Shown in pieces: positions 1-64,000 of a stretch of 64,000 nt of DNA. The notes under the pieces were generated by a model, which saw nothing but the letters and a program-made list of their open reading frames with translations, was not told the origin of the DNA and ran no database searches. The position numbers and the translations under genes are program-made. Each line of letters starts with the position of its first letter. Positions within the stretch are counted from its first letter, which is position 1. The DNA is from Streptomyces huasconensis (GTDB taxonomy: Bacteria > Actinomycetota > Actinomycetes > Streptomycetales > Streptomycetaceae): positions 1 to 64,000 of the forward strand of contig RBWT01000003.1 in assembly GCA_004010275.1 (NCBI GenBank), in the 5' to 3' direction.

Positions 1-120
1 GGTTGGGGGTGGGGTGTCTGGGGCTGGGGTGCCTGCGGCTGCGGTTGCGGCGTCTGTGCTGCGGCTGCTGATGTGCGGGCTCCGGCCGGGCCGCGTGCCT
101 GCCGGTGTGCCGGGCGGGGG

Positions 121-1764
121 TCAGAGCTGCGGGGCCGGTGGGGTCTGAGGGGCTGGTGGAGTGCGCGGCCGTGCGGAATCTGCGGCGCCGGTGGGAGCCG
201 CAGGCCCAGTGGAGTCCGCAGGCCGTGCGGGATCGGCGGGGCCGGTCAGCGCCGTGCGCCCGGTGAGATCCGCGGGGTCAGTCAGAGCCGCGGGCCCGGT
301 GAGGTCTGCGTGCCCGGTGGTGTCCGTGGGCCGTGGGGAATCGGCAGGGCCGGTCAGAGCCGCAGGTCCGGTGGCGTCCGCGGGCTGTGGGGAATCGGCG
401 GGGCCAGTCAAAGCCGCGGGCCCTATGAGGCCTGCGTGCCCGGTGGAGCCCGCAGGCCGTGCGGCATCGGCGGGGCCGGTCAGCGCCGCGGGCCCGGGCA
501 GATCCGCCGGGCCGGGCAGCGCCGCCGGGCGGGGCATGGCTGTCGGCAGGGATGTGGATGGGGACGGGGTCGGGTCCGAGGGGCGGGAGAGCAGTTCTTG
601 CGGGATGAGCAGGAGGACGCCCGTGCCGCCGCGCGCCGAGGGGCGGAACGACACCGTCAGGTTGTACTTGCGGGCCAGCCTGCCGACCACCGCGAGGCCG
701 AGCCGGGTGCCGGTCAGGCCGCCGAGGCCGGTCGTCTCGCCGGACACGGCCCGCTCGGCGCGGAGCAGCTGCACCGGGCCCATCACCAGGCCGCTGTCCT
801 CGACGGAGACGATGACGCCGGCCGCCACCTCCTCGATGTACACGTGCACTTCGGAGGTGGGCGGCGAGAAGTTCGCCGCGTTGTCGAGCAGTTCGGCCAG
901 GGCGTGCATGACGCCCTCGGCGGCGTGGCCCGCCACCGCGACCTCGCTGGCGGAGTGGACGCGCACGCGCTGGTAGCCCCCGATGCGGCCCATCGCACCG
1001 CGCAGGATCGATTCCATGACGATGGGCTTGGCCCACCGGCGGCCGGAGCGGGCGCCGGTGAGCACCGCCACCGAGTCGGCGATGCGGCCGGCCTGCGCGG
1101 TCCTGTGGTCCAGGTGGAGGAGGTCGGTGAGGACGTCCTCGTCCGCGTGCCGCCCCTCCATCTCCCGCAGGTCGGCGAGGGTGCCGGTGGCCAGGGCCTG
1201 CATCCGCCCGGCCGCGTTGGCGCACGCGGAGAGCGCGGCGGCCCGCTCGGACTCGGCGGTGCGCAGCCGCGCGGTCAGCTCGTTCCGTACGCGTGTGCTC
1301 GGCGGCGAGTTCCGTCCGGGCGCGGGTGTTCTCGGCGGTCAGTTCCGCCTTGACGCGGCTGTTCGCGGCGGCCAGTTCGGCCGCCACGCGCGCGTGCTCG
1401 GCGGACAGCTCGCCACCTCACGGGCGTGCGCGGCGGTGAGCCGGGCGTGCTCCTGCCCGAACTCGGCGCGCGGCTCGCCTGTTCCTGCTGGAGGAGGCCG
1501 CTCTCCTGCCGGGCGGCGGCCAGGTGGCGCCGCGCCAGGGAGAGCGACCGCAGGGCGTGGAGGCGACGGCCACCACGACGCTGAACGCGAGTGCCGCGGC
1601 GCCGGCGCCCAGGCCAGGGGGTGGCGCGCGGACGCGGGCGCGAGGGCGGCGGCCGTGCCGGCGAGCACCGCGGTGACGAGGGCACAGGCCAGCAGGACGA
1701 ACGCGGCGGGACGCAGCGGAGGGCGCTCCGTCCCGGGGCGCGCTATGGGGGTTGGCGCGGTCAT
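121..1764 (-). CDS. Sensor histidine kinase-like ATP-binding protein, frameshifted, with repeat tail
   Basis: The best start is the ATG at 1764 (MTAPTPIARPGTERPP), followed by a hydrophobic helix (FVLLACALVTAVLAG). A charged helical stretch (ELTAENTRARTELAAEHTR) follows, then a dimerisation/phosphoacceptor-like segment (LLHLDHRTAQAGRIADS). The GHKL ATPase region has an N box (ELLDNAANFSPP), a G1-like VEDSGLVMG and a G2-like GTRLGLAVVGRLARK. This is the Streptomyces membrane sensor-kinase type related to CvnA. The last ~120 residues are Pro/Ala/Thr/Asp-rich with a six-residue period (consensus TGPADx). The coding frame changes at least five times between about 1640 and 1230, although start and stop share a frame. 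I infer several sequencing indels; true decay is possible. The signal sensed is unknown and no response regulator is adjacent. Confidence 0.75.
160..530 (-). repeat. 18-bp minisatellite encoding hexapeptide repeats
   Basis: Inside the kinase tail the DNA repeats with an 18-bp period, often doubled or tripled to 36 or 54 bp. The encoded units include LTGPAD, SPQPAD, ATGPAA, STGHAG and LIGPAA, about 18-20 copies. The tail is probably extracellular or cytoplasmic and disordered. Copy number in such arrays often differs between strains. Confidence 0.75.
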
Positions 1765-1792
1765 CAATCGGGGTCCTCGATCGGAAGCGACA

Positions 1793-1836
1793 CACTCTGC
1801 TCGAACGTGCTCAGGCTGTCTCAAGCTCTGCTCAAG
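1793..1836 (-). promoter_or_regulatory. Four 11-bp direct repeats ahead of the histidine kinase
   Basis: On the plus strand the units CTCTGCTCAAG (1826-1836), GCTGTCTCAAG (1815-1825), AACGTGCTCAG (1804-1814) and a degenerate fourth copy ending CTCTGCTCG follow each other exactly every 11 bp. On the kinase strand this reads as repeated CTTGAGNNNNN. An 11-bp spacing is typical of OmpR/PhoP- or SARP-type operator arrays. The array sits 30-70 bp upstream of the kinase start, in the divergent promoter region shared with the FAD protein. Confidence 0.45.
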
Positions 1837-1952
1837 TTGTGGTCACTATAGGAGAGTTGTCGCCCAGGGTGGGAATGTTCCCTTCCGGATCGTGATATGT
1901 CGGGTGCGGCGAGGTGGCCCGGAGGGGTCGGCGCGGGGGCATTCTGAACCGT

Positions 1953-4881
1953 ATGAGCGATCTCGGCAGTGACCCCGGCAGTCGCCTCGGCCGTGCCCCC
2001 GACAGCGATCCCACGCGTGCCTCCGGCACCGATCCGGGCGGCCTCGGGCGGGAGTTGCGCGCGGCCGTGCGCGGGCCGGTGGACCTCTCCGTGACCGCGC
2101 GGGCCCTGCACACCATGGACGCCTCCAACTACCGCCGGGTGCCCGCCGCGGTGGTGGCCCCGCACGACGCCGACGACGTGGCGGCGGTGCTCGACGTCTG
2201 CCGGCGGCGGGGCGTGCCGGTGGTGGCGCGCGGCGCGGGCACCTCGATCGCCGGGCAGGCGACCGGCACCGGCGTCGTCCTCGACTTCACCCGGCGGATG
2301 AACCGCGTCGTCTCCCTCGACCCCGAGGCCCGGACCGCCGTCGTCCAGCCGGGGGTCGTCCTGGACGACCTGCGCGCGGCGGCGGCCCCGTACGGACTGA
2401 CGTTCGGCCCCGATCCGTCGACGCACAGCCGGTGCACGCTGGGCGGGATGATCGGCAACAACTCGTGCGGGTCGCACTCGGTGGCCTGGGGCACGACGGC
2501 CGACAACGTCCGCTCCCTGTCCGTCATCGGCGCACAGGGCGACACCCACCGCCTCGGGCAGGGCTGGGCCGGAGCCCCCGACGGCCTGCGCGCCCGCGTC
2601 GAGGGCCACCTGGCCCTGCTGCGCACCGGCTACCCCGACCTGCCGCGCCGCATCTCCGGTTACGCCCTCGACGCCCTCCTCCCCGAACGCGGGCCCGACC
2701 TCGCCCGCGCCTTCTGCGGCTCGGAGGGCACCCTCGGCCTCCTCACCGAAGCCGTCGTACGCCTCGTCGAGGCCCCCCGCGCGCGGGCGCTCGCCGTCCT
2801 CGGGTACGCCGAGGAGAGCGCCGCGGCCGAGGCCGCCGCCGGCCTCCTGCCGTACGGCCCGCTGACCGTCGAGGGCATGGCGGCCGACCTCGTCCGGGGC
2901 GCGGGCGCGCGGGAGAACGTCCTTCCCCGGGGCGGCGCCTGGCTGTTCGTGGAGACGGGCGGTGACAGCCCGCCGAGCACGCGCGCGTGCCGAGACTCGT
3001 GCGCGCCGCCGACGTCCTTACGCCGTGGTCGTCGACGACCCGGCGGGGCAGCGGGCGCTGTGGCGCGTGCGGGAGGACGCCAGCGGGACGGCCACCCGTA
3101 TCCCGGGCCCCGCGCAGGGCGGCCCCGGCGCAGGGCACGCGCGGAGGCCTGGCCCGGCTGGGAGGACTGCGCCGTGCCCCCGGCCCGCCTCGGCGCCTAC
3201 CTGCGCGACTTCCGCGCGCTGCTCGCCGGGCTCGGCCTGCGCGGCACCCCGTACGGGCACTTCGGGGACGGCTGCATCCACGTACGCATCGACTTCGACC
3301 TGATCACCCCCGAGGGCGTGGCCCGCTTCCGCCGCTTCTCGGAGGAGCTGGCGGACCTCGTCGTCGCGCACGGCGGCTCGCTCTCCGGTGAGCACGGCGA
3401 CGGACAGGCCCGCGCCGAATTGCTGCCGAAGATGTACGGGCCCGAACTCGTCGCCCTCTTCGCGCGCGTGAAGGACGTCTGGGACCCGGCGGGCCTGCTC
3501 AACCCCGGCATGCTGGTGCGGCCCGCGCCCCTCGACACCAACCTGCGGTTCGCGCCCTTGCCACGCGAGCCTGTCGACGTGGCCTTCGGCTACCCCAGTG
3601 ACGGCGCCGACGGCGGTGACTTCTCCGCGGCGGTCAGGCGGTGCGTGGGCGTCGCCAAGTGCCGTACGGCGGCGGCGCCCCCGGCAGGCGGCGTCATGTG
3701 TCCGTCCTTCCGGGCCACGGGCGAGGAGGAGCACTCCACGCGCGGCCGGGCGCGGCTGCTGCACGAGATGCTCGCGGGCGAGGTCGTGACGGACGGCTGG
3801 CGTTCGACGGAGGTCAGGGACGCGCTCGACCTCTGCCTGTCCTGCAAGGGATGCCGCTCGGACTGCCCGGTGGGCGTCGACATGGCCACGTACAAGGCGG
3901 AGTTCCTGCACCACCACTACGAAGGGCGCCGCAGGCCCGCCGCGCACTACGCGATGGGGTGGCTGCCGCGCTGGCTGCGGGCCGTCGCCGCGACGCGTAC
4001 GGCTCCCCTGGTCAACGCCCTCGCCCGGGTGGGCCCGTTGGCGGCGCTCGGCAAGCGGCTCGGCGGGATCGCGCCGGAGCGGGCACTCCCGGCCGTGGCG
4101 CCGCGCACGCTGCGGCAGTGGTGGCGCCGCAGGCCGAAGGGCGGGGCCGGGCCCGCGTCGGTCGTCCTGTGGCCCGACACCTTCACCGACCACCTCTCGC
4201 CCTCCGTGGGACGGGCGGCGGTACGGGTCCTGGAGGACGCCGGGCTGAGCGTCGCGCTGCCGCCGCGCGAGGCGTGTGCTGCGGGCTGACGTACATCTCG
4301 ACGGGGCAGCTCGACCGGGCCCGCGCGGTGCTGCGCGCCACCCTGGACCGCGTGGCCCCGCTCCTCGCGGCCGGGGCGCCGGTCGTCGTCCTGGAGCCGA
4401 GCTGCGCGGCGGCCCTGAAGACCGACCTCGTAGAACTGCTGGGCGACGACCCGCGCGCGCACCGCCTCGCCGCGTCCGTACGGACCTTCGCGCAGGCCCT
4501 CGAAGAACTCGCCCCGCAGTGGAGCCCGCCGTACGTCGGCCGCGAGGCGGTCGGCCAGACGCACTGCCACCAGCACGCGGTCCTCGGCGACGCGGCGGAA
4601 CGGCGGCTGCGCGCGAAGGCGGGCATCGAGGGCGAGCTGAGCGGCGGCTGCTGCGGGCTCGCCGGGAACTTCGGCTTCGAGAAGGGGCATTACGAGGTCT
4701 CCGTGGCCTGCGCGGAGGAACAGCTGCTGCCCGCGGTGCGCCGGGCGTCCGGTGACGCGGTGGTCGCGCCGACGGCTTCTCCTGCCGGACCCAGCTGGGG
4801 CAGCTGGCGGGGGTGCGGGGGTGGCACCTGGCGGAGATCCTCGCGGGGGCGCTGGAGCGGGAGGCCGGGGCGGGGCGGTGA
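1953..4881 (+). CDS. FAD-linked oxidase / Fe-S oxidoreductase fusion (D-lactate or glycolate dehydrogenase-like), frameshifted
   Basis: A GlcD-GlpC-type fusion expected to oxidise a 2-hydroxy acid and pass electrons through Fe-S clusters to the respiratory chain. The N-terminal PCMH FAD domain shows VARGAGTSIAGQATG and GGMIGNNSCGSHS. The FAD-oxidase C domain shows GHFGDGCIHVRIDF and SGEHGDGQARAELLPKMYG. The ferredoxin part has CLSCKGCRSDCPVGV and a second Cys set ending GGVMCPSF. Two CCG domains follow (CCGLTYISTG and CCGLAGNFGFE). The frame is lost at about 2965-3125, 4270 and 4765; the restored C-terminus reads EILAGALEREAGAGR before the stop at 4879-4881. The rebuilt length of about 975 residues is normal for this fusion. 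The start is the ATG at 1953. The substrate cannot be told from sequence. Confidence 0.85.
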
Positions 4882-5106
4882 GCCGGGGCGGGCCGCGCCG
4901 GCCGCTGCCACGCCGACGAGGAGAGTTCGTACGCGAGGGAGGTCGTACGGTCGACATATGGACACGGGTTGCGGTCAGGGGCAAAACCGCTCCACAATCC
5001 TGACGCAGTCCATTAGCTTGTACGAGGCGGTCCAGAAAACTGGACTATCTTCAGCGGGCAGTCGACAGTGGCAGCGACCCCGACCAGCGGCAGGAAAGGC
5101 ACAGGC
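4882..5106. other. Intergenic region before the EamA transporter
   Basis: No gene is supported here. The useful signal is a perfect 16-bp palindrome at 5030-5045 about 60 bp ahead of the transporter start, described separately. Confidence 0.5.
5030..5045. promoter_or_regulatory. Perfect palindrome, candidate operator of the exporter gene
   Basis: GTCCAG-AAAA-CTGGAC is a perfect inverted repeat 60-75 bp upstream of the GTG start of the EamA transporter. MarR- or GntR-type repressors often bind such sites in front of exporter genes. No cognate regulator gene is adjacent. Confidence 0.45.
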
Positions 5107-6128
5107 GTGAACGTCTCGCGCAGCGATCAGGCGGCCCCGGCGGGAGCGCCGTCGGAGCCACCGGGGTGGCCCCCGAGAGGGCCCGTGGGGCGGCTCCCGA
5201 GGTGGCCCCCGTCGTGGCCCAGCAGCCGGAAGTCGCGGGTGCCGAGGCCGCCGCCGCGCCCCGGGGCGGCCTCCGCGCCCGGCTGGGACCGGTCGGGCTC
5301 GTCCTCGCGGGCAGCGTCTCCGTGCAGTTCGGCGGCGCGGTCGCGGTGAGCGTCATGCCGCGCGCCGGGGCGCTCGGCATCGTTGACGCTGCGGCTCGCG
5401 TTCGCCGCGCTCGTGCTGCTCGCCGTGTGCCGCCCGAAGCTGCGCGGGCACGCGCGGTCCGACTGGGGCACGGTGGTCGCCTTCGGCGTGACCATGGCCG
5501 GGATGAACGGCCTCTTCTACCAGTCCGTCGCCCGCATCCCCATGGGCCCCGCCGTCACCCTCGAAGTCCTCGGGCCGCTCGTGCTCTCCGTCTTCGCCTC
5601 GCGCCGCGCGGTGAACCTGGTCTGGGCCGGGCTGGCGCTCTGCGGGGTCTTCCTGCTCGGCGGCGGGGGCGGCTTCAGCGGCCTCGATCCGGTCGGCGTC
5701 GCCTACGCGCTCGGCGCGGGCGCGATGTGGGCCGCGTACATCGTCTTCAGCGCGCGCACCGGACGGCGCTTCCCGCAGGCCGACGGGCTGGCCCTCGCGA
5801 TGGTCGTCGCGGCGGTGCTGTTCCTGCCGCTCGGGATCATCGAGTCCGGGGCGAAGCTCGTCGAGCCGGGCACGCTGGCGCTGGGCGCGGTGGTCGCCGT
5901 GCTGTCGTCCGTGCTGCCGTACACCCTGGAACTCCTCGCGCTGCGGCGCCTGCCCTCGCACACCTTCGCGGTCCTGATGAGCCTGGAACCGGCCATCGCC
6001 GCCGTCGCCGGGTTCCTCGTCCTCAGCCAGGCCCTGACGCTCGCCGAGGCGCTGGCGATCTCCCTGGTCATCGTGGCGAGCATGGGCGCGGTGCGGACGC
6101 GAAGGCCGCGCGGAAGGCGGAGAGCTGA
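5107..6128 (+). CDS. EamA (DMT superfamily, RhtA-like) exporter, frameshifted
   Basis: A ten-helix drug/metabolite-type inner-membrane transporter, probably exporting amino acids or related small molecules as RhtA does. The GTG at 5107 opens an Ala/Pro-rich N-terminus, then helices such as GPVGLVLAGSVSVQFGGAVAV, and in a second frame LRLAFAALVLLAVCRP, GAGAMWAAYIVFSARTGRRF and AMVVAAVLFLPLGI. The second EamA repeat includes VLPYTLELLALRRLPSHTFAVL and LEPAIAAVAGFLVLSQ. Frame changes are needed near 5160, 5380 and 6100. With the last one the protein ends ADAKAARKAES at 6128 instead of running into the next gene. The next gene begins two bases later, so the two are probably co-transcribed. Confidence 0.8.
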
Positions 6129-6129
6129 G

Positions 6130-6486
6130 ATGGCCGCCGGCGTGCCCGGGGAGGAACCCGGCGCCTTCAAGGAGAAGCGTGACGCCCTCGCGCTGATGGC
6201 GGCCGCGCACATGAGCAGGCCCTTCCCGCCCGGGGCCCGCGGCATGGACGTCGCGGGCCAGGACCTGGTGCTGCTCGACGCGGACGCCTACGCCTACTCG
6301 GCCCACGTCCTCAAGGGCCCCCTCTCCGACCGGCAGTACGCGGACTTCACGCGACTGGTGGCGGTGTTCGACGCGGTCCTCCCGGCACTCGACGACCCGT
6401 ACGCCGCCGGGTACTGCGCGCGGCTGCACGACATGGCCGTCCTGGCCCTGGAGGTCGAGGCGCTGCGGCGCAAGCGGGGCTCCTAG
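6130..6486 (+). CDS. Conserved hypothetical protein (118 aa)
   Basis: The ATG at 6130-6132 lies two bases after the transporter stop. As written, this frame is continuous with the transporter frame, which I attribute to an indel near 6100 rather than a real fusion. The 118-residue product is soluble and largely helical (KRDALALMAAAHMSRPFPPGARGMD, read as two halves around residues 17-41; then LVAVFDAVLPALDD; ending LEVEALRRKRGS). It has no signal peptide, membrane segment or metal motif. I recognise it only as a small conserved actinomycete protein of unknown function. Confidence 0.6.
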   Translation: MAAGVPGEEPGAFKEKRDALALMAAAHMSRPFPPGARGMDVAGQDLVLLDADAYAYSAHVLKGPLSDRQYADFTRLVAVFDAVLPALDDPYAAGYCARLHDMAVLALEVEALRRKRGS

Positions 6487-6515
6487 GAGTCCCGTACGGG
6501 AAGGGCGCGCGGCCA

Positions 6516-6544
6516 GAAACAATGCAAGCACGCTTGCTTGTTTC
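6516..6544. promoter_or_regulatory. Large imperfect palindrome, candidate TetR operator of the liu/atu-type operon
   Basis: The left arm GAAACAA-T-GCAAGC and right arm GCTTGC-TTGTTTC are separated by AC; the arms are perfect apart from one extra T. The core CAAGCACGCTTG is itself a palindrome. It lies 93-121 bp upstream of the first gene of the carboxylase/dehydrogenase operon, which ends in a TetR gene at 14641, so autoregulation of the operon by that TetR is the natural inference. Confidence 0.6.
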
Positions 6545-6636
6545 GGTGGGCGCTGCCATGCTCCCAGGCACTTCCCCGCGCTCTCGGCGCCGTCCGGGCA
6601 GGGGAGGCCACACTCGTGCCCCGAGGGGAGCGTTCC

Positions 6637-7444
6637 GTGTCCGATGCCCTGCCCGTGCTCGACGACTTGCGCGGCGAGAGCGAGGAACTCGACCGGCTCG
6701 TCGCGGAGCTGACCGACGACCGCTGGGCCCTCGCGACGCCCGCGCCGCGCTGGACGATCGCCCACCAGATCGCGCACCTCGCCTGGACCGACCGGGCCGC
6801 GCTGCTCGCTGCCACCGATCCGGGGGCCTTCGCCGCCGAGGCGGAGAAGGCCGCGGCGAACCCCGGCACGTTCGTGGACGAGGGCGCCGAGGAAGGGGCC
6901 GCGCTGCCGCCCGCCGCGCTGCTCGCCCGCTGGCGGGCCGGGCGGGACGCGCTGTGGCGGGCCCTCGCCGACGCCCCCGCGGGAACCCGGCTGCCCTGGT
7001 ACGGGCCGCCCATGGCCGTGCCGTCCATGGCGAGCGCGCGGCTCATGGAGACCTGGGCGCACGGCCAGGACGTGGCGGACGCCCTCGGCGTGACGCGGAC
7101 GACGACGGAGCGGCTGCGGCACGTCCGCGCGGATCGGGGTGCGGGCGCGGGACTTCGCCTTCGCCGTGCGCGGGGCCGCCGCGCCGGCCGAGGAGTTCCG
7201 CGTCGAGCTGACCTCGCCGGTGACGGGCGAGGTGTGGGCGTACGGGCCTGTGGGCGCCGCCCAGCGCGTGACCGGGCCCGCGTACGACTTCTGCCTGCTC
7301 GTGACGCGCCGCGCGCACCGCGCCGACCTGGCGGTGCGCGCGGAGGGCGCCGACGCCGACCGCTGGCTGGACATCGCCCAGGCCTTCGCGGGCCCACCCG
7401 GCGAGGGCCGCGCGCCGCGCCGCGAGCAGGGCGGTGGAAAGTGA
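6637..7444 (+). CDS. TIGR03084-like DinB/MDMPI-fold metal-binding protein, frameshifted
   Basis: First gene of the operon. The GTG at 6637 has GAGGGGAG upstream. The N-terminal mycothiol-dependent maleylpyruvate isomerase (DinB-like) fold shows the expected metal ligands: a His in [14 protein letters not shown] and the E-x3-H pair in [14 protein letters not shown]. After a frameshift near 7130 the C-terminal domain reads [19 protein letters not shown], then [13 protein letters not shown], then the end [17 protein letters not shown]. The family is repeatedly found beside AtuA-like genes, but its reaction is not established to my knowledge. Its stop overlaps the GTG of the next gene, indicating translational coupling. 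Confidence 0.75.
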
Positions 7445-9150
7445 CCCGGCCGCCTCTGCGGATCGGCAACGCCTCCGGGTTCTACGGCGACCGGTTCGAC
7501 GCCCTGCGGGAGATGCTGACCGGCGGCCCCCTCGACGTCCTGACCGGTGACTACCTCGCCGAGCTGACCATGCTGATCCTCGGCCGCGACCGCCTGAAGG
7601 ACCCCTCCCGCGGGTACGCCAAGACGTTCCTGCGGCAGCTGGAGGAGTGCCTCGCGCTCGCCCATGACCGCGGTGTGAAGATCGTCGCCAACGCGGGCGG
7701 GCTCAACCCGGCGGGGCTCGCCGACGCCGTGCGGGAGCTGGCCGCCCGGCTCGGCGTGCCGGTACGCGTCGCGCACGTGGAGGGCGACGACCTCGGCGGG
7801 CCCGAAGGCCGTTTCCCGGGCGCCCTCACCGCCCACGCCTACCTCGGCGGCGCCGGCATCGCGGCCTGCCTGGCAGCCGGTGCCGATGTGGTCGTCACCG
7901 GGCGGGTGAGCGACGCCGCGCTGGTCAGCGGGCCCGCCGCCGCGCACTTCGGGTGGGCGCCGGACGCGTACGACCGGCTCGCGGGCGCGGTCGTCGCCGG
8001 GCACGTCCTGGAGTGCGGGACGCAGGCCACCGGCGGGAACTACGCCTTCTTCGCCGAGCACGGCCCGGAGGCCGTGCGCCGCCCCGGCTTCCCCCTCGCC
8101 GAGGTCCACGAGGACGGCTCGGCGGTCATCACCAAGCATGACGGCACCGGTGGCTTCGTCGACGTCGGCACCGTCACCGCGCAGCTCCTGTACGAGACGC
8201 AGGGCGCCCGGTACGCGGGCCCGGACGTCACCGCCCGCCTCGACACGGTCACCCTCACCCAGCAGGGCCCGGACCGCGTACGGATCGACGGCGTGCGCGG
8301 CGAGGCACCGCCCCCGACGCTGAAGGCGGGCCTGACCCGGCTCGGCGGCCACCGCAACGAAGTCGTCTTCGTCCTCACCGGCCTGGACGTCGAGGCCAAG
8401 GCCGCCCTCGTCCGCGCCCAGCTGGAGGACGCCTTCGACCGCGCCACGTCCCGCCCCGCCGAGGTCCGCTGGGAGCTGGCCCGCACCGACCACGCCGACG
8501 CGGCCACCGAGGAGACCGCGTCCGCCCTGCTGCGGCTCGTCGTGCGCGACCCCGACGCGGACACGGTGGGCCGCGCGATCGGCGGGGCCGCCGTCGAACT
8601 CGCCCTCGGCAGCTACCCCGGCTTCCACGTGACGGCGCCGCCCGGCAAGGGCGCGCCCTACGGCGTCTTCGAGGCGGCGTACGTCGAGCGGTCCGCCGTG
8701 GCGCACGTGGCGGTCCTGCCGGACGGGGAGCGGCGCCCGGTGCCGTCCGGCGCCACCGACACCCTCGTACTGCACGACGTGCCGCCGCCGCCCCCGCCCG
8801 AGCCCTCCCGCCGGGCCCCACCCGCCGCGCGCCCCTCGGCCTCGTCGCCGGGGCCCGCAGCGGCGACAAGGGCGGTGACGCCAACCGTCGGCGAGTGGGT
8901 GCGCACCGACGACGCGTGGCGGTGGCTCGCCCACGAACTGACCGTGGACCGCTTCCGGGAACTGCTCCCGGAGACCGCCGACTTGACCGTCGTACGCCAT
9001 GACCTGCCCAACCTGCGCGCCCTGAACTTCGTCGTCGAGGGGCTGCTCGGCGAGGGCGTGGCCGCGCGCGCCCGCTTCGACCCGCAGGCCAAGGGCCTCG
9101 CCGAGTGGCTGCGCGCCCGCCACGTGGACATCCCGGAGGAGCTGCTGTGA
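7441..9150 (+). CDS. AtuA-like (DUF1446) acyclic terpene utilisation family protein
   Basis: Starts at the GTG in a GTGA overlap with the previous gene. The first ~450 residues are a typical AtuA/DUF1446 domain: [79 protein letters not shown] and [15 protein letters not shown]. The C-terminal domain ([26 protein letters not shown], residues in two blocks) follows a Pro/Ala-rich stretch at about 8820-8890. In the +1 frame that stretch reads [17 protein letters not shown], the conserved motif of this domain, so two compensating indels are hidden there. The family is needed for acyclic terpenoid catabolism in Pseudomonas, but its biochemical role is unclear. Confidence 0.8.
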
Positions 9151-9184
9151 ACCCGCAGGACCGCCCGTCGCCGGAGGGGGCGCT

Positions 9185-10788
9185 GTGACCCTCCTCGCCT
9201 CCGCGCTCGACCCCGCGAGCGCCGAGTACGCCGAGCACCGCGCCGCCATGCTGGAGAAACTGGCCGCGCTCGACGCCGAGCAGGCCAAGGCCCTGGAGGG
9301 CGGCGGCGAGAAGTACGTCCAACGGCACCGCAAGCGCGGCAAGCTGCTCGCCCGCGAGCGCATCGAGCTGCTGCTCGACCCGGACACGCCCTTCCTGGAG
9401 CTGTCACCGCTGGCGGCCTGGGGCAGCGACTACCCGGTCGGCGCCTCCATGGTCACCGGCATCGGTGTCGTCGAGGGCGTCGAGTGCCTGATCACCGCCA
9501 ACGACCCGACCGTCCGGGGCGGCGCCTCCAACCCCTGGACGCTGAAGAAGGCCTTCCGGGCGCACGAGATCGGACACGCCAACCGGCTGCCGTCGATCCA
9601 CCTCGTGGAGTCCGGCGGCGCCGACCTGCCGTCCCAGAAAGAGATCTTCATCCCGGGCGGCGCCCTGTTCAAACACCTCACGCAGTCCTCGGCGGCCGGC
9701 ATCCCGACCATCGCCGTCGTCTTCGGGAACTCCACGGCGGGCGGCGCGTACGTCCCCGGCCTGTGCGACCACGTGATCATGGTCAAGGAGCGCGCGAAGG
9801 TCTTCCTCGGCGGGCCGCCGCTGGTGAAGATGGCGACCGGCGAGGAGAGCGACGACGAGTCGCTCGGCGGCGCCGAGATGCACGCCCGCACCTCCGGCCT
9901 CGCCGACCACCTCGCCGAGGACGAGCGCGACGCCCTGCGCCAGGCGCGCCGCGTCGTCGCCCGCCTCAACTGGCGCAAGGCGTACGCCGACCCGGACCCG
10001 CTCACCGTCGAGCCGCCGAAGTACGACGAGGACGACTCCTCGGCATCGTCCCCGGCGACCTGAAGAAGCCCTTCGACCCGCGCGAGGTCATCGCCCGCAT
10101 CGTCGACGGCTCCGACTTCGACGAGTTCAAGCCGCTGTACGGAACCAGCCTCACCACCGGGTGGGCCACCCTGCACGGCTACCCGGTCGGCATCCTCGCC
10201 AACGCCCAGGGCGTGCTGTTCAGCGAGGAGTCCCAGAAGGCCGCCCAGTTCATCCAGCTCGCGAACCAGCGCGACATCCCGCTGCTGTTCCTGCACAACA
10301 CCACCGGTTACATGGTCGGCAAGGAGTACGAGCAGGGCGGCATCATCAAGCACGGCGCGATGATGATCAACGCGGTCAGCAACTCGCGTGTCCCGCACCT
10401 GTCCGTCCTCATGGGCGCGAGTTACGGCGCCGGGCACTACGGCATGTGCGGGCGCGCCTACGACCCCCGCTTCCTCTTCGCCTGGCCGAGCGCGAAGTCC
10501 GCCGTCATGGGCCCGCAGCAGCTCGCCGGCGTCCTGTCGATCGTGGCGCGCGCGTCGGCCGCCGCGAAGGGGCAGCCGTACGACGACGAAGCCGACGCGG
10601 GGCTGCGGGCCATGGTGGAGCAGCAGATCGAGGCGGAGTCGCTGCCGATGTTCCTCTCCGGGCGGCTCTACGACGACGGGGTCATCGACCCGCGCGACAC
10701 CCGCACCGTCCTCGGTATCTGCCTGTCCGCGATCCACACCGCCCCCTACGAGGGCGCGCGCGGCGGCTTCGGCGTCTTCCGGATGTGA
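9185..10788 (+). CDS. Acyl-CoA carboxylase carboxyltransferase (beta) subunit, frameshifted
   Basis: Carboxyltransferase subunit of a biotin-dependent acyl-CoA carboxylase (methylcrotonyl-/geranyl-CoA carboxylase type) that moves CO2 from carboxybiotin to an acyl-CoA. The GTG at 9185 follows a CGGAGGGGG ribosome site. Landmarks are [19 protein letters not shown], an N-terminal oxyanion region ([13 protein letters not shown]), [17 protein letters not shown] and, after one frameshift at about 10040, [17 protein letters not shown] and [18 protein letters not shown]. The rebuilt length of about 535 residues is normal for MccB/AtuC. It forms the operon core with the biotin-carrying subunit 11 bp downstream. 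Confidence 0.9.
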
Positions 10789-10799
10789 GGAACTCCCCC

Positions 10800-12677
10800 A
10801 TGATCACCTCCCTGTTGGTGGCCAACCGCGGCGAGATCGCCTGCCGCGTCTTCCGCACCTGCCGCGAGCTGGGCATCGCCACCGTCGCCGTGTACTCCGA
10901 CGCCGACGCGGACGCCCTGCACGTGCGCGAGGCCGACACCGCGGTACGGCTGCCCGGCTCGGCGCCCGGTGAGACGTACCTGCGCGGCGACCTCGTCGTG
11001 AAGGCCGCCCAGGCCGCGGGCGCCGACGCGGTCCACCCCGGCTACGGCTTCCTCTCCGAGAACGCGGGCTTCGCGCGCGCCGTCCAGGACGCGGGCCTGA
11101 CCTGGATCGGCCCGCCGCCCGAGGCGATCGAGGCCATGGCGTCCAAGACCCGCGCCAAGGAACTGATGGGCCTCGCACCCCTCGGCGAGGTCACCGAAGC
11201 CGATCTGCCGGTGCTGGTGAAGGCGGCCGCGGGCGGCGGCGGGCGCGGCATGCGCGTCGTACGCGAACTGGCCGACCTCGCGGGGGAGCTGGCGGCGGCG
11301 CGCGCCGAGGCCGCGAGCGCCTTCGGGGACGGCGAGGTGTTCGTCGAGCCGTACATCGAGGGCGGCCGGCACGTCGAGGTGCAGCTCATGGCCGACGCGC
11401 ACGGCACCGTGTGGACGCTCGGCACCCGCGACTGTACCCTCCAGCGCCGCCACCAGAAGGTCATCGAGGAGTCCCCGGCACCCGGCCTCGCCCCCGGGCT
11501 GGTCGCGGACCTGCACGCCCAGGCGGTGCGGGCCGCACGCGTGACCGGGTACCGCGGCGCGGGCACCGTCGAGTTCCTGGTGGCCGGCGACCGGGCGCAC
11601 TTCCTGGAGATGAACACCCGCCTCCAGGTCGAACACCCCGTCACCGAGGCCGTGTTCGGCATCGACCTGGTGGCGCTCCAGCTCCGGGTCGCCGAGGGCC
11701 ACGCCCTGGACGAGGAGCCGCCGCCCGCGCGCGGGCACGCCGTCGAGGCCCGCCTGTACGCCGAGGACCCGGCGGCCGGATGGGCCCCGCAGACCGGCAC
11801 CCTGCACCGCCTGGACGTGCCGGGGGTGCGCCTCGACACCGGCTACACCGACGGCGACACGATCGGCGTCCACTACGACCCGATGCTCGCCAAGGCCGTC
11901 GCCCACGCGCCCACCCGCGCCGAGGCCGTGCGGAAGCTGGCGGGCGCCCTGGAGCGGGCCACCGTCCACGGCCCGGTCACCAACCGCGACCTGCTCGTAC
12001 GCTCCCTGCGGCACCCGGAGTTCACGGGCGCCCGCATGGACACCGGCTTCTACGACCGGCACGCCGCCTCGCTCGCGGCCGCCGCCCCCGACCCGCACGC
12101 CCCGCTCGCCGCCGCCCTCGCCGACGCCCACGGCCACTCCCGGTTCGGCGGCTGGCGCAACCTCCGCTCGCAGCCCCACCGCAAGCGCTACCGCACCGAG
12201 GCCGACGGCACCGAGCACGAGGTCCGCTACGACCACACCCGGGGCGGCCTGACCGCCGAGGGCGTGCGGGTGCTCACCGTGACGCCGACGGCCGTCGAGC
12301 TGGAAGTGGCGGGCGTACGCCGGCAGTTCACCGTGACGCGGTACGGAGAGCGGGTGCACGTCACCACCGCCCGCGGCGACACCGCCCTCACCGCGCTGCC
12401 CCTGCTCCCCGCACCCACCGCCCGCCGCGCCCCCGGCTCCCTGCTCGCCCCCATGCCGGGCACCGTCGTCCGCGTCGCCGAGGGGCTCGCCGAGGGCGCG
12501 GCCGTCACCGCCGGGCAGCCCCTCGTCTGGCTGGAGGCCATGAAGATGGAGCACCGCGTCTACGCTCCCGCCTCCGGCACGCTCACCGCACTGCACGCCG
12601 CTCCCGGCCGCCAGGTCGAGGTCGGCGCGCTGCTCGCCGTCGTCCAGGCCGCCGCCGAACCGGAGGAGTCCGTATGA
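10800..12677 (+). CDS. Biotin carboxylase / BCCP (alpha) subunit of acyl-CoA carboxylase
   Basis: ATP-grasp biotin carboxylase plus C-terminal biotin carrier domain, 625 residues, intact. The N domain begins LLVANRGEIACRVFRTCR. The ATP-grasp has LVKAAAGGGGRGMRVVRELA and the active-site segments GTRDCTLQRRHQKVIEE and EMNTRLQVEHPVTE. The biotinylation site is WLEAMKMEHRV near the C-terminus. The loop after SKTRAKELM looks several residues shorter than I expect for the family (GLAPLGEVTEADLP); this could be real or an in-frame error. The start is the ATG at 10800. The stop overlaps the next start (ATGA), so expression is coupled to the acyl-CoA dehydrogenase. Confidence 0.92.
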   Translation: MITSLLVANRGEIACRVFRTCRELGIATVAVYSDADADALHVREADTAVRLPGSAPGETYLRGDLVVKAAQAAGADAVHPGYGFLSENAGFARAVQDAGLTWIGPPPEAIEAMASKTRAKELMGLAPLGEVTEADLPVLVKAAAGGGGRGMRVVRELADLAGELAAARAEAASAFGDGEVFVEPYIEGGRHVEVQLMADAHGTVWTLGTRDCTLQRRHQKVIEESPAPGLAPGLVADLHAQAVRAARVTGYRGAGTVEFLVAGDRAHFLEMNTRLQVEHPVTEAVFGIDLVALQLRVAEGHALDEEPPPARGHAVEARLYAEDPAAGWAPQTGTLHRLDVPGVRLDTGYTDGDTIGVHYDPMLAKAVAHAPTRAEAVRKLAGALERATVHGPVTNRDLLVRSLRHPEFTGARMDTGFYDRHAASLAAAAPDPHAPLAAALADAHGHSRFGGWRNLRSQPHRKRYRTEADGTEHEVRYDHTRGGLTAEGVRVLTVTPTAVELEVAGVRRQFTVTRYGERVHVTTARGDTALTALPLLPAPTARRAPGSLLAPMPGTVVRVAEGLAEGAAVTAGQPLVWLEAMKMEHRVYAPASGTLTALHAAPGRQVEVGALLAVVQAAAEPEESV

Positions 12678-13876
12678 GCACCGCACGCAGCACCACCGGC
12701 CGCACCACCCGCAGCGCCGTCCTCGAAAGCGAGGAGCACCAGGCCCTGCGCGCCGCCGTCGCCGCCCTCGGCAAGCGCTACGGCCGCGACTACATGACCC
12801 GCGTCGTGGCGGACGGCGGCCACCCCGACGAACTGTGGGCGGACGCCGCCAAGCTCGGCTACCTCGGCGTGAACCTGCCCGAGGAGTACGGCGGCGGGGG
12901 CGGCGGCATCGCCGAACTCTCCATCGTCCTGGAGGAGCTGGGCGCGGCCGGTTCCCCGCTCCTGATGATGGTCGTCTCGCCCGCCATCTGCGGCACCGTC
13001 ATCGCCCGCTTCGGCACCGAGGCGCAGAAGCGGGCCTGGCTGCCCGGCCTCGCCGACGGCTCCCGCACCATGGCCTTCGGCATCACCGAGCCGGACGCGG
13101 GCTCCAACTCGCACCGCATCACCACCACGGCCCGCCGCGACCCCGACTCCGGCGACTGGCTCCTGACCGGCCGCAAGGTGTTCATCTCCGGCGTCGACAT
13201 CGCCGACGCCACCCTCATCGTCGGCCGCACCTCGGACGCCCGCACCGGCAGCCTCAAGCCGTGCCTGTTCATCGTCCCGCGCGACGCCCCGGGCTTCACG
13301 CGGCGCCAGATCGAGATGGAGCTCCAGGCCCCGGAGAAGCAGTTCGAGCTGGTCCTCGACGACGTACGGCTGCCCGCCGACGCGCTCGTGGGCGACGAGG
13401 ACGCCGGGCTGCTCCAGCTCTTTGCGGGCCTGAACCCCGAGCGCATCATGACGGCCGCCTTCGCACTCGGCATGGCACGGTACGCGCTGCACCGCGCCAC
13501 CGAGTACGCGAAGGAACGCAGCGTCTGGAAGACACCCATCGGCGCCCACCAGGCCATCGCCCACCCCCTCGCGCAGTCCCACATCGAGATCGAACTGGCC
13601 CGCCTGATGACGCAGAAGGCCGCCCGGCTCTACGACGAGGGCGAGGACATGGCCGCGGGCGAGGCCGCCAACATGGCGAAGCTGGCCGCCGCCGACGCCT
13701 GTGTGAAGGCCGTCGACCAGGCCGTGCACACCCTCGGCGGCAACGGCCTCACCAAGGAGTTCGGCCTCGCCTCGCTCATCGTCGCCTCCCGCGTGGCCCG
13801 CATCGCCCCCGTCAGCAGGGAGATGATCCTCAACTACGTCTCCCACCAGACGCTCGGCCTGCCCAAGTCGTACTGA
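12674..13876 (+). CDS. Acyl-CoA dehydrogenase of the liu/atu-type operon
   Basis: FAD flavoprotein of about 400 residues that introduces the alpha,beta double bond in a branched acyl-CoA. Seen: GYLGVNLPEEYGGGGGG, the FAD/substrate motif AFGITEPDAGSNSHR, the second-domain segment WLLTGRKVFISG, RIMTAAFALGMARYAL in the helical C domain, and the C-terminal LGGNGLTKEFGLASLIVA that closes the active site. The frame is intact. It overlaps the carboxylase subunit by four bases. In leucine (Liu) and citronellol (Atu) pathways the dehydrogenase makes the substrate of the carboxylase, which fits its place here. Confidence 0.9.
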   Translation: MSTARSTTGRTTRSAVLESEEHQALRAAVAALGKRYGRDYMTRVVADGGHPDELWADAAKLGYLGVNLPEEYGGGGGGIAELSIVLEELGAAGSPLLMMVVSPAICGTVIARFGTEAQKRAWLPGLADGSRTMAFGITEPDAGSNSHRITTTARRDPDSGDWLLTGRKVFISGVDIADATLIVGRTSDARTGSLKPCLFIVPRDAPGFTRRQIEMELQAPEKQFELVLDDVRLPADALVGDEDAGLLQLFAGLNPERIMTAAFALGMARYALHRATEYAKERSVWKTPIGAHQAIAHPLAQSHIEIELARLMTQKAARLYDEGEDMAAGEAANMAKLAAADACVKAVDQAVHTLGGNGLTKEFGLASLIVASRVARIAPVSREMILNYVSHQTLGLPKSY

Positions 13877-13918
13877 GCCGTACCGAAGTCATGCCGAAGT
13901 CGTGCTGAGGAGCTCCTC

Positions 13919-14653
13919 ATGAGCCTGGTCGTCTCCTCCCCGGAGCGCGGGATCGTCACCGTCACCCTGGACTTCCCCGAGCGCCGCAACGCGCTCTCGG
14001 CGGAGCTGGTGGCCGCCCTCGCCGAGGCCCTCCACGGCCTCGGCGCCGACCCCGGCGTCCGCGCGGTCGTCCTCACCCACACCGGGACGGCGTTCTGCGC
14101 CGGGGCCGACCTGCGCGAGCCACCGGACCCCCGGGACTTCGTACGGCTGCTGCGGCAGATCGTGGAGCTGCCGAAACCGGTGCTCGCCCGGGTGGATGGC
14201 CATGTGCGGGCGGGCGGGCTCGGGCTGCTCGGCGCGTGCGACCTCGCGGTCGCCGGTCCTGGCGCCTCCTTCGCGCTCACGGAGGTCCGTATCGGGGTCG
14301 CGCCCGCCGTCATCTCCCTGACGCTGCTGCCCCGCCTCGACCCGAGCGCCGCCGCCCGCTACCACCTCACCGGGGAGCGCTTCGACGGGGCCCAGGCGGC
14401 GCGGGCCGGCCTCGTCACGGCGTACGCCGACGACGTGGACGCCGGGCTCGCACCGATGCTCGACGGGCTGCGCAAGGCGGCGCCGGGCGCCCTGGCCGAG
14501 ACGAAGCGGCTGCTCACGGCTAAGGTGCTCGACGCATTCGACGCACACTCGGACGCCCTGGTCGCCCTGTCCGCGCGGCTCTTCGGTTCCCCGGAGGCAC
14601 AGCAGGGGACGGGGGCGTTCCTCGAACGACGGGAGCCCCCATGGGTGCTGTGA
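13919..14653 (+). CDS. Enoyl-CoA hydratase/isomerase family protein
   Basis: Crotonase-fold protein of 244 residues, expected to hydrate the carboxylated enoyl-CoA (LiuC/AtuE role). The CoA-binding and oxyanion-hole strand is visible as TGTAFCAGADLREP. The second oxyanion loop is HVRAGGLGLLGACDLAVAG, followed by FALTEVRIGVAPAV. A C-terminal helix covers the active site. The start is the ATG at 13919, preceded by GAGGAG. Its 3' end overlaps the start of the TetR gene by 13 bases, so the regulator is translated as the last member of the operon. Confidence 0.88.
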   Translation: MSLVVSSPERGIVTVTLDFPERRNALSAELVAALAEALHGLGADPGVRAVVLTHTGTAFCAGADLREPPDPRDFVRLLRQIVELPKPVLARVDGHVRAGGLGLLGACDLAVAGPGASFALTEVRIGVAPAVISLTLLPRLDPSAAARYHLTGERFDGAQAARAGLVTAYADDVDAGLAPMLDGLRKAAPGALAETKRLLTAKVLDAFDAHSDALVALSARLFGSPEAQQGTGAFLERREPPWVL

Positions 14654-15247
14654 CCACCGCCGACCGGGCGCCCAAGCAGGACCGCAGCCGCGCGACGCGG
14701 CGGGGGCTCCTGGAGGCCGCCGTGTCGTGCCTCGCCGAGCACGGCTGGGCGGGCTCGACGGTCTCCGTGGTCGCCGAGCGGGCCGGGGTGTCGCGGGGCG
14801 CCGCCCAGCACCACTTCCCGACCCGCGAGACCTCTTCACGGCCGCCGTGGAGTACGTCGCCGAACAGCGCTCCACGGCCTGCGCGCCCTGCCCGCACAGG
14901 ACCCGGCCTCGGTGGTCGCCGCCCTGGTCGGCCTCTACACCGGCCCGCTCTTCCGGGCGGCGCTCCACCTGTGGGTGGCCGCGTCGAACGAACCCCAGCT
15001 GGGCTCGCGCGTCACGGAACTCGAGGCCCGCGTCGGCCGCGAGACGCACCGCATAGCGGTGGAGCTGCTCGGCGCCGACGAGTCCCGCCCCGGCGTCCGC
15101 GAGACCATCCAGGGCCTCCTTGACATGGCCCGTGGCCTCGGCCTCGCGAACCTGCTGACCGACGACCGGGCCCGGCGGGAGCGGGTGGTCGCGCAGTGGA
15201 CGGCGCTGGTGGAGGGGGCGCTGAAATCCAGCCCCTCCGGCGTTTGA
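14641..15247 (+). CDS. TetR-family regulator of the operon, frameshifted
   Basis: The N-terminal TetR DNA-binding helix-turn-helix is clear: DRSRATRRGLLEAAVSCLAE, then VSVVAERAGVSRGAAQHHFP, then the end of the HTH (TREDLFTAAVEYVAEQRS) in another frame. The ligand domain continues in a third frame (VAALVGLYTGPLFRAALHLW, HRIAVELLGADESRPG). Indels are needed near 14826 and 14875. The last residues (KSSPSGV) are encoded by a dispersed Streptomyces terminator repeat that overlaps the stop. As terminal gene of the operon it probably represses the operon through the palindrome at 6516-6544, with an acyl-CoA intermediate as likely inducer. That is inference. Confidence 0.8.
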
Positions 15248-15290
15248 GGAGCGGGGTCCGGGGCGGAGCCCCGAGGCGGTGAGCCCCGGG
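15222..15290. terminator. Dispersed Streptomyces terminator repeat overlapping the TetR 3' end
   Basis: The block beginning ATCCAGCCCCTCCGGCGTTT and continuing GAGGAGCGGGGTCCGGGGCG then GAGCCCCG can fold as two GC hairpins between the convergent TetR and citrate synthase genes. I recognise this block as a common intergenic repeat of Streptomyces. Here the first half is inside the TetR coding frame and supplies its last seven codons and stop. Confidence 0.6.
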
Positions 15291-15293
15291 GCA

Positions 15294-16394
15294 TCAGCGC
15301 GAGATGTCCCCAAAACCCTCGATCTCCTGCGGGCCACGGGAGCCGGGCCCCACGTACCGCGCCGAGGGACGGACCAGCCGTCCCGTCCGCTTCTGCTCCA
15401 GGATGTGCGCCGACCACCCGGCGGTCCGCGCGCACGTGAACATCGACGTGAACATGTGCGCCGGGACCTCCGCGAAGTCCAGGACGATCGCTGCCCAGAA
15501 CTCGACGTTGGTGGCGAGGACCCGGTCGGGACGGCGGGCGTGCAGCTCGTCCAGGGCCGCCTTCTCCAGCGCCTCGGCGACCTCGAAGCGCGGCGCCCCC
15601 AGCTCGCGGGCGGTGCGCCGCAGCACCCGCGCGCGCGGGTCCTCGGCCCGGTACACCCGGTGGCCGAAGCCCATCAGCCGCTCGCCCTTGTCCAGCGCCT
15701 GCTTCACGTACGCCACCGCGTCACCCGTGCGCTCGATCTCCTCGATCATGCCGAGGACCCGGGACGGCGCCCCGCCGTGCAGCGGCCCCGACATGGCGCC
15801 GACGGCGCCGGAGAGCGCTGCCGCCACGTCCGCGCCGGTGGAGGCGATGACGCGGGCGGTGAACGTGGAGGCGTTCATGCCGTGCTCGGCGGCCGACGTC
15901 CAGTACGCGTCGACGGCCTTCACGTGCTTGGGGTCCGGCTCGCCGCGCCAGCGCTTCATGAACCGCTCGACGACCGTCTCGGCCTTGTCGATCTCCCGCT
16001 GCGGCACCATCGGCAGTCCCTGGCCGCGCGCCGACTGGGCGACGTAGGACAGGGCCATGACGGCGGCGCGCGCCAGGTCCTCGCGGGCCTGCCGCTCGTC
16101 GATGTCCAGCAGGGGGCGCAGACCCCACACGGGGGCGAGCATGGCGAGCGCGGACTGCACGTCGACGCGGATGTCCCCGGAGTGCACCGGGATCGGGAAG
16201 GGCTCGGCGGGCGGCAGGCCGGGATTGAAGGCGCCGTCGACGAGCAGGCCCCACACGTTCCCGAAGGAGACGTGGCCGACCAGGTCCTCGATGTCGACGC
16301 CGCGGTAACGAAGCGCGCCGCCTTCCTTGTCCGGTTCGGCGATCTCCGTCTCGAACGCGACGACTCCTTCAAGGCCGGGTACGAAGTCGGACAT
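15294..16394 (-). CDS. Citrate synthase 2
   Basis: Condenses acetyl-CoA and oxaloacetate to citrate (or acts as methylcitrate synthase; not separable by eye). The 366-residue frame from the ATG at 16394 is intact. Catalytic segments are visible: His in MSGPLHGGAPSRVLGMIEEI (first 20 residues), the oxaloacetate-binding GFGHRVYRAEDPRARVL, and the C-terminal NVEFWAAIVLDFAEVP and FTCARTAGWSAHILEQ. The N-terminus shows LRYRGVDIEDLVG, typical of the short Gram-positive type II-like enzymes. It is convergent with the upstream operon and divergent from pdxH. From memory it corresponds to the S. coelicolor gene next to pdxH. Confidence 0.9.
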   Translation of the reverse strand: MSDFVPGLEGVVAFETEIAEPDKEGGALRYRGVDIEDLVGHVSFGNVWGLLVDGAFNPGLPPAEPFPIPVHSGDIRVDVQSALAMLAPVWGLRPLLDIDERQAREDLARAAVMALSYVAQSARGQGLPMVPQREIDKAETVVERFMKRWRGEPDPKHVKAVDAYWTSAAEHGMNASTFTARVIASTGADVAAALSGAVGAMSGPLHGGAPSRVLGMIEEIERTGDAVAYVKQALDKGERLMGFGHRVYRAEDPRARVLRRTARELGAPRFEVAEALEKAALDELHARRPDRVLATNVEFWAAIVLDFAEVPAHMFTSMFTCARTAGWSAHILEQKRTGRLVRPSARYVGPGSRGPQEIEGFGDISR

Positions 16395-16737
16395 CAGGCG
16401 GCTCCTCGTGATGGGTTCGACAGGATGGTGGGTGAGAGATGGGGTCGCGATCAGCTCATGACCATGCGTCAAAAATGGGCGGTTACGATCCGGTTCCGCG
16501 GTCGAGTACGCCGGTATCCGGCGCGTTCGCCGACTCGCGGTCCGAAACGGTCATCCCGGTGATGCCCCGCGCGGCGGGTGGTCACCCCACCGACTGCGGC
16601 AGCAGGACGATATCCGTTGGTGCCACCTTTGGCGATGGAATGCGGCACTCAGTGCCAGACGTCACCTCCCCGCGGCACCGTACGCCCCTCCTCCGGGGGC
16701 CCGGTGAGCCGCGCCTCGTATACGGCAAGATGACCGT
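16395..16737. other. Divergent intergenic region between citrate synthase and pdxH
   Basis: About 340 bp with no supported gene. It must carry both promoters. I see no clear palindrome or repeat; AT-richer pockets lie near 16470-16490 and 16600-16640. Confidence 0.5.
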
Positions 16738-17424
16738 GTGACCGACTCCAGCGCCTCCCTTCCCGAACCGCTTCCCGAGCCGGCCGGCATGCGTGAGCAG
16801 TACGTCACCGAGGGGCTCGCGGAGGCCGGCCTGCCCGCCGGGCCCATGGAACAGTTCGCGCACTGGTTCAAGGAGGCGGTGCGCGACACGGACGCCCTCC
16901 CCGAGCCGAACGCCATGGTCGTCTCCACGGCCGACGCCGAGGGCAGGCCCAGCTCCCGCACGGTGCTCCTGAAGGGCTTCGACGAACGCGGCTTCGTCTT
17001 CTTCACCAACTACGAATCCCGCAAGGCCCGCGAGATCACCGTCAACCCGCACGTCTCGCTGCTCTTCCCCTGGCACCCCATGGCCCGCCAGGTCATCGTC
17101 TCCGGCACCGCGGCGCGCGTCGGGCGCGAGGAGACGGTCGCCTACTTCCGCACCCGGCCGCACGGCTCCCAGCTCGGCGCCTGGGCCAGCGCCCAGTCGT
17201 CCGTCCTCGCCTCCCGGGACGAACTGGACAGGGCGTACGCCGACTTGGCCGCCCGCTATCCCGAGGGCGAGCAGGTCCCCGTGCCGCCGAACTGGGGCGG
17301 CTTCCGGGTGACCCCCCGGGCGGTGGAGTTCTGGCAGGGCCGCAGGAACCGCCTGCACGACCGCCTGCGGTACGTGTGCGGCGAGGGTGACCCGGTGTGG
17401 CGGGTGGAGCGCCTCAGCCCGTGA
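16738..17424 (+). CDS. pdxH: Pyridoxamine 5'-phosphate oxidase
   Basis: FMN enzyme that oxidises pyridoxine/pyridoxamine 5'-phosphate to pyridoxal phosphate, the last step of vitamin B6 salvage. The 228-residue frame starting at GTG 16738 is intact. The FMN-binding core is [17 protein letters not shown] followed by [29 protein letters not shown] and [15 protein letters not shown] mark the dimer and phosphate sites. The conserved C-terminus with RLHDRLRY and WRVERLSP closes the active site. It converges with the next gene, and the two 3' ends overlap by 11 bases. Confidence 0.95.
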
Positions 17425-18277
17425 GGACGCCGTCCAGGAACGGCTCGACGGCCGCGCGCCAGGCCTCCGGCTGGTCGTAGTGGACGAGGTGACCGGCGTC
17501 GGGCACCTCCGCGTACTGCCCGCGGGGCAGCACGCGGACCATCTCCTGGGACTCGGCCCGGCCCAGCTCGCCGTCGAGGCCGCGGACCACGAGCGCGGGG
17601 CAGCGGACCTGCATCAGCTCCTCCCAGTGCGCGTCGTGCACCCACGTCTCGCGGGACCGCAGCATCTGGGCGGGGTCGAACACCGGCCGCCAGCCGTCCG
17701 GCCCCTCGGCCATCACCTCGGCGAAGAACGCGCCCCGCGAGGGGTTGGGGCGCTCCACCCAGGGGTCGTCCTCGCCGAACCACTTGCGCACGTCGGCGAG
17801 GGTGGCGAACGGCACGGGCCAGGAGGCGAACCACTCCTCCCACTCGCGCTGCGAGGCCGCGCCCAGCGCCGAGGCCCGCATGTCGCAGATGACCAGGCCC
17901 CGGACGAGGTCGGGGCGGCGGGCGGCCAGCTGCCAGGCGGTGAGCGCTCCCATGGAGTGGCCGATGAGGACGGCGGGCGCGAGGCCGAGCTGTTCCAGGG
18001 CGGCCTCGGCGTCGGCCACGTAGGCCTCGCGGGTGTAGGGGCCGTCGGGGAGCTTCTCGCTCTGGCCGTGGCCGCGCTGGTCGAGGGCGACCGCGCGGTG
18101 CCGCTCGGAGAGCCAGCGGGCCGTGCCGGCCCAGTGGGAGGCCCGGCCCATCAGGCCGTGCAGCAACAGCACCCCGCCCGGTGCGCCCTCGGCCTCCCTC
18201 TGCTTGGGAGGATCGGCGAACTCCCAGGCGGCGAGGCGTACGCCCCCCGCGCCCGTCACGTCGATGCGCCGCACCAT
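17414..18277 (-). CDS. Alpha/beta-fold hydrolase
   Basis: About 287 residues from the ATG at 18277 ([16 protein letters not shown]); an upstream ATG at 18304 would add nine residues. It has the oxyanion-hole HG motif ([15 protein letters not shown]), nucleophile elbow GHSMGA, and a C-terminal catalytic His in [14 protein letters not shown]. The acid is probably the Asp in [15 protein letters not shown] cytoplasmic esterase, lipase or haloperoxidase-like hydrolase; the substrate is not predictable. The frame is intact. It sits tail to tail with pdxH with an 11-bp overlap. Confidence 0.85.
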
Positions 18278-18811
18278 GATTCCTGGCACCCCCCTTGATT
18301 CCACTCGGGATTCACGCCTGGTCCTGCCTCACACCCCCGCACGCTATCGAACTCCCTTTCGAAAGCAGCCGGTTCGCGGATAACACCCCTCGTTCGGGTG
18401 ACCACGCTCCAGGATTGACGGGCGTGGCCGAGGGGAGATCTTCATCGGGAGGCGGGCCGCTCGGGGACATGGGCCCGTGGGGGACGACCCTGAGAGCTCG
18501 GGGCTCCGGGTCGACGCAGGGGAGGACAGGCCCCGGCGCCTTCGGGCGCCGGGGCCCTCGCGTCCCAGCTCACCAGACGGGCGCATCCTCCCGCCCCCTC
18601 TCCGGCCGCACGGCCGGACCGTCGGCGGTGCGGCGCCGACACGGTCCAGAGCCTCAGGTCATATGCCTCTCGCGACAGCCTCGCACGCAAAACGTTCCCG
18701 CGCTGCGATTCCGCACACTGAATCTTGGACTCCGCAAGAACGCGCGGAGATCGCGGAGGCCCGCCAACTTTCCCGCACGCGGCGGAAGTTGACGCACACC
18801 CCTCAGCAGCC
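18278..18811. other. 534-bp intergenic region between dmdR1 and the hydrolase
   Basis: No protein gene is supported. The region contains one very strong hairpin (18529-18556) and, to its right, a less GC-rich stretch (18655-18760) without clear codon bias. It probably holds the dmdR1 transcript end and the hydrolase promoter. A small RNA cannot be excluded. Confidence 0.5.
18529..18556. terminator. 12-bp perfect hairpin with TTCG tetraloop
   Basis: GGCCCCGGCGCC-TTCG-GGCGCCGGGGCC is a perfect 12-bp stem closed by a C(TTCG)G loop, an extra-stable RNA tetraloop on the plus-strand transcript. There is no T-run on either side. It lies about 255 bp downstream of the dmdR1 stop on that gene's strand, so it may be its distal terminator or the end of an unannotated transcript. 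Confidence 0.5.
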
Positions 18812-19504
18812 TCAGCGCTTGGCGACGAAGACGTGCGAGGCGATCTCCGAGGAGAGCTCCGCGGCCTCGCCGCTGCTGCCCACCAGCACGCCACCCGGCG
18901 ACTCCGTCACGCTCACCACGGAGCCCGGCTGCACGCCGGCCCGCCGCAGCGTGTACATCAGCTGGGCGTCCGTCTGGATCGGCTCGCCGATGCGGCGCAC
19001 CACGACCGTCTTGCCGTCCGGGCCCGGGTCCAGCTCCGTGAGGGAGACCATGCCCTCGTCCAGGAACGGGTCCGCGCCGTCCTTCTCGCCCAGCTCCTCC
19101 AGGCCCGGGATCGGGTTGCCGTACGGAGACTCGGTGGGGTGGCGCAGCAGCTCCAGGACGCGGCGCTCCACCGCCTCGCTCATCACGTGCTCCCAGCGGC
19201 ACGCCTCGGCGTGGACCTGCTCCCATTCGAGCCCGATCACGTCGACGAGCAGGCACTCCGCCAGGCGGTGCTTGCGCATCACGCGGGTCGCCAGACGGCG
19301 GCCCTCCTCGGTCAGCTCCAGGTGGCGGTCGCTGGCGACCGCCACCAGGCCGTCGCGCTCCATGCGCGCCACGGTCTGGCTCACCGTCGGTCCGCTCTGA
19401 TCGAGCCGCTCGGCGATCCGGGCGCGCATGGGGACGACACCTTCCTCCTCCAGCTCGAGGATGGTGCGCAAATACATCTCAGTGGTGTCAATCAGCCCCG
19501 ACAT
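18812..19504 (-). CDS. dmdR1: DtxR/IdeR-family iron-dependent repressor
   Basis: Iron-activated repressor of siderophore and iron-homeostasis genes, 230 residues, intact. The winged HTH shows MYLRTILELEEEG and RIAERLDQSGPTVSQTVARM. The metal-binding/dimerisation domain shows HRLAECLLVDVIGLEW, the anchoring C-x6-E-type arrangement in ACRWEHVMSEAVE, and HPTESPYGNPIPG. A C-terminal SH3-like domain (GSVVSVTESPGGVLVG) is present, so this is the three-domain DmdR1/IdeR/DtxR form. It is divergent from the NagS-like gene, as I recall for dmdR1 in S. coelicolor. I see no obvious iron box in its own upstream region. Confidence 0.92.
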   Translation of the reverse strand: MSGLIDTTEMYLRTILELEEEGVVPMRARIAERLDQSGPTVSQTVARMERDGLVAVASDRHLELTEEGRRLATRVMRKHRLAECLLVDVIGLEWEQVHAEACRWEHVMSEAVERRVLELLRHPTESPYGNPIPGLEELGEKDGADPFLDEGMVSLTELDPGPDGKTVVVRRIGEPIQTDAQLMYTLRRAGVQPGSVVSVTESPGGVLVGSSGEAAELSSEIASHVFVAKR

Positions 19505-19617
19505 GGGTGCCCCTCAGAATTCGCTCGTGCGCTGGCCCTGCCCTCAATTCTGACGCATACCGCCGACAACCGTGCCGCGCCGCGGCAAAACCGGCCCCCG
19601 GCCGTCCGGAGACCCTG

Positions 19618-19643
19618 TTGACAGGGCACTGGTCCAGACCGCA
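19618..19643 (+). promoter_or_regulatory. TTGACA promoter element overlapped by a DasR-like operator (dre)
   Basis: A perfect -35 TTGACA is at 19618-19623. Immediately downstream, 19628-19643 reads ACTGGTCCAGACCGCA. The published DasR consensus is ACTGGTCTAGACCACT, so 13 of 16 positions match, including the whole GGTC-N2-GACC core. The site would lie between the -35 and -10 of the SIS-domain gene, where DasR (GntR family, released by glucosamine-6-phosphate) would block transcription. Confidence 0.7.
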
Positions 19644-19654
19644 ACGTGATGCGA

Positions 19655-20418
19655 ATGAGCTCCAAGAGCGAGAGCAAGCTGGCCGGTCAGTATTTCGACG
19701 CCGCGATCGGCCTGCTCCAGCGGGTCCGCGACGAGGAGTCCGGGAACATCGCGGAGGCGGGCGCCCTGCTGGCCGACGCGGCCGCGGCCGGCGGCCGCCT
19801 GTTCGCCTTCGGCGCCGGGCACTCCTCGCTCGCCGCGCAGGACGTCGTCTACCGCGCGGGCGGCCTCGCCCTGATGAACCTCATGGCCGTCCCCGGCGTC
19901 GTCGGCGTCGACGTGATGCCCGCGACGCTCGGCTCCGCCTGGAGCGCGTCGACGGCCTCGCGGGCGCCGTCCTCGACTCCTCGCCGGCCCGCCCCGGCGA
20001 CGTCCTGGTGATCGTCTCGCTCTCCGGGCGGAACTCCCTGCCGGTGGAGATGGCGATGAACGCCCGCGCGCTGGGCCTCAAGGTCATCGGCGTCACCTCG
20101 GTGGCGTACGCGACGGAGACCCGGTCGCGGCACGTCTCGGGCAGCTTCCTCAAGGACCACTGCGACGTCGTGGTCGACTCCAAGATCGCGGTGGGGGACG
20201 CGGAGCTGTCCCTCGACGGCGTCGACGCACCCTTCGGCCCCGCCTCCAGCGTCGTCACGAACGCCCTGATGCAGGCCATGGTCGCCGCCGCCGTGGAGCA
20301 ACTGGCCGCACGGGGCGTGCAGCCCCCGCTGCTCCGGTCCGGGAACGTGGACGGGGGACACGACTGGAACGGACGGGTGTTCCAGGAGTACGGCGAGCGG
20401 ATCTTCTACCGGCACTGA
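19655..20418 (+). CDS. nagS: SIS-domain sugar-phosphate protein (NagS-like), frameshifted
   Basis: About 253 residues. The ATG at 19655 gives MSSKSESKLAGQYFDAAIGL. The SIS phosphosugar-binding fold shows FAFGAGHSSLAAQDVVYRAG, and after an indel near 19935 DVLVIVSLSGRNSLPVEMAM and LKVIGVTSVAYATETRSRHV. The C-terminus includes GNVDGGHDWNGRVFQEYGER. It corresponds by position (next to dmdR1) to S. coelicolor SCO4393, which I recall as NagS, an enzyme acting on N-acetylglucosamine-6-phosphate and implicated in aminosugar toxicity; that is memory, not seen here. The DasR-like operator in its promoter supports an aminosugar role. Confidence 0.75.
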
Positions 20419-20477
20419 AACCGCACCCGGACGGCGGGCCCGCCCCCTCGCCGCGCGCGGGCGTCCCGCAGGAGCCG

Positions 20478-21847
20478 TCACCCGCCCGGCGCCCCCGCGA
20501 GGTCCAGCGACGCCGCGACCCTGGGGGCGACGCTCTCCGCGTATGTCGCGTCCGCGCGTTCGAACTGGGCGCGGCCCGGGCCGCGCAGGAACGTCACCAC
20601 GCCCAGGGTCCGGCCCCGGCTGCGCAGCACCGCGCAGAGCGCGTGCACCGTCTCCGGTGGCCACTGCCGGGCCGCGGCCACGCGCGGGCCCGCTCCGGGG
20701 ACGACGCGCGCCGCGCTCGCCCGCACCGAACCGGCCCGCTCCACGCACTGCGGCGCCGGATGCCCCTCCGGATAGCGCACCGGTATCCCCGCCATGGCCA
20801 CCGGCAGGCACGGCCCCGGCGGCCCCGCGGGCGTCGCCGGAGCACCAGGCGCACCGGGTCCTCACCGGCCACCAGGTCCACCAGGGCATGGTCGGCGAAC
20901 CCGGCGAGCGCGAAGTCCAGCTGGACGGTGGCCGCCTCCATGGGGTCCTCGGACTCGGCGGCGGCCCGTGCCGCGCGGTGCAGCTGCTGGGAGCGGAAGC
21001 GCAGCTGCGAGGCCTCCTGCTCGGTCAGCTTCGCCTCGGTCACGTCCTGGAAGAGCCAGCCGACGCCGAGCGGCACCGGCTCCTCGGCGAGCGGCGACGC
21101 CAGCCGCAGGAAACCGCTGCGCCAGCACCGCCGCTCGAACCCGTCCTCCTGGCCGCCGCCGGCCCGCACCGACACCCACAGCTCGGCGGGCGCGGGCAAA
21201 CGCCCCTCGGCGAGCACATGGGCCAGCGCGCTCTCCAGCTCCTCGACGCCCTGCCCGAGCAGATCCGCGAGGGGCCGCCCGAGGACCGCCGTACGCCCCA
21301 CGCCCAGGGCGCGGGCCGCGTGTTCGTTCACCACCGCGGGGCGCAGGTCCGCGTCGACGAGCACGACACCCCAGGAGGCGTTCTCGAAGAGCGCCTCGCT
21401 CAGGGCGATGGACCGCTCCAGGTCGATCTGCGCGTGGACCTCGCTGAAGGCGCAGTACACCCCCGCCGGCTTCCCGTCCCCGCCGAGCACGGCGGCGGAC
21501 TGCATCCGCACCAGGACCCGCCCGCCGTCCTTGGTGACCAGCGCGAACTCGTGCACCTGCCGCCCCGGCGCGTCCATCGCGGACAGCAGCCGCCCCTCGA
21601 TCTCCGCGGCGTCGGCGGCCCGCACCGCCCACCCCGAGAGCCCCCGGCGCCCGACGGCCTCCGCCGCCGTCCAGCCGAGGACGCGCTCGGCCTCCCGGTT
21701 CCAATGGGTTACCACGCCGTCGGCGTCGAACGCGCACAGCGCCGCGTCCATCCCGTCCAGCAACGCCGCGAGCAACTCCGCCCCGCCGGGCTCGGGCTCA
21801 CCGGGACCCAGTTCGTCGGTAGTTCCGCTCCGCCGCGAAGCACTCAC
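20478..21847 (-). CDS. PAS/GAF-domain sensory protein, frameshifted
   Basis: About 456 residues from the GTG at 21847, which is preceded by a GGGGGG-rich ribosome site. Two PAS domains are visible. The first begins LLDGMDAALCAFDADGVVTH and includes WNREAERVLGWTAAEAVG. The second runs from LFENASWGVVLVDADLRP through GRPLADLLGQGVEELE to GWLFQDVTEAKLTE. A C-terminal GAF-like part ends PRVAASLDLAGAPGG. The frame changes once near 20815. No kinase, cyclase or phosphatase domain follows, so it is probably a stand-alone signal-sensing or protein-interaction module. In Streptomyces such PAS/GAF proteins often feed SpoIIE/RsbU partner switching; here there is no adjacent partner. Confidence 0.75.
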
Positions 21848-21962
21848 CTCGAACCCCCCTACAGGCCGTGTCCTCAGATCATTCAACTTGAACGTGACCC
21901 ACCCCACAGCAAGTTCCGGGAAAACGCCGGGAATTGGAGGGAGTCGCCGGGCGCGAAAAACC

Positions 21963-22231
21963 GGTTGTGCGGTGCCCGGAGCGGTTCCTAGGGTGGCGTG
22001 CACACGAGAAGGGAGGTGGTTCGGCAGATGTATGGAAACCGGACGCGTGAGGTGACTGCGGGCTAGCGGCCCGTCGTCGCAGTACGAATTCGGCGCCGGA
22101 CCAGCACGTGTGATGTGCGTGCAGCCGGCCCTATTCCCAAGCAGTCACCCGACCCGCGAGCCGCCGGTACGTCCGGCCGGCTTCCTGTCGCCCCGGCCCG
22201 TCCGGCGCGGCGGGAACCACGGCTCGCGGGT
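21963..22231 (+). ncRNA. Candidate orphan structured RNA with a 12-codon ORF
   Basis: A possible promoter (TTGTGC at 21963, then TAGGGT after 18 bp) precedes a strong ribosome site GGGAGGTGG and a tiny ORF (22028-22066). Downstream, a perfect 12-bp inverted repeat pairs ACCCGCGAGCCG (22152-22163) with CGGCTCGCGGGT (22220-22231) around a GC-rich inner loop. No plus-strand gene follows; the next gene is convergent. The unit therefore looks like a free-standing dual-function or attenuator-like RNA. The conservation that would prove it cannot be seen here. Confidence 0.45.
22028..22066 (+). CDS. 12-codon leader-like peptide ORF
   Basis: ATG to TAG encodes MYGNRTREVTAG. The ribosome site GGGAGGTGG ends 9 bases before the ATG, stronger than most sites in this window. 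There are no runs of a single regulatory amino acid. The peptide itself may be irrelevant, with translation controlling folding of the downstream hairpin. It is too short for coding statistics, so confidence rests on the ribosome site and context. Confidence 0.4.
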   Translation: MYGNRTREVTAG

Positions 22232-22276
22232 CGCCTGCGTTCCGGCACGGCGCCTTGCGCCTCCCGCCTCGCCCCC

Positions 22277-22849
22277 TCAGTGGACGACGTCGAAGACGTT
22301 CTTCTGGACGCCGTTCGCGTACGCCTCGTGCTCGACCAGCCGCAGCTTCTGCGTGTCCTTGTCCGCGTCGCTGAACAGCCGCTTGCCCGCGCCCAGCAGC
22401 AGCGGGAAGACCAGCAGGTGGTAGCGGTCGATCAGGCCCGCGTCCGACAGGGCGCGGTTGAGGGTGGCGCTGCCGTGCACGATGACCGGGCCGCCCTCGG
22501 TCTTCTTCAGCGCGGCCACCTCGTCGAGCGAGCGCAGGATCGTCGTCTCGCCCCAGCCGTCGACCAGGTCGTCCTCGCCGAGCGTCGTGGAGACCACGTA
22601 CTTGGGCATCGGCTTGTACGTGGCGAAGTCCTCCATGTCCGGCCAGACCGGGCTGAACGCCTCGTAGCTGACCCGGCCCAGCAGCATCGCGGTGGCCTCC
22701 TCCTGCTCCCGGCCCTTGATCTCGAAGGCCTCCGGGAGGAAGTCGATGTCCTTGAAGGTCCAGCCCGCGTTCCGGTACCCCGGTTCGCCGCCGGGGGCCT
22801 CCACGACGCCGTCGAGCGAGACGAAGGCGGTGCTGATCAAGGTGCGCAT
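22277..22849 (-). CDS. Dihydrofolate reductase-family (RibD C-terminal-like) protein
   Basis: Intact frame of about 190 residues from the ATG at 22849 with GGAGACC upstream; an in-frame ATG at 22903 lacks a ribosome site. It has the DHFR/RibD-C fold signature: MRTLISTAFVSLDGVVEAPG at the start, ATAMLLGRVSYEAFSPVWP, YVVSTTLGEDDLVDGW, GGPVIVHGSATLNRALSDAG and LVFPLLLGAGKRLFSD. It is probably an NADPH-dependent reductase of unknown substrate. It is neither the dTMP-cycle FolA nor the riboflavin enzyme, because the deaminase domain and classical DHFR motifs are missing. It stands alone, convergent with the candidate RNA to its left. Confidence 0.85.
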   Translation of the reverse strand: MRTLISTAFVSLDGVVEAPGGEPGYRNAGWTFKDIDFLPEAFEIKGREQEEATAMLLGRVSYEAFSPVWPDMEDFATYKPMPKYVVSTTLGEDDLVDGWGETTILRSLDEVAALKKTEGGPVIVHGSATLNRALSDAGLIDRYHLLVFPLLLGAGKRLFSDADKDTQKLRLVEHEAYANGVQKNVFDVVH

Positions 22850-22950
22850 GAAAGGTCTCCTGGTCGTCCGTCGGTTCGATGGCTCGTCGAAATCGAACAT
22901 CAACTGCTCACATGAGACCGGGCCGCCGCGCGAAAGTCATCGGCCGGCGG

Positions 22951-24555
22951 CTACCCCTTGCTGACCGCCGTGAGGATCTCCGGCAGGCGGCCCGCCACCC
23001 GCGGGGCCGCCAGGCGCAGCCCGGCCTCGGCGATCATCCAGCCGTACGCCGTGCCCAGGGGGAGCACGAGCCAGGTCCAGGAGGTCGCGTCGGAGGCGTG
23101 CAGCCAGATCGTGAGGGCCAGGACCGGGGCGCACAGCAGGGCCCCCGCGACCATGCCGCCGAAGATGGAGAGCCAGGCGAGGCCCGCCTGACCGGGCGCC
23201 ACGTTCTTGTGGCCCTCCTGCGGGATCGAGTACGGGAAGCGGGCCGAGGACCAGGCGCCCGTCGCCAGCATCGCGCCGAGCAGGGCGTACGAGAGGCCGA
23301 GGGCGTCGGGCAGGGCGGGCCAGGCGCCGAGCATCGCCGTGGTGAGGACGGTGACGAGGGTGGCGTAGGGGAGGGTGACCAGGAGTATGGCCAGGGCGCG
23401 GCCGCGCAGTTCCACGTAGGCGTCGCGGGGCGTCGAGATCGTCATGGCCACCATCCAGAACGCCGAGGTGTCCTGGCCGAACTGGTTGTACATGAGGATG
23501 CCGAGCATGCCCGCCGCGAAGCACGCGAAGTACACCGAGCCGGTGCCCTGGAGGGCGTTGAAGACCGGCACGATCAGGCCGATGGCGAGCGAGGTCACCC
23601 ACGCCGCCTTCGTCTTCGGGTCGCGCCACATGTACCGCAGGCTCCGCTCCATGACGGTGCCGGTGCGGCCCGCCGGGAGCAGGACGCCGAGGGCGCCGGA
23701 GGCGCGGGACGTGCCCTTGTCCGGTTCCGCCGCCGCCAGGGTCGAGCTGTCGGGGGTCGTCATCAGGCGGGTCAGGCTGCGCTGCCAGAACGCGAGGAGG
23801 GCCACCAGGGCCGCCGCGCTCAGCGCGAGCTGGGCGGCCCCGGTCGCGTACGCGCCCTCGCTCACGGAGTCCACCGCGCCGAGCGCGAGGCCGGTGGGAC
23901 CCAGCGCACGACGGCGGCCGCCGGGTCGAGCGTGGACAGGCCGGACGAACCGAGTTTCTGCGCCCCGAAGTTGACCGGCCTGCGCGCCGACCGCGATGAC
24001 CAGGCCGCTGAGAACGGCGAGGTCACGGCCCTTGCGGCTGGTCAGCAGGCGGATGTTGGCGGCGGCGACCGCGCGGGCCAGGGCCACGCAGATCAGGAGG
24101 GTGAGCGCGGTGGCGAGGACGCCGGTGGCGGCGGCCGCCGCGCCGTGGGCCAGCGCGATCGTCGCGCCGACGGCCAGGCAGAGCGTGAACAGCGGGCCGA
24201 TGCCGACCAGCGACGCCACGAGCAGCGCCCGCACCAGCGGCCGGGGGCGCAGCGGCAGCATCACCAGGCGGGTGGGGTCGAGGGTCTCGTCGCCGCTCGG
24301 GAAGAACAGCGGCATGACGGCCCAGCCGAGGGCGAGGACTCCGGTGAGCAGGACGCAGACGGTGGCGGCGTGTTCGTTGCCGCGCAGCGCGATCAGGCCG
24401 AGGAGCTGGAGCGCGGCGAAGAGGAGGGTGACGGTGACGGAGGCGATGTAGGCGGCCCGGCGCTTGGCGGACTGCCGCAGGCCGTTGCGGAGCAGGGACA
24501 GCTTCAGGCGTACGAAGACCGGGGTGATCGCCCCTGCGGACGCGGATGTCGTCAT
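22951..24555 (-). CDS. ABC transporter permease (exporter type, ~12 TM)
   Basis: Starts at an ATG overlapping the stop of the ATPase gene (ATGA). It is about 534 residues with many hydrophobic segments: AAYIASVTVTLLFAALQLLG, ATVCVLLTGVLALGWAVMPL, ALLVASLVGIGPLFTLCLAV, SVYFACFAAGMLGILMYNQF and WLSIFGGMVAGALLCAPVLA. Between about 23905 and 23975 the written frame becomes Arg/Pro-rich. In another frame the same DNA reads VNFGAQKLGSSGLSTLDPAA, so two compensating indels are likely. It pairs with the upstream ATPase as an ABC-2-like exporter. The substrate is unknown. Confidence 0.8.
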   Translation of the reverse strand: MTTSASAGAITPVFVRLKLSLLRNGLRQSAKRRAAYIASVTVTLLFAALQLLGLIALRGNEHAATVCVLLTGVLALGWAVMPLFFPSGDETLDPTRLVMLPLRPRPLVRALLVASLVGIGPLFTLCLAVGATIALAHGAAAAATGVLATALTLLICVALARAVAAANIRLLTSRKGRDLAVLSGLVIAVGAQAGQLRGAETRFVRPVHARPGGRRRALGPTGLALGAVDSVSEGAYATGAAQLALSAAALVALLAFWQRSLTRLMTTPDSSTLAAAEPDKGTSRASGALGVLLPAGRTGTVMERSLRYMWRDPKTKAAWVTSLAIGLIVPVFNALQGTGSVYFACFAAGMLGILMYNQFGQDTSAFWMVAMTISTPRDAYVELRGRALAILLVTLPYATLVTVLTTAMLGAWPALPDALGLSYALLGAMLATGAWSSARFPYSIPQEGHKNVAPGQAGLAWLSIFGGMVAGALLCAPVLALTIWLHASDATSWTWLVLPLGTAYGWMIAEAGLRLAAPRVAGRLPEILTAVSKG

Positions 24556-25328
24556 CGGGCACCGCCGCCCAGCCAGTCGAGGTCGGAGGCCGTGTCGCGG
24601 CCCTGCGCGCCGACGAGTTCGAGGAACGCCCGCTGGAGGGAGGGCGCGTCGCCGCGCACCTCGGCGAGCGTGCCGTGGGCACGGATACGGCCCGCGGCCA
24701 TGACGGCCACCCAGTCGCACAGCGACTCGACCAGCTCCATGACGTGGGAGGAGAAGACGACGGTGGCGCCGGAGGCGGTGTAGCGCTCCAGGACGCCGCG
24801 GATCGTCTGGGCGGAGACCGGGTCGACGCCTTCGAACGGCTCGTCGAGGAAAAGCACTTCGGGGTTGTGCAGCAGGGCGGCCGCGAGGCCGATCTTCTTG
24901 CGCATGCCGGTGGAGTAGTCGACGACGAGCTTGTGCTGGGCGCCCGCGAGGCCGAGCACGTCCAGGAGCTGGGTGGCGCGTTTGTCGACCTCCGTGCCGG
25001 GCAGCCCCCGCAACCGCCCGGTGTAGGCGAGGAGTTCGCGCCCCGAGAGCCGCTCGAAAAGCCGCAGGCCCTCGGGGAGGACGCCGATACGGGCCTTGAC
25101 CTCGACGGGGTCGCGCCACACGTCGTGGCCGGCGATCTCGACGGTGCCCTGGTCCGGCCTGAGCAGGCCGGTGACCATGGAGAGGGTGGTGGTCTTCCCG
25201 GCGCCGTTCGGCCCGACGAGTCCGATGAACTTGCCCGCCGGCAGCGTCAGGTCGATCCCGGCCACCGCGATCTGCTCGCCGAACCGCTTCCAGAGCCCCT
25301 GGACCCGTACCGCCGCCGTTTCGCTCAC
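24552..25328 (-). CDS. ABC transporter ATP-binding protein
   Basis: 258 residues, intact. Walker A is GPNGAGKTTTLS, the Q-loop region is RIGVLPEGLRLFERL, the signature motif (YSTGMRKKIGLAAAL) is of the STGM type common in ABC-2 exporters, Walker B is VLFLDEPFEGVDPVS, and the H-loop His is in VVFSSHVMELVE. It works at the cytoplasmic face with the permease encoded immediately downstream (four-base overlap). Antibiotic, lipid or peptide export are all possible; nothing nearby specifies the cargo. Confidence 0.9.
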   Translation of the reverse strand: MSETAAVRVQGLWKRFGEQIAVAGIDLTLPAGKFIGLVGPNGAGKTTTLSMVTGLLRPDQGTVEIAGHDVWRDPVEVKARIGVLPEGLRLFERLSGRELLAYTGRLRGLPGTEVDKRATQLLDVLGLAGAQHKLVVDYSTGMRKKIGLAAALLHNPEVLFLDEPFEGVDPVSAQTIRGVLERYTASGATVVFSSHVMELVESLCDWVAVMAAGRIRAHGTLAEVRGDAPSLQRAFLELVGAQGRDTASDLDWLGGGAR

Positions 25329-25398
25329 CGTGCCGCCCTTTCACCGCTATGGCCGTCTCTGCACGATACGTCGGAGGCCACCGGAGGCGGTCAGGGGG

Positions 25399-26082
25399 TC
25401 AGCGGCGTGCTTCCCTCCCGCACGCGTATGCCAGCGGGGAGATGATCTCCTCCGCGTCCGGCAGCCAGCGGTTGGCGGCGGTGGGGCGGCAGGCCCACTG
25501 GACCGCGCCGAAGGCGCCGAAGCGGGTCGGGGGAGCGGCCACGTAGGAGCCCTCGCCGAGGGTGGTCAGGTCGATGGCGACCGGGGGCCAGCCCAGTTTG
25601 CGTACGAGGTCGGGGACCTTCGCGGCGGCGCCGGGGAGCACGAAGAACTGCATGCGCCGGTCCGGGGTGCAGGTCACCGGGCCGAGGGTGAGTTCCATGC
25701 GCTCCATGCGGGCTAGCGCGAGGAACCCGGCGGTCTCGGGGACGTCGATCGCGTCGAACGTACGCCCCGTGGGCAGCAGGATCGACGCCTTGGGGTGCTT
25801 CTGCCACAGGCGGCGGGCCACGGTGGCGCTGCCGGTGGCCTGGGTCGCCCAGTCCTCGCGCGCGGGGTGTGCGCCGGGTGCGGCGCACGCCGGGTCGCCG
25901 CACGAGCAGCGCTCGGCTCCTTCGGCCGACTCGAGCCAGGTACCAGGGAAGATGTCCCAGTGACGCTCCTCCGCGTATCGCACGGCCGTGTCCAGCAAGG
26001 CTTCTCCGCGCTGCGTCGGGATGTGCGCGGCTGACGTGACTCCGATGGTCTCTTCCACGGAGTTCTCAACTCCCGCCGCCAC
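25399..26082 (-). CDS. Bifunctional DNA primase/polymerase (prim-pol) domain protein
   Basis: About 227 residues from the ATG at 26082; GTG codons further in are alternatives. It has the N-terminal prim-pol (archaeo-eukaryotic primase) type fold: LLDTAVRYAEERHWDIFPGT, a small Cys cluster CSCGDPACAAPGAHP, WQKHPKASILLPTGRTFDAI, DVPETAGFLALARME and WPPVAIDLTTLGEGSYVAAP. Single-domain versions are common in streptomycete chromosomes, and I know of no firm function. There is no helicase or Rep domain. It is divergent from the NsdA-like regulator across a 370-bp region with short direct repeats. Confidence 0.8.
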   Translation of the reverse strand: MAAGVENSVEETIGVTSAAHIPTQRGEALLDTAVRYAEERHWDIFPGTWLESAEGAERCSCGDPACAAPGAHPAREDWATQATGSATVARRLWQKHPKASILLPTGRTFDAIDVPETAGFLALARMERMELTLGPVTCTPDRRMQFFVLPGAAAKVPDLVRKLGWPPVAIDLTTLGEGSYVAAPPTRFGAFGAVQWACRPTAANRWLPDAEEIISPLAYACGREARR

Positions 26083-26450
26083 CTCGGGTTACGGGCGCAC
26101 GCGAGGGCGGGGGAGGAGCATCGATCCTGCGAGCGGGGCGCATGGGTGCACGGGCGGGGGCGCGCAGGGGAAATGGCATCCATGTGCGGGTAGCCAGGTC
26201 AAGGGCAATCGGAGGACGCCTCGGAGGAAGCCCCGGGGAAGCTCGTAGGACCCCCGAGGAAGTCTCGGAGGAAGCCCGGAGGGAGCCCGGAGGAAGTCTC
26301 GGAGCGGCAGGTCCGGCTTATCGTTCTTATGGCTTCTTTTGCCTCTTTCGTGGCGCATCTTCGATTTGCCCCCAGGGCATTGATCGTCGTGGGGCGGCCT
26401 CGACGGCCGCCTCGTTCCCGATGGTCAACGGTGCACACAGGGGGTACGCC
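26083..26450. other. Divergent intergenic region with repeat array and hairpin
   Basis: No gene is supported. It holds an 11-12 bp purine-rich direct-repeat array (26211-26304), an AT-richer pocket (26320-26370) likely to contain the promoter, and a hairpin (26393-26411: GGCGGCC-TCGAC-GGCCGCC) close to the start of the regulator gene. Confidence 0.55.
26211..26304. repeat. Array of about eight 11-12 bp direct repeats (GGAGGAAGYCY)
   Basis: Successive units read GGAGGACGCCTC, GGAGGAAGCCCC, GGGGAAGCTCGT, a short AGGACCCCC, GAGGAAGTCTC, GGAGGAAGCCC, GGAGGGAGCCC and GGAGGAAGTCTC. The period is near one helical turn. It lies between the prim-pol gene and the regulator. Confidence 0.6.
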
Positions 26451-27839
26451 ATGGCCGCAAGGCCACTCGTCGCTCGGCAGCCCAACGAACGGCTGCAAGC
26501 GCTCATCCAGGAGGCCGGCTGCTCCAACGCCGGCCTCGCCCGCAGGGTCAACATGTGCGGCGCGGAGCACGGTCTCGATCTGCGCTACGACAAGACGTCG
26601 GTGGCCCGCTGGCTGCGCGGGCAGCAGCCGCGCGGCCGGGCACCCGGCATCATCGCGGAGGCGCTCGGCCGCAAGCTGGGCCGGACCGTCACCATCGACG
26701 AGATCGGCATGGCGAACGGCAAGAACCTCGCCTCGGGCGTGGGACTTCAGTTCTCACCGACCGTCCTCGGCGCCATCGAGCAGGTCTGCGAGCTGTGGCG
26801 CAGCGACGTGGGCCGCCGCGACTTCCTCTCCGGCTCGACCGTGGCCGCCTCCGCTCTCGTCGAACCCAGCCGCGACTGGCTGATCTCCGCGCCGGACCCC
26901 CAGGTCGGGCGGACCGCCGGGCCGCGCGTCGGCATGGCGGACGTGGCGGCGTCAAGGCGATGACGGAGGCGCTGACCCGGCTCGACCACCAGTACGGCAG
27001 CGGCCATGTGCGGCCCGTCGTCGTGCACTACCTCAACTCCGTGGTGTCCGGGCTGCTCGCGGGCTCCTACCGCGAGGCGGTCGGCCGCGAACTGTTCGCC
27101 GCCGTCGCCCGGTTGACGGAGCTGGCCGGTTACATGGCCGTGGACACGGGCCAGCCGGGTCTCGCCCAGCGCTACTACATCCAGGCCCTGCGGCTCGCCC
27201 AGGCGGCCGGGGACCGCGGGTACGGCGGCTATGTGCTGGCGGCGTCGATGAGCCACCTCGCCGCCCAGCTCGGCAACCCGGAGGAGATCGCGCAGCTGGC
27301 GCGGGCCGCGCAGGAGGGCACCCGCGGGCGGGTCACGCCCCGGGCGGAGGCGATGTTCTACGCGGCCGAGGCGCGCGGGCACGCGCTGCTCGGCGACGCC
27401 GCGGGCCACGCAGGCCGTGGCGGGCCGCGCGGTCGAGGCCATGGACCGGGCCGCGGGCGAGGGGGACTCCGGGGACGACCCGGTGTGGATTCAGCACTTC
27501 GACCACGCGTATCTGGCCGATGAAATGGCGCATTGTCACCGTGACCTGGGGCAGGCGGACGCGGCGGCGCGCAGCGCGCAGGAGTCCCTGGACGGGCACC
27601 CGCCGACGCGGGCCAGGCGCCGGGCGATCGGCCTGGTCCTGCTCGCCACGGCACAGGTGCAGCGCCGCGAGGTGGAACAGGCCTGCCATACGGGCATGCA
27701 GGCCGTCGAACTGCTGGGCACGCTCCGCTCGAACCGCGGCGCGGAGTACCTGGAGGACTTCCAGCAGCGTCTTGAGCCGTACCGGGAGGAGGCGGTGGTG
27801 CGGGAGTTCGGGGCGCGGGTCGACGTCCAGGCGGCGTGA
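26451..27839 (+). CDS. NsdA-like TPR-type transcriptional regulator, frameshifted
   Basis: About 463 residues from the ATG at 26451. The N-terminal DNA-binding part contains LQALIQEAGCSNAGLARRVN, DKTSVARWLRGQQPRGRAPG and LGRKLGRTVTIDEIGMANG. A conserved linker FLSGSTVAASALVEPSRDWL follows. The C-terminal part is TPR-like helical: LTELAGYMAVDTGQPGLAQR, YYIQALRLAQAAGD, MSHLAAQLGNPEEIAQLARA and FDHAYLADEMAHCHRDLGQA. Frame changes occur near 26940 and 27405. The family includes NsdA, a negative regulator of sporulation and antibiotic production in S. coelicolor. This may be that protein's paralogue; the target genes are unknown. Confidence 0.78.
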
Positions 27840-27989
27840 CGCGCGGGCTTCTCTCAGCGTCAGGGCGGGAGGTTTTGTTACTTCCGGCACTGGGCAGGAG
27901 ACGTAACTTTGAGCTGCGTGGCAGAGGGTTGCGGCGACCCGGTAGCGTGAGCCGACGGTTCCGTAGGTCCCCCATACGTAGGAGTCCCG

Positions 27990-29652
27990 GTGACGCAGCA
28001 CAGCGGTCAGGGCGCTGCTTCCTCCGATCCGCGGCAGCCCGCGGCCCGGCCCGCTCACGAGGGCGTCGCGCTGCCCGCGGACGGCAGCGAACCGCTGCTG
28101 CCCGGCACCGCGGGGCAGCACGCCACCCCCGCGGAGGGCAGCCCCTGGGACCGGCCCTGGGGGCCCGAGACGGCGGGCCCGCCGCAGACCGCCCCCGGCC
28201 GCCCGTGGGACGCCCCGCAGCCCCCGGCGATGCCCCTGCCCCCGGAGGACACGGACGCCTCGTATGGAGGCCAGGGGTACGCCCAGCAGCCGGGCCAGGG
28301 TGCCTACGGCGCTCAGGGCGACGCTTCTTCGTACGGCGGCCAGGGCGGCGCCCTCGTACGCGGTCAGCAGGGGTACGGGGCCCAGCAGGAGTACGGCGCC
28401 CAGCAGGGATACGGCGCCCAGCAAGGGCACGGTGGTCAGCAGGGCCACGGGGGGCAGGCGGAGCAGGGCGGGCAGCGGATGCCGTTGCCGCCGCTCGGGC
28501 AGGGCGCGGGCGCGCCGCTGCCTCCTGTCGCCGCGCCCGGCACGGGTTCCGACGCCGAGGCCACGCAGTACATGGCGCCCATACCCGGCATACCGGGCGG
28601 CGCGACGAGGGGGCCACGCAGTACATACCCCCGGTGAGCCCCGGCGCGCTGCCGCCCGAGGCTCCCACATCCGACGCCACGCAGTTCCTCGGCCGCGCGC
28701 AGGCGCCCATGCCCGCCCCCACGTCCGACAGTGAACCCACGCAGCACATCGCGCCCATCCCCGGCGGCGACGCCCCCGGCAGCGGCCCCGCCGGGCACGG
28801 CACGCCGCCGCCCGAGCCGGCCAAGCGCCCTACGGCATCCGCCCCGGAGCCCCCGGCGACCGGCAGCCGCCGCCGAGTTCGACACCTCGCCGCACCGAGC
28901 CGGAGGCCGAGGGTCCCGCCTCGACGCAGCAGATGCCCCGCTTCGAGGCCCCGGGTCCCGCCGCCGCCCCTGTCCCCGCCCCGGCCCCGGCGCGCGCGGG
29001 CGGCCACGGCGGACGCCGCACCCGTACCGGCTCGAAGGTGCCGCTGATCGCCGCCGTCGCATCGGCATCGCCGTCCTCGGCGTCGGCAACGGGCGCGCTC
29101 CTGAGCGGTGGCGGCGGTGACGAGGACCCGGAGGCCGACAGCAAGCCGGTCTCCGCCTCGGCCCCCGCCGACGAGCGCCCCTCGCCGACCGCCGACCCGG
29201 TCAAGGACCAGGCGGTCGCCCTGGACAAGCTGCTGGCCGACAGCAACAACAGCCGTGACATGGTCATCGCCGCCGTACGCAATGTCGGCAAGTGCCAGAA
29301 CCTCGGCCAGTCCGCGAAGGACCTGCGCGCGGCGGCCAAGCAGCGCAACGGCCTGGTGACCCGCCTCGCCGCGCTGAAGGTCGACAGGCTCCCCGCCAAC
29401 GACCACCTCACCGCCTCCCTCAACAAGGCGTGGAAGGCGTCCGCGGCCGCCGACAACCACTACGCCGCGTGGGCGGACCAGGTGGCGGGCAGGAAGGGCT
29501 GCAAGAAGGGCCACGCCCGCGTCACCCCGCAGACCGCCGCGGGCAACCGGCAGTCCAACGCGGCGACCACCGCCAAGGAGCAGGCCGCGGGTGCCTGGAA
29601 CCCCATCGCCCGCAAGTACGGCCTGACCGCGCGCGACAAGACCCAGCTGTGA
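27990..29652 (+). CDS. Low-complexity, single-TM hypothetical protein, frameshifted
   Basis: Starts at GTG 27990 with GGAG nearby. The N-terminal ~300 residues are disordered: Gln/Gly/Tyr-rich repeats (QQGYGAQQ-type units) and then Pro-rich copies of a DATQYI/DATQFL/EPTQHIAP motif. At about 29035-29105, correcting two indels turns a Ser/Ala stretch into a membrane helix (IGIAVLGVGN-GALLSGG). The C-terminal ~180 residues are helical and in frame (VALDKLLADSNNSRDMVIAA, NVGKCQNLGQSAKDLRAAAK, ending ARKYGLTARDKTQL), with two Cys (GKCQN, KGCKK) that may form an extracytoplasmic disulphide. At least four indels are needed. It appears to be an actinomycete-specific membrane protein with a cytoplasmic disordered arm; function unknown. 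Confidence 0.65.
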
Positions 29653-29682
29653 CGTGACGGCGTGGGCCGCGCCGGTGCGCGG

Positions 29683-30951
29683 CTACGCCGACTCCAGCGT
29701 CGCCTCCACGTCCACGAAGCCCTTGCGCGCCGGGACGAGCCGTCCGTCGCGCACCACCTGGAACGTGACGCCGGAGTTGATCAGGCGCGGGTACTCGCTG
29801 GCCGCGATCAGGTCCTCGAAGCGCCAGCTCAGCGGTGGCGTGAGCCCGCCCGTCCCGACCCGCAGACCGCCGTCCAGGGCGCGGCGCAGCGCGTGGGCGG
29901 TGACCTTGCCGCCGTTCAGCGACTCGACGGCCCGCTTCAGGACGGTGTACGCGATCCACGTCGTCTGCACGCCCGCGTCGGCCGGGTCGACCCGGTTGTC
30001 GCCGAACGCCTGCTCGCGGATGACCTCGCGCATCTGGGACCAGCGCGGATCGCCCGACGCGGGGTACCAGCCGGTGACGTACGCCCCTTCGTAGGGGCCG
30101 CTCGCGCCGCCGGTGCGGTCGACGAGCGACTGGTCGACGCTGCCGAGCACGGAGGAGATCCGTACCGGCGGATAGTCGGCCCTGGTGCGGCGGAACGAGT
30201 CGTAGAAGGTGTCGGTACGGGCCCCGAGCGCGGCCGTCACGCAACCGTCCTTCGCGCCCGCGTGCTTGAGGGCCTGCTCGGCCTGCGGGGTGAGGTCGGT
30301 GCCGTCCTCGGGGGCCCGTATGTCCGCGACGGGCTTGTGGTGGCCGTCGCGCAGTCCGGAGTTGAGCAGCTTGGGCAGCTCGTCGCCGGCGAGGGTGTCG
30401 GGGCGTACGAGGGAGACGCGGTCGCAGCGGGCGGCGAGCTGGCGGCCGTTGCCCGCGAGGAGGGCGGGCTCGCCGCCGTTGACGGGGTAGGACAGGGGGC
30501 TGCTGAACTCGTCGTCGGTGACGCCGTAGCCGCCGATGTAGGGGATGCCCGCGACCTCCAGTGGCCCGAGGAAGGACCGGCCGTGCTGGCTGTACGCGCC
30601 GACGACCGCCGCCACGTCCTGGTCGACCGCCTTGCGCGCGCAGTCGGCGGCGCCCGCCGAATCGTTGTGGTCGTTGCAGGTCAGGACCTTCAGCTTGCGG
30701 CCGTCGATGCCGCCGTGCGCGTTGACCCAGCGTGCGTAGGCCTGCGCCATCGCGGGGACGCCGGGCTTGTTGGTGGCCTTGGTCTTCTCGGGCGCCCAGG
30801 TCATGACGGTGATGGGGTCGTCCTTGCCGCTGTCGGCGGTGCCGGGGATGACCCCGCAGCCGGCGGTCAGGGACGTGCACACCGCCGCTGCCAGGGCGAG
30901 AGCCGCGGATCGGGAGGGGCGGGAGGGGGTGGGGCGTCGCCGGCCGGTCAT
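29683..30951 (-). CDS. ABC-type (branched-chain amino acid-like) substrate-binding lipoprotein
   Basis: 422 residues, intact, from the ATG at 30951. A signal peptide (ALALAAAVCTSL) with lipobox LTAGC predicts attachment to the outer face of the membrane. The mature part is a LivJ-type periplasmic-binding fold: MTWAPEKTKATNKPGVPAMA, RWVNAHGGIDGRKLKVLTCN, KAVDQDVAAVVGAYSQHGRS, GIPYIGGYGVTDDEF and TTWIAYTVLKRAVESLNGG. No permease or ATPase gene is adjacent, so it may serve a transporter encoded elsewhere or act as a sensor. It is divergent from the SCO4402-like gene. Confidence 0.85.
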   Translation of the reverse strand: MTGRRRPTPSRPSRSAALALAAAVCTSLTAGCGVIPGTADSGKDDPITVMTWAPEKTKATNKPGVPAMAQAYARWVNAHGGIDGRKLKVLTCNDHNDSAGAADCARKAVDQDVAAVVGAYSQHGRSFLGPLEVAGIPYIGGYGVTDDEFSSPLSYPVNGGEPALLAGNGRQLAARCDRVSLVRPDTLAGDELPKLLNSGLRDGHHKPVADIRAPEDGTDLTPQAEQALKHAGAKDGCVTAALGARTDTFYDSFRRTRADYPPVRISSVLGSVDQSLVDRTGGASGPYEGAYVTGWYPASGDPRWSQMREVIREQAFGDNRVDPADAGVQTTWIAYTVLKRAVESLNGGKVTAHALRRALDGGLRVGTGGLTPPLSWRFEDLIAASEYPRLINSGVTFQVVRDGRLVPARKGFVDVEATLESA

Positions 30952-31123
30952 GTCCCCGCACGATTCCTGGGACGGGCCAACCGTGGAGTGACGCGTTCTC
31001 AACGGACCGTGACATGAAGGTGAACGGGCGGGGGCCGGTTCGCGTGCATGAAGTGGGAACGTACGATCGATGACCGTGCAAGGTTCGGAGAACACTTCCC
31101 GTCGCGGCCGTCGCTCCAGCACC

Positions 31124-31570
31124 ATGGGGGGCATGCCGACCAACGACATGCCGTGGTGGCGCTGGCGCAGCAACGTGCGCTCGGCGCTGCACATGCTCTC
31201 CGACCCCACGTTCCAGCGGGAGTGCTGGCTCGCGGGGCGCGAGGAGTACGGGGACGTGACCGACGCCGTCTACCGGCTCGTCGAGGACACCTGGCTCGAC
31301 AACTGGTCCGCCGAGAAGTACGTCGGCACGATCTTCCGGGACTCTCAGGAGGCGGCCCTCGTCGACACGGCCGTGCTGCGGGTCCTGCGGATCATGCACG
31401 AGGTCGGCCCCGACGCGCAGGTCTCCGTCTACCTGGAGCACCCGGGCTGGCCCGACGCCGTGCGGGCGGCGCGTGACGCGCACGTGCGGCTGTCGGCCGG
31501 GGACGGCGAGGACCCCGACGTCCCGCCGCGCACGCTGGAAGTCCTGCGGATCATGACCAGGGCGGCCTGA
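31124..31570 (+). CDS. SCO4402-family conserved hypothetical protein
   Basis: About 148 residues. The frame is open from 31070, but conservation as I remember it begins around MGGMPTNDMPWWRWRSNV, so I prefer the ATG at 31124 (31133 is possible). It is soluble and helical: ALHMLSDPTFQRECWLAG, VTDAVYRLVEDTWLDNWSAE, FRDSQEAALVDTAVLRVLRI and YLEHPGWPDAVRAARDAH. It is widely conserved in Streptomyces next to purU. Function is unknown and there are no catalytic or metal motifs. Confidence 0.75.
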   Translation: MGGMPTNDMPWWRWRSNVRSALHMLSDPTFQRECWLAGREEYGDVTDAVYRLVEDTWLDNWSAEKYVGTIFRDSQEAALVDTAVLRVLRIMHEVGPDAQVSVYLEHPGWPDAVRAARDAHVRLSAGDGEDPDVPPRTLEVLRIMTRAA

Positions 31571-31635
31571 GACGGACGTTCCGTCCTGCGGGACGCCGGT
31601 CCGCGGAGGCCGTCGCATATGGGAACCTTGGGCGC

Positions 31636-32517
31636 ATGAACGAGCAGTCCGTCGCCCCCCCCGCCCCCGCTGAGCAGTACGTCCTCACCCTCTCCTGCCC
31701 CGACAAGCAGGGCATCGTGCACGCCGTGTCGAGTTACCTCTTCATGACCGGCTGCAACATCGAGGACAGCCAGCAGTTCGGTGACCACGACACCGGGCTG
31801 TTCTTCATGCGCGTCCACTTCTCCGCCGAGGCGCCGGTGACCGTCGACAAGCTGCGGGCGAGCTTCGCGGCGGTCGGCGACTCCTTCCACATGGACTGGC
31901 AGATCCACCGCGCCGACGAGAAGATGCGGGTCGTCCTGCTGGTGTCGAAGTTCGGGCACTGCCTGAACGACCTGCTGTTCCGCTCGCGGATCGGCGCGCT
32001 GCCCGTGGAGATCGCCGCCGTCGTCTCCAACCACACCGACTTCGCCGAGCTGGTCGCCTCGTACGACATCCCCTTCCACCACATCCCGGTGACGCGCGAG
32101 AACAAGCCGCAGGCCGAGGCGCGGCTCCTGGAGATCGTGCGGGCGGAGGAGGTCGAGCTGGTCGTCCTCGCCCGGTACATGCAGGTCCTCTCGGACGACC
32201 TGTGCAAGGAGCTGAGCGGGCGGATCATCAACATCCACCACTCGTTCCTGCCGAGCTTCAAGGGCGCGAAGCCGTACCACCAGGCGCACGCGCGCGGTGT
32301 GAAGCTGATCGGCGCCACCGCGCACTATGTGACGGCCGACCTCGACGAGGGGCCGATCATCGAGCAGGAGGTCGAGCGCGTCGGCCACGGCGTGACGCCG
32401 GACCAGCTGGTCGCGATCGGGCGTGACGTGGAGTGCCAGGCGCTGGCGCGGGCCGTGAAGTGGCATGCGGAGCGGCGGATTCTGCTGAACGGGCGGCGGA
32501 CGGTCGTCTTCGCCTAG
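31636..32517 (+). CDS. purU: Formyltetrahydrofolate deformylase
   Basis: Hydrolyses 10-formyl-tetrahydrofolate to formate and tetrahydrofolate, balancing one-carbon pools and supplying formate for purine synthesis. 293 residues, intact. The N-terminal ACT domain runs from LTLSCPDKQGIVHAVSSYLF to about residue 85. The formyltransferase-fold catalytic domain has VVLLVSKFGHCLNDLLFRSR, PVEIAAVVSNHTDFAELV, the catalytic region NIHHSFLPSFKGAKPYHQA with Asn, His and the downstream GATAHYVTADLDEGPII (Asp). The start is the ATG at 31636. It is convergent with the anti-sigma gene, only 21 bp away. Confidence 0.95.
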   Translation: MNEQSVAPPAPAEQYVLTLSCPDKQGIVHAVSSYLFMTGCNIEDSQQFGDHDTGLFFMRVHFSAEAPVTVDKLRASFAAVGDSFHMDWQIHRADEKMRVVLLVSKFGHCLNDLLFRSRIGALPVEIAAVVSNHTDFAELVASYDIPFHHIPVTRENKPQAEARLLEIVRAEEVELVVLARYMQVLSDDLCKELSGRIINIHHSFLPSFKGAKPYHQAHARGVKLIGATAHYVTADLDEGPIIEQEVERVGHGVTPDQLVAIGRDVECQALARAVKWHAERRILLNGRRTVVFA

Positions 32518-32538
32518 CCGTCGGGTCGGGCCGGGGGC

Positions 32539-34238
32539 TCACAGCCGGCTCAGTGACGCCGCCGCGAACAGGACGTCGCGGATCGCCTCGCGGTCGCCGT
32601 CCTGGCCCGCGGCGGCCTCCACCGGCGAGACGTGGCCCGCGGCCAGGCGGCAGAACTCGACGCCGTCCAGCGCCACATGGGCGACCTCCCGCTCGGCCGA
32701 GGCGTCGGCTCCCGGCGAGTCCAGCGCGATGAACCACTCGCCGCCGCCGAGACCCTCAATCTCCAGGCGCAGGCTGCGGCCCGGCGCGCCCGCCGCCACC
32801 AGATCGCGGGGCGGCGCGGCCAGCCCGGAGCGGCGACGGCCGGCGAGCGTGCCCGGGAGCATCCGGGCGGCGAGGTCGATCATGCGGTGGAGGTGCCGGG
32901 GCGAGGGCGGGTCGTAGGGGTAGTCGACGGCCTCGGCGATGTCGTCCGCGTGAATCCAGCACTCGAAGGCGCGGTCCACCATGGCGTCCCGCAGCGGCAG
33001 TTCGATCTTCTGCCCCGGCCCCTCACCGGGCGGCGCGGGCACCGTCCCGTACGGCACGGGGAGCCGGCCCGAGCCGTCGCCCGCGAAGGAGACCGTGCGG
33101 ACGACCTCGTGCGTCTGGTCCCGCCAGGGGCCCCGCACCGCGCGGGTGGGCGGGAGGCGCGACGCCTGCCAGTACGCCTCGGTGCGGTGGGCCGGGAGCC
33201 GCGGGTCCCCGGCGCCCGGGCCCAGCGGGTCGTCGAGGCCGAGGGCGAGCCCGACCAGGCCGTCGACGGCGAGGAGATGGGCGATCACGCCGGCCACGGT
33301 GGTCTTCCGGTTCACCTGGCCGTCCCCCTCGAACCAGCGCAGCCGCACCGGGGCGTGCCACTCGGAGTCGCCGATGTCCCGGAGCAGGGCGTCGAGGCGG
33401 GCGGTCTCCGCGTCGTAGGGCACGGCCCACTCGGGCACCGGGATGCGCGGCGGTCGGCGGCCGAGACAGCTCTCCAGGACCCGGGAACGCAGCCCGGGGT
33501 CGAGGTCGAGGCTCTCCTCCGGATGCAGCAGCCCGACGGCGTCCCGCAGCCGCAACGCCTCCTCCGCGCAGGGCCCGCACTCACCGAGATGCTCCTCGAC
33601 GGCGGCGGCCTCCTCCCCGGAACACGCGGCAAGCGCCCAGGCCCCGAGCAGAGACCTCAGGACGCGGTGCTCCAGGAGGAGGGGCGGGGCGTGCTCGGGA
33701 TTGGGCGACCCCTGCCGTGCGGCGTGCTCGGGACCGGGCGACCCCTGCCGCGCGGCCTGCGGGAAAGGCGGCATGCCGCGTGCGGCCTGGTCCGAGGGCT
33801 GCGGTACCTCTGGCGGGGCCTGCTCGGCAGGAGGCTCCGCGCGCGCGCTCGGGCTGCTCCGGGGAAGGCGGCATCTCACGGGCGGTCTGCTGCTGGGGAA
33901 GGCGGAACGTCGTCCCGTGCGGGCGCGGCCCGCTCCGAGGGAAGCTGCGCCTCCTGCCCGGGCTGCTTCGGGGAAGGCGGCACCTCCCGCGCGGCCCGCT
34001 GTCGGGCAGGTGGTACCTCGCGCGCTGTCTGTCCAGAGGGAGGCGGCACCTCCCGCGCGGCCCGCTCCGAAGGAGTCGGCGCCTCCCCCGCCTTCCGCTC
34101 CCCCGGAGCGTCCGGCCTCGGGTGCCCCGTGTCCTCCATGGAGGAGCGTGGCAGCGGTATGCGCGGGCTCTCGTGGCGGTCTGTCGTGCCTGGGGTGTCC
34201 GGGTCCTCGGGCGGGTCCGGGTGGTCGGTGGCGGTCAC
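32539..34238 (-). CDS. Anti-sigma factor-like protein: zinc finger, disordered linker and MDMPI domain, frameshifted
   Basis: Starts at a GTG overlapping the sigma-factor stop (GTGA), so it is coupled to it. The first ~190 residues are a Pro/Ala/Glu-rich linker with repeated AREVPP-like units, where the frame changes near 33880 and 33770. Next is an anti-sigma zinc-finger motif (H-x3-C-x2-C: EEHLGECGPCAEEAL). The rest is a mycothiol-dependent maleylpyruvate isomerase-type domain with the metal triad: His in VAGVIAHLLAVDGLV and E-x3-H in FECWIHADDIAEA. The combination suggests redox- or thiol-responsive control of the partner sigma factor; that is inference. No membrane segment is visible. Confidence 0.75.
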
Positions 34239-34818
34239 CGTGCTGTCCCGTGGTCGCGCGAGGTGCCGGATGCTGGGCTCGCGTCGTTGGCCGTCGACAG
34301 GAGCTGGAGGCCGAGGCGGAGCCTGCGCCGGGCCTCGTCCTCCGTGACGCCGAGGTCGGCCGCCGTCTGGCGGTAGTCGCGCCGCTGGAAGTACGCCAGC
34401 TCCAGGGCGGCCCGCAGCGGGGCGGGCATGGCCGTGACGATGTAGTCGGCGCGGGCCGCCGCGGAGGCGCGGCGGACCTTGCGCTCCAGGTCCTCCGTGG
34501 TGCCCGCGCCGCCCCTGGCGAGGGCGGCCGGCCTCGGTCTGGCCGGAGCCTGCGCACGGCCCGCTGGTGGGTGAGCGTGGCGAGCCAGGAGCGCAACGGG
34601 CCCTGCCGCGGGTCGTACGCGTCGGGGTTCTCCCAGATGTGGCCGAAGACCTCGCGGGTGATGCGGTCGGCACCGCTCTCGTCCCCGAGGACACGGTGGG
34701 CGAGGCCGTGCACGAGGGAGGCGAAGCGGTCGTACAGCTCGGCCAGGGCGGCGGCCTCCCCATGCGCAAGCCGCTGCTGCATCCGGCGGTCCCAGCGCCG
34801 CGGCGCGTCCTTCGGCAT
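34235..34818 (-). CDS. ECF-like RNA polymerase sigma factor, frameshifted
   Basis: About 195 residues from the ATG at 34818. Region 2 is clear: EAAALAELYDRFASLVHGLA, ADRITREVFGHIWENPDAYD and LRSWLATLTHQRAVRRLR. After one indel near 34520 region 4 reads MPAPLRAALELAYFQRRDYR then QTAADLGVTEDEARRRLRLG, the promoter -35-binding HTH. Its stop overlaps the start of the anti-sigma gene. From memory this matches the SCO4409 position, upstream of a STAS gene. The promoters it recognises cannot be inferred. Confidence 0.8.
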
Positions 34819-35089
34819 GCGGCCCCCTCGTGCGCTTGCCCCTGCTCCGACTGCTGCCGTCACCGCACCGGTCCGCCCGGTCGGCTCCCTCCGACGGTAC
34901 TTCCTGCCTCGAATGTAGTCGCGGCCACTGACAGTTCACTGCTGTTTGCGGCAAAGCGCACCGCTGACCCGGCACCGGATGATATTGACGGTGGGCCCCT
35001 GGTGTTTCATGGGAGAAGCGGTGGGGCAGCCGAAGCAGAACGAAACGTAAGGACTGCTTCCGGATCAGGGCGAGCGAGAGGCGTGGCGC

Positions 35090-35464
35090 GTGACGCTCAA
35101 GGTGGAGGTGGGCCAGGAGGCCGGCTGGGCCGTGCTGCGCGTGTCCGGCGAGATGGACCTGCTCACCTCGCCCGTGCTGCGCCAGCGCGTGCACGACGCC
35201 GTGGCGGACGGCCGCCGCAGCGTCGTCCTGGACCTCTCCGACGTGCTGTTCTGCGACTCCAGCGGCGTCGGTGTGCTGATCGCCACGCGCCGCCTGATCC
35301 GCTCCTGCCAGGGCCGGCTGCGGCTGATCCTGCCCGCGCAGGGCGCCGTCGACGGCAGCCATGTCAACCGCGTCCTCGCGGCGCTCGGCGTGCGCCGCCT
35401 CTTCGAGGTCTTCCCGGACGTGGGGGCGGCCCTCGACGAGGAGGCGACGCCGCTCTCGGCCTGA
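35090..35464 (+). CDS. STAS-domain anti-sigma factor antagonist
   Basis: 124 residues from GTG 35090, intact. A complete STAS fold: LKVEVGQEAGWAVLRVSGEM, DLLTSPVLRQRVHDAVADG, SVVLDLSDVLFCDSSGVGVL and ATRRLIRSCQGRLRLILP. The phosphorylatable Ser lies in CDSSG, as in RsbV/SpoIIAA. When unphosphorylated it should bind an RsbW-like kinase and free a sigma factor. It is divergent from the sigma/anti-sigma pair, which is of a different type (zinc finger, not kinase), so its partner is probably elsewhere. The ATPase at 41958 is one candidate. Confidence 0.88.
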   Translation: MTLKVEVGQEAGWAVLRVSGEMDLLTSPVLRQRVHDAVADGRRSVVLDLSDVLFCDSSGVGVLIATRRLIRSCQGRLRLILPAQGAVDGSHVNRVLAALGVRRLFEVFPDVGAALDEEATPLSA

Positions 35465-35490
35465 GAGGGACGGCACTCGCCGACCCCCTG

Positions 35491-35952
35491 TCAGACGTGC
35501 CGCTTGGCCGCCGCCACAAAGGCGTTGATCGCGTCACGGGAGACCCGGCGCCGCTCCGCGAGGCCGTCGCGGTCGTCGGCCCTGTGCACGTCGGAGACAT
35601 GGTCGAGGGTCTCCCAGGCCGGCCGCACCAGGGCGTCGTCGCTGGTCAGCAACTGCACCCGGAACAGCGCCTGCTGGGCCTCCGAGCGCATCTCGTACGA
35701 ACGGAAGCGCGACTCCTCGCTGTCCTCGGCGCGGTTCTCCTCCCTGCTGAACCAGCGGTCGACCAGCACCCGCCGGTAGTTGACCAGCGCGCCAGCGTAG
35801 GCGCTGTAGGCGTCGATCCGCTCCTGCCGCAACTTCTCGTTCCGGGTGAACTCCTCCGTCCGTTCGAGCGCCCTGCGCTGGAAGGAGTGAGTGACTCCCG
35901 CGCCCAGCAGGGTTCCCAATACCGCTATGACACTCGCCGCGACCGCTTCCAC
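35491..35952 (-). CDS. Hypothetical membrane-anchored helical protein
   Basis: 153 residues, intact. The N-terminus is one membrane helix (VAASVIAVLGTLLGAGVTHS). The rest is a charged, probably coiled-coil domain (FQRRALERTEEFTRNEKLRQ, ERIDAYSAYAGALVNYRRVL) ending in DAINAFVAAAKRHV. This topology, one N-terminal anchor and a cytoplasmic four-helix domain, is common in Streptomyces orphans. I do not recognise a named family. It is convergent with the STAS gene and divergent from the EF-hand gene. Confidence 0.65.
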   Translation of the reverse strand: MEAVAASVIAVLGTLLGAGVTHSFQRRALERTEEFTRNEKLRQERIDAYSAYAGALVNYRRVLVDRWFSREENRAEDSEESRFRSYEMRSEAQQALFRVQLLTSDDALVRPAWETLDHVSDVHRADDRDGLAERRRVSRDAINAFVAAAKRHV

Positions 35953-36067
35953 GGATGACAGTGCAGCACATCACCACTCCGAGTGCCCTTCGACGACGTA
36001 CGCTCGCTGGCGGGGTACCCACCCCCTGACGTGCACCCAACCGCGGAAGTGAGGCGGCCCGAAGACC

Positions 36068-36580
36068 ATGGACAGTGCCGAGTACGAGCGTAGGATCGCC
36101 GCCCGGTTCGCCACCTTCGACCAGGACGGCAACAAGTACATCTCCCGTGAGGACTTCAGCACGGCGGCGGCCGCCCTGTGCAAGGAGTTCGGCGTGACGG
36201 CGCGGTCCGACAAGGGCCAGGCGCTCTACATCGGCGCCGAGGCGTTCTGGCAGGGCATGGCCGGAATCGCGGACCGCGACGGGGACCAGCGGATCACCCA
36301 GGGCGAGTTCGTGGGCGGCGCGGTGAAGCGGCTGCGGGACAACCCGGAGCGGTTCGGCGAGATCGCCCGGCCCTTCCTGCACGCCGCGATCGGCATCGCG
36401 GACTCCGACGGCGACGGGGCGGTGGCCCCGGACGAGCTCCAGCGCGCGCTCAAGGCGCTCGGCGTGCCCGAGGAGCTGGCGGCGACGACGGCCGCCGGGC
36501 TCGACGCCGACGGGGACGGCAAGGTCGCCGAGCAGGAGATCGTGCGGGCGTTCGCGCAGTACTTCACGGTCCCCGAGTGA
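36068..36580 (+). CDS. Four-EF-hand calcium-binding protein (calerythrin-like)
   Basis: 170 residues, intact, ATG 36068. Four EF-hand loops are visible: DQDGNKYISRED, DRDGDQRITQGE, DSDGDGAVAPDE and DADGDGKVAEQE. Each has the 1-3-5-7-9-12 ligand pattern, with Asp rather than Glu at position 12 only in the first. It is cytoplasmic with no signal peptide. The size and spacing match calerythrin/CabB-type actinomycete calcium-binding proteins, which probably act as calcium buffers or signal modulators in aerial growth. Its 3' end is eight bases from that of the convergent CoA-ligase gene. Confidence 0.92.
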   Translation: MDSAEYERRIAARFATFDQDGNKYISREDFSTAAAALCKEFGVTARSDKGQALYIGAEAFWQGMAGIADRDGDQRITQGEFVGGAVKRLRDNPERFGEIARPFLHAAIGIADSDGDGAVAPDELQRALKALGVPEELAATTAAGLDADGDGKVAEQEIVRAFAQYFTVPE

Positions 36581-36588
36581 GGGCCCCG

Positions 36589-38160
36589 TCACCGGCCTCG
36601 GGCCGGTGAGAACCGCTCCCGCAGCTTGTACTTGAGGACCTTGCGCAGCGTCTCGTTGCGGGGGAGGGCCTCGACCACCTCCAGTTGTTCCGGCAGCTTA
36701 TGGGTGGCGAGGCCTTCCCCGCGCAGATACGAGGTGACCTCGTCCAGGGTCAACACCGGCGTCCCCGGCCGCTGTTCGATTACCGCGCAGACCCGCTCCC
36801 CGCGCTCGGGGTCGGGCAGGCCGACGACCGCCGCGTCGGCGACGGCCGGATGCCGGTGGAGCAGGTCCTCGATCTCCTTGGCGGAGATGTTCTCGCCCTT
36901 GCGGATGATGATGTCCTTGGCCCGCCCGGTGAGGACCAGGTGGCCGCTGGGCGTGAGGTGGCCGAGGTCGCCGGTGATCAGGAAGCCGTCGGTGTCGAAC
37001 GCGGGCGCGTTCTGGGCCGGGTCCAGATAGCCCTGGCAGACCGCCTCTCCTCGTAGCCGTATCTCGCCGTCCGTGCCCGGGGGCAGCACCTCGCCGTCGG
37101 TGCCGGTGACGCGGATCTCCATGCCGGCCGGGGGCCGTCCCTCGGTCGTCGCCAGGTTCTCGGCCGTGTCGTCCGGGTCGCCCATGGTGATCATCGGGAC
37201 CTCGGTCATGCCGTACCCGTGGGTGAGCCGGCAGCCCATCTCACGTACGACGGCGTGGTAGATCTCCGGTGGCTTGGGCGCGCCGCCGCCCGCCAGGAGC
37301 CGCAGCGTGGGGATGACCTTCTCGCCCGGCGGCAGCTTGCGCTGCTCGGCTAGGAACATCGAGTAGAAGGCCGTCGACCCGCCCGCCACGGTCACGCCGT
37401 GCCGCCGGTAGCCGTCGAGCGCGTCCGGCAGCGCGAAGTGCTCGAACATCACCGCGGGGAAGCCGTACAGGAGCAGCATGACCGTGTAGTCGGGGCCCGC
37501 GATGTGCGCGTAGGGGAACGCCATCGAGCCGACGTCCTCGGCGGTGAGCCGCAGCGCGTGGGCCAGGCACGAGCCGCCCGCCAGCAGCGAGCGGTCGGTG
37601 TGCAGGACGCCCTTGGGGTCGGACGTGGTGCCGGACGTCCAGTAGATCCAGCGGACGGATGTGCCGTCGGAGGGCGGTGGGGGCAGGGCGGCCGGATCGG
37701 CGTCGGGCAGTTCCCCGTACGCCTCGAAGACACCCTTGGCGCCGAGCCGCCGTGCCATCCGGGTGTGGTCGAAGCCGCGCCACACCCCGGGCACCGCGAA
37801 GAACTCCGCCTTGGACTCCCGCAGCGCGAAGCCGACCTCGCGGTCGCGGTAGAAGGGGATGACCGGGGACTGGACGGCGCCGAGGCGGGCCAGGGCGAAG
37901 GAGAGGACGGTCGTCTCGACGCGGGTGGGCAGTTGCCAGGCGACGACGGTGCCGGGGCGCACCCCCATGCCGTACAGCCCGGCGGCGACGCGTTCGGCGC
38001 GCTCGCGCTCGAAGGTGAGCGTGCGGTCGTCGGCGGGGTCGGGGGCGGCCTGGATGAGGACGGGCGCGTCGGGGGTGAGGGCGGCGCGGCGCTCGACCAG
38101 CTCCCAGAGCGTGCGGGAGGCGCCCAGTTCGTACGGGGTCTCGTGCCGTGCGGTGCTCAT
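36589..38160 (-). CDS. AMP-dependent acyl-CoA ligase (cyclohexanecarboxylate-CoA ligase-like)
   Basis: Activates a carboxylic acid to its CoA thioester through an acyl-adenylate. 523 residues, intact, ATG 38160. The P-loop motif is WIYWTSGTTSDPKGVLHT; A5 is THGYGMTEVPMITMG; the hinge region is FLITGDLGHLTPSGHLVLTG then RAKDIIIRKGENISAKEIED; the catalytic lysine lies near the C-terminus in NETLRKVLKYKLRERF. It resembles the BadA/AliA cyclohexanecarboxylate group more than long-chain FadD. It is divergent from the amidohydrolase, and both promoters carry the shared 15-bp palindrome, so it is probably the entry step of the local catabolic pathway. Confidence 0.88.
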   Translation of the reverse strand: MSTARHETPYELGASRTLWELVERRAALTPDAPVLIQAAPDPADDRTLTFERERAERVAAGLYGMGVRPGTVVAWQLPTRVETTVLSFALARLGAVQSPVIPFYRDREVGFALRESKAEFFAVPGVWRGFDHTRMARRLGAKGVFEAYGELPDADPAALPPPPSDGTSVRWIYWTSGTTSDPKGVLHTDRSLLAGGSCLAHALRLTAEDVGSMAFPYAHIAGPDYTVMLLLYGFPAVMFEHFALPDALDGYRRHGVTVAGGSTAFYSMFLAEQRKLPPGEKVIPTLRLLAGGGAPKPPEIYHAVVREMGCRLTHGYGMTEVPMITMGDPDDTAENLATTEGRPPAGMEIRVTGTDGEVLPPGTDGEIRLRGEAVCQGYLDPAQNAPAFDTDGFLITGDLGHLTPSGHLVLTGRAKDIIIRKGENISAKEIEDLLHRHPAVADAAVVGLPDPERGERVCAVIEQRPGTPVLTLDEVTSYLRGEGLATHKLPEQLEVVEALPRNETLRKVLKYKLRERFSPARGR

Positions 38161-38205
38161 GTGGTCCCCCCGGGGCGGCCAGGAACGGACGGACGGGCCA
38201 GGTGA

Positions 38206-38220
38206 CTGATGGCCCGTCAG
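38206..38220. promoter_or_regulatory. 15-bp palindromic operator, copy 1 (CoA-ligase promoter)
   Basis: CTGATGGCCCGTCAG, 46-60 bp upstream of the ligase start. Compared with an ideal CTGACGG-N-CCGTCAG only one position differs. Paired with the inverted copy at 38284. Confidence 0.75.
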
Positions 38221-38283
38221 ATGGTGCGCAGAGCGTAGGGCTCGGCGCCTTGTCGGTCCATAGGTGCGGGGCTAGCCTGCTTT

Positions 38284-38298
38284 CTGACGGGTCATCAG
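38284..38298. promoter_or_regulatory. 15-bp palindromic operator, copy 2 (amidohydrolase promoter)
   Basis: CTGACGGGTCATCAG, 60-74 bp upstream of the amidohydrolase ATG. Its reverse complement differs from copy 1 at one base. A TetR-type repressor is the expected binder. Confidence 0.75.
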
Positions 38299-38357
38299 AT
38301 AGCCGGTACGCCGGGACGCCGGAGGGATGACCCCCTTTCTCGCACGGAGGGGACACC

Positions 38358-39551
38358 ATGACCGAGCTGCCTCGGATCGTCAGCGTCGACGACCATGTGA
38401 TCGAACCCGCGCATCTCTTCGAGACCTGGCTGCCCGCCAAGTACCGCGACCGCGGCCCCAAGCCCCTGACCGCCGGGATCGGCGAACTCGCCTACGTAGG
38501 CGGCAAGTACCGGATCACCATGGACCCCGAGGGGCCGCCCACCGACTGGTGGATCTACGAGGACCTCACGTTCCCGTACAAGCGCAACATCGCCGCCGTC
38601 GGCTTCGACCGCGACGACATGACCCTGGAGGGCATCACCCGCGAGGAGATGCGGCGCGGCTGCTGGGACCCCGTCGCCCGCCTCGCGGACATGGACCTCA
38701 ACCACGTCGAGGCCTCCCTGTGCTTCCCCACCTTCCCGCGCTTCTGCGGCCAGACCTTCGCCGAGGCCCACGACAAGGAGGTCGCCCTCGCCTGCGTCCG
38801 CGCCTACAACGACTGGATGGTCGACGAGTGGTGCGGCGACAGCGGCGGACGGCTCATCCCGCTCTGCATCATCCCGCTGTGGGACATCGGCCTCGCGGTC
38901 GCCGAAATCCGGCGGAACGCGGCGCGCGGCGTACGCGCCGTCACCTTCTCCGAGATCCCCACCCACCTGGGGCTGCCCTCGATCCACTCCGGCTACTGGG
39001 ACCCGTTCTTCGCGGTCTGCCAGGAGACCGGCACAGTCGTGAACATGCACATCGGCTCCTCCTCCCAGATGCCCGCCGCCTCCCCGGACGCCCCGCCCGC
39101 CGTCCAGGCCGCGCTCTCCTTCAACAACGCCATGGCGTCGATGATGGACTTCCTCTTCAGCGGCGTCCTCGTGAAGTTCCCGGCGCTCAAACTGGCGTAC
39201 TCAGAAGGTCAGATGGGCTGGATTCCGTACGCCCTGGAGCGCGCCGACGACGTGTGGGAGGAGCACCGCGCGTGGGGCGGCGTGAAGGACCTGATCCCCG
39301 AGCCCCCGTCGACGTACTACTACCGGCAGATCTTCTGCTGCTTCTTCCGCGACAAGCACGGCGTGGCCTCCCTGGACGTCGTCGGCCGGGACAACGCCAC
39401 CTTCGAGACCGACTACCCCCACGTCGACTCGACCTTCCCGCACACCAAGGAGGTCGCCCTCGACCACGTCAAGGGCCTCGACGACGAGACGACGTACAAG
39501 CTGATGCGCGGCAACGCCATCCGCATGCTCGGCCTGGACCTGGACAAGTAG
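38358..39551 (+). CDS. Amidohydrolase-family (amidohydrolase_2) protein
   Basis: 397 residues, intact, ATG 38358. TIM-barrel hydrolase/decarboxylase of the ACMSD-like group. It begins RIVSVDDHVIEPAHLFETWL, where the D-H-x-x-E stands in place of the usual HxH metal site. Then come MDLNHVEASLCFPTFPRFCG, FSEIPTHLGLPSIHSGYWDP, GTVVNMHIGSSSQMP with a probable metal His, and the C-terminal ATFETDYPHVDSTFPHTKEV with the conserved D-x-P-H. Such proteins are frequent in actinobacterial catabolic islands beside acyl-CoA dehydrogenases. The reaction here (ring-opening hydrolysis or decarboxylation) is unknown. It is followed after 7 bp by the first dehydrogenase. Confidence 0.85.
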   Translation: MTELPRIVSVDDHVIEPAHLFETWLPAKYRDRGPKPLTAGIGELAYVGGKYRITMDPEGPPTDWWIYEDLTFPYKRNIAAVGFDRDDMTLEGITREEMRRGCWDPVARLADMDLNHVEASLCFPTFPRFCGQTFAEAHDKEVALACVRAYNDWMVDEWCGDSGGRLIPLCIIPLWDIGLAVAEIRRNAARGVRAVTFSEIPTHLGLPSIHSGYWDPFFAVCQETGTVVNMHIGSSSQMPAASPDAPPAVQAALSFNNAMASMMDFLFSGVLVKFPALKLAYSEGQMGWIPYALERADDVWEEHRAWGGVKDLIPEPPSTYYYRQIFCCFFRDKHGVASLDVVGRDNATFETDYPHVDSTFPHTKEVALDHVKGLDDETTYKLMRGNAIRMLGLDLDK

Positions 39552-39558
39552 GCCGCGC

Positions 39559-40701
39559 GTGGACCTCACGTACACCGAGGAGGAGGAAGCCTTCCGGGCG
39601 GGACTGCGGGAGTGGCTCGCGGCCGTGCTCCCGAAGCTCCCCGCCAGGCCCTCGCCGCGGGACTGGCCCGCCCGGCGCGCGTACGACACCTCCTGGCAGC
39701 GCATGCTGTACGACGCCGGCTATGGCCACGTCCACTGGGACGCCTCTCCCACGCAGCGGCTGATCTTCCTGGAGGAGACCGAGAAGGCGGGCGCCCCCTA
39801 TGTGGGCGCCAATTTCGTCGGCCTGTTGCACGCGGGCCCCACCATCGCCTCCGAGGGCACCCCCGAGCAGCGCGCGCGGTGGCTGCCGCCCGTGCTGCGC
39901 GGCGAGGAGGTGTGGTGCCAGGGGTTCAGCGAACCGGACGCGGGCTCCGACCTCGCGTCGCTGCGCACGCGCGCGTGGCGCGAGGGCGACCACTACGTGG
40001 TGAGCGGGTCCAAGATCTGGACCTCGCACGCGGAGGTCGCCGACTGGTGCGAGCTGCTTGTCCGGACGACGCCGGTGAGCGAGGCCGTGCCCAAGCACCG
40101 GGGCATCACCTGGCTCGCGATGCCGATGGACGCCCCCGGCATCACCGTGCGCCCGCTGCGGACGCTGGCCGGGTCGGCCGAGTTCGCGGAGATGTTCCTC
40201 GACGAGGTGCGGGTGCCGGTGGCCCACCGCGTCGGCGACGAGAACGACGGCTGGCGCGTGACCATGGTGACCCTCTCCTACGAGCGCGGCACCGCCTTCG
40301 TGGGGGAGGTGGTGGCCTGCCGCCGGGTCCTCGGGGAGATCGCCCGCGAGGCCCGCGCCAACGGCCGCTGGGACGACACGGCGCTGCGGCGCAGGCTCGG
40401 GCGGCTCGCGGCGGAGTTCACGGCGCTGTGGCGGCTCACGCAGTGGAACGTGAGCGAGGCGCAGCACACCGGTGGGGTGCCCGGGGTGGGCGGCTCGGTC
40501 TTCAAGCTGCGGTACTCGCACGCCCGCCAGGAGCTGTACGACGCCGCCGCCGAGGTGCTCGGCGCGGGTGCGCTGGACCTCGGGCACGCGTGGACCCTGG
40601 ACCGGCTCTCCTCCCTGTCGTACACGATCGCCGCGGGGACCTCGCAGATCCAGCGGAACATCGTGGCCGAGCGGATTCTCGGCCTCCCGAAGGGGCGGTG
40701 A
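39559..40701 (+). CDS. Acyl-CoA dehydrogenase, large (alpha-type) partner
   Basis: 380 residues, intact, GTG 39559, 7 bp after the amidohydrolase. Contains the FAD motif [39 protein letters not shown], the domain linker GITWLAMPMDAPGITVRPL, FLDEVRVPVAHRVGDENDGW and the C-terminal adenine-binding TIAAGTSQIQRNIVAERILG. This subgroup is like the FadE proteins of steroid and cyclic-terpenoid catabolism, which form alpha2beta2 heterotetramers with an adjacent, catalytically complementary gene. Such a neighbour starts nine bases downstream. Confidence 0.88.
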   Translation: MDLTYTEEEEAFRAGLREWLAAVLPKLPARPSPRDWPARRAYDTSWQRMLYDAGYGHVHWDASPTQRLIFLEETEKAGAPYVGANFVGLLHAGPTIASEGTPEQRARWLPPVLRGEEVWCQGFSEPDAGSDLASLRTRAWREGDHYVVSGSKIWTSHAEVADWCELLVRTTPVSEAVPKHRGITWLAMPMDAPGITVRPLRTLAGSAEFAEMFLDEVRVPVAHRVGDENDGWRVTMVTLSYERGTAFVGEVVACRRVLGEIAREARANGRWDDTALRRRLGRLAAEFTALWRLTQWNVSEAQHTGGVPGVGGSVFKLRYSHARQELYDAAAEVLGAGALDLGHAWTLDRLSSLSYTIAAGTSQIQRNIVAERILGLPKGR

Positions 40702-40709
40702 GGGACGGT

Positions 40710-41548
40710 ATGGATTTCCAACTCACCGATGACCAGCGGGCCTTGCGCTCCGGGATGCGGGACATCCTGGCGGGACGGTTCTGTCTGCGGGACGCCGTGG
40801 ACCGCGTCGACCGGGCCCTGTGGAAGGAGCTGGGCGAGGCCGGCTTCTTCTGCCTGGCCCTGCCCGAGGAGCGCGGGGGCGTCGGACTGGGGTTGCCGGA
40901 AGCCGTACTGGCCTTCGAGGAGGCGGGGCGGGCCCTGCTGCCCGGGCCCGCGGTGGCGTCCTTCCTGGCGGCGGGGGAGGTGGAGGGCGCCGCGACCGGG
41001 GACACCGTCGTCACCGCCGTCGACGGACCCGCGTGCCGTGGCTGGCGGAGGCGGACGTCGTCCAGGGGGACGTGAGCGGGGCCGTCGCCCTGCGCTCCGT
41101 CGACCCGCTGACGCCGCTGCACCGCGTACCCGGCCCGCCCCGCCCCGGCCGGGGCGCGCTGCTGTACGCCGCCGAGCAGCTCGGCAGCGCCGCCCGGACC
41201 TGCGACATGGCCGTCACCCATGCCCGCAGGCGGGAACAATTCGGGCGGCCCATCGGGGCGTTCCAGGCCGTGCAGCACCTCTGCGCGCGAATGCTGGTGC
41301 GCGCCGAGGTCGCCCGGGCCGCCGTGTACGCCGCCGCCGTGACCGGGGACACGCGCGAGATCCGCGGCGCCAAGCTGCTGGCCGACGACGCCGCCGTACG
41401 CAACGCCCGCGACTGTCTCCAGGTGCACGGCGGCATGGGGTTCACGTGGGAGTCGGACGTGCATCTGCATCTGAAGCGGGCCTGGGTCCGCGCCGAGCTG
41501 GGACAACGCACCGCCGAGGCCGAGGAGGCGCTTACTGACGCACTGTGA
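40710..41548 (+). CDS. Acyl-CoA dehydrogenase, short (beta-type) partner, frameshifted
   Basis: About 279 residues from the ATG at 40710, shorter than the 330-380 usual for the family. The N-terminal domain shows MDFQLTDDQRALRSGMRDIL and LPEERGGVGLGLPEAVLAFE. The middle beta domain is unusually brief, and one indel near 41035 breaks the frame. The helical domain is typical: AAEQLGSAARTCDMAVTHAR, REQFGRPIGAFQAVQHLCA and the C-terminal VHGGMGFTWESDVHLHLKRA. The catalytic base normally lies in this last helical domain, so it probably complements the preceding protein in a heteromeric enzyme. That partnership is inferred from adjacency and subgroup. Confidence 0.8.
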
Positions 41549-41957
41549 CGGGGGAGAGGCGGCGGATGGTCACGCTACGCAGTGTTGACGGAGCGTCGAT
41601 ACCGGGTTGTGTCCTGGCGGGACTCGTCACGGCACGGAGTCGGTGTCCGCCTCTAGTACCTTGTGTGAGATGCGAGTGGTTCTGAGACCGAGCCCTCCCG
41701 GTGTCGCCCCCGCGGCGGCTCCGGGCCAGGCGATGCGCGCCGCTCGCGGTGCGGGACCGGGCCTCGTGCCCGTCTGTTCGACCCCCCGCGTTACGCGTCG
41801 CACAGTATGCAGCACGCGTACTCCTTCGCGCTGGAATATGCCCGAAGCGCTTGTTGGGGTGACTGAACGTCAATCATGCTGTCTCCCAAGGGGATCACGT
41901 TCCGTGACCCCGTGGAGTCGCGAGGCGATGTGTCCGCCGGTTCGGATGGTGTGAGCG
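41549..41957. other. Intergenic region before the RsbW-like ATPase
   Basis: About 410 bp. A frame open at 41670-41954 lacks a ribosome site and Streptomyces codon bias, so I call no gene. A near-perfect hairpin (GGGGATCACG-TTC-CGTGACCCC, one bulged A) lies at 41890-41911, about 47 bp before the next start. Confidence 0.5.
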
Positions 41958-42446
41958 GTGCAGGTGCTTCAAGTTCAGCTGGAGGTCGGGGCCGACCCCG
42001 CGGAGGTGGGGCGGGCCAGGAGATGGGCCCGTTCCCGACTGGCGGGCTCGGGCATAGAAGCCGACGAGCCGGTGGCCGAGACGCTGATCCTGCTGATCTC
42101 GGAACTGGTCACCAACGCCGTGGTGCACACGGGCTGTCCGGCGGTCCTGCGCATGTGCCTTCCCGGGGTCCCCGACGACGCGCCGGGGACGGTCCGGGTG
42201 GAGGTGGCCGACCGCAGCGCCCGCCCGCCACGGCAGCGGCACGCGGACGGTGACGACACCAACGGCCGCGGCCTGGAACTCGTCGACGGGCTCGCCGACC
42301 GCTGGGGCTGGCAGCCCGAGGGCGGCGGCAAGAGCATCTGGTGCGAGGTCGACCGGTGTGACGCCGGGGTCGCCGCGGTGACCTTCGACGGGGCGTCGTA
42401 CGACGACACGGACGCCGACGCCGACGTGGCGTACGAAGCCGTCTGA
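41958..42446 (+). CDS. RsbW-like ATP-binding (HATPase_c) anti-sigma-type kinase
   Basis: 162 residues from GTG 41958; an in-frame upstream start cannot be excluded. A single GHKL ATPase domain without a dimerisation or sensor region: N box ETLILLISELVTNAVVHTG, then VRVEVADRSARPPRQR (G1-like), GRGLELVDGLADRWGW (G2) and a final KSIWCEVD strand. Stand-alone ATPases of this kind are serine kinases/anti-sigma factors in partner-switching systems, abundant in Streptomyces. The Asp-rich C-terminal tail (DDTDADADVAYEAV) is unusual. It is unrelated in function to the flanking catabolic genes and may pair with a STAS protein such as the one at 35090. Confidence 0.8.
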   Translation: MQVLQVQLEVGADPAEVGRARRWARSRLAGSGIEADEPVAETLILLISELVTNAVVHTGCPAVLRMCLPGVPDDAPGTVRVEVADRSARPPRQRHADGDDTNGRGLELVDGLADRWGWQPEGGGKSIWCEVDRCDAGVAAVTFDGASYDDTDADADVAYEAV

Positions 42447-42847
42447 CGCCGTATGGGGTTGCCTGACACCTTCTGAGGCCGCTTGAAGCCTCGGCAGGGG
42501 CCTTTCCGGGCCTGAGCCCGGATGCGCCGTCGTGTGCCACGATGCGCGCGCCCGTGCGCGGGTGAGATAAATCGGGCATAGACCGCTAATCCCCGGCAGG
42601 GTGTTGACGTAGCGTGTCCGATTGATCACGCTTGTGTGCAGCGATTCGCCGCGAGGGGACGTCGAGGGCGCTCGGTGACGGAGGCCCTTGACGAGATGTG
42701 GGTCGCGTTGTCGGCGTCGGTCCCCTCGGGGTGATGAGGGGCAGTGTCGAGCGCCGAGCCGGATGGCGGCGCGCGGCATCGCGCTCGGGGCGGAAGCCGA
42801 CGCGCCGCCGTTCCGTCCCCCCGCCCCCGCCGCCGCGGTCGGCGGTG
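42447..42847. other. Intergenic region between the ATPase and the cyclase 3' end
   Basis: About 400 bp. A possible TTGACG promoter motif lies at 42604. A 19-codon ORF (GTG 42675 to TGA 42732-42734, MTEALDEMWVALSASVPSG) has no convincing ribosome site. It may be a remnant of an HTH gene or chance. Nothing else is supported. Confidence 0.45.
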
Positions 42848-43774
42848 TCACAGCACCGCCACCGGCGCCACGGGCGTCCCCGTCCCGCCGACGAACGGCT
42901 CGGGCATCGCGGAGAGCAGGAAAGCGTAACGGCCCTCTTCCGCACAGGCTGTGGACAACTTCTCCAGATCCCAGTTCTGGCCCTGCGTCAGCCCCATCTC
43001 GACCAGGTGGAGCGCGTGCACGGGCAGCCACAGGCCCTCGATCTCCGGCGGGAAGATCTCGAAGGTCAGGGTGTCGCCGGCGACCGCCGCCACGTCCCGG
43101 GCGTGGAACCACTCCGGTGTGCGCACCGAGAGGCCGGGGGACGGGTGGCCGTACATGTGCCGGTCGCCCGCCAGATAGACCTGGATCTGACCGGTGCGGA
43201 CGAGGACGATGTCGCCGCGGCGGACCGTGACGCCGCCGAACTCCGCCGCCTCGTCAAGGTCTTCGGGGCTCACGGCGTGATCACCCGGCAGTCGGCCGAG
43301 CCCCTTCGTGCGGGCCACGTCCAGCAGGACGCCGCGCGAGACGATGTACGGGACCTTCTCGATGCCGCTGAACCGGGCGCCCGTGTGGGCGGTGATGGTG
43401 GCGGCGGGGCGGCCGTTGTAGATCTTCCCGGAGTGCGAGACGTGGGTGAGCGCGTCCCAGTGGGTGGCCGTCTGGAGTCCCATCGTCACCGTGTCGTCGC
43501 TGGTGGCGACCGTGCCCGGGCCGAACAGCTCCTGGTTGATCTGCACCATGGCGTGCAGGGGGTTCACGCGGCCGGGGATCAGGCCCGTCTGTACGCCGTT
43601 CTCCTTCAGGGGCAGCGCGAGCGGGACGCGGCGCCCGGAGCGGACCTCGGCGGCGGCCGACCGTACGACGTCGTCGGTGATGAGGTTGAGCGTGCCGATC
43701 TCGTCGTCGGCACCCCAGCGCCCCCAGTTGTTCACGCGTGCGGCGATGTCGTGGAACGCGGCCGGCAGTGACAT
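42848..43774 (-). CDS. Cyclase-family (kynurenine formamidase-like) hydrolase
   Basis: 308 residues from the ATG at 43774, which has GGAGGAC five bases upstream; the frame is open to 43816. Metal-dependent hydrolase fold of the KynB/cyclase family: ARVNNWGRWGADDEIGTLNL, the metal-binding stretch MGLQTATHWDALTHVSHSGK (variant of HxGTHxDxxxH), GVLLDVARTKGLGRLPGDHA, GDIVLVRTGQIQVY and ALHLVEMGLTQGQNWDLEKL. It probably opens a lactone or amide ring in the local pathway. It is divergent from the SDR gene, with an operator copy between them. Confidence 0.85.
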   Translation of the reverse strand: MSLPAAFHDIAARVNNWGRWGADDEIGTLNLITDDVVRSAAAEVRSGRRVPLALPLKENGVQTGLIPGRVNPLHAMVQINQELFGPGTVATSDDTVTMGLQTATHWDALTHVSHSGKIYNGRPAATITAHTGARFSGIEKVPYIVSRGVLLDVARTKGLGRLPGDHAVSPEDLDEAAEFGGVTVRRGDIVLVRTGQIQVYLAGDRHMYGHPSPGLSVRTPEWFHARDVAAVAGDTLTFEIFPPEIEGLWLPVHALHLVEMGLTQGQNWDLEKLSTACAEEGRYAFLLSAMPEPFVGGTGTPVAPVAVL

Positions 43775-43821
43775 GAGTCCTCCGCGGGGCTTGTCTTCCG
43801 GTGTCCGACGGGCCATAAAAT

Positions 43822-43836
43822 CTAACGGTCCGTCAG
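43822..43836. promoter_or_regulatory. 15-bp palindromic operator, copy 3 (cyclase/SDR divergent promoter)
   Basis: CTAACGGTCCGTCAG, one mismatch from the ideal CTGACGG-N-CCGTCAG. It lies 48 bp from the cyclase start and 22 bp from the SDR start, so a single repressor would control both genes. Confidence 0.72.
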
Positions 43837-43857
43837 AAACCGCGGGAAGGGGCCGGC

Positions 43858-44769
43858 GTGGGGAACTTCTTGGCAGGCAAGGTGGTGGCCGTCACCGGCG
43901 CCGGGCGCGGCATCGGCAGGGCCGTCGCGCTCGCCGCGGCCGCCGAGGGCGCGCAGGTCGTCGTCAACGACTACGGCATCTCCGTGGCGGGCGGCGCGCC
44001 GACCAGCGAGGTGGCCGCCGCCGTGGTCAAGGAGATCCAGGCCGCCGGCGGCGAGGCCGTCGCCGTCGCGGACGACATCTCCACCATGGCGGGCGGGCAG
44101 CGGCTCGTCGACGTCGCCCTCGCCGAGTACGGCCGCCTCGACGGCGTCGTGTGCGTCGCCGGCATCCTCCGCGAGCGGATGCTGTTCAACATGTCGGAGG
44201 AGGAGTGGGACCCGGTGGTCGCCACCCACCTGAAGGGCACCTTCACCGTCTTCCGGGCCGCCTCGGCGGTCATGCGGAAGCAGGGCTCGGGCACCCTGAT
44301 CGGCTTCACCAGCGGCAACCACCAGGGGTCCGTCGCGCAGGCCAACTACAGCGCCGCGAAAGGCGGGATCATCTCGCTGGTCCGCAGCGCCGCGCTCGGC
44401 CTCCACAAGTACGGGGTGAGCGCCAACGCGGTGGCCCCGGTCGCCCGTACGCGGATGTCGGCGAACGTGCCCATGGAGCTGACGGAGATCGGGGAGCCGG
44501 AGGACGTGGCGGCGCTCGTCGTCTACCTGCTCAGCGACCGGGCCCGCGAGGAGCAGATCACCGGGCAGGTCTACACGATCGCCGGGCCCAAGATCGCCGT
44601 CTGGGCGCAGCCGCGCGAGCTGCGCGCCGGGTACGCGGACGGGGCGTGGACCCCGGAGAAGATCGCCGACTTCCTGCCCGGCACGGTCGGCACCGACCCC
44701 ATGCCGCTCCTCGCGCAGGTGGAGGCCATGGCCAGGGCGGCGGCCGACGCGGCGCGGCCGAACGCGTAG
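43858..44769 (+). CDS. Short-chain dehydrogenase/reductase (17beta-HSD4/MFE-like)
   Basis: 303 residues, intact, GTG 43858 with GGAAGGGG upstream. Cofactor motif [33 protein letters not shown] (the insertion typical of multifunctional-enzyme-type hydroxyacyl-CoA dehydrogenases), [20 protein letters not shown], catalytic Ser in FTSGNHQGS and Y-x3-K in [13 protein letters not shown]. It probably oxidises a 3-hydroxyacyl-CoA in the same beta-oxidation-like pathway. The acyl-CoA dehydrogenase gene follows after 18 bp. Confidence 0.9.
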
Positions 44770-44787
44770 GCGGGGGAGGGGCGGGCT

Positions 44788-46007
44788 GTGGACTTCGGCT
44801 TCGGGCCCGACGACGAGGCGTTCCGTACGGAGGCGCGGCGCTGGCTCGCGGCACACCTCGCGGGCGGCCATGAGGGGGTGCGCGGACGGGGCCGTCCCGG
44901 CAGCGAACACGAGGCGGTGGCGGAACGCCGGGCCTGGGAGCGGGAGTTGGGGCGCGGCGGCTGGATCGGCCTCGGCTGGGACAGCGACGCGTACGGCAAC
45001 CGGCGGGCCACGCTCACCCAGCAGGTCGTGTGGGCCGAGGAGTATGCACGCGCGCGGGCGCCCGGCCGGGTGCGGGCACATCGGCGAGAACCTGCTCGCG
45101 CCGACGCTCCTGGCGTACGGCAGCGAGGAGCAGCGCGCCGAGTTCCTGCCGCCGATCGCCCGGGGCGAGGCGCTGTGGTGCCAGGGGTACAGCGAGCCGG
45201 ACGCCGGGTCCGACCTCGCCGGGGTGCGGACGCGGGCCGTGCGGGACGCGGACACGTACGCCGTCACCGGGCAGAAGATCTGGACGTCGCTGGCGCGCGA
45301 GGCCGACTGGTGCTTCGTGCTGGCGCGCACGGAGGAGGGGGCGCGGGGGCACCGGGGGCTGTCGTTCCTGCTGGTGCCGATGGACCAGCCGGGGCGGGTG
45401 GAGGTGCGGCCCATCCGGCAGCTGGACCGGGACCTGCGAGTTCAACGAGGTCTTCTTCGACGGCGCACGCGCGCGTGCCGCCCATCCGGTGGGGGGCGCG
45501 GGGCAGGGGTGGCGGGTCGCCATGGGGTTGCTCGGGTTCGAGCGGGCGTCCTCGACGCTGGCGCAACAGATCGGCTTCGCGCAGGGGTTGGCCGCCGTGG
45601 TGCGGGAGGCGGTCGCCACGGGGGCGGTGCGGGACGCCGTGGTGCGGGAGGCGGCTGGAGCGGTCGTGGGCGGAGCTGCGGGTGATGCGGTGGAACGCGT
45701 TGCGGACGCTGGGGGGCGGGGCCGGGGGCGGGAGCGCGACATCGGCCGGGGCGCCGAGTGTGGCCAAGCTGCTGTGGGGGCGGTGGCATCAGCGGCTCGG
45801 GGAGCTGGCCGTGCTGGTGCGGGGCGCGGCGGGTGCCGTCGGGCCGGCGGACTGGTCGCGCGGGCCCCGTACGAACTCGACGAAGCGCAGCGGCTCCATC
45901 TGTTCACCCGCGCCGACACCCTGTACGGCGGCTCGGACGAGGTACAGCGCAACATCATCGCCGAGCGCGTGCTCGGCCTGCCGAGAGAGGCCAGGGGGCC
46001 TCGGTGA
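44788..46007 (+). CDS. Acyl-CoA dehydrogenase (third of the island), multiply frameshifted
   Basis: About 400 residues when pieced together. Segments in successive frames: [40 protein letters not shown] and [20 protein letters not shown] with [20 protein letters not shown]; then [20 protein letters not shown] and [40 protein letters not shown]; finally [20 protein letters not shown]. Frame changes are needed near 45060, 45435, 45650 and 45860. It is a full-length ACAD with the FAD and C-terminal adenine motifs. It is followed 10 bp later by the alcohol dehydrogenase. Confidence 0.8.
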
Positions 46008-46017
46008 GGGGTGCGTG

Positions 46018-47072
46018 GTGAGAGGTGTCGTCTTCGACGGGGAGCGGGCCGAGGTCGTGACGGACCTGGACGTACGGGACCCGGGGCCCGGCGAGGTGCT
46101 GGTCGCGGTGGCCGCCGCCGGGCTGTGCCACAGCGACCTGTCCGTCATCGACGGGACCATTCCGTTCCCGTCGCCCGTCGTCCTCGGGCACGAGGGGGCG
46201 GGCGTGGTGGAAGCGGTGGGCTCCGGAGTCACGCATGTGGCCCCCGGGGACCATGTGGCGCTGTCCACCATCGCGAACTGCGGCGCCTGCGGGGAGTGCG
46301 GGCGGGGGCGGCCGACCATGTGCCGGGGGGCCATCGGGTGGCCCGGGCAGCCGTTCTCGCGCGGCGGTGCGCCGGTGTACCAGTTCGCGGCCAGCTCCGC
46401 CTTCGCCGAGCGGACCCTCGTCAAGGCCGTGCAGGCCGTGAAGATCCCGGACGACGCGCGCTGACGTCCGCGGCGCTGATCGGGTGCGCGGTGGTGACGG
46501 GCGTGGGGGCCGTGCTGAACCGGGCCCGGGTGGCCGCCGGGGAGACCGTGGTCGTCATCGGCACGGGCGGGATCGGGCTCAACGTGCTGCAGGGCGCCCG
46601 GATCGCCGGCGCCTCGGTCGTCGTCGCCGTCGACGCCAACCCCGAGAAGGAGGCCGTGGCCCGGCAGTTCGGCGCCACGCACTTCTTCTCGTCGACATCG
46701 GCGGAGGGCGTGCGGGAGGTGCTGCCGCATGGAGCCGACCATGCCTTCGAGTGCGTGGGGCGGGTGTCGCTGGTACGGGAGGCCGTGGAGCTGCTGGACC
46801 GGCATGGGCAGGCGGTGCTGCTCGGGATGCCGGGGGCGGCGGAGGAGGCGTCGTTCGTGGTCGCCTCGCTCTTCCTGGACAAGGCGATTCTCGGCTGCCG
46901 GTACGGGAGTTCGGCGCCGCAGCGGGACTTCGCGCTGTACGCGCGGCTGTACGGGGAGGGGCGGCTGCTGCTGGATGAGCTGGTGACGGCGGTGTACGCG
47001 GTGGAGGACTTCGGGAAGGCGGTGGCGGATGCGGAGGGGGGGAGGGTGGCTCGGGGGGTGCTGATGTTTTGA
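46018..47072 (+). CDS. Zinc-dependent alcohol dehydrogenase (class III-like), frameshifted
   Basis: About 351 residues from GTG 46018. The catalytic zinc site is visible in AAAGLCHSDLSVIDGTIPFP (Cys) and VVLGHEGAGVVEAVGSGV (GHE). The structural zinc region is NCGACGECGRGRPTMCRGAI, four Cys. After one indel near 46461 the Rossmann domain reads VVVIGTGGIGLNVLQGARIA, followed by ASVVVAVDANPEKEAVARQF. C-terminal LFLDKAILGCRYGSSAPQRD is typical of the NDMA-dependent/long-chain group of actinobacteria. It probably oxidises an alcohol intermediate of the island pathway. Confidence 0.85.
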
Positions 47073-47080
47073 GCGGGGGT

Positions 47081-47400
47081 CGGTGCGGGTGGGCGGGGCG
47101 GTGTGTGTTGTGTGGCGGGGCCGGTTGTTCGGTGCGGGTGGGGCGGTGCGTGTTATGTGCTGGGGCTGGTTGTTCGGTGCGGCCTCGTGTGTGGTCGCCT
47201 CGCGGGGTGGGGAGCGGGGCCGCGCCGGTATGTCCGTCCTCGCTATCGCCTGCGTTGCCGCCCTGTGCTTCGGGGCTCCGTGGTCGTGCTTGCCGTGCTC
47301 CGGGCGGACATACCGGCACGTCCCCTCGCGTCTCGATGGCAGCCGTCCGCCGTCGGGGGGGCGTGCCTCGGGCGGGCATACCGGCGCGTCCCCTCGCGTG
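47081..47400. repeat. Intergenic tandem, inverted and dispersed repeats
   Basis: Two imperfect copies of a ~45-49-bp G/T-rich unit beginning CGGTGCGGGTGGG start at 47081 and 47130, with a third partial start at 47175. Further right, GCCGGTATGTCCG (47224-47236) is the exact inverse of CGGACATACCGGC (47305-47317). A 29-bp segment around that site (47302-47330) recurs with two changes at 47370-47398. These look like streptomycete palindromic intergenic repeats. No gene is supported here. Confidence 0.6.
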
Positions 47401-47413
47401 GGGGTACGGAAAA

Positions 47414-47448
47414 GGCGGCACCCCCCGGGTGGGGAGTGCCGCCTCTTT
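47414..47448. terminator. Bidirectional terminator
   Basis: GGCGGCAC-N14-GTGCCGCC with further inner G/C pairing, flanked by AAAA on the left and TCTTT on the right. It separates the convergent alcohol dehydrogenase and transglycosylase genes and should work on both strands. It is the most classical intrinsic terminator in the window. Confidence 0.8.
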
Positions 47449-47456
47449 GGGCCGGG

Positions 47457-47910
47457 TCAGTACCAGCCGTTGGCCTGCCAGTGGCTCCAGGCGCCGACGG
47501 GGCTGCCGTAGCGGTCGTTCATGTAGTCGAGGCCCCACTTGATCTGGGTCTCCGGGTTGGTCTTCCAGTCCGCGCCCGCCGAAGCCATCTTCGAGGCGGG
47601 CAGCGCCTGGACCAGGCCGTAGGCGCCGGAGGAGGAGTTCGTCGCGCTGACGTTCCAGCCGCTCTCATGCGAGACGATCTTGTCGAACGCGGCGAACTGC
47701 GCCGGGTCGGAGATCAGCTTCTTCGCGATGGCCTTGGCGGACGTCGGGGCGGCGGCGGGAGCGGCGGCCGGGGCGGCGGCCTTCGCGGTGGTCGGGGTGG
47801 CTGCCTGGGCCGGTGCCGCGGCGAAGACCATGCCGGTGGCGGCTGCGGCGACGATGCCGCCGGTTGGCCTTCTTCGGAGAAGCGATGCGGCGGATGAGCG
47901 AGGCGGACAC
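47457..47910 (-). CDS. Secreted lytic transglycosylase (SLT-like), frameshifted
   Basis: About 151 residues from GTG 47910 (VSASLIRRIASPKKAN), with GGAAGG upstream. An indel near 47868 separates this start from the rest of the signal peptide (GGIVAAAATGMVFAAAPAQA), predicting Sec export with cleavage after AQA. An Ala/Pro/Thr linker leads to the catalytic domain: FDKIVSHESGWNVSATNSSS with the catalytic Glu in SHESGW, GAYGLVQALPASKMASAG, then GLDYMNDRYGSPVGAWSHWQ and the typical end ANGWY. It cleaves peptidoglycan during growth or germination, related to the Rpf/SLT group. Its 5' leader can form a hairpin (47975-48005). Confidence 0.85.
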
Positions 47911-47974
47911 AGAGGACCTTCCGGTGGGGGATGGGGGAGTCGCGGCACGCCGTGAAACGTGGGGGACATGCGAG

Positions 47975-48005
47975 GGCGCCGAGTCCCGTGGGGGGCGTCG
48001 GCGCC
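47975..48005 (-). promoter_or_regulatory. Stem-loop in the transglycosylase leader
   Basis: Arms GGCGCCGA and TCGGCGCC (8 bp, perfect) enclose a 15-nt C-rich loop, 65-95 nt upstream of the start. Cell-wall hydrolase genes of Streptomyces are often under c-di-AMP riboswitches, but I could not match the conserved core here, so this is only a structural note. Confidence 0.35.
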
Positions 48006-48177
48006 TTGCGACTCCTCCAGAGAAACAGGCCGGGAAGCCCGCCGCAATGCCCCCCTTTACTAGTGGAAGTCGCACCCCCGCCGAATGTCCCCTCTGTGAC
48101 GTGGCTCTCAATCCCCAGGTCAGGCCGGTGATTGACACGTGTACGTCAAGTCCGAAAGGTACGGCCCCGCGTAGTAG

Positions 48178-48191
48178 AGGACCTAGGTCCT
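48178..48191. promoter_or_regulatory. Perfect 14-bp palindrome AGGACCTAGGTCCT
   Basis: It lies between the 3' end of the ECF S-component gene and the upstream region of the transglycosylase. On the transglycosylase strand it is about 270 bp before the start codon, so it could be a distal operator or part of a terminator. No T-run is present. Confidence 0.35.
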
Positions 48192-48244
48192 GTGGGCCGC
48201 CTCACGCATCCGCGCCGCCGATGTCACGCAGCGCTCAACTTCCC

Positions 48245-49069
48245 CTACGGCTTGGGGGCCTCGAATGTGACCGGCGCCTCGAAAGCCGCCCGCCGCGTGG
48301 CCCGCCGCAGCGCCTTCAGGACGGCCGGCCCGAGCGCGAGACTCAGGACGACCGTCACCACGGCCCGCGGCAGGTCCCAGCCCAGCGACGTGGCCAGGCA
48401 GTACGCGACGAAGCGGGCCAGGTTCTCCGCGAGGGGGTCGCCGGGCACGAAGGAGACACCGGTGGCCAGGCCGCCGAGGTAGGGCCAGCCCTGGAGGTTC
48501 ATGACCGTGCCGTACAGGACCGAGGCCACCGCCCCATAGGCGGCCAGCAGCCACAGCTCCCCGCGGCCCCGCAGCGTGCCGGCGCCCGGCAGCAGCCCCG
48601 CGCCCATGCAGACCCACCCCATCGACAGCATCTGGAAGGGCATCCACGGCCCGACGCCCCCGGTGAGCAGCGCCGAGGCGAACATCGACACCGCCCCGAG
48701 CACGAACCCGAAGCCGGGGCCCAGCACCCGCCCGCTCAGCACCATCAGGAAGAACATGGGCTCGATGCCCGCCGTGCCCGCGCCCAGCGGCCGCAGCGCC
48801 GCCCCCGCCGCGGCCAGCACGCCCAGCATGGCGATGGCCTTGGCGTCCAGGCCGACGTCCGCGATGGTACCACGACCACGGCGAGCAGCAGCGGCAGCAG
48901 CGCCGCGAAGAGCCAGGGCGCGTCCCCCGCGTGCGTACCGATGCCCGAGTCGCCGTCCGCGAGCAGCGGCCACCCGAACGCGGCCACCCCCACGGCGCTG
49001 GCCAGCGCGAGCGCCACGATCGAGCGGGGGCCGAGGCGGACGGGCCGGGCCTGCGGTCGCGGCGCTCAC
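48245..49069 (-). CDS. ECF transporter S component (probable cobalamin), frameshifted
   Basis: About 275 residues from a GTG in a four-base overlap with the ATPase stop. Membrane protein: MALALASAVGVAAFGWPLLA and WLFAALLPLLLAVVVV in one frame, then DAKAIAMLGVLAAAGAALRP, PMFFLMVLSGRVLGPGFGFV, LGAVSMFASALLTGGVGPWM and PFQMLSMGWVCMGAGLLPG. The AMLGVLAAAGAALRPLG and GPWMPFQM stretches are characteristic of the CbrT-like S-component group. Frame changes are near 48860 and 49040. As substrate-binding subunit of the ECF complex it sets specificity. Cobalamin is inferred from the riboswitch heading the operon. Confidence 0.78.
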   Translation of the reverse strand: MSAATAGPARPPRPPLDRGARAGQRRGGGRVRVAAARGRRLGHRYARGGRALALRGAAAAAARRGRGTIADVGLDAKAIAMLGVLAAAGAALRPLGAGTAGIEPMFFLMVLSGRVLGPGFGFVLGAVSMFASALLTGGVGPWMPFQMLSMGWVCMGAGLLPGAGTLRGRGELWLLAAYGAVASVLYGTVMNLQGWPYLGGLATGVSFVPGDPLAENLARFVAYCLATSLGWDLPRAVVTVVLSLALGPAVLKALRRATRRAAFEAPVTFEAPKP

Positions 49070-50752
49070 GACGCGTCCCCTGCCGCGCCCAGCGCCTCGC
49101 GCACCTGCGCCACCGTCAGCCACTCCCGCGGCGCCAGGATCTTGGTGACCTGGGGTGCGAAGGAGGGCGAGGACACCACGATCTGCGGGGTCGGTCGGGC
49201 CGTCCGCGACGACCTCGCCGTCCGCGAGGATCACCACCCGGTGGGCGATCTCGGCGGCCAGCTCCACGTCGTGCGTGGCCAGCACGATCGCGTGGCCCTC
49301 GGCGGCGAGGCCCCGCAGGATCGTGACCAGGCGGGCCTTGGCCGCGTAGTCCAGGCCGCGGGTCGGCTCGTCGAGGAGGAGAAGGGGAGGGCGCGCGGTC
49401 AGCACGATCGCCAGGGCGAGCGCGAGCCGCTGGCCCTCGGAGAGGTCCCGGGGGTGCGTGTCGTCCGCGATGCCCGGCAGCAGCTCGCTCACCAGGGCGC
49501 GGCACGTGCCGGGCGCGGCGTCCGCGTCCCGGTCGGCGGCGGCGCACTCGGCGGTCACGGTGTCCGCGTAGAGCAGGTCGCGCGGTTCCTGGGGGACCAG
49601 GCCGACGTGCCGGACCAGCTCGCGCGGGGCGGTGCGGTGCGGGACGGCGCCGCCGACGCGGACGGTGCCCGAGGTGGGTTCGAGGAGGCCGACCAGGGTG
49701 GACAGGAGCGTGGACTTCCCGGCGCCGTTGCGGCCCATGAGGGCGACCGTCTCACCGGGCGTCACCGCAGGTCGACGCGGCGCAGCGCCTCGACGCGGCC
49801 GCGCCGCACGGCGAGGCGTTCGACGCGCGCCGCCGCCGTCTTGTCGGTGTCGTACGTACGTTCCTTGCGCAGCCGGGGCCACCGGCCGGACGGCCGCTCC
49901 ACGGGGCGTACGCCGTCTCCTCCTGGCGCGCGCGCGCGGTCCGCGAGCCGCTCCCGCAGCGCGCCCGCCCTGCGCCGCGCGTCCCGCACGGTCAGCGGCA
50001 ACGGCGACCAGCCCGCGAGACGCCCGAGGGCGACCACCGGCGGGAAGACGGGGGAGCGCGCCATCAGCTCCGCCGGGTCGCCGAGCACCGGCGGCTCGCC
50101 CGGCGCCGCGAGCAGCAGCACCTGATCCGCGTACTGCACGACCCGTTCGAGCCGGTGCTCGGCCATCAGCACCGTCGTGCCCAGGTCGTGGACGAGCCGC
50201 TGGAGCACCGCGAGGACCTCCTCGGCGGCGGCCGGGTCGAGCGCGGAGGTCGGCTCGTCCAGGACGAGGACCTGGGGGTGAGGAGTGAGGACCGAGCCGA
50301 TCGCGACGCGCTGGCGCTGACCACCGGAGAGCGTCGCGATGGGGCGGTCGCGCAGGTCGGCGAGGCCGAGCAGGTCGAGGGTCTCCTCCACCCGGCGGCG
50401 CATCACATCCGGCGCGAGACCGAGCGACTCCATGCCGTACGCCAGTTCGTCCTCGACGGTGTCCGTCACGAAGTGGGCGAGGGGGTCCTGGCCCACCGTG
50501 CCGACGACGTCGGCGAGTTCGCGCGGCTTGTGGGTACGGGTGTCACGGCCCGCCACGGTCACCCGGCCGCGCAGGGTGCCGCCCGTGAAGTGCGGCACGA
50601 GACCGCTGACCGTGCCGAGCAATGTCGACTTGCCGACCCCGGACGGGCCGACGAGCAGCACCAGTTCACCCTCGGGGACGGTGAGGTCGACGCCCCGGAC
50701 GGTGGGCCCCGCAGCGCCCTCGTACGTCACGGAGACGTCCTCGAAGCGGATC
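49066..50752 (-). CDS. Fused double ECF-type ABC ATPase, frameshifted
   Basis: About 562 residues from the ATG at 50752 (MIRFEDVSVTYEGAAG), overlapping the CbiQ stop. Two complete ATPase domains in one chain, equivalent to EcfA1 plus EcfA2. First: Walker A VGPSGVGKSTLLG, signature LSGGQRQRVAIGSVL, Walker B VLVLDEPTSALDP, H-loop MAEHRLERV. Second: MGRNGAGKSTLLSTLVG, LSEGQRLALALAIVL (LSEGQ variant), PLLLLDEPTRGLDY, LATHDVELA. The frame breaks between the domains (about 49765) and near 49190. The restored C-terminus reads QVREALGAAGDAS. It energises the ECF complex from the cytoplasmic side. Confidence 0.85.
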
Positions 50753-51915
50753 ATGAGGTCTCCTTGGCTGATACGGGGGAGGGAAGCGCCGGGGTCGGCG
50801 GTGCCGGCGCCACGAAGGCCGGCAGCAGTCCGAGGAGCACCGCCAGCGCGGGCCACAGCGGCAGCGCGGGCGCGATCAGCGGTACGACGCCGGGGTGCAG
50901 GGCCGCCGGGTCGGACGACGCGGCCCAGATCACCAGGCCCGCCACGGCGATCCCCGACCCGGAGACCAGCCAGGCCCGCACACCCCACCGGTCGGGCCGG
51001 TAGCGGGTGCGCACGGCACGGCGGCCCCCCAGCCGCAGCCCCGCGAGCGCCGCCAGCAGCCCGGCCACCAGCACGGGCACGCCGTACGAGCGCCCTGCGC
51101 GGTCAGCAGTCCGTATGTCCCCACGCAGACGCCGCAGGCGCCCAGCGTCAGCGCGGCGATGGCCCTGCGCACACCCGCGGGCACGGCGGCGCTGCGGCCG
51201 AAGCCCCGCGCGTCCATGGCGGCGGCCAGCGCCACCGACCGCTCCAAGGCGCCCTCCAGGACCGGCAGGCCGACCTGGAGCAGCCCCCGCACACCCTTGT
51301 CGGAGCGCCCCCGCAGCCGCCGCGCGGACCGCAGCCGCTGCACGTCCGCGATGAGGTTCGGCGCGAAGGTCATCGCCACCACGACGGCGACCCCGACCTC
51401 GTACAACGCGCCCGGCAGCGACTTCAGCAGCCGGGACGGGCTCGCCAGGGCGTTCGCCGCGCCGACACAGATCAGCAGGCCGGCCAGTCTGATCCCGTCG
51501 TAGAGCGCGAAGAGCACGCCCTCCGCCGTGACCCGGCCGCCGATGCGCACACCCTTGGCCCAGTCGGGCAGCGGAACCTCCGGCAGCGTCACCAGGACGT
51601 GCGTGCCCGGGATCGGCGACCCCAGCACGATCGCGAAGACCAGCCGGATGCCGATGACGAGCAGCGCCAGCTTCACGAACGCGCCGTACGACTTCGCCCA
51701 CGGCGCCGAGGTCCGACGCGCCGCCACCACATAGCCCGCGACGCCGATCAGCAGCGCGATCAGCAGCGGGTTCGTCGTCCGGGACGCGGCGGTGCCGAGC
51801 CCGAGCGCCCACACCCACCAGGCGCCCGGGTGCAGGGCGTTGCTCCGGTGCGCCTCGGGGGCGCGGCGGCGGCTCAGGAGGCCGCCGCGCGGGCATGGCC
51901 GGTCAGGTCCCTCAT
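50751..51915 (-). CDS. ECF transporter T component (CbiQ-like), frameshifted
   Basis: The likely start is an ATG near 51915 (MRDLTGHARAAA), with an indel near 51880; a GTG at 51814 would give a shorter but intact beginning. Membrane segments include NPLLIALLIGVAGYVVAARR, KLALLVIGIRLVFAIVLGSP, GIRLAGLLICVGAANALASP and VGVAVVVAMTFAPNLIADVQ. The coupling helices with Ala-Arg-Gly motifs are seen as LRSARRLRGRS and MDARGFGRSA. After a second indel near 51090 the C-terminus has PVLVAGLLAALAGLRLGGRR and further hydrophobic helices. It links the S component to the double ATPase. The stop overlaps the ATPase start. Confidence 0.8.
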
Positions 51916-51946
51916 CGTGCTGTCCGTGTCCGAGTCCGGTGCCGCG

Positions 51947-52632
51947 TCAGCCGCGACGGCGCCGGGTCTGCCAGAACGCGGCGCCGCCGAGCGCCGCCAC
52001 CACGGCGATCCCGGCGATCAGACCCACGGAGGGCCCGCCGTCGTCCTGGTCCTGGTGCTCCTTCTCCCCGGCGCGGGAGCGGTCCGTCCCGTCCGCGGAG
52101 ACCTGCTCGCCGCAGCCCGACTTCGGGTAGCCGTCGACGGCGCACAGCAGCGCCTTGCTGTCGTAGCGCAGCGGCGCGGCGACCGAGGCGAGCGCCTCCG
52201 CGCTGGTGGCGTCCCGCGCGACCCGCGCGCAGGCCACCCGCCGTGCGGGCGGCGACTCACCGCGCGGCGCGTCCTCGCGCGTACCGAAGTCGAGGACGAG
52301 AGCCACCCGCTTGCGGCCGTCCCGGGCGGGCGTCTTCGCGCAGATGTCGGAGAAGACCGCGGTCCGCGCGGCTTGGCGGCGTCCTGGGAGTTCGCCGAGA
52401 CCGCGAAGCGGAACCCCTGCACGGCACCGTCCTCGGGGCGGGCGGTGCCGGGGCCCTGAGTGGCGTACGTCCAGGTGTCGCCGTCCCGGTCCCAGAACGA
52501 CCAGTAGCGGTAGCCGGCGGCCGGGGAGGGCGCGGCGGCGAGGACGCACAGCAGCGCGGCGAGCAGCGCCCCGACCGCCGTGCGCCCGCGCCACCCGTGG
52601 CCCCGAGTCCGGCCCGTCCGGCCCCGCGTCAC
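51947..52632 (-). CDS. SCO2322-family secreted protein with C-terminal anchor, frameshifted
   Basis: About 228 residues from the GTG at 52632, overlapping the preceding gene's stop. Signal peptide TAVGALLAALLCVLAAAPSP with AAG cleavage, then GYRYWSFWDRDGDTWTYATQ and VQGFRFAVSANSQDAAKPRG. After an indel near 52368 it continues SDICAKTPARDGRKRVALVL, CAVDGYPKSGCGEQVSADG and a C-terminal membrane helix GLIAGIAVVAALGGAAFWQ followed by RRRR. I recognise it as the SCO2322 family, always found with this ECF cluster. The role is unknown. An extracellular domain tethered to the membrane next to a B12 importer suggests help in ligand capture. Confidence 0.75.
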
Positions 52633-53896
52633 GGCTGCTGCTTCTTGCGGTTGGCGCTGTACAGGAAGCCGATGCCGATGCCGGCGACCATGCCGACGCC
52701 GATGATCCACCAGATGCTGACGCCTCCGTCCTCCTTCTTCTCGTCGGACTCGCGTCCGCGGCGGAGTCCGACGCGGAGCCCTTCTCCGGCGGCGGGCCCT
52801 GGGCGGTCAGCCGCTCGACGAGGTCGGCGCCGCCGAAGTCACGGGGGTCCATGCCGGCCGCGCGGGCGGCGAAGACGAGCTGGGCGTAGGCGGCGGGGCC
52901 GGACTGCTTCGCCCAGGCCGCGGAGTTCTTCGCGAGCCACTCGGCGGACTTCCCGGCCTGCTCGCTCTGCCCGGCGGCGGCGAGGGCGACCACGGCGTCG
53001 GCGGTGTTGCCCTGGTCCGGCTGGTCCTTGGCGCCCGGCATGGCGGACATGAGGTGGTCGTCGTGCTTGCCGAGCAGCTTCAGCAGGAAGCCCGTGCCGT
53101 TGCTCGCCGCCTGTGAGGCGGTGGCGGGCTTCGCGCACTTGGGGGCCTCGCCCGCGGCCTTCTTGCCCGGTGTCACGACGAGGCCCTTGCCGAGGCTGCC
53201 GAGCACACCGGCCGCGGTGGCGTCCGCGTTCGGCGAGAGCTTGCCGGACTTGGCGTCGGCGAGACCGAAGGCGCCGTCGCCCTTGCCGCAGTCCATGGCG
53301 AGCTTCGGCAGCGCGTCGTAGGCCGACCTGCCCTTCTGCGACTTGACGTCCGCGGGGTTCTCCCCGGCCGCGGCGAGGGCGCCGACGACGATGCCGGTGG
53401 AGTTGGCGTCGGAGGGCAGACCGGGGTTGCAGCCCCAGCCGCCGTCCTGGTTCTGCACGGACTTCAGCCAGGCCACGCCCTTGTCGACCGTCTCGGCCAG
53501 GCTCTTGTCCTGTCCCTTGTCCTGGCTCTTGTCGTCGCCGCCGAGGGCGGCGAGGGCCTGGACGGCGGCGGCGGTGGAGTTGCTGTCGACCGGCGTCTTG
53601 GAGTTGCACGGCTCGCTCGCGTCGGCGCGGTAGGCGGCGAAGCCACCGCTCGCGCACTGCTGCCCGGTCAGCCAGGTCACGGCCTTCCGGGCGGGCCGGA
53701 CATCCGCGGTGTCCAGGGCGAGCAGGGCGTACGACTGCCGGAAGACGCCGTCGAACTTCGGGTCCGACTTGCCGTACAGGCCCGAGGGGAGCGCGGTCGA
53801 GGGCGACGGGGCGTCGTCCGCGAAAGCGGCCGGTGCGGCGGCCGAGCCGAACACGGCGACGGCGGCCAGGACCGCTGCGCTGCGGCGAACGTTCAT
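52629..53896 (-). CDS. Intrinsic-factor-like alpha6/alpha6-barrel, membrane-anchored surface protein, frameshifted
   Basis: About 422 residues from the ATG at 53896. Signal peptide AAVLAAVAVFGSAAAPAAFA. Repeats of the squalene-cyclase/prenyltransferase type (QW-like): AVTWLTGQQCASGGFAAYRA, SNSTAAAVQALAALGG, GVAWLKSVQNQDGGWGCNPG, SNSTGIVVGALAAAGENPAD, GNTADAVVALAAAG. No DxDD or other cyclase acid motif is present. After an indel near 52752 the C-terminus is a membrane helix (WWIIGVGMVAGIGIGFLYSA) with NRKKQQP. This fold is also that of the cobalamin-binding half of human intrinsic factor and transcobalamin. With a cobalamin-type riboswitch in front and an ECF importer behind, a surface B12-binding role fits better than terpene cyclisation. 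Confidence 0.75.
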
Positions 53897-53997
53897 GATG
53901 CGGCGGGTTGCCTCTCCCTGCGGGGAGCGGGGCGGCACGGACCGTGCGGGCACGGCTTCCGGGCGGCTCCGGCTCCGTATACCTCGACGGTGCCGCT

Positions 53998-54180
53998 CAT
54001 CGGGGGTCCCGATGAAGCGAGCCGGTCACGGTTCCGCGCCGGGCCTTCCGGCTTACCGCCGAGCGGTACACGGAATGGGGCCTCCCCTGCTCGAACCAAG
54101 CCGAGAGCTCGGGGAAGGGTCAGCGCCGGATTCGCACCGGCTTCCCCCTGCGCGGACGTGAGGACGACCCGGTCACTCTA
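53998..54180 (-). promoter_or_regulatory. Cobalamin riboswitch (leader of the ECF operon)
   Basis: On the minus strand the RNA contains the cobalamin-riboswitch core as GGGAAGCCGGUGCGAAUCC followed by GGCGCUGACCC (about 54147-54117), matching the GGGAA...GGUG...AAUCC...GACCC B12-box pattern. A helix-rich region follows, then a hairpin CATCGGG-ACC-CCCGATG (54014-53998), about 100 nt before the start codon, that may be the expression platform. The usual GCCACUGU continuation is not obvious, so it may be a variant class. It should turn the operon off when adenosyl- or other cobalamin is plentiful. Confidence 0.8.
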
Positions 54181-54205
54181 CCGGCCGGTCCGCGCGCGCC
54201 CCCGG

Positions 54206-55265
54206 TCACACCGCCACGTACGTCACCGGGTCGCTGCCCGCCACCGCCTCCGCCCGCCCGAGCTTCACCAGGCGCCGCACATGGGCCTCGGCCTCCGAGA
54301 CCGCGATGGTGCGCGAGCCGTAGGGGATCTCGGCCCAGGGGCGGTTCCACTCCATGCGCGCGGCGAGGCTCCAGGGGGTGAGGGGTTCGGAGAGGAGGGC
54401 GAGCAGGCCGGTCAGGCGTTCTTCGTGGTGGGCCAGGAGTTCCCGGACGCGGGCCGGGGCGTCGGTGAACGCGTGCTGGTGGGCGGGCAGCACCTCGGCC
54501 GGGTCGAGGCGGCCGACGCGCTCCAGGGAGTCCAGGTAGTCCCCGAGGGGGTCGGTGACCGTGTCGTCGTCCGGGTCCTCGTACAGGCCGATGTGCTGGG
54601 GTGATGCCGGGCAGCAGGTGGTCGCCGGAGAAGAGGCGGCCGGTGCCGCGCAGTCCCGCCGGGTGGGCCTCCTCCAGGTGCAGGCAGACGTGGCCGGGGG
54701 TGTGGCCGGGCGTCCAGACGGCGCGCAGGCGGCGGCCCGGCAGGTCCAGCAGCTCGCCGGGGGCGATCCCGCGGTCGGGCAGGGCCGGGTCGAGGCCGGG
54801 CAGCCGGCTCGGGCGGTCCGCGTCCCGGGCGCCCAGGAGCGGCGCGACGTGCTCGGCGGGGGCGCCCCGCGCGCTGAGCTTCGCGGCCAGGTAGCCGTAC
54901 CAGCGCTCGGGCGGGTTGGCGCGGGTGCGGCGCACGACGGAGGCGTCCGCCGCGTGCATCGCGATCCACGCCCCGGACGCCTCGCGGACCTGCGCGGACA
55001 GGCCGTGGTGGTCGGGGTGGTGGTGCGTGATGACCACACCGCGTACGTCCTCGACGGCGACGCCGCACAGGCCGAGCCCGGCGGTCAGTGTGGACCAGGA
55101 GGCGGGGTCGTCCCAGCCGGTGTCGATCAGGACCGGGCCGTCGTCGGTGTCCAGGAGGTGGACGAGGGTGCAGCCGAGGGGGTTGTCGGGGATCGGGACC
55201 TTGACGCTCCAGACACCACCGCCGTGCTCGATCACCGGCGGTTCGGTCACCTGCGGGGTGGTCAT
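54206..55265 (-). CDS. Metallo-beta-lactamase-fold hydrolase, frameshifted
   Basis: About 352 residues from the ATG at 55265. MBL motif VVITHHHPDHHGLSAQ (HxHxDH), upstream VLIDTGWDDPASWSTL, third His site WTPGHTPGHVCLHLEEA and FSGDHLLPGITP. After an indel near 54607 it continues IGLYEDPDDDTVTDPLGDYL, LPAHQHAFTDAPARVRELLA and a C-terminal winged-helix-like region MEWNRPWAEIPYGSRTIAVS typical of the LACTB2-like group. It probably hydrolyses a thioester or lactone. It is divergent from the aldehyde dehydrogenase, and the shared promoter carries KstR-type boxes. Confidence 0.82.
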
Positions 55266-55303
55266 GGGCGCCTCGTCTCTCGTCGGCGGATGCCCACTAT
55301 AAC

Positions 55304-55317
55304 TAGAACTGGTTTCA
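55304..55317. promoter_or_regulatory. KstR-type box 1 (TAGAACTGGTTTCA)
   Basis: Fits the KstR consensus TnnAACnnGTTnnA exactly. Located 39-52 bp upstream of the MBL-hydrolase start. Confidence 0.65.
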
Positions 55318-55387
55318 ATGGCCGCCCAAGTGCGCGGAACTAGCGTGGAGTTGACGGACGGCGGTTCAGCGCGTGGACTCCTCGGAA

Positions 55388-55405
55388 TGGAACTGGTATC
55401 AGTTC
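55388..55405. promoter_or_regulatory. KstR-type box 2 / palindrome before the aldehyde dehydrogenase
   Basis: TGGAACTGGTATCA departs from TnnAACnnGTTnnA at one position and overlaps the palindrome GAACTG-GTAT-CAGTTC (55390-55405). It is about 70-85 bp upstream of the dehydrogenase start. Confidence 0.55.
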
Positions 55406-55472
55406 TGAAACAACGTCAGGAACCAGCGTCAGGAACCGGCGTCAGGAAGCCCCCCGCAGGAGGCAGTCAGCC

Positions 55473-56939
55473 ATGACGGAGCTCGTGGAACACGGACAGC
55501 TGTTCATCGGCGGGGAGTTGGTGGACCCGCTCGGCAAGGACGTCATCGACGTCGTCTCCCCGCACACCGGCCAGGTCTTCGCCCGCGTGCCGCACGCCGC
55601 CCCCGCCGACGTGGACCGCGCCGTCGCCGCCGCGCGCAAGGCGTTCGACGAAGGCCCCTGGCCGCGCATGTCCCTGGACGAGCGGATCGCGGTCGTCACC
55701 AGGATCAAGGACGGCTTCGCGGTGCGCCACGAGGAGATCGCCCGCATCATCAGCTCCGAGAACGGCACCCCGTACACCTCCAGTGTGATGGTGCAGGCCC
55801 TCGCCGCGATGATGGTGTGGGACGCGGCGCTCACCGTCGCCCGCGACTTCCGTTACGAGGAGAGCCGCGACGGAGTCCTCGGGAAACTGCTCGTGCGCCG
55901 CGAGCCGGTCGGCGTCGTCGCGGCCGTCGTGCCCTGGAACGTCCCGCAGTTCACCGCCGCCGCCAAGCTCGCCCCCGCGCTGCTCGCCGGCTGCCCGGTG
56001 GTCCTGAAGACCTCGCCCGAGGCGCCGCTCGACGCGTACGTCCTCGCGGAGATCGCCGCGGCGGCGGGCCTGCCGGAAGGCGTGCTCTCCATCATTTCGG
56101 CCGACCGCGAGGTCAGCGAGTACCTCGTCGGGCACCCCGGCGTCGACAAGGTGTCCTTCACCGGGTCCGTCGCCGCGGGCAAACGCGTCATGGAGGTCGC
56201 CGCCCGCAACCTCACCCGCGTCACCCTGGAACTCGGCGGCAAGTCGGCCGCCGTGATCCTGCCCGACGCCGACGCGGCGGGCGCCGTCGCCGGCATCGTG
56301 CCGTTCGCCTGGATGATCAACGGCCAGGCGTGCGTGGCCCAGAGCCGCATCCTCGTGCCGCGCACCCGCTACGACGAGTTCGCCGACGCCTTCGCCGCCG
56401 CCGCGTCCGCGCTCAAGGTCGGCGACCCGATGGACCCCGCGACCGAACTCGGCCCGCTCGTCGCCGAGCGGCAGCAGCGGCGCTCCCTGGACTACATCCG
56501 CATCGGCCAGGAGGAGGGCGCCAAGATCCTCGCGGGCGGCGGCCGTCCCCCCGGGCTCGACCAGGGCTGGTACGTCGAACCGACCCTCTTCGGCGACGTC
56601 GACAACTCCATGCGCATCGCCCGCGAGGAGATCTTCGGCCCCGTCATCTGCCTGCTCCCGTACGGCGACGAGGAGGAGGCCGTCCGGATCGCCAACGACT
56701 CCGACTACGGCCTGAGCGGCAGCGTGTGGACCGCCGACGTGGAGCGCGGCATCGACATCGCCCGCCGGGTGCGCACCGGAACGTACTCCGTGAACACCTT
56801 CAGCCTCGACATGCTCGGCCCCTTCGGCGGCTACAAGAACTCCGGACTCGGCCGCGAGTTCGGGCCCGAGGGGTACGGCGAGTTCTTCGAGCACAAGATG
56901 ATCCACCTGCCCGCCGGCCATGAGGGGAGTGGCGCCTGA
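55473..56939 (+). CDS. NAD(P)-dependent aldehyde dehydrogenase
   Basis: 488 residues, intact, ATG 55473 with AGGAGG 15 bases upstream. Oxidises an aldehyde to the acid or CoA-pathway intermediate. Signatures: VVAAVVPWNVPQFTAAAKLA (cofactor/Asn site), VVLKTSPEAPLDAYVLAEI, VSFTGSVAAGKRVMEVAARN, TLELGGKSAAVILPD (general base Glu), NGQACVAQSRILVP (catalytic Cys) and EEIFGPVICLLPYGDEEEAV. The next gene, a 3Fe-4S ferredoxin, overlaps its stop by one base. That pairing is frequent near P450 or oxygenase steps of steroid and terpenoid catabolism, in line with the KstR-type boxes here. Confidence 0.93.
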   Translation: MTELVEHGQLFIGGELVDPLGKDVIDVVSPHTGQVFARVPHAAPADVDRAVAAARKAFDEGPWPRMSLDERIAVVTRIKDGFAVRHEEIARIISSENGTPYTSSVMVQALAAMMVWDAALTVARDFRYEESRDGVLGKLLVRREPVGVVAAVVPWNVPQFTAAAKLAPALLAGCPVVLKTSPEAPLDAYVLAEIAAAAGLPEGVLSIISADREVSEYLVGHPGVDKVSFTGSVAAGKRVMEVAARNLTRVTLELGGKSAAVILPDADAAGAVAGIVPFAWMINGQACVAQSRILVPRTRYDEFADAFAAAASALKVGDPMDPATELGPLVAERQQRRSLDYIRIGQEEGAKILAGGGRPPGLDQGWYVEPTLFGDVDNSMRIAREEIFGPVICLLPYGDEEEAVRIANDSDYGLSGSVWTADVERGIDIARRVRTGTYSVNTFSLDMLGPFGGYKNSGLGREFGPEGYGEFFEHKMIHLPAGHEGSGA

Positions 56940-57172
56940 TGGGCGACCGCTGGCACGTCGAGGTCGACCGGTCGGTCTGCATCGGCTCGGGCATGTGCGT
57001 GAGCATCGCGCCCGGCGCCTTCGCCCTGGACTCCGCCCGGCAGTCCCGCCCCGCGGCGCCGGAGCGGGACGCCGACGAGCGGGTCCTGGAGGCCGCCGAG
57101 GGCTGCCCGGTCGAGGCGATCACCCTCACGCTGGCCGACAGCGGGGAGGCCGTGTTCCCGCCCGAGGAGTGA
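56939..57172 (+). CDS. 3Fe-4S-type ferredoxin
   Basis: 77 residues, intact. Cluster ligands C-x5-C in SVCIGSGMCVSIAPGAF and a distal Cys in EGCPVEAITLTL. One cysteine of a 4Fe-4S set is replaced, as in P450-reducing 3Fe-4S ferredoxins of Streptomyces (Fdx/SuaB type). The start ATG overlaps the aldehyde-dehydrogenase TGA, so the two are translationally coupled. No P450 or ferredoxin reductase is encoded in the window, so its electron partner lies elsewhere. Confidence 0.9.
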   Translation: MGDRWHVEVDRSVCIGSGMCVSIAPGAFALDSARQSRPAAPERDADERVLEAAEGCPVEAITLTLADSGEAVFPPEE

Positions 57173-57188
57173 GGCCCGGGCGCGGGTG

Positions 57189-57809
57189 TCAGGCGCGGGG
57201 CGTGGCCGTGAGGTCGATGAGGCGGCAGACGGTCTCGATGTCGATCTTCACCTGGGCGATCGACGCCCGCCCCGACAGCCAGGTGATCAGCGCGGAGTGC
57301 CAGGTGTGCTCGATGACCCGCACGGCGGAGAGCTGCTGCGCGGTCGGCGGCTCCGGCAGGCCCATCGCGTCCAGGATGATCGCCGTCGTCAGCCGCGAGA
57401 CCGTGTCGACCTCGGGGCTCACCGAGCGGTCGGCGAAGGTCAGGGCACGCACCATCGCGTCCGCCAGGTGCGGTTCGCGCTGGAGGGCGCGGAAGGCCCG
57501 CATCAGCGTCTCCGCGACCCGCTCGGCGGCTGTCTCACCGCCCGGCGGGCGCTTGCGGATCGTGGTGTGCATGTGCTGGAGCTGGTCCTGCATGGTCGCC
57601 ACCAGCAGGTGCACCTTGGAGGGGAAGTAGCGGTAGAGGGTGCCGAGGGCGACGCCCGCCGCCTCGGCGACCTCGCGCATCTGCACGGCGTCGAAGCCGC
57701 CGCGGCTGGCCAGTTGCGCGCTGGCGTGCAGGATGCGGCGCCGGCGCGCCTCCTGGCGCTCCGTGAGGGGCGGCGTCGCAGGGTTCGCCGCCTTGGCCTC
57801 CGCTGTCAT
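57189..57809 (-). CDS. kstR: TetR-family repressor, KstR-like
   Basis: 206 residues from the ATG at 57809, intact; the frame is open to 57881. HTH region: RILHASAQLASRGGFDAVQM, REVAEAAGVALGTLYRYFPS and KVHLLVATMQDQL. The block GGFDAVQMREVAEAAGV and then ALGTLYRYFPSKVHLLV is close to mycobacterial KstR (GGYEAVQMRAVADRADVAVG in my memory), the repressor of cholesterol catabolism that responds to a steroid-CoA. The ligand domain has AMVRALTFADRSVSPEVDTV. Boxes matching the KstR consensus occur at the MBL promoter and in its own upstream region (57979), with a near match at the ALDH promoter. The steroid inducer is inferred. Confidence 0.82.
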   Translation of the reverse strand: MTAEAKAANPATPPLTERQEARRRRILHASAQLASRGGFDAVQMREVAEAAGVALGTLYRYFPSKVHLLVATMQDQLQHMHTTIRKRPPGGETAAERVAETLMRAFRALQREPHLADAMVRALTFADRSVSPEVDTVSRLTTAIILDAMGLPEPPTAQQLSAVRVIEHTWHSALITWLSGRASIAQVKIDIETVCRLIDLTATPRA

Positions 57810-57934
57810 GTCGATGCCCCTTTGGAAATCGCCTCCCGAGATCGCACAGCATGGCAGGGAGCATGTCGTGGCGCGAATCACCTGATCCGGGCCTTACAGC
57901 TCGCCTACCTGCCGGTAGATTCAGAGCGCGTTCG

Positions 57935-57967
57935 GCGATCACTCAGCGATCACTCAGCGATCACTCG
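57935..57967. repeat. Three perfect-period 11-bp tandem repeats (GCGATCACTCR)
   Basis: GCGATCACTCA, GCGATCACTCA, GCGATCACTCG, then a partial GCGATCA. They lie between the KstR-like gene and the glycosyltransferase, next to a KstR-type box. The period equals one turn of DNA. Confidence 0.65.
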
Positions 57968-57978
57968 GCGATCAAGTC

Positions 57979-57992
57979 TGAAACTTGTTCTA
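57979..57992. promoter_or_regulatory. KstR-type box 3 (TGAAACTTGTTCTA)
   Basis: Exact fit to TnnAACnnGTTnnA, 170 bp upstream of the KstR-like start and 55 bp upstream of the glycosyltransferase start. Suggests autoregulation and possibly control of the glycosyltransferase operon. Confidence 0.65.
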
Positions 57993-58046
57993 GGTTACCG
58001 TCCCGGCGTAACCTCGCGGACAACTGCACGGAGAAGGGGGCCGAGA

Positions 58047-59414
58047 GTGACCGCTGAGGCCATGGAAGCGGGCCCCCGCAAGGGTTCCGACGCCGACGGC
58101 GACCGACCGCTGCGCATCGCCCTCCTCACGTACAAGGGGAACCCGTTCTGCGGGGGCCAGGGTGTCTACGTACGCCATCTCTCGCGCGAGCTGGCCCGGC
58201 TCGGCCACAGCGTCGAGGTCATCGGCTCGCAGCCCTACCCCGTCCTCGACGAGGGCGAGGGCCTGGAGGGCCTCCGGCTCACCGAACTGCCGAGCCTGGA
58301 CCTCTACCGCTCCCCGGACCCCTTCCGCACGCCCAGGCGCGACGAGTACCGCGACTGGATCGACGCGCTCGAAGTGGCGACCATGTGGACCGGCGGCTTC
58401 CCCGAGCCCGCCACGTTCAGCCTGCGGGCCCGGCGCCATCTGCGGGCCCGGCGCGGCGACTTCGACGTCGTGCACGACAACCAGACCCTTGGCTACGGCC
58501 TGTTGGGCGACCTCGGCGCGCCCCTGGTCACCACCATCCACCACCCCATCACCGTCGACCGGCAGCTGGAGCTGGACGCCGCGCCCGACCTCAAGCGCCG
58601 CCTTTCCGTCCGCCGCTGGTACGCGTTCACCCGCATGCAGAAGCGCGTCGCGCGCCGCCTCCCGTCCATCCTCACCGTCTCCGGCTCCTCACGCCAGGAG
58701 ATCATCGACCACCTCGGGGTGCGCGAGGACCGCGTCGACGTCGTCCACATCGGCGCCGACACCGGCCTCTTCTCGCCCGACCCGGCCGTGCCCGAGGTGC
58801 CGGGCCGCATCGTGACGACCTCCAGCGCCGACGTCCCGCTCAAGGGCCTGGTCCACCTCGTCGAGGCGCTCGCCAAGGTCCGCGCCGAACACCCCGGCGC
58901 CCACCTCGTCGTCGTCGGCAAGCGCGCCGAGGACGGACCCGTCGCCCAGGCCATCGAGCGCTACGGCCTCGCGGGTGCCGTCGAGTTCGTCAAGGGCATC
59001 ACCGACGCCGAACTGGTCGACCTCGTCCGCTCCGCGCAGGTCGCCTGCGTCCCTTCGCTGTACGAGGGGTTCTCCCTCCCCGCGGCCGAGGCCATGGCGA
59101 CCGGCACGCCGCTGGTCGCGACCACCGGCGGCGCGATCCCGGAGGTCGCGGGCCCCGACGGCGAGACCTGCCTCGCGGTGCCGCCAGGGCGACGCGGGTG
59201 CGCTGGCCACCGCGACCGGCTCCTCGGCGACCGCGAGCTGCGCGCCCGCCTCGGCCACGCGGGCCGCGAGCGCGTCCTGCGGAAGTTCACCTGGGCGCAG
59301 GCCGCCAAGGGAACGGCCGACCGCTACCGCGAGGCCATCCGCCGCTCCGCCGCCACGAACCCCGGCCGCACCGCGGCCACTCCGACGCACTCCGGGAGCC
59401 ATCGATGCTGCTGA
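58047..59414 (+). CDS. GT4-type glycosyltransferase
   Basis: 455 residues from GTG 58047, with GAGAAGGGGG upstream. GT-B fold. Acceptor half: LRIALLTYKGNPFCGGQGVY, VRHLSRELARLGHSVEVIGS, FDVVHDNQTLGYGLLGDLGA. Donor half: VTTSSADVPLKGLVHLVEAL, HLVVVGKRAEDGPVAQAIER and the nucleotide-sugar motif CVPSLYEGFSLPAAEAMATG (E-x7-E). Between about 59183 and 59220 the written PGRRGCAGHRDR is probably PGDAGALATATG in the true frame, i.e. two compensating indels. The 3' end overlaps the methyltransferase start by ten bases. The acceptor is unknown. Confidence 0.85.
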   Translation: MTAEAMEAGPRKGSDADGDRPLRIALLTYKGNPFCGGQGVYVRHLSRELARLGHSVEVIGSQPYPVLDEGEGLEGLRLTELPSLDLYRSPDPFRTPRRDEYRDWIDALEVATMWTGGFPEPATFSLRARRHLRARRGDFDVVHDNQTLGYGLLGDLGAPLVTTIHHPITVDRQLELDAAPDLKRRLSVRRWYAFTRMQKRVARRLPSILTVSGSSRQEIIDHLGVREDRVDVVHIGADTGLFSPDPAVPEVPGRIVTTSSADVPLKGLVHLVEALAKVRAEHPGAHLVVVGKRAEDGPVAQAIERYGLAGAVEFVKGITDAELVDLVRSAQVACVPSLYEGFSLPAAEAMATGTPLVATTGGAIPEVAGPDGETCLAVPPGRRGCAGHRDRLLGDRELRARLGHAGRERVLRKFTWAQAAKGTADRYREAIRRSAATNPGRTAATPTHSGSHRCC

Positions 59415-60165
59415 CCGTCGACTTCACCCGCTTCCCGCTCGCCGCGGGCGACCGCGTCCTCGATCTGGGGTGCGGCGCGGGCCGGCACGCCTTCGAGTGC
59501 TACCGGCGCGGCGCGCGGGTGGTGGCCCTCGACCGGAACGCCGAGGAGATCCGCGAGGTCGCCAAGTGGTTCGCCGCGATGAAGGAGGCGGGCGAGGCCC
59601 CGGCGGGCGCGACCGCCACCGCGATGGAGGGGGACGCGCTCAACCTCCCCTTCCCCGACGCCTCGTTCGACGTCGTGATCATCTCCGAGGTCATGGAGCA
59701 CATCCCCGACGACAAGGGCGTCCTCGCCGAGATGGTCCGCGTCCTCAAGCCCGGCGCCGCATCGCCGTCACCGTCCCGCGCTACGGCCCCGAGAAGGTCT
59801 GCTGGGCGCTCAGCGACGCCTACCACGAGGTCGAGGGCGGCCACATCCGCATCTACAAGGCCGACGAACTCCTCGCCAGGATGCGGGAGTCGGGCCTCAA
59901 GCCGTACGGCACGCACCACGCGCACGCGCTGCACGCCCCGTACTGGTGGCTGAAGTGCGCGTTCGGCGTCGACAACGACAAGGCGCTGCCCGTGCGGGCG
60001 TACCACAAGCTGCTCGTCTGGGACATCATGAAGAAGCCCCTCGCCACACGCGTCGCCGAGCGGCTGCTCAACCCCGTCGTCGGCAAGAGCTTCGTGGCGT
60101 ACGCGACCAAGCCGCACCTGCCCGTGGGCGCAGCGGACGCCGACGCCGCGGTGGCCGCCAAGTGA
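59405..60165 (+). CDS. Class I SAM-dependent methyltransferase, frameshifted
   Basis: About 252 residues from the ATG at 59405. SAM-binding motif I DRVLDLGCGAGRHAFECYRR, motif II VVALDRNAEEIREVAKWFA, motif post-II EGDALNLPFPDASFDVVIIS and EVMEHIPDDKGVLAEMVRVL. After an indel near 59757 the C-terminal part reads RIAVTVPRYGPEKVCWALSD, HEVEGGHIRIYKADELLARM and ends in MKKPLATRVAERLLNPVVGK. It overlaps both neighbours (glycosyltransferase upstream, barrel protein downstream), so the three genes form one translational unit. Confidence 0.83.
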
Positions 60166-61243
60166 CGAGCCCCGAACGGACCGAACACCTCATCCTGCCC
60201 GGTGTCCTGACGGCCGATCAGGCGACGGCGACGGTACGCGGCATCCTCGCCGTCCAGCGCGAGGACGGCGCCATCCCGTGGTTCCGCGGACACCACCTCG
60301 ACCCGTGGGACCACACCGAGGCCGCCATGGCCCTGGACGCCGCCGGCGAGCACGCCGCCGCCGGACGCGCCTACGACTGGCTGGCCCGCCACCAGAACCC
60401 GGACGGCTCCTGGTACGCCGCGTACGCCGACGGGGACCCGCACGACGTCACCGACCGGAGCCGCGAGACCAACTTCTGCGCCTACCTCGCCGTCGGCGTC
60501 TGGCACCACTACCTCGCCACCGGCGACGAGGCGTTCCTGGACCGCATGTGGCCCGCCGTGTTCGCCGCCGTCGAGTTCGTCCTCGCGCTCCAGCAGCCCG
60601 GCGGCAGATCGGCTGGAAGCGGGAGGCCGACGGCACGCCGGTCACCGACGCGCTGCTCACCGGCTGCTCCTCGATCCACCAGGCGCTGCGCTGCGCCCTC
60701 GCCGTCGCCGAGCAGCGCGGGGAGCCGCAGCCCGACTGGGAGCTGGCGGCCGGCGCCCTCGCGCACGCCATCGGCCACCACCCCGAGCGGTTCCTCGACA
60801 AGAACCGCTACTCGATGGACTGGTACTACCCCGTCCTCGGCGGCGCGCTGACCGGCGAGGCGGCCAAGGCGCGCATCGAGGAGGGCTGGGACCGCTTCGT
60901 GGTGCCGGATCTCGGCGTGCGCTGCGTCATCCCGAACAACTGGGTCACCGGCGGTGAGAGCGCCGAACTGGCCCTCGCCCTGTGGATGGTGGGGGAGTCG
61001 GACCGCGCCCTGGAGATCCTCCAGTCCATCCAGCACCTGCGCGACCCGGAAAGCGGCCTGTACTGGACGGGGTACGTCTTCGACGACAAGGCGGTCTGGC
61101 CCGAGGAGCTGACCACCTGGACGGCGGGCTCCCTGCTCCTCGCGGTGGCGGCGCTCGGCGGCGACGAGGCGACCTGCGCGGTCTTCTCCGGTGACCGGCT
61201 GCCGCGGGGCCTCGCCCCGGAGTGCTGCGAGGCGCCGCGCTGA
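60162..61243 (+). CDS. (alpha/alpha)6-barrel prenyltransferase-like protein, frameshifted
   Basis: About 360 residues from GTG 60162 (GTGA overlap). Helical barrel repeats: TATVRGILAVQREDGAIPWF, DHTEAAMALDAAGEHAAAGR, AYDWLARHQNPDGSWYAAYA, FCAYLAVGVWHHYLATGDEA. After an indel near 60605: TGCSSIHQALRCALAVAEQR, KNRYSMDWYYPVLGGALTGE, NWVTGGESAELALALWMVGE and TTWTAGSLLLAVAALGG. Often labelled prenyltransferase because of QW-like repeats, but no DxDD or Asp-rich motif is present. A glycan-active enzyme or sugar-processing barrel acting with the upstream glycosyltransferase is at least as likely. No signal peptide is visible. Confidence 0.72.
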
Positions 61244-61286
61244 GGCGTTGCCCGGCCGGGGCCCGCCTGCCGGCCGCGCCCCGGGC

Positions 61287-61751
61287 TCAGCGCAGGTCCA
61301 GCACCCCCACCACCTGGTCTCCGCTCGTCTCTCCGGTCGGGCGGAAGCCGAGGGACCGGTAGAAGCCGGCCGGGCCGCCCGGGCCCGGATGCCAGGTGGT
61401 CGTCAGGCTGGTGCCGCCGCGCCGGCGGATCTCCGCGGCCAGGGCCTCCACCGCGAAGCGTCCGTACCCCCGGCCCTGCTGCCCGTCCGCGATGGTGAGA
61501 CGCCAGAGCCCGGAGCGGAAGTCGGTGCCTTCGCCGGTCCAGTCGATGCCGAAGAAGGCCATGAGGAACCCCACGGCCTCGTCGCCGTCGCGGATGAGCC
61601 GGGGCCAGGCGACGCCGGGATGGACGTACGCCTCCGCGAGGGACCTCACCACCGGGGCCACCAAGTGCTCCTGGTCGGGCCGGACCCGCAGAGCGACCGC
61701 GGTCTCGAAGTTGTCGGCGGTGATCTCCTGCAGGTACGGCGAGGTCGGCAT
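61287..61751 (-). CDS. GNAT-family N-acetyltransferase
   Basis: 154 residues, intact, ATG 61751. Single GNAT domain: LQEITADNFETAVALRVRPD, AVGFLMAFFGIDWTGEGTDF, the acetyl-CoA pyrophosphate-binding loop QQGRGYGRFAVEALAAEIRR, and the final strand/helix SLTTTWHPGPGGPAGFYRSL with FRPTGE. It resembles spermine/spermidine or streptothricin acetyltransferase-like proteins (SpeG/Sat group) more than RimI, but the substrate is uncertain. It is convergent with the barrel gene and stands alone. Confidence 0.88.
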   Translation of the reverse strand: MPTSPYLQEITADNFETAVALRVRPDQEHLVAPVVRSLAEAYVHPGVAWPRLIRDGDEAVGFLMAFFGIDWTGEGTDFRSGLWRLTIADGQQGRGYGRFAVEALAAEIRRRGGTSLTTTWHPGPGGPAGFYRSLGFRPTGETSGDQVVGVLDLR

Positions 61752-61814
61752 GCCCGCACTCTAGGCAGGCGGGCACGTCCGCTCCGCGCCGGGCCCCGGA
61801 TTGCGCCGGCGCCC

Positions 61815-62108
61815 TCAGTACCTGCGCAGGCGGCCAGCGACCGCGTGGCCCACCAGCAGGTACACGACCGCCGCGAGGCCGTAGCCCGCGACGACCCTGG
61901 CCCACGCCTCGTCGAAGGTGAACAGGTCATGGGACCACCCCGCGAGCCAGCGGGCCACGTCATGGACGAACTGGACGAGGTCGTTGGCGCGATTGGCGTC
62001 CAGGAGGTACATCAGAATCCACAGCCCGAGGATCAGGGCCATGACATCCGCGATGACCACGATGATCTGCGCTGCGCTGCTGCCGCGTGTGCGTCGACCT
62101 GGGGACAT
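61815..62108 (-). CDS. Small two-TM membrane protein (YggT-like size), hypothetical
   Basis: 97 residues, intact, ATG 62108. N-terminal basic stretch then TM1 IIVVIADVMALILGLWILMY and TM2 VVAGYGLAAVVYLLVGHAVA, with an amphipathic segment between (NDLVQFVHDVARWLAGWSHD). Ends RLRRY. I do not recognise a characterised family. Divergent from the lipoprotein gene. Confidence 0.7.
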   Translation of the reverse strand: MSPGRRTRGSSAAQIIVVIADVMALILGLWILMYLLDANRANDLVQFVHDVARWLAGWSHDLFTFDEAWARVVAGYGLAAVVYLLVGHAVAGRLRRY

Positions 62109-62225
62109 GGAGGCCGGGTACCGGGTTCGCGCCCGCCGAAACCCGTACGGGCCCGCCCCGGTGGCGGTCCCTCCCGGCCGGGGTGAGGCTGCCGGGAGGA
62201 CCGCTCACCCCTGGAGGCCGCTGCC

Positions 62226-62771
62226 GTGCCCAGCCCCGTATCCGTCCGCCGTGCCGGAGTCTCCCTCACCCTGTGCTGCACCCTGCTCGTCGGAGCGACG
62301 GCCTGCGGCAGCGACGACAAGGACAGCGCGGCAACGCCCTCCGGCACCAGCACCGCCGAGAAGCAGAAGTTCGCCAAGACCCGCTTCGTCGCCAACGCGG
62401 GGCTCGCCGCGGGCGCCACGTACCAGTGGATCGTGAAGCCGTTCCGCGCGGGCAAGTTCAAGAAGGGCGCGAACGGCCGGACCACGGCCCTGGTCAAGGC
62501 GGGCCTCGCGGGCGCGTTCACGTACAACCGGCTGAAGGCGGCGACGAAGAACGCCCAGGGGGACCCGACCCTCGCCAAGGCGGTGGCACCCCTGACCGCC
62601 GGCATCGACTCCCTGAAGGACCTGCCCGCCAAACTCCGCAAGGGCGAGTCGACGGATTCGATCGTGAACTCCTTCGACGGCGTCATCAACTCCGTGAAGG
62701 ACGCGGGCAAGGGCGCGGGGGCGGAGGTCAAGGACAAGGTGCCGTCGGCCGGTGAGCTGAAGAAGGGCTAG
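62226..62771 (+). CDS. Hypothetical lipoprotein
   Basis: 181 residues from GTG 62226, intact. Lipoprotein signal: RAGVSLTLCCTLLVGATAC, with the lipobox around GATAC, then a Ser/Asp/Thr-rich linker. The mature domain is Lys/Ala-rich and helical (AGLAAGATYQWIVKPFRAGK, LVKAGLAGAFTYNRLKAATK, IDSLKDLPAKLRKGESTDSI, FDGVINSVKDAGKGAGAEVK). Predicted to sit on the outer face of the cytoplasmic membrane. Function unknown. Confidence 0.78.
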   Translation: MPSPVSVRRAGVSLTLCCTLLVGATACGSDDKDSAATPSGTSTAEKQKFAKTRFVANAGLAAGATYQWIVKPFRAGKFKKGANGRTTALVKAGLAGAFTYNRLKAATKNAQGDPTLAKAVAPLTAGIDSLKDLPAKLRKGESTDSIVNSFDGVINSVKDAGKGAGAEVKDKVPSAGELKKG

Positions 62772-62775
62772 GCGG

Positions 62776-63783
62776 CTAGGAGTTGAGGTCGGCGAGGACG
62801 CGCAGCGTGTGCGGGTCCGGCGCGAGGAGCAGCAGGTCGGTGACCGGGCCCGCGCGCCACAGCGCCAGCCGCTCGGCGACGCGTTCGCGCGCGACCAGGG
62901 AGATCTCGTCGGCGAAGGCGTCCGGCACCGCGCGCACGGCCTCCTCCCTGCGGCCCGCGAGGAACAGTTCCTGGACGCGCCGCGCCTCCTCCTCGTACCC
63001 CATGCGCGCCATAAGGTCGGCGTGGAAGTTGCGGGTGGCGTGCCCCATGCCGCCGATGTAGAAGCCGAGCATGGCCTTGACGGGGAGCAGGCCCTCGGCG
63101 ACGTCGTCGCAGACCTTCGCCCGTGCCATCGGGGCGATGGTGAAGCCCTGGCGCAGGCCGTCGAGCGAGGCCTCGTACACGTCCGTGCGCGTCGGTGACC
63201 AGTACAGCGGCAGCCAGCCGTCCGCGATCCGCGTCGTCTGCGCGATGTTCTTCGGCCCCTCCGCGCCGAGCAGGACCGGCAGGTCGGCCCGGAGCGGATG
63301 CGTGATCGGCTTGAGCGGCCTGCCGAGGCCGGTGCCGTCCTCGCCCCGGTAGGGGTGGGCGTGGAAGCGGCCGGCCAGCTCCACCGGGCCCTCGCGCCGC
63401 AGCACCTGGCGGACGACCTCGACGTACTCCCGGGTCGCGGTCAGCGGCGACTTCGGGAAGGGCCGCCCGTACCAGCCCTCCACCACCTGCGGCCCCGACA
63501 GGCCGAGGCCGAGCATCATCCGGCCGCCGGAGAGGTGGTCGAGGGTGAGGGCGTGCATGGCGGTGGTGACGGGGGAGCGCGCCGCCATCTGCGCGACGGC
63601 CGTGCCGAGCCTGATCCGTGAGGTCCGCGCGGCGATCCAGGTCAGCGGCGTGAAGACGTCCGAGCCCCACGCCTCGGCGGTCCACACCGAGTCGTAGCCG
63701 AGCCGCTCGGCCTCCTGGGCGAGGGCGAGGTGGCCGGGGTCGGGGCCGCGCCCCCAATAGCCGAGTGCGAGCCCGAGCCTCAT
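62776..63783 (-). CDS. LLM-class F420/flavin-dependent oxidoreductase
   Basis: 335 residues, intact, ATG 63783. Luciferase-like TIM barrel of the F420-dependent type common in actinobacteria: MRLGLALGYWGRGPDPGHLA, EAERLGYDSVWTAEAWGSDV, ARTSRIRLGTAVAQMAARSP, LTLDHLSGGRMMLGLGLSGP with the phosphate/cofactor loop, LPVLLGAEGPKNIAQTTRIA and DGWLPLYWSP. It could be a reductase or hydride-transfer dehydrogenase of the same catabolic regulon as the 36-47 kb genes, because its promoter carries the same palindrome. Confidence 0.9.
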   Translation of the reverse strand: MRLGLALGYWGRGPDPGHLALAQEAERLGYDSVWTAEAWGSDVFTPLTWIAARTSRIRLGTAVAQMAARSPVTTAMHALTLDHLSGGRMMLGLGLSGPQVVEGWYGRPFPKSPLTATREYVEVVRQVLRREGPVELAGRFHAHPYRGEDGTGLGRPLKPITHPLRADLPVLLGAEGPKNIAQTTRIADGWLPLYWSPTRTDVYEASLDGLRQGFTIAPMARAKVCDDVAEGLLPVKAMLGFYIGGMGHATRNFHADLMARMGYEEEARRVQELFLAGRREEAVRAVPDAFADEISLVARERVAERLALWRAGPVTDLLLLAPDPHTLRVLADLNS

Positions 63784-63800
63784 TGCATGCCCCCTGGTTG

Positions 63801-63815
63801 CTGACGGCCTGTCAG
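63801..63815. promoter_or_regulatory. 15-bp palindromic operator, copy 4 (LLM oxidoreductase promoter)
   Basis: CTGACGGCCTGTCAG, one mismatch from CTGACGG-N-CCGTCAG, 18-32 bp before the oxidoreductase start. It links this gene to the copies at 38.2 and 43.8 kb. Confidence 0.72.
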
Positions 63816-63844
63816 TTGCCTGTCGGCGGGTGACTGTACGACAA

Positions 63845-63874
63845 CGGCCCCCCGCCCGGAAGGGCGAGGGGCCG
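63845..63874. terminator. Hairpin terminator of the gene entering from the right
   Basis: CGGCCCC-C-CGCCC, loop GGAA, then GGGCG-A-GGGGCCG: a 12-bp stem with one mismatch. It begins 17 bp beyond the stop of the leftward partial gene. No T-run, as is usual in Streptomyces. Confidence 0.6.
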
Positions 63875-63890
63875 CGAGGTGCCGTGGGGG

Positions 63891-64000
63891 TCAGCCGCGC
63901 TGAATCCCCGTGGTGTCCTGGAGGACGCCGCGGCGGCCGTCCTGCGTCTGGGCCACCAGGGTCGCACCGCGCTGCTCGACGGCCAAGTACCAGGTACCGG
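63891..64000 (-). CDS. C-terminal fragment of an unidentified protein (runs off the window)
   Basis: The last ~36 codons of a leftward gene: the sequence ends LVAQTQDGRRGVLQDTTGIQ-RG before TGA at 63891-63893, and the beginning visible here is GTWYLAVEQRGAT. It looks like the final beta-rich strands of a small globular domain. Too short to assign. It shares strand with the oxidoreductase gene but is separated from it by a terminator-like hairpin. Confidence 0.6.
   Translation of the reverse strand, partial: GTWYLAVEQRGATLVAQTQDGRRGVLQDTTGIQRG

Follow-up and report, generated by a model that had tools for sequence, protein, structure and literature searches.

A Streptomyces operon likely to scavenge corrinoids through a split, doubly permuted intrinsic-factor-like clamp and a B12 ECF importer

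The window, a stretch of 64,000 nucleotides from Streptomyces huasconensis (contig RBWT01000003.1), contains an operon that is likely to serve corrinoid (vitamin B12) scavenging, in which a B12 ECF importer is supplied by a split clamp that resembles intrinsic factor and is permuted in both halves. The operon, its leader family, the barrel and beta homologies with their permutations, the fold similarity of a fused relative and the shared riboswitch control were established computationally. The SCO2321 barrel would be the alpha half holding the binding cavity, and SCO2322 would form a beta-grasp cap over it. As exported and C-terminally membrane-anchored proteins, the two would make up a two-chain clamp equivalent to intrinsic factor or transcobalamin. 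This clamp would catch a cobamide outside the membrane and deliver it to the S component of the ECF importer, import would be powered by CbiQ and the fused ATPase, and ample coenzyme B12 would turn the operon off through its cobalamin riboswitch. We infer that the halves bind the ligand, assemble around it and hand it to the importer. There is a slight lean towards a more specific form of this proposal, a naturally split intrinsic factor whose tethered, permuted chains would have to meet the cobamide together before they close on it; assembly driven by the ligand beside the importer would then be capture and hand-off in one.

The gene set of the original prediction, namely the leader, the barrel, SCO2322, CbiQ, the two-domain ATPase and the S component, is borne out by NCBIfam and Pfam matches for the genes and by a lineage leader model for the leader (Table 1). 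The genes had been taken as intact, and this does not hold for the draft assembly, in which every one of the five is interrupted. At least six frame changes were mapped by tblastn with the proteins of one relative (L123) as queries: two in the ATPase and one in each of the other genes. All five frames are open in the three relatives fetched in full, and barrel and SCO2322 are intact, as separate genes, in 30 of 30 same-genus relatives (the best 30 of 36 genomes above the barrel-family cut-off). The CobN gene of the window genome is also spread over two frames, and other split matches are present elsewhere in the genome. Because CobN and other genes are split as well and the relatives are intact, the frame changes are likelier to be assembly errors than pseudogene decay. 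Four-base overlaps had been claimed for all junctions; they are present at three of the four (52629-52632, 50751-50754 and 49066-49069), and none is seen between SCO2322 and CbiQ. The overlap of barrel and SCO2322 recurs in 23 of the 30 relatives.

Table 1. Features of the proposed corrinoid-scavenging operon in the window
Feature	Position	Strand	Evidence
Cobalamin-type riboswitch leader, insertion-bearing copy	54022..54181	-	RF00174 23.7 bits (below cut-off 31.5); lineage model R1 76.4 bits; family covariation
TAGAGT, -10-like, directly before leader element	54175..54180	-	GTAnAGT invariant in 16 aligned relatives
Palindromic dispersed element within aptamer, replacing CGCAA of relatives	54074..54117	-	Comparison with relatives
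Secreted toroid barrel of the SCO2321 family, anchored in the membrane by its C-terminus; proposed alpha half of clamp; frame change near 52751	52629..53896	-	NF053823 517 bits; PF13243, PF00432; tblastn pieces
Secreted, GPS-CTERM-anchored protein of the SCO2322 family; apparently a permuted transcobalamin-like beta domain; frame changes near 52363	51947..52632	-	NF040672, NF040681; permutation from its relatives; tblastn
Transmembrane (T) component CbiQ/EcfT with uncertain start; frame changes near 51085	50751..51896	-	PF02361; tblastn
ECF ATPase with two domains (CbiO duplication); frame changes twice, at roughly 49765 and 49194	49066..50754	-	PF00005 in both halves; tblastn
S component of the ECF importer; frame changes near 48870	48245..49069	-	PF12822; tblastn

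The SCO2322 protein of the window matches its own family NF040672 in two pieces, which score 70 and 137 bits against a family cut-off of 85. Pfam listed nothing for it, and NCBIfam gave only this family and C-terminal sorting motifs. The canonical beta profile is matched in swapped order by all 30 SCO2322 proteins of the relatives. Rotation of SCO2322 raises the beta-profile score from 92.9 over 53 columns to 151.9 over 119 columns, and the strand order in the predicted models agrees with the permutation. SCO2322 thus appears to be a circular permutant of the transcobalamin-like beta domain of other actinobacteria. The original prediction had described a two-protein device, and had not recognised SCO2322 as its permuted beta-domain half. 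At 19 beta-gene loci, CbiQ lies directly downstream in 18 and the barrel upstream in 14; one genome (G119) has an SCO2322-type gene with CbiQ and no barrel match. The canonical beta profile returned a single chance-level row from the PDB, and transcobalamin was not found by sequence. PF01122 is not among the Pfam matches listed for the window proteins, and no DUF4430 match is listed for these or for the proteins of the relatives. The permuted SCO2322 model found no PDB match with Foldseek (best E 2.0) and none with VIA-align. Both programs follow chain order, as far as is known, which makes permuted chains difficult for them to align. Because the aligners work in this way, the missing structure match is no sign of a new fold.

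The barrel is the second permuted partner, its profile score rising from 246.6 to 356.1 on rotation. Of 37 genomes sampled in the genus, 36 have a barrel that exceeds the family cut-off, and the window copy is also matched above cut-off by the toroid models PF13243 and PF00432. The alpha/alpha toroid is supported by these Pfam models for the window barrel, and by a predicted fold that comes from the fused relative L098 only. These Pfam models are cyclase and prenyltransferase models, and the automatic label would make the barrel an exported terpene cyclase or prenyltransferase whose place beside a transporter is coincidental. Cyclases are also the nearest sequence profiles: squalene-hopene cyclases come closest among the 60 of 81 PDB matches listed for the fused-alignment profile, which include complement proteins and others and do not include transcobalamin. 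For the barrel, VIA-align likewise gives a higher Z score to terpene cyclases (24) than to intrinsic factor (20.5). DxDD(T/S) is the catalytic motif of class II terpene cyclases. As originally predicted, the barrel lacks it: the motif occurs in none of 61 barrels, the window copy included. The barrel is moreover exported and anchored, its linkage to the importer extends across the phylum, and cobalamin-clan riboswitch matches occur even at barrels that lie apart from the importer. The cyclase reading is highly improbable on this evidence, and a terpene-cyclase identity was rejected for want of the motif and in view of export and operon linkage.

A likeness to the animal carriers comes from one genus that carries barrel and beta domain as a single chain. 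The predicted model of one such protein, L098 (pLDDT 92.4, pTM 0.87), has transcobalamin or intrinsic factor as all of its 12 best PDB matches in Foldseek, with both domains aligned and E values of 6e-9 to 2e-7. The rigid fit is weak over the whole chain (TM-scores 0.36-0.47, rmsd 23-24 Å), which is ascribed to a different domain orientation. The lone beta domain 5no0 aligned to the model with a TMt of 0.62, an rmsd of 4.0 and an E value of 0.009, and PF01122 matches L098 below its cut-off (E 0.006). The expected structural resemblance to transcobalamin was seen with the fused model, to whose beta domain SCO2322 is tied by its permuted homology; the SCO2322 model itself gave no direct structure match. 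Transcobalamin, intrinsic factor and haptocorrin of animals share with L098 the plan of a toroid alpha domain and a beta-grasp domain. In contrast, the Streptomyces halves are two chains, both permuted relative to the fused form, and they are membrane-anchored and encoded in an operon with the importer. The one-chain arrangement is absent from the window and from all 30 same-genus relatives, which have separate genes.

A cobalamin-box core, GGGAAGCCGGTGCGAATCC, had been noted upstream of the barrel and is present at 54146-54128 on the minus strand. The predicted cobalamin leader is upheld at the level of the family, which has cobalamin-clan matches, but not by the score of the window copy, which stays below the RF00174 cut-off (E 4e-4 in a 451-base search); an Rfam scan of the whole window reported no cobalamin match. 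The lineage leader model matches the window with an E value of about 9e-16 on a rough calibration, and also 80 of 80 named Streptomyces loci. Among barrel leaders of the same genus, 21 of 30 have a cobalamin-clan match at E <= 0.1, with 13 above cut-off, and nine have none. In the leader family 96.3% of cells are paired and 11 pairs show changes on both sides, a level reached in 0 of 500 shuffles, for rows that had been fitted to the structure of the leader model. Many relatives' leaders score above the Rfam cut-offs for the cobalamin families RF00174 and RF01482 (AdoCbl), whereas the window copy differs from RF00174 by its score and by a palindromic insertion in place of the CGCAA stretch of standard relatives. 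The core of this palindrome occurs at 8 places in the genome with up to three mismatches, and a reversed control pattern at none. The insertion-bearing leader would presumably still switch, and TAGAGT ahead of it may be the promoter -10.

The riboswitch association is shared outside the genus. An above-cut-off match lies ahead of the barrel or beta gene in 10 of 20 fetched loci of other genera, and 12 of 17 barrel loci match cobalamin models at E <= 0.05 (6 above cut-off), the two sets having some genomes in common. Four genomes have the barrel and beta halves apart, and here each of the eight half-loci matches the cobalamin clan (E <= 0.003), three of them above cut-off. Linkage of the barrel and SCO2322 pair to the importer extends to other actinobacteria. 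The two-protein B12 capture device of the original prediction is therefore supported by computation through the leader family, the permuted beta homology and the model of the fused relative.

The importer consists of a T component, two ATPase domains and an S component in one operon, according to Pfam matches in the window and intact frames in three relatives. The fused ATPase has two P-loops within one frame in all three relatives, and the S component matches PF12822 with 33.7 bits (cut-off 30.7). The presence of CbiQ and CbiO homologues, which by their family names also belong to cobalt transporters, would fit an importer of cobalt (or nickel) that is regulated by B12 and assisted by the exported proteins, with a metal as cargo. 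Cobalt uptake can be under B12 riboswitch control. Against a metal cargo, the S component belongs to PF12822, and neither CbiM nor CbiN is among the Pfam and NCBIfam matches listed for the seven window pieces, with the NCBIfam list for the ATPase covering its first 25 rows. We also know of no metal-uptake system with a barrel and a transcobalamin-like cap, and this explanation is improbable.

The cargo could also be a B12 precursor or fragment (cobinamide or a lower-ligand base) or a non-B12 cobamide, with the importer serving salvage in a B12 producer. The genome encodes CobN and has nine further RF00174 matches elsewhere, because of which S. huasconensis probably makes B12 itself; with CobN present, uptake would therefore not be the sole source of B12. 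A PDB search with a 208-residue piece of the S component found no sequence relative, the solved CbrT included, and the piece is not near any solved S component by sequence. S components diverge strongly in sequence. A two-domain transcobalamin-like clamp is a better fit for a complete corrinoid than for a small base, and the precursor reading is possible but rather unlikely. Apart from the cargo, it overlaps with the B12 clamp.

BtuG of Bacteroides is a beta-propeller that works with an outer-membrane receptor, and its fold is unrelated to the proposed clamp. The likeness to the Bacteroides B12-capture lipoproteins, as these are introduced in PMC6143338, lies in surface proteins that catch B12 for a transporter. 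A cobalamin ECF importer was predicted by Rodionov et al. 2009, as cited in PMC5997447, and ECF-CbrT of Lactobacillus delbrueckii is such an importer with a cobalamin S component (PMC5997447). In that system several S components share one ECF module, and the account given there mentions no exported clamp, whereas the Streptomyces module lies in the same operon and has a fused two-domain ATPase. The nearest precedent is the description by Burroughs et al. 2007 (PMC1796856) of transcobalamin-like SLBB and toroid fusions, predicted to be exported B12 scavengers, whose operons contain CbiO and CbiQ. It was suggested there that paralogous beta proteins of one operon work together, and the clade was placed in animals, low-GC Gram-positives, planctomycetes and, less often, euryarchaea; the alignment legend includes the actinobacteria Corynebacterium glutamicum and Kineococcus. 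The architectures given in that paper are fusions, whereas the Streptomyces halves are separate and permuted, and the words "riboswitch", "permut" and "Streptomyces" do not occur in its main text. The split, permuted actinobacterial form seems to be new; it was for fused relatives beside CbiO and CbiQ, from other groups, that B12 scavenging was predicted in 2007. SCO2321 is named in PMC9237094 only because a delivery peptide was derived from its signal peptide, and the protein is called hypothetical. Searches of the open-licence literature found nothing on SCO2322 and no paper on the operon.

These results give a testable function to two families known by locus number alone, SCO2321 and SCO2322. 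They bear on the origin of the animal B12 carriers, because a single-chain relative in bacteria shares the two-domain plan of these carriers and lies in the same kind of operon. To our knowledge it is unusual for a two-part binding device to have both partners circularly permuted, and the doubly permuted pair would be a good model for the evolution of binding halves. The operon also suggests that bacteria which make B12 still invest in capturing it from outside.

The barrel that opens the coding part of the operon exceeds the Pfam cut-offs for the squalene-hopene cyclase C-terminal and prenyltransferase toroid domains. The original prediction had every gene overlapping the next by four bases; GTGA/ATGA overlap is present at three of the four junctions, but not between SCO2322 and CbiQ. 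At least six frame changes occur across the five window genes (tblastn, with the proteins of one relative as queries). The open frames of the operon are unbroken in all three relatives fetched in full, as are the barrel and SCO2322 genes in 30 of 30 same-genus relatives. Matches to CobN and GATase_3 elsewhere in the window's genome, a 467-contig draft, are likewise split, and assembly error is therefore likelier than decay of the operon. Frame changes are frequent in this draft (window 48245-53896; contigs C424 and C116 of the same genome, G000), and interrupted genes elsewhere in the window call for caution. The actinobacterial small RNA family Ms_IGR-5 (RF02471) is also matched in the window, at 22002-22239 on the plus strand (77.4 bits).

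Parts of the operon and its leader in the window, and barrel-locus coordinates in two relatives
Feature	Position	Strand	Evidence or remark
Cobalamin-type leader	54181-54022	minus	first element of the operon
Palindromic element inside the cobalamin aptamer	54074-54117	minus	comparison with relatives
Secreted toroid barrel, SCO2321 family	53896-52629	minus	NF053823, 517 bits
SCO2322-family secreted protein	52632-51947	minus	NF040672 in two pieces; GPS-CTERM anchor at the end
CbiQ-type membrane protein	after SCO2322	minus	profile searches
Two-domain ATPase	after CbiQ	minus	profile searches
ECF S component	3' end of the operon at 48245	minus	PF12822 above cut-off
Barrel locus L206, glycine-riboswitch neighbourhood	4136-4289; 5270-5477	minus; plus	
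Barrel locus L101, glycine-riboswitch neighbourhood	971-1162	minus	

The two halves matched by the SCO2322 profile stand in the opposite order in other actinobacteria (genomes G447, G191, G423, and G341). A canonical beta profile made from 29 canonical-order domains matches the SCO2322 proteins of 30 of 30 same-genus relatives in two pieces and in swapped order, with about profile positions 87-146 first and about 17-87 second (whole-protein E 4e-15 to 1e-22 in a set of 30 sequences). In profile comparison, SCO2322 rotated at 54-60 scores 151.9 over 119 columns, versus 92.9 over 53 columns unrotated. Structures were predicted for two proteins, the SCO2322 core of locus L016 (AlphaFold, pLDDT 89.2, pTM 0.85) and the barrel-beta pair of locus L098 (pLDDT 92.4, pTM 0.87), and the strand-helix order of the former is that expected for the rotated beta domain of the latter. 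Profiles and models together indicate that SCO2322 is a permuted beta domain. The barrel behaves in the same way: compared with other-genus barrels, a profile of the same-genus barrels (with the window's) reaches 246.6 over 175 columns unrotated and 356.1 over 285 when rotated by about 204, a less clean result than that of SCO2322 owing to internal repeats. Permutation of one half does not always accompany that of the other: the barrels of L110, L111, and L112 retain the Streptomyces order next to a canonical beta domain.

Three loci, all from a single genus (L098, L102, and L103), have barrel and canonical beta domain fused in one chain, and both fused proteins scanned with Pfam additionally carry cell-wall-binding domains. 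In Foldseek, transcobalamin and intrinsic factor take all 12 top PDB places for the L098 model, with both domains aligned (E 6e-9 to 2e-7); terpene cyclases come next at 1e-4, and the isolated transcobalamin beta domain 5no0 aligns at rank 34 (E 0.009, TMt 0.62, rmsd 4.0). The whole-chain fit is poor (TM-scores 0.36-0.47, rmsd 23-24 A), which is ascribed to differing domain orientation. The barrel alone is closer to the cyclases, which rank first in VIA-align (Z 24) ahead of intrinsic factor (Z 20.5, 330 residues aligned), and its sequence profile favours squalene-hopene cyclases. In line with the original prediction, the cyclase motif DxDD(T/S) is found in none of 61 barrels, and DxNST-type motifs, as sequence patterns, are common instead. 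Transcobalamin was not reached directly by sequence profiles or by the permuted SCO2322 model. The specific link to transcobalamin consequently rests on the two-domain combination and the genetic context.

The predicted cobalamin leader before the barrel is borne out for the lineage, but the window copy falls below the Rfam cut-off: RF00174 gives 23.7 bits against 31.5 (E 4e-4, 451-base search). Cobalamin-clan matches lie in the barrel leader of 21 of 30 same-genus loci at E <= 0.1, 13 of them above cut-off. Against a lineage covariance model derived from 16 standard leaders, the window scores 76.4 bits (E about 9e-16, rough calibration). The model also matches 80 of 80 named Streptomyces loci, every one in operon sense; these 80 were the best ones retained out of at least 537 relatives, and some may be among the genomes behind the model. 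All 80 have the barrel no more than 3 kb ahead of SCO2322 and in the same orientation, and CbiQ was found in 77. Across 81 leader matches 96.3% of cells are paired, with 11 pairs changed on both sides, the rows being fitted to the model's own structure, which favours this count. None of 500 shuffles reaches the observed pairing, and slid versions drop to 33-47%.

Compared with relatives, the window leader has a palindromic element of ~44 nt in the place of CGCAA between GCTGACC and CCGTG, which suggests that this replacement causes the low Rfam score. The core of the element has eight genome sites with up to three mismatches; the reversed control pattern has none. In the same-genus set of 31 leaders, which counts the window, the standard CGCAA stretch is present in 22, the element in seven (by eye), and neither in two (L032 and L035). 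By pattern, five further element-bearing leaders occur among the 80 named loci, and of the 81 leaders, counting the window, 66 are standard and nine were not parsed. The element replaces an otherwise conserved CGCAA in a Streptomyces minority. This dispersed element sits at the same aptamer position in the window, L010, L018, L021, L024, L029, L031, L132, L141, L172, L180, and L201. Downstream of the aptamer, the window has the conserved stretch CCGTCGAGGTATACGGAGCC at 53971-53990 (minus strand); CCGTCGAGG is present in 29 of 31 same-genus leaders, and this stretch is perhaps part of the expression platform.

Phylum-wide searches covered 396 genomes for each profile. The SCO2322 profile had matches in 54, of which 13 passed the cut-off. 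The barrel profile had matches in 125, with 12 passing the cut-off, and generic toroids may account for many of its weak matches. A beta gene is present in 19 of 20 fetched loci, with CbiQ directly after it in 18 and a contig edge in the other, and with the barrel before it in 14. An above-cut-off cobalamin-clan riboswitch in the right sense precedes the barrel or beta gene in 10 of the 20. In 17 barrel loci, partly from the same genomes, a match lies upstream of the barrel at E <= 0.05 in 12 (six above cut-off). The barrel and beta-CbiQ genes are apart in G159, G191, G223, and G341, on different contigs or, in G341, at a distance of 0.86 Mb, and each of the eight half-loci carries a cobalamin-clan match of its own (E 7e-7 to 0.003; three above the curated cut-off). 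The strongest genetic argument for one common B12-related function is that the two halves are thus controlled separately. At locus L114 of genome G119, a permuted-order SCO2322-type gene is followed by CbiQ with no barrel match anywhere in that genome; the cap may lack a partner there, or the barrel may have diverged beyond detection. In two genera, the separately located barrel and its cobalamin-type riboswitch have a tandem glycine riboswitch close by, encoded on the other strand.

Burroughs et al. 2007 (PMC1796856) predicted B12 scavenging by bacterial toroid and transcobalamin-like proteins in CbiO/CbiQ operons and proposed a transfer to animals; besides animals, the clade described there includes low-GC Gram-positives, planctomycetes, and euryarchaea. 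The terms 'permut', 'riboswitch', and 'Streptomyces' are absent from its main text. For ECF-CbrT, Rodionov et al. 2009 (as cited in PMC5997447) predicted B12 transport, which was demonstrated for L. delbrueckii (PMC5997447). A search of open-licence literature found nothing on SCO2322, and for SCO2321 solely an unrelated use of its signal peptide. Given these predictions and this search, the transcobalamin-like scavenger with CbiO/CbiQ is not new, and the actinobacterial, split, doubly permuted form appears to be.

Computation supports the homology, operon, leader, and shared control, while binding, assembly, and hand-off are inferred; together they are best read as an exported clamp in two parts that feeds an ECF importer under B12 feedback. 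The barrel would form the alpha half and SCO2322 the cap, both membrane-held by C-terminal anchors. The clamp would catch a cobamide and hand it to the S component of the importer, which CbiQ and the fused ATPase would drive, while the riboswitch would exert B12 feedback on the operon. Cleaved fragments of intrinsic factor are able to reassemble around cobalamin, and by analogy a natural split clamp is plausible. As the window's genome contains CobN, the probable role of the system is salvage or re-use of cobamides by an organism that makes B12 itself.
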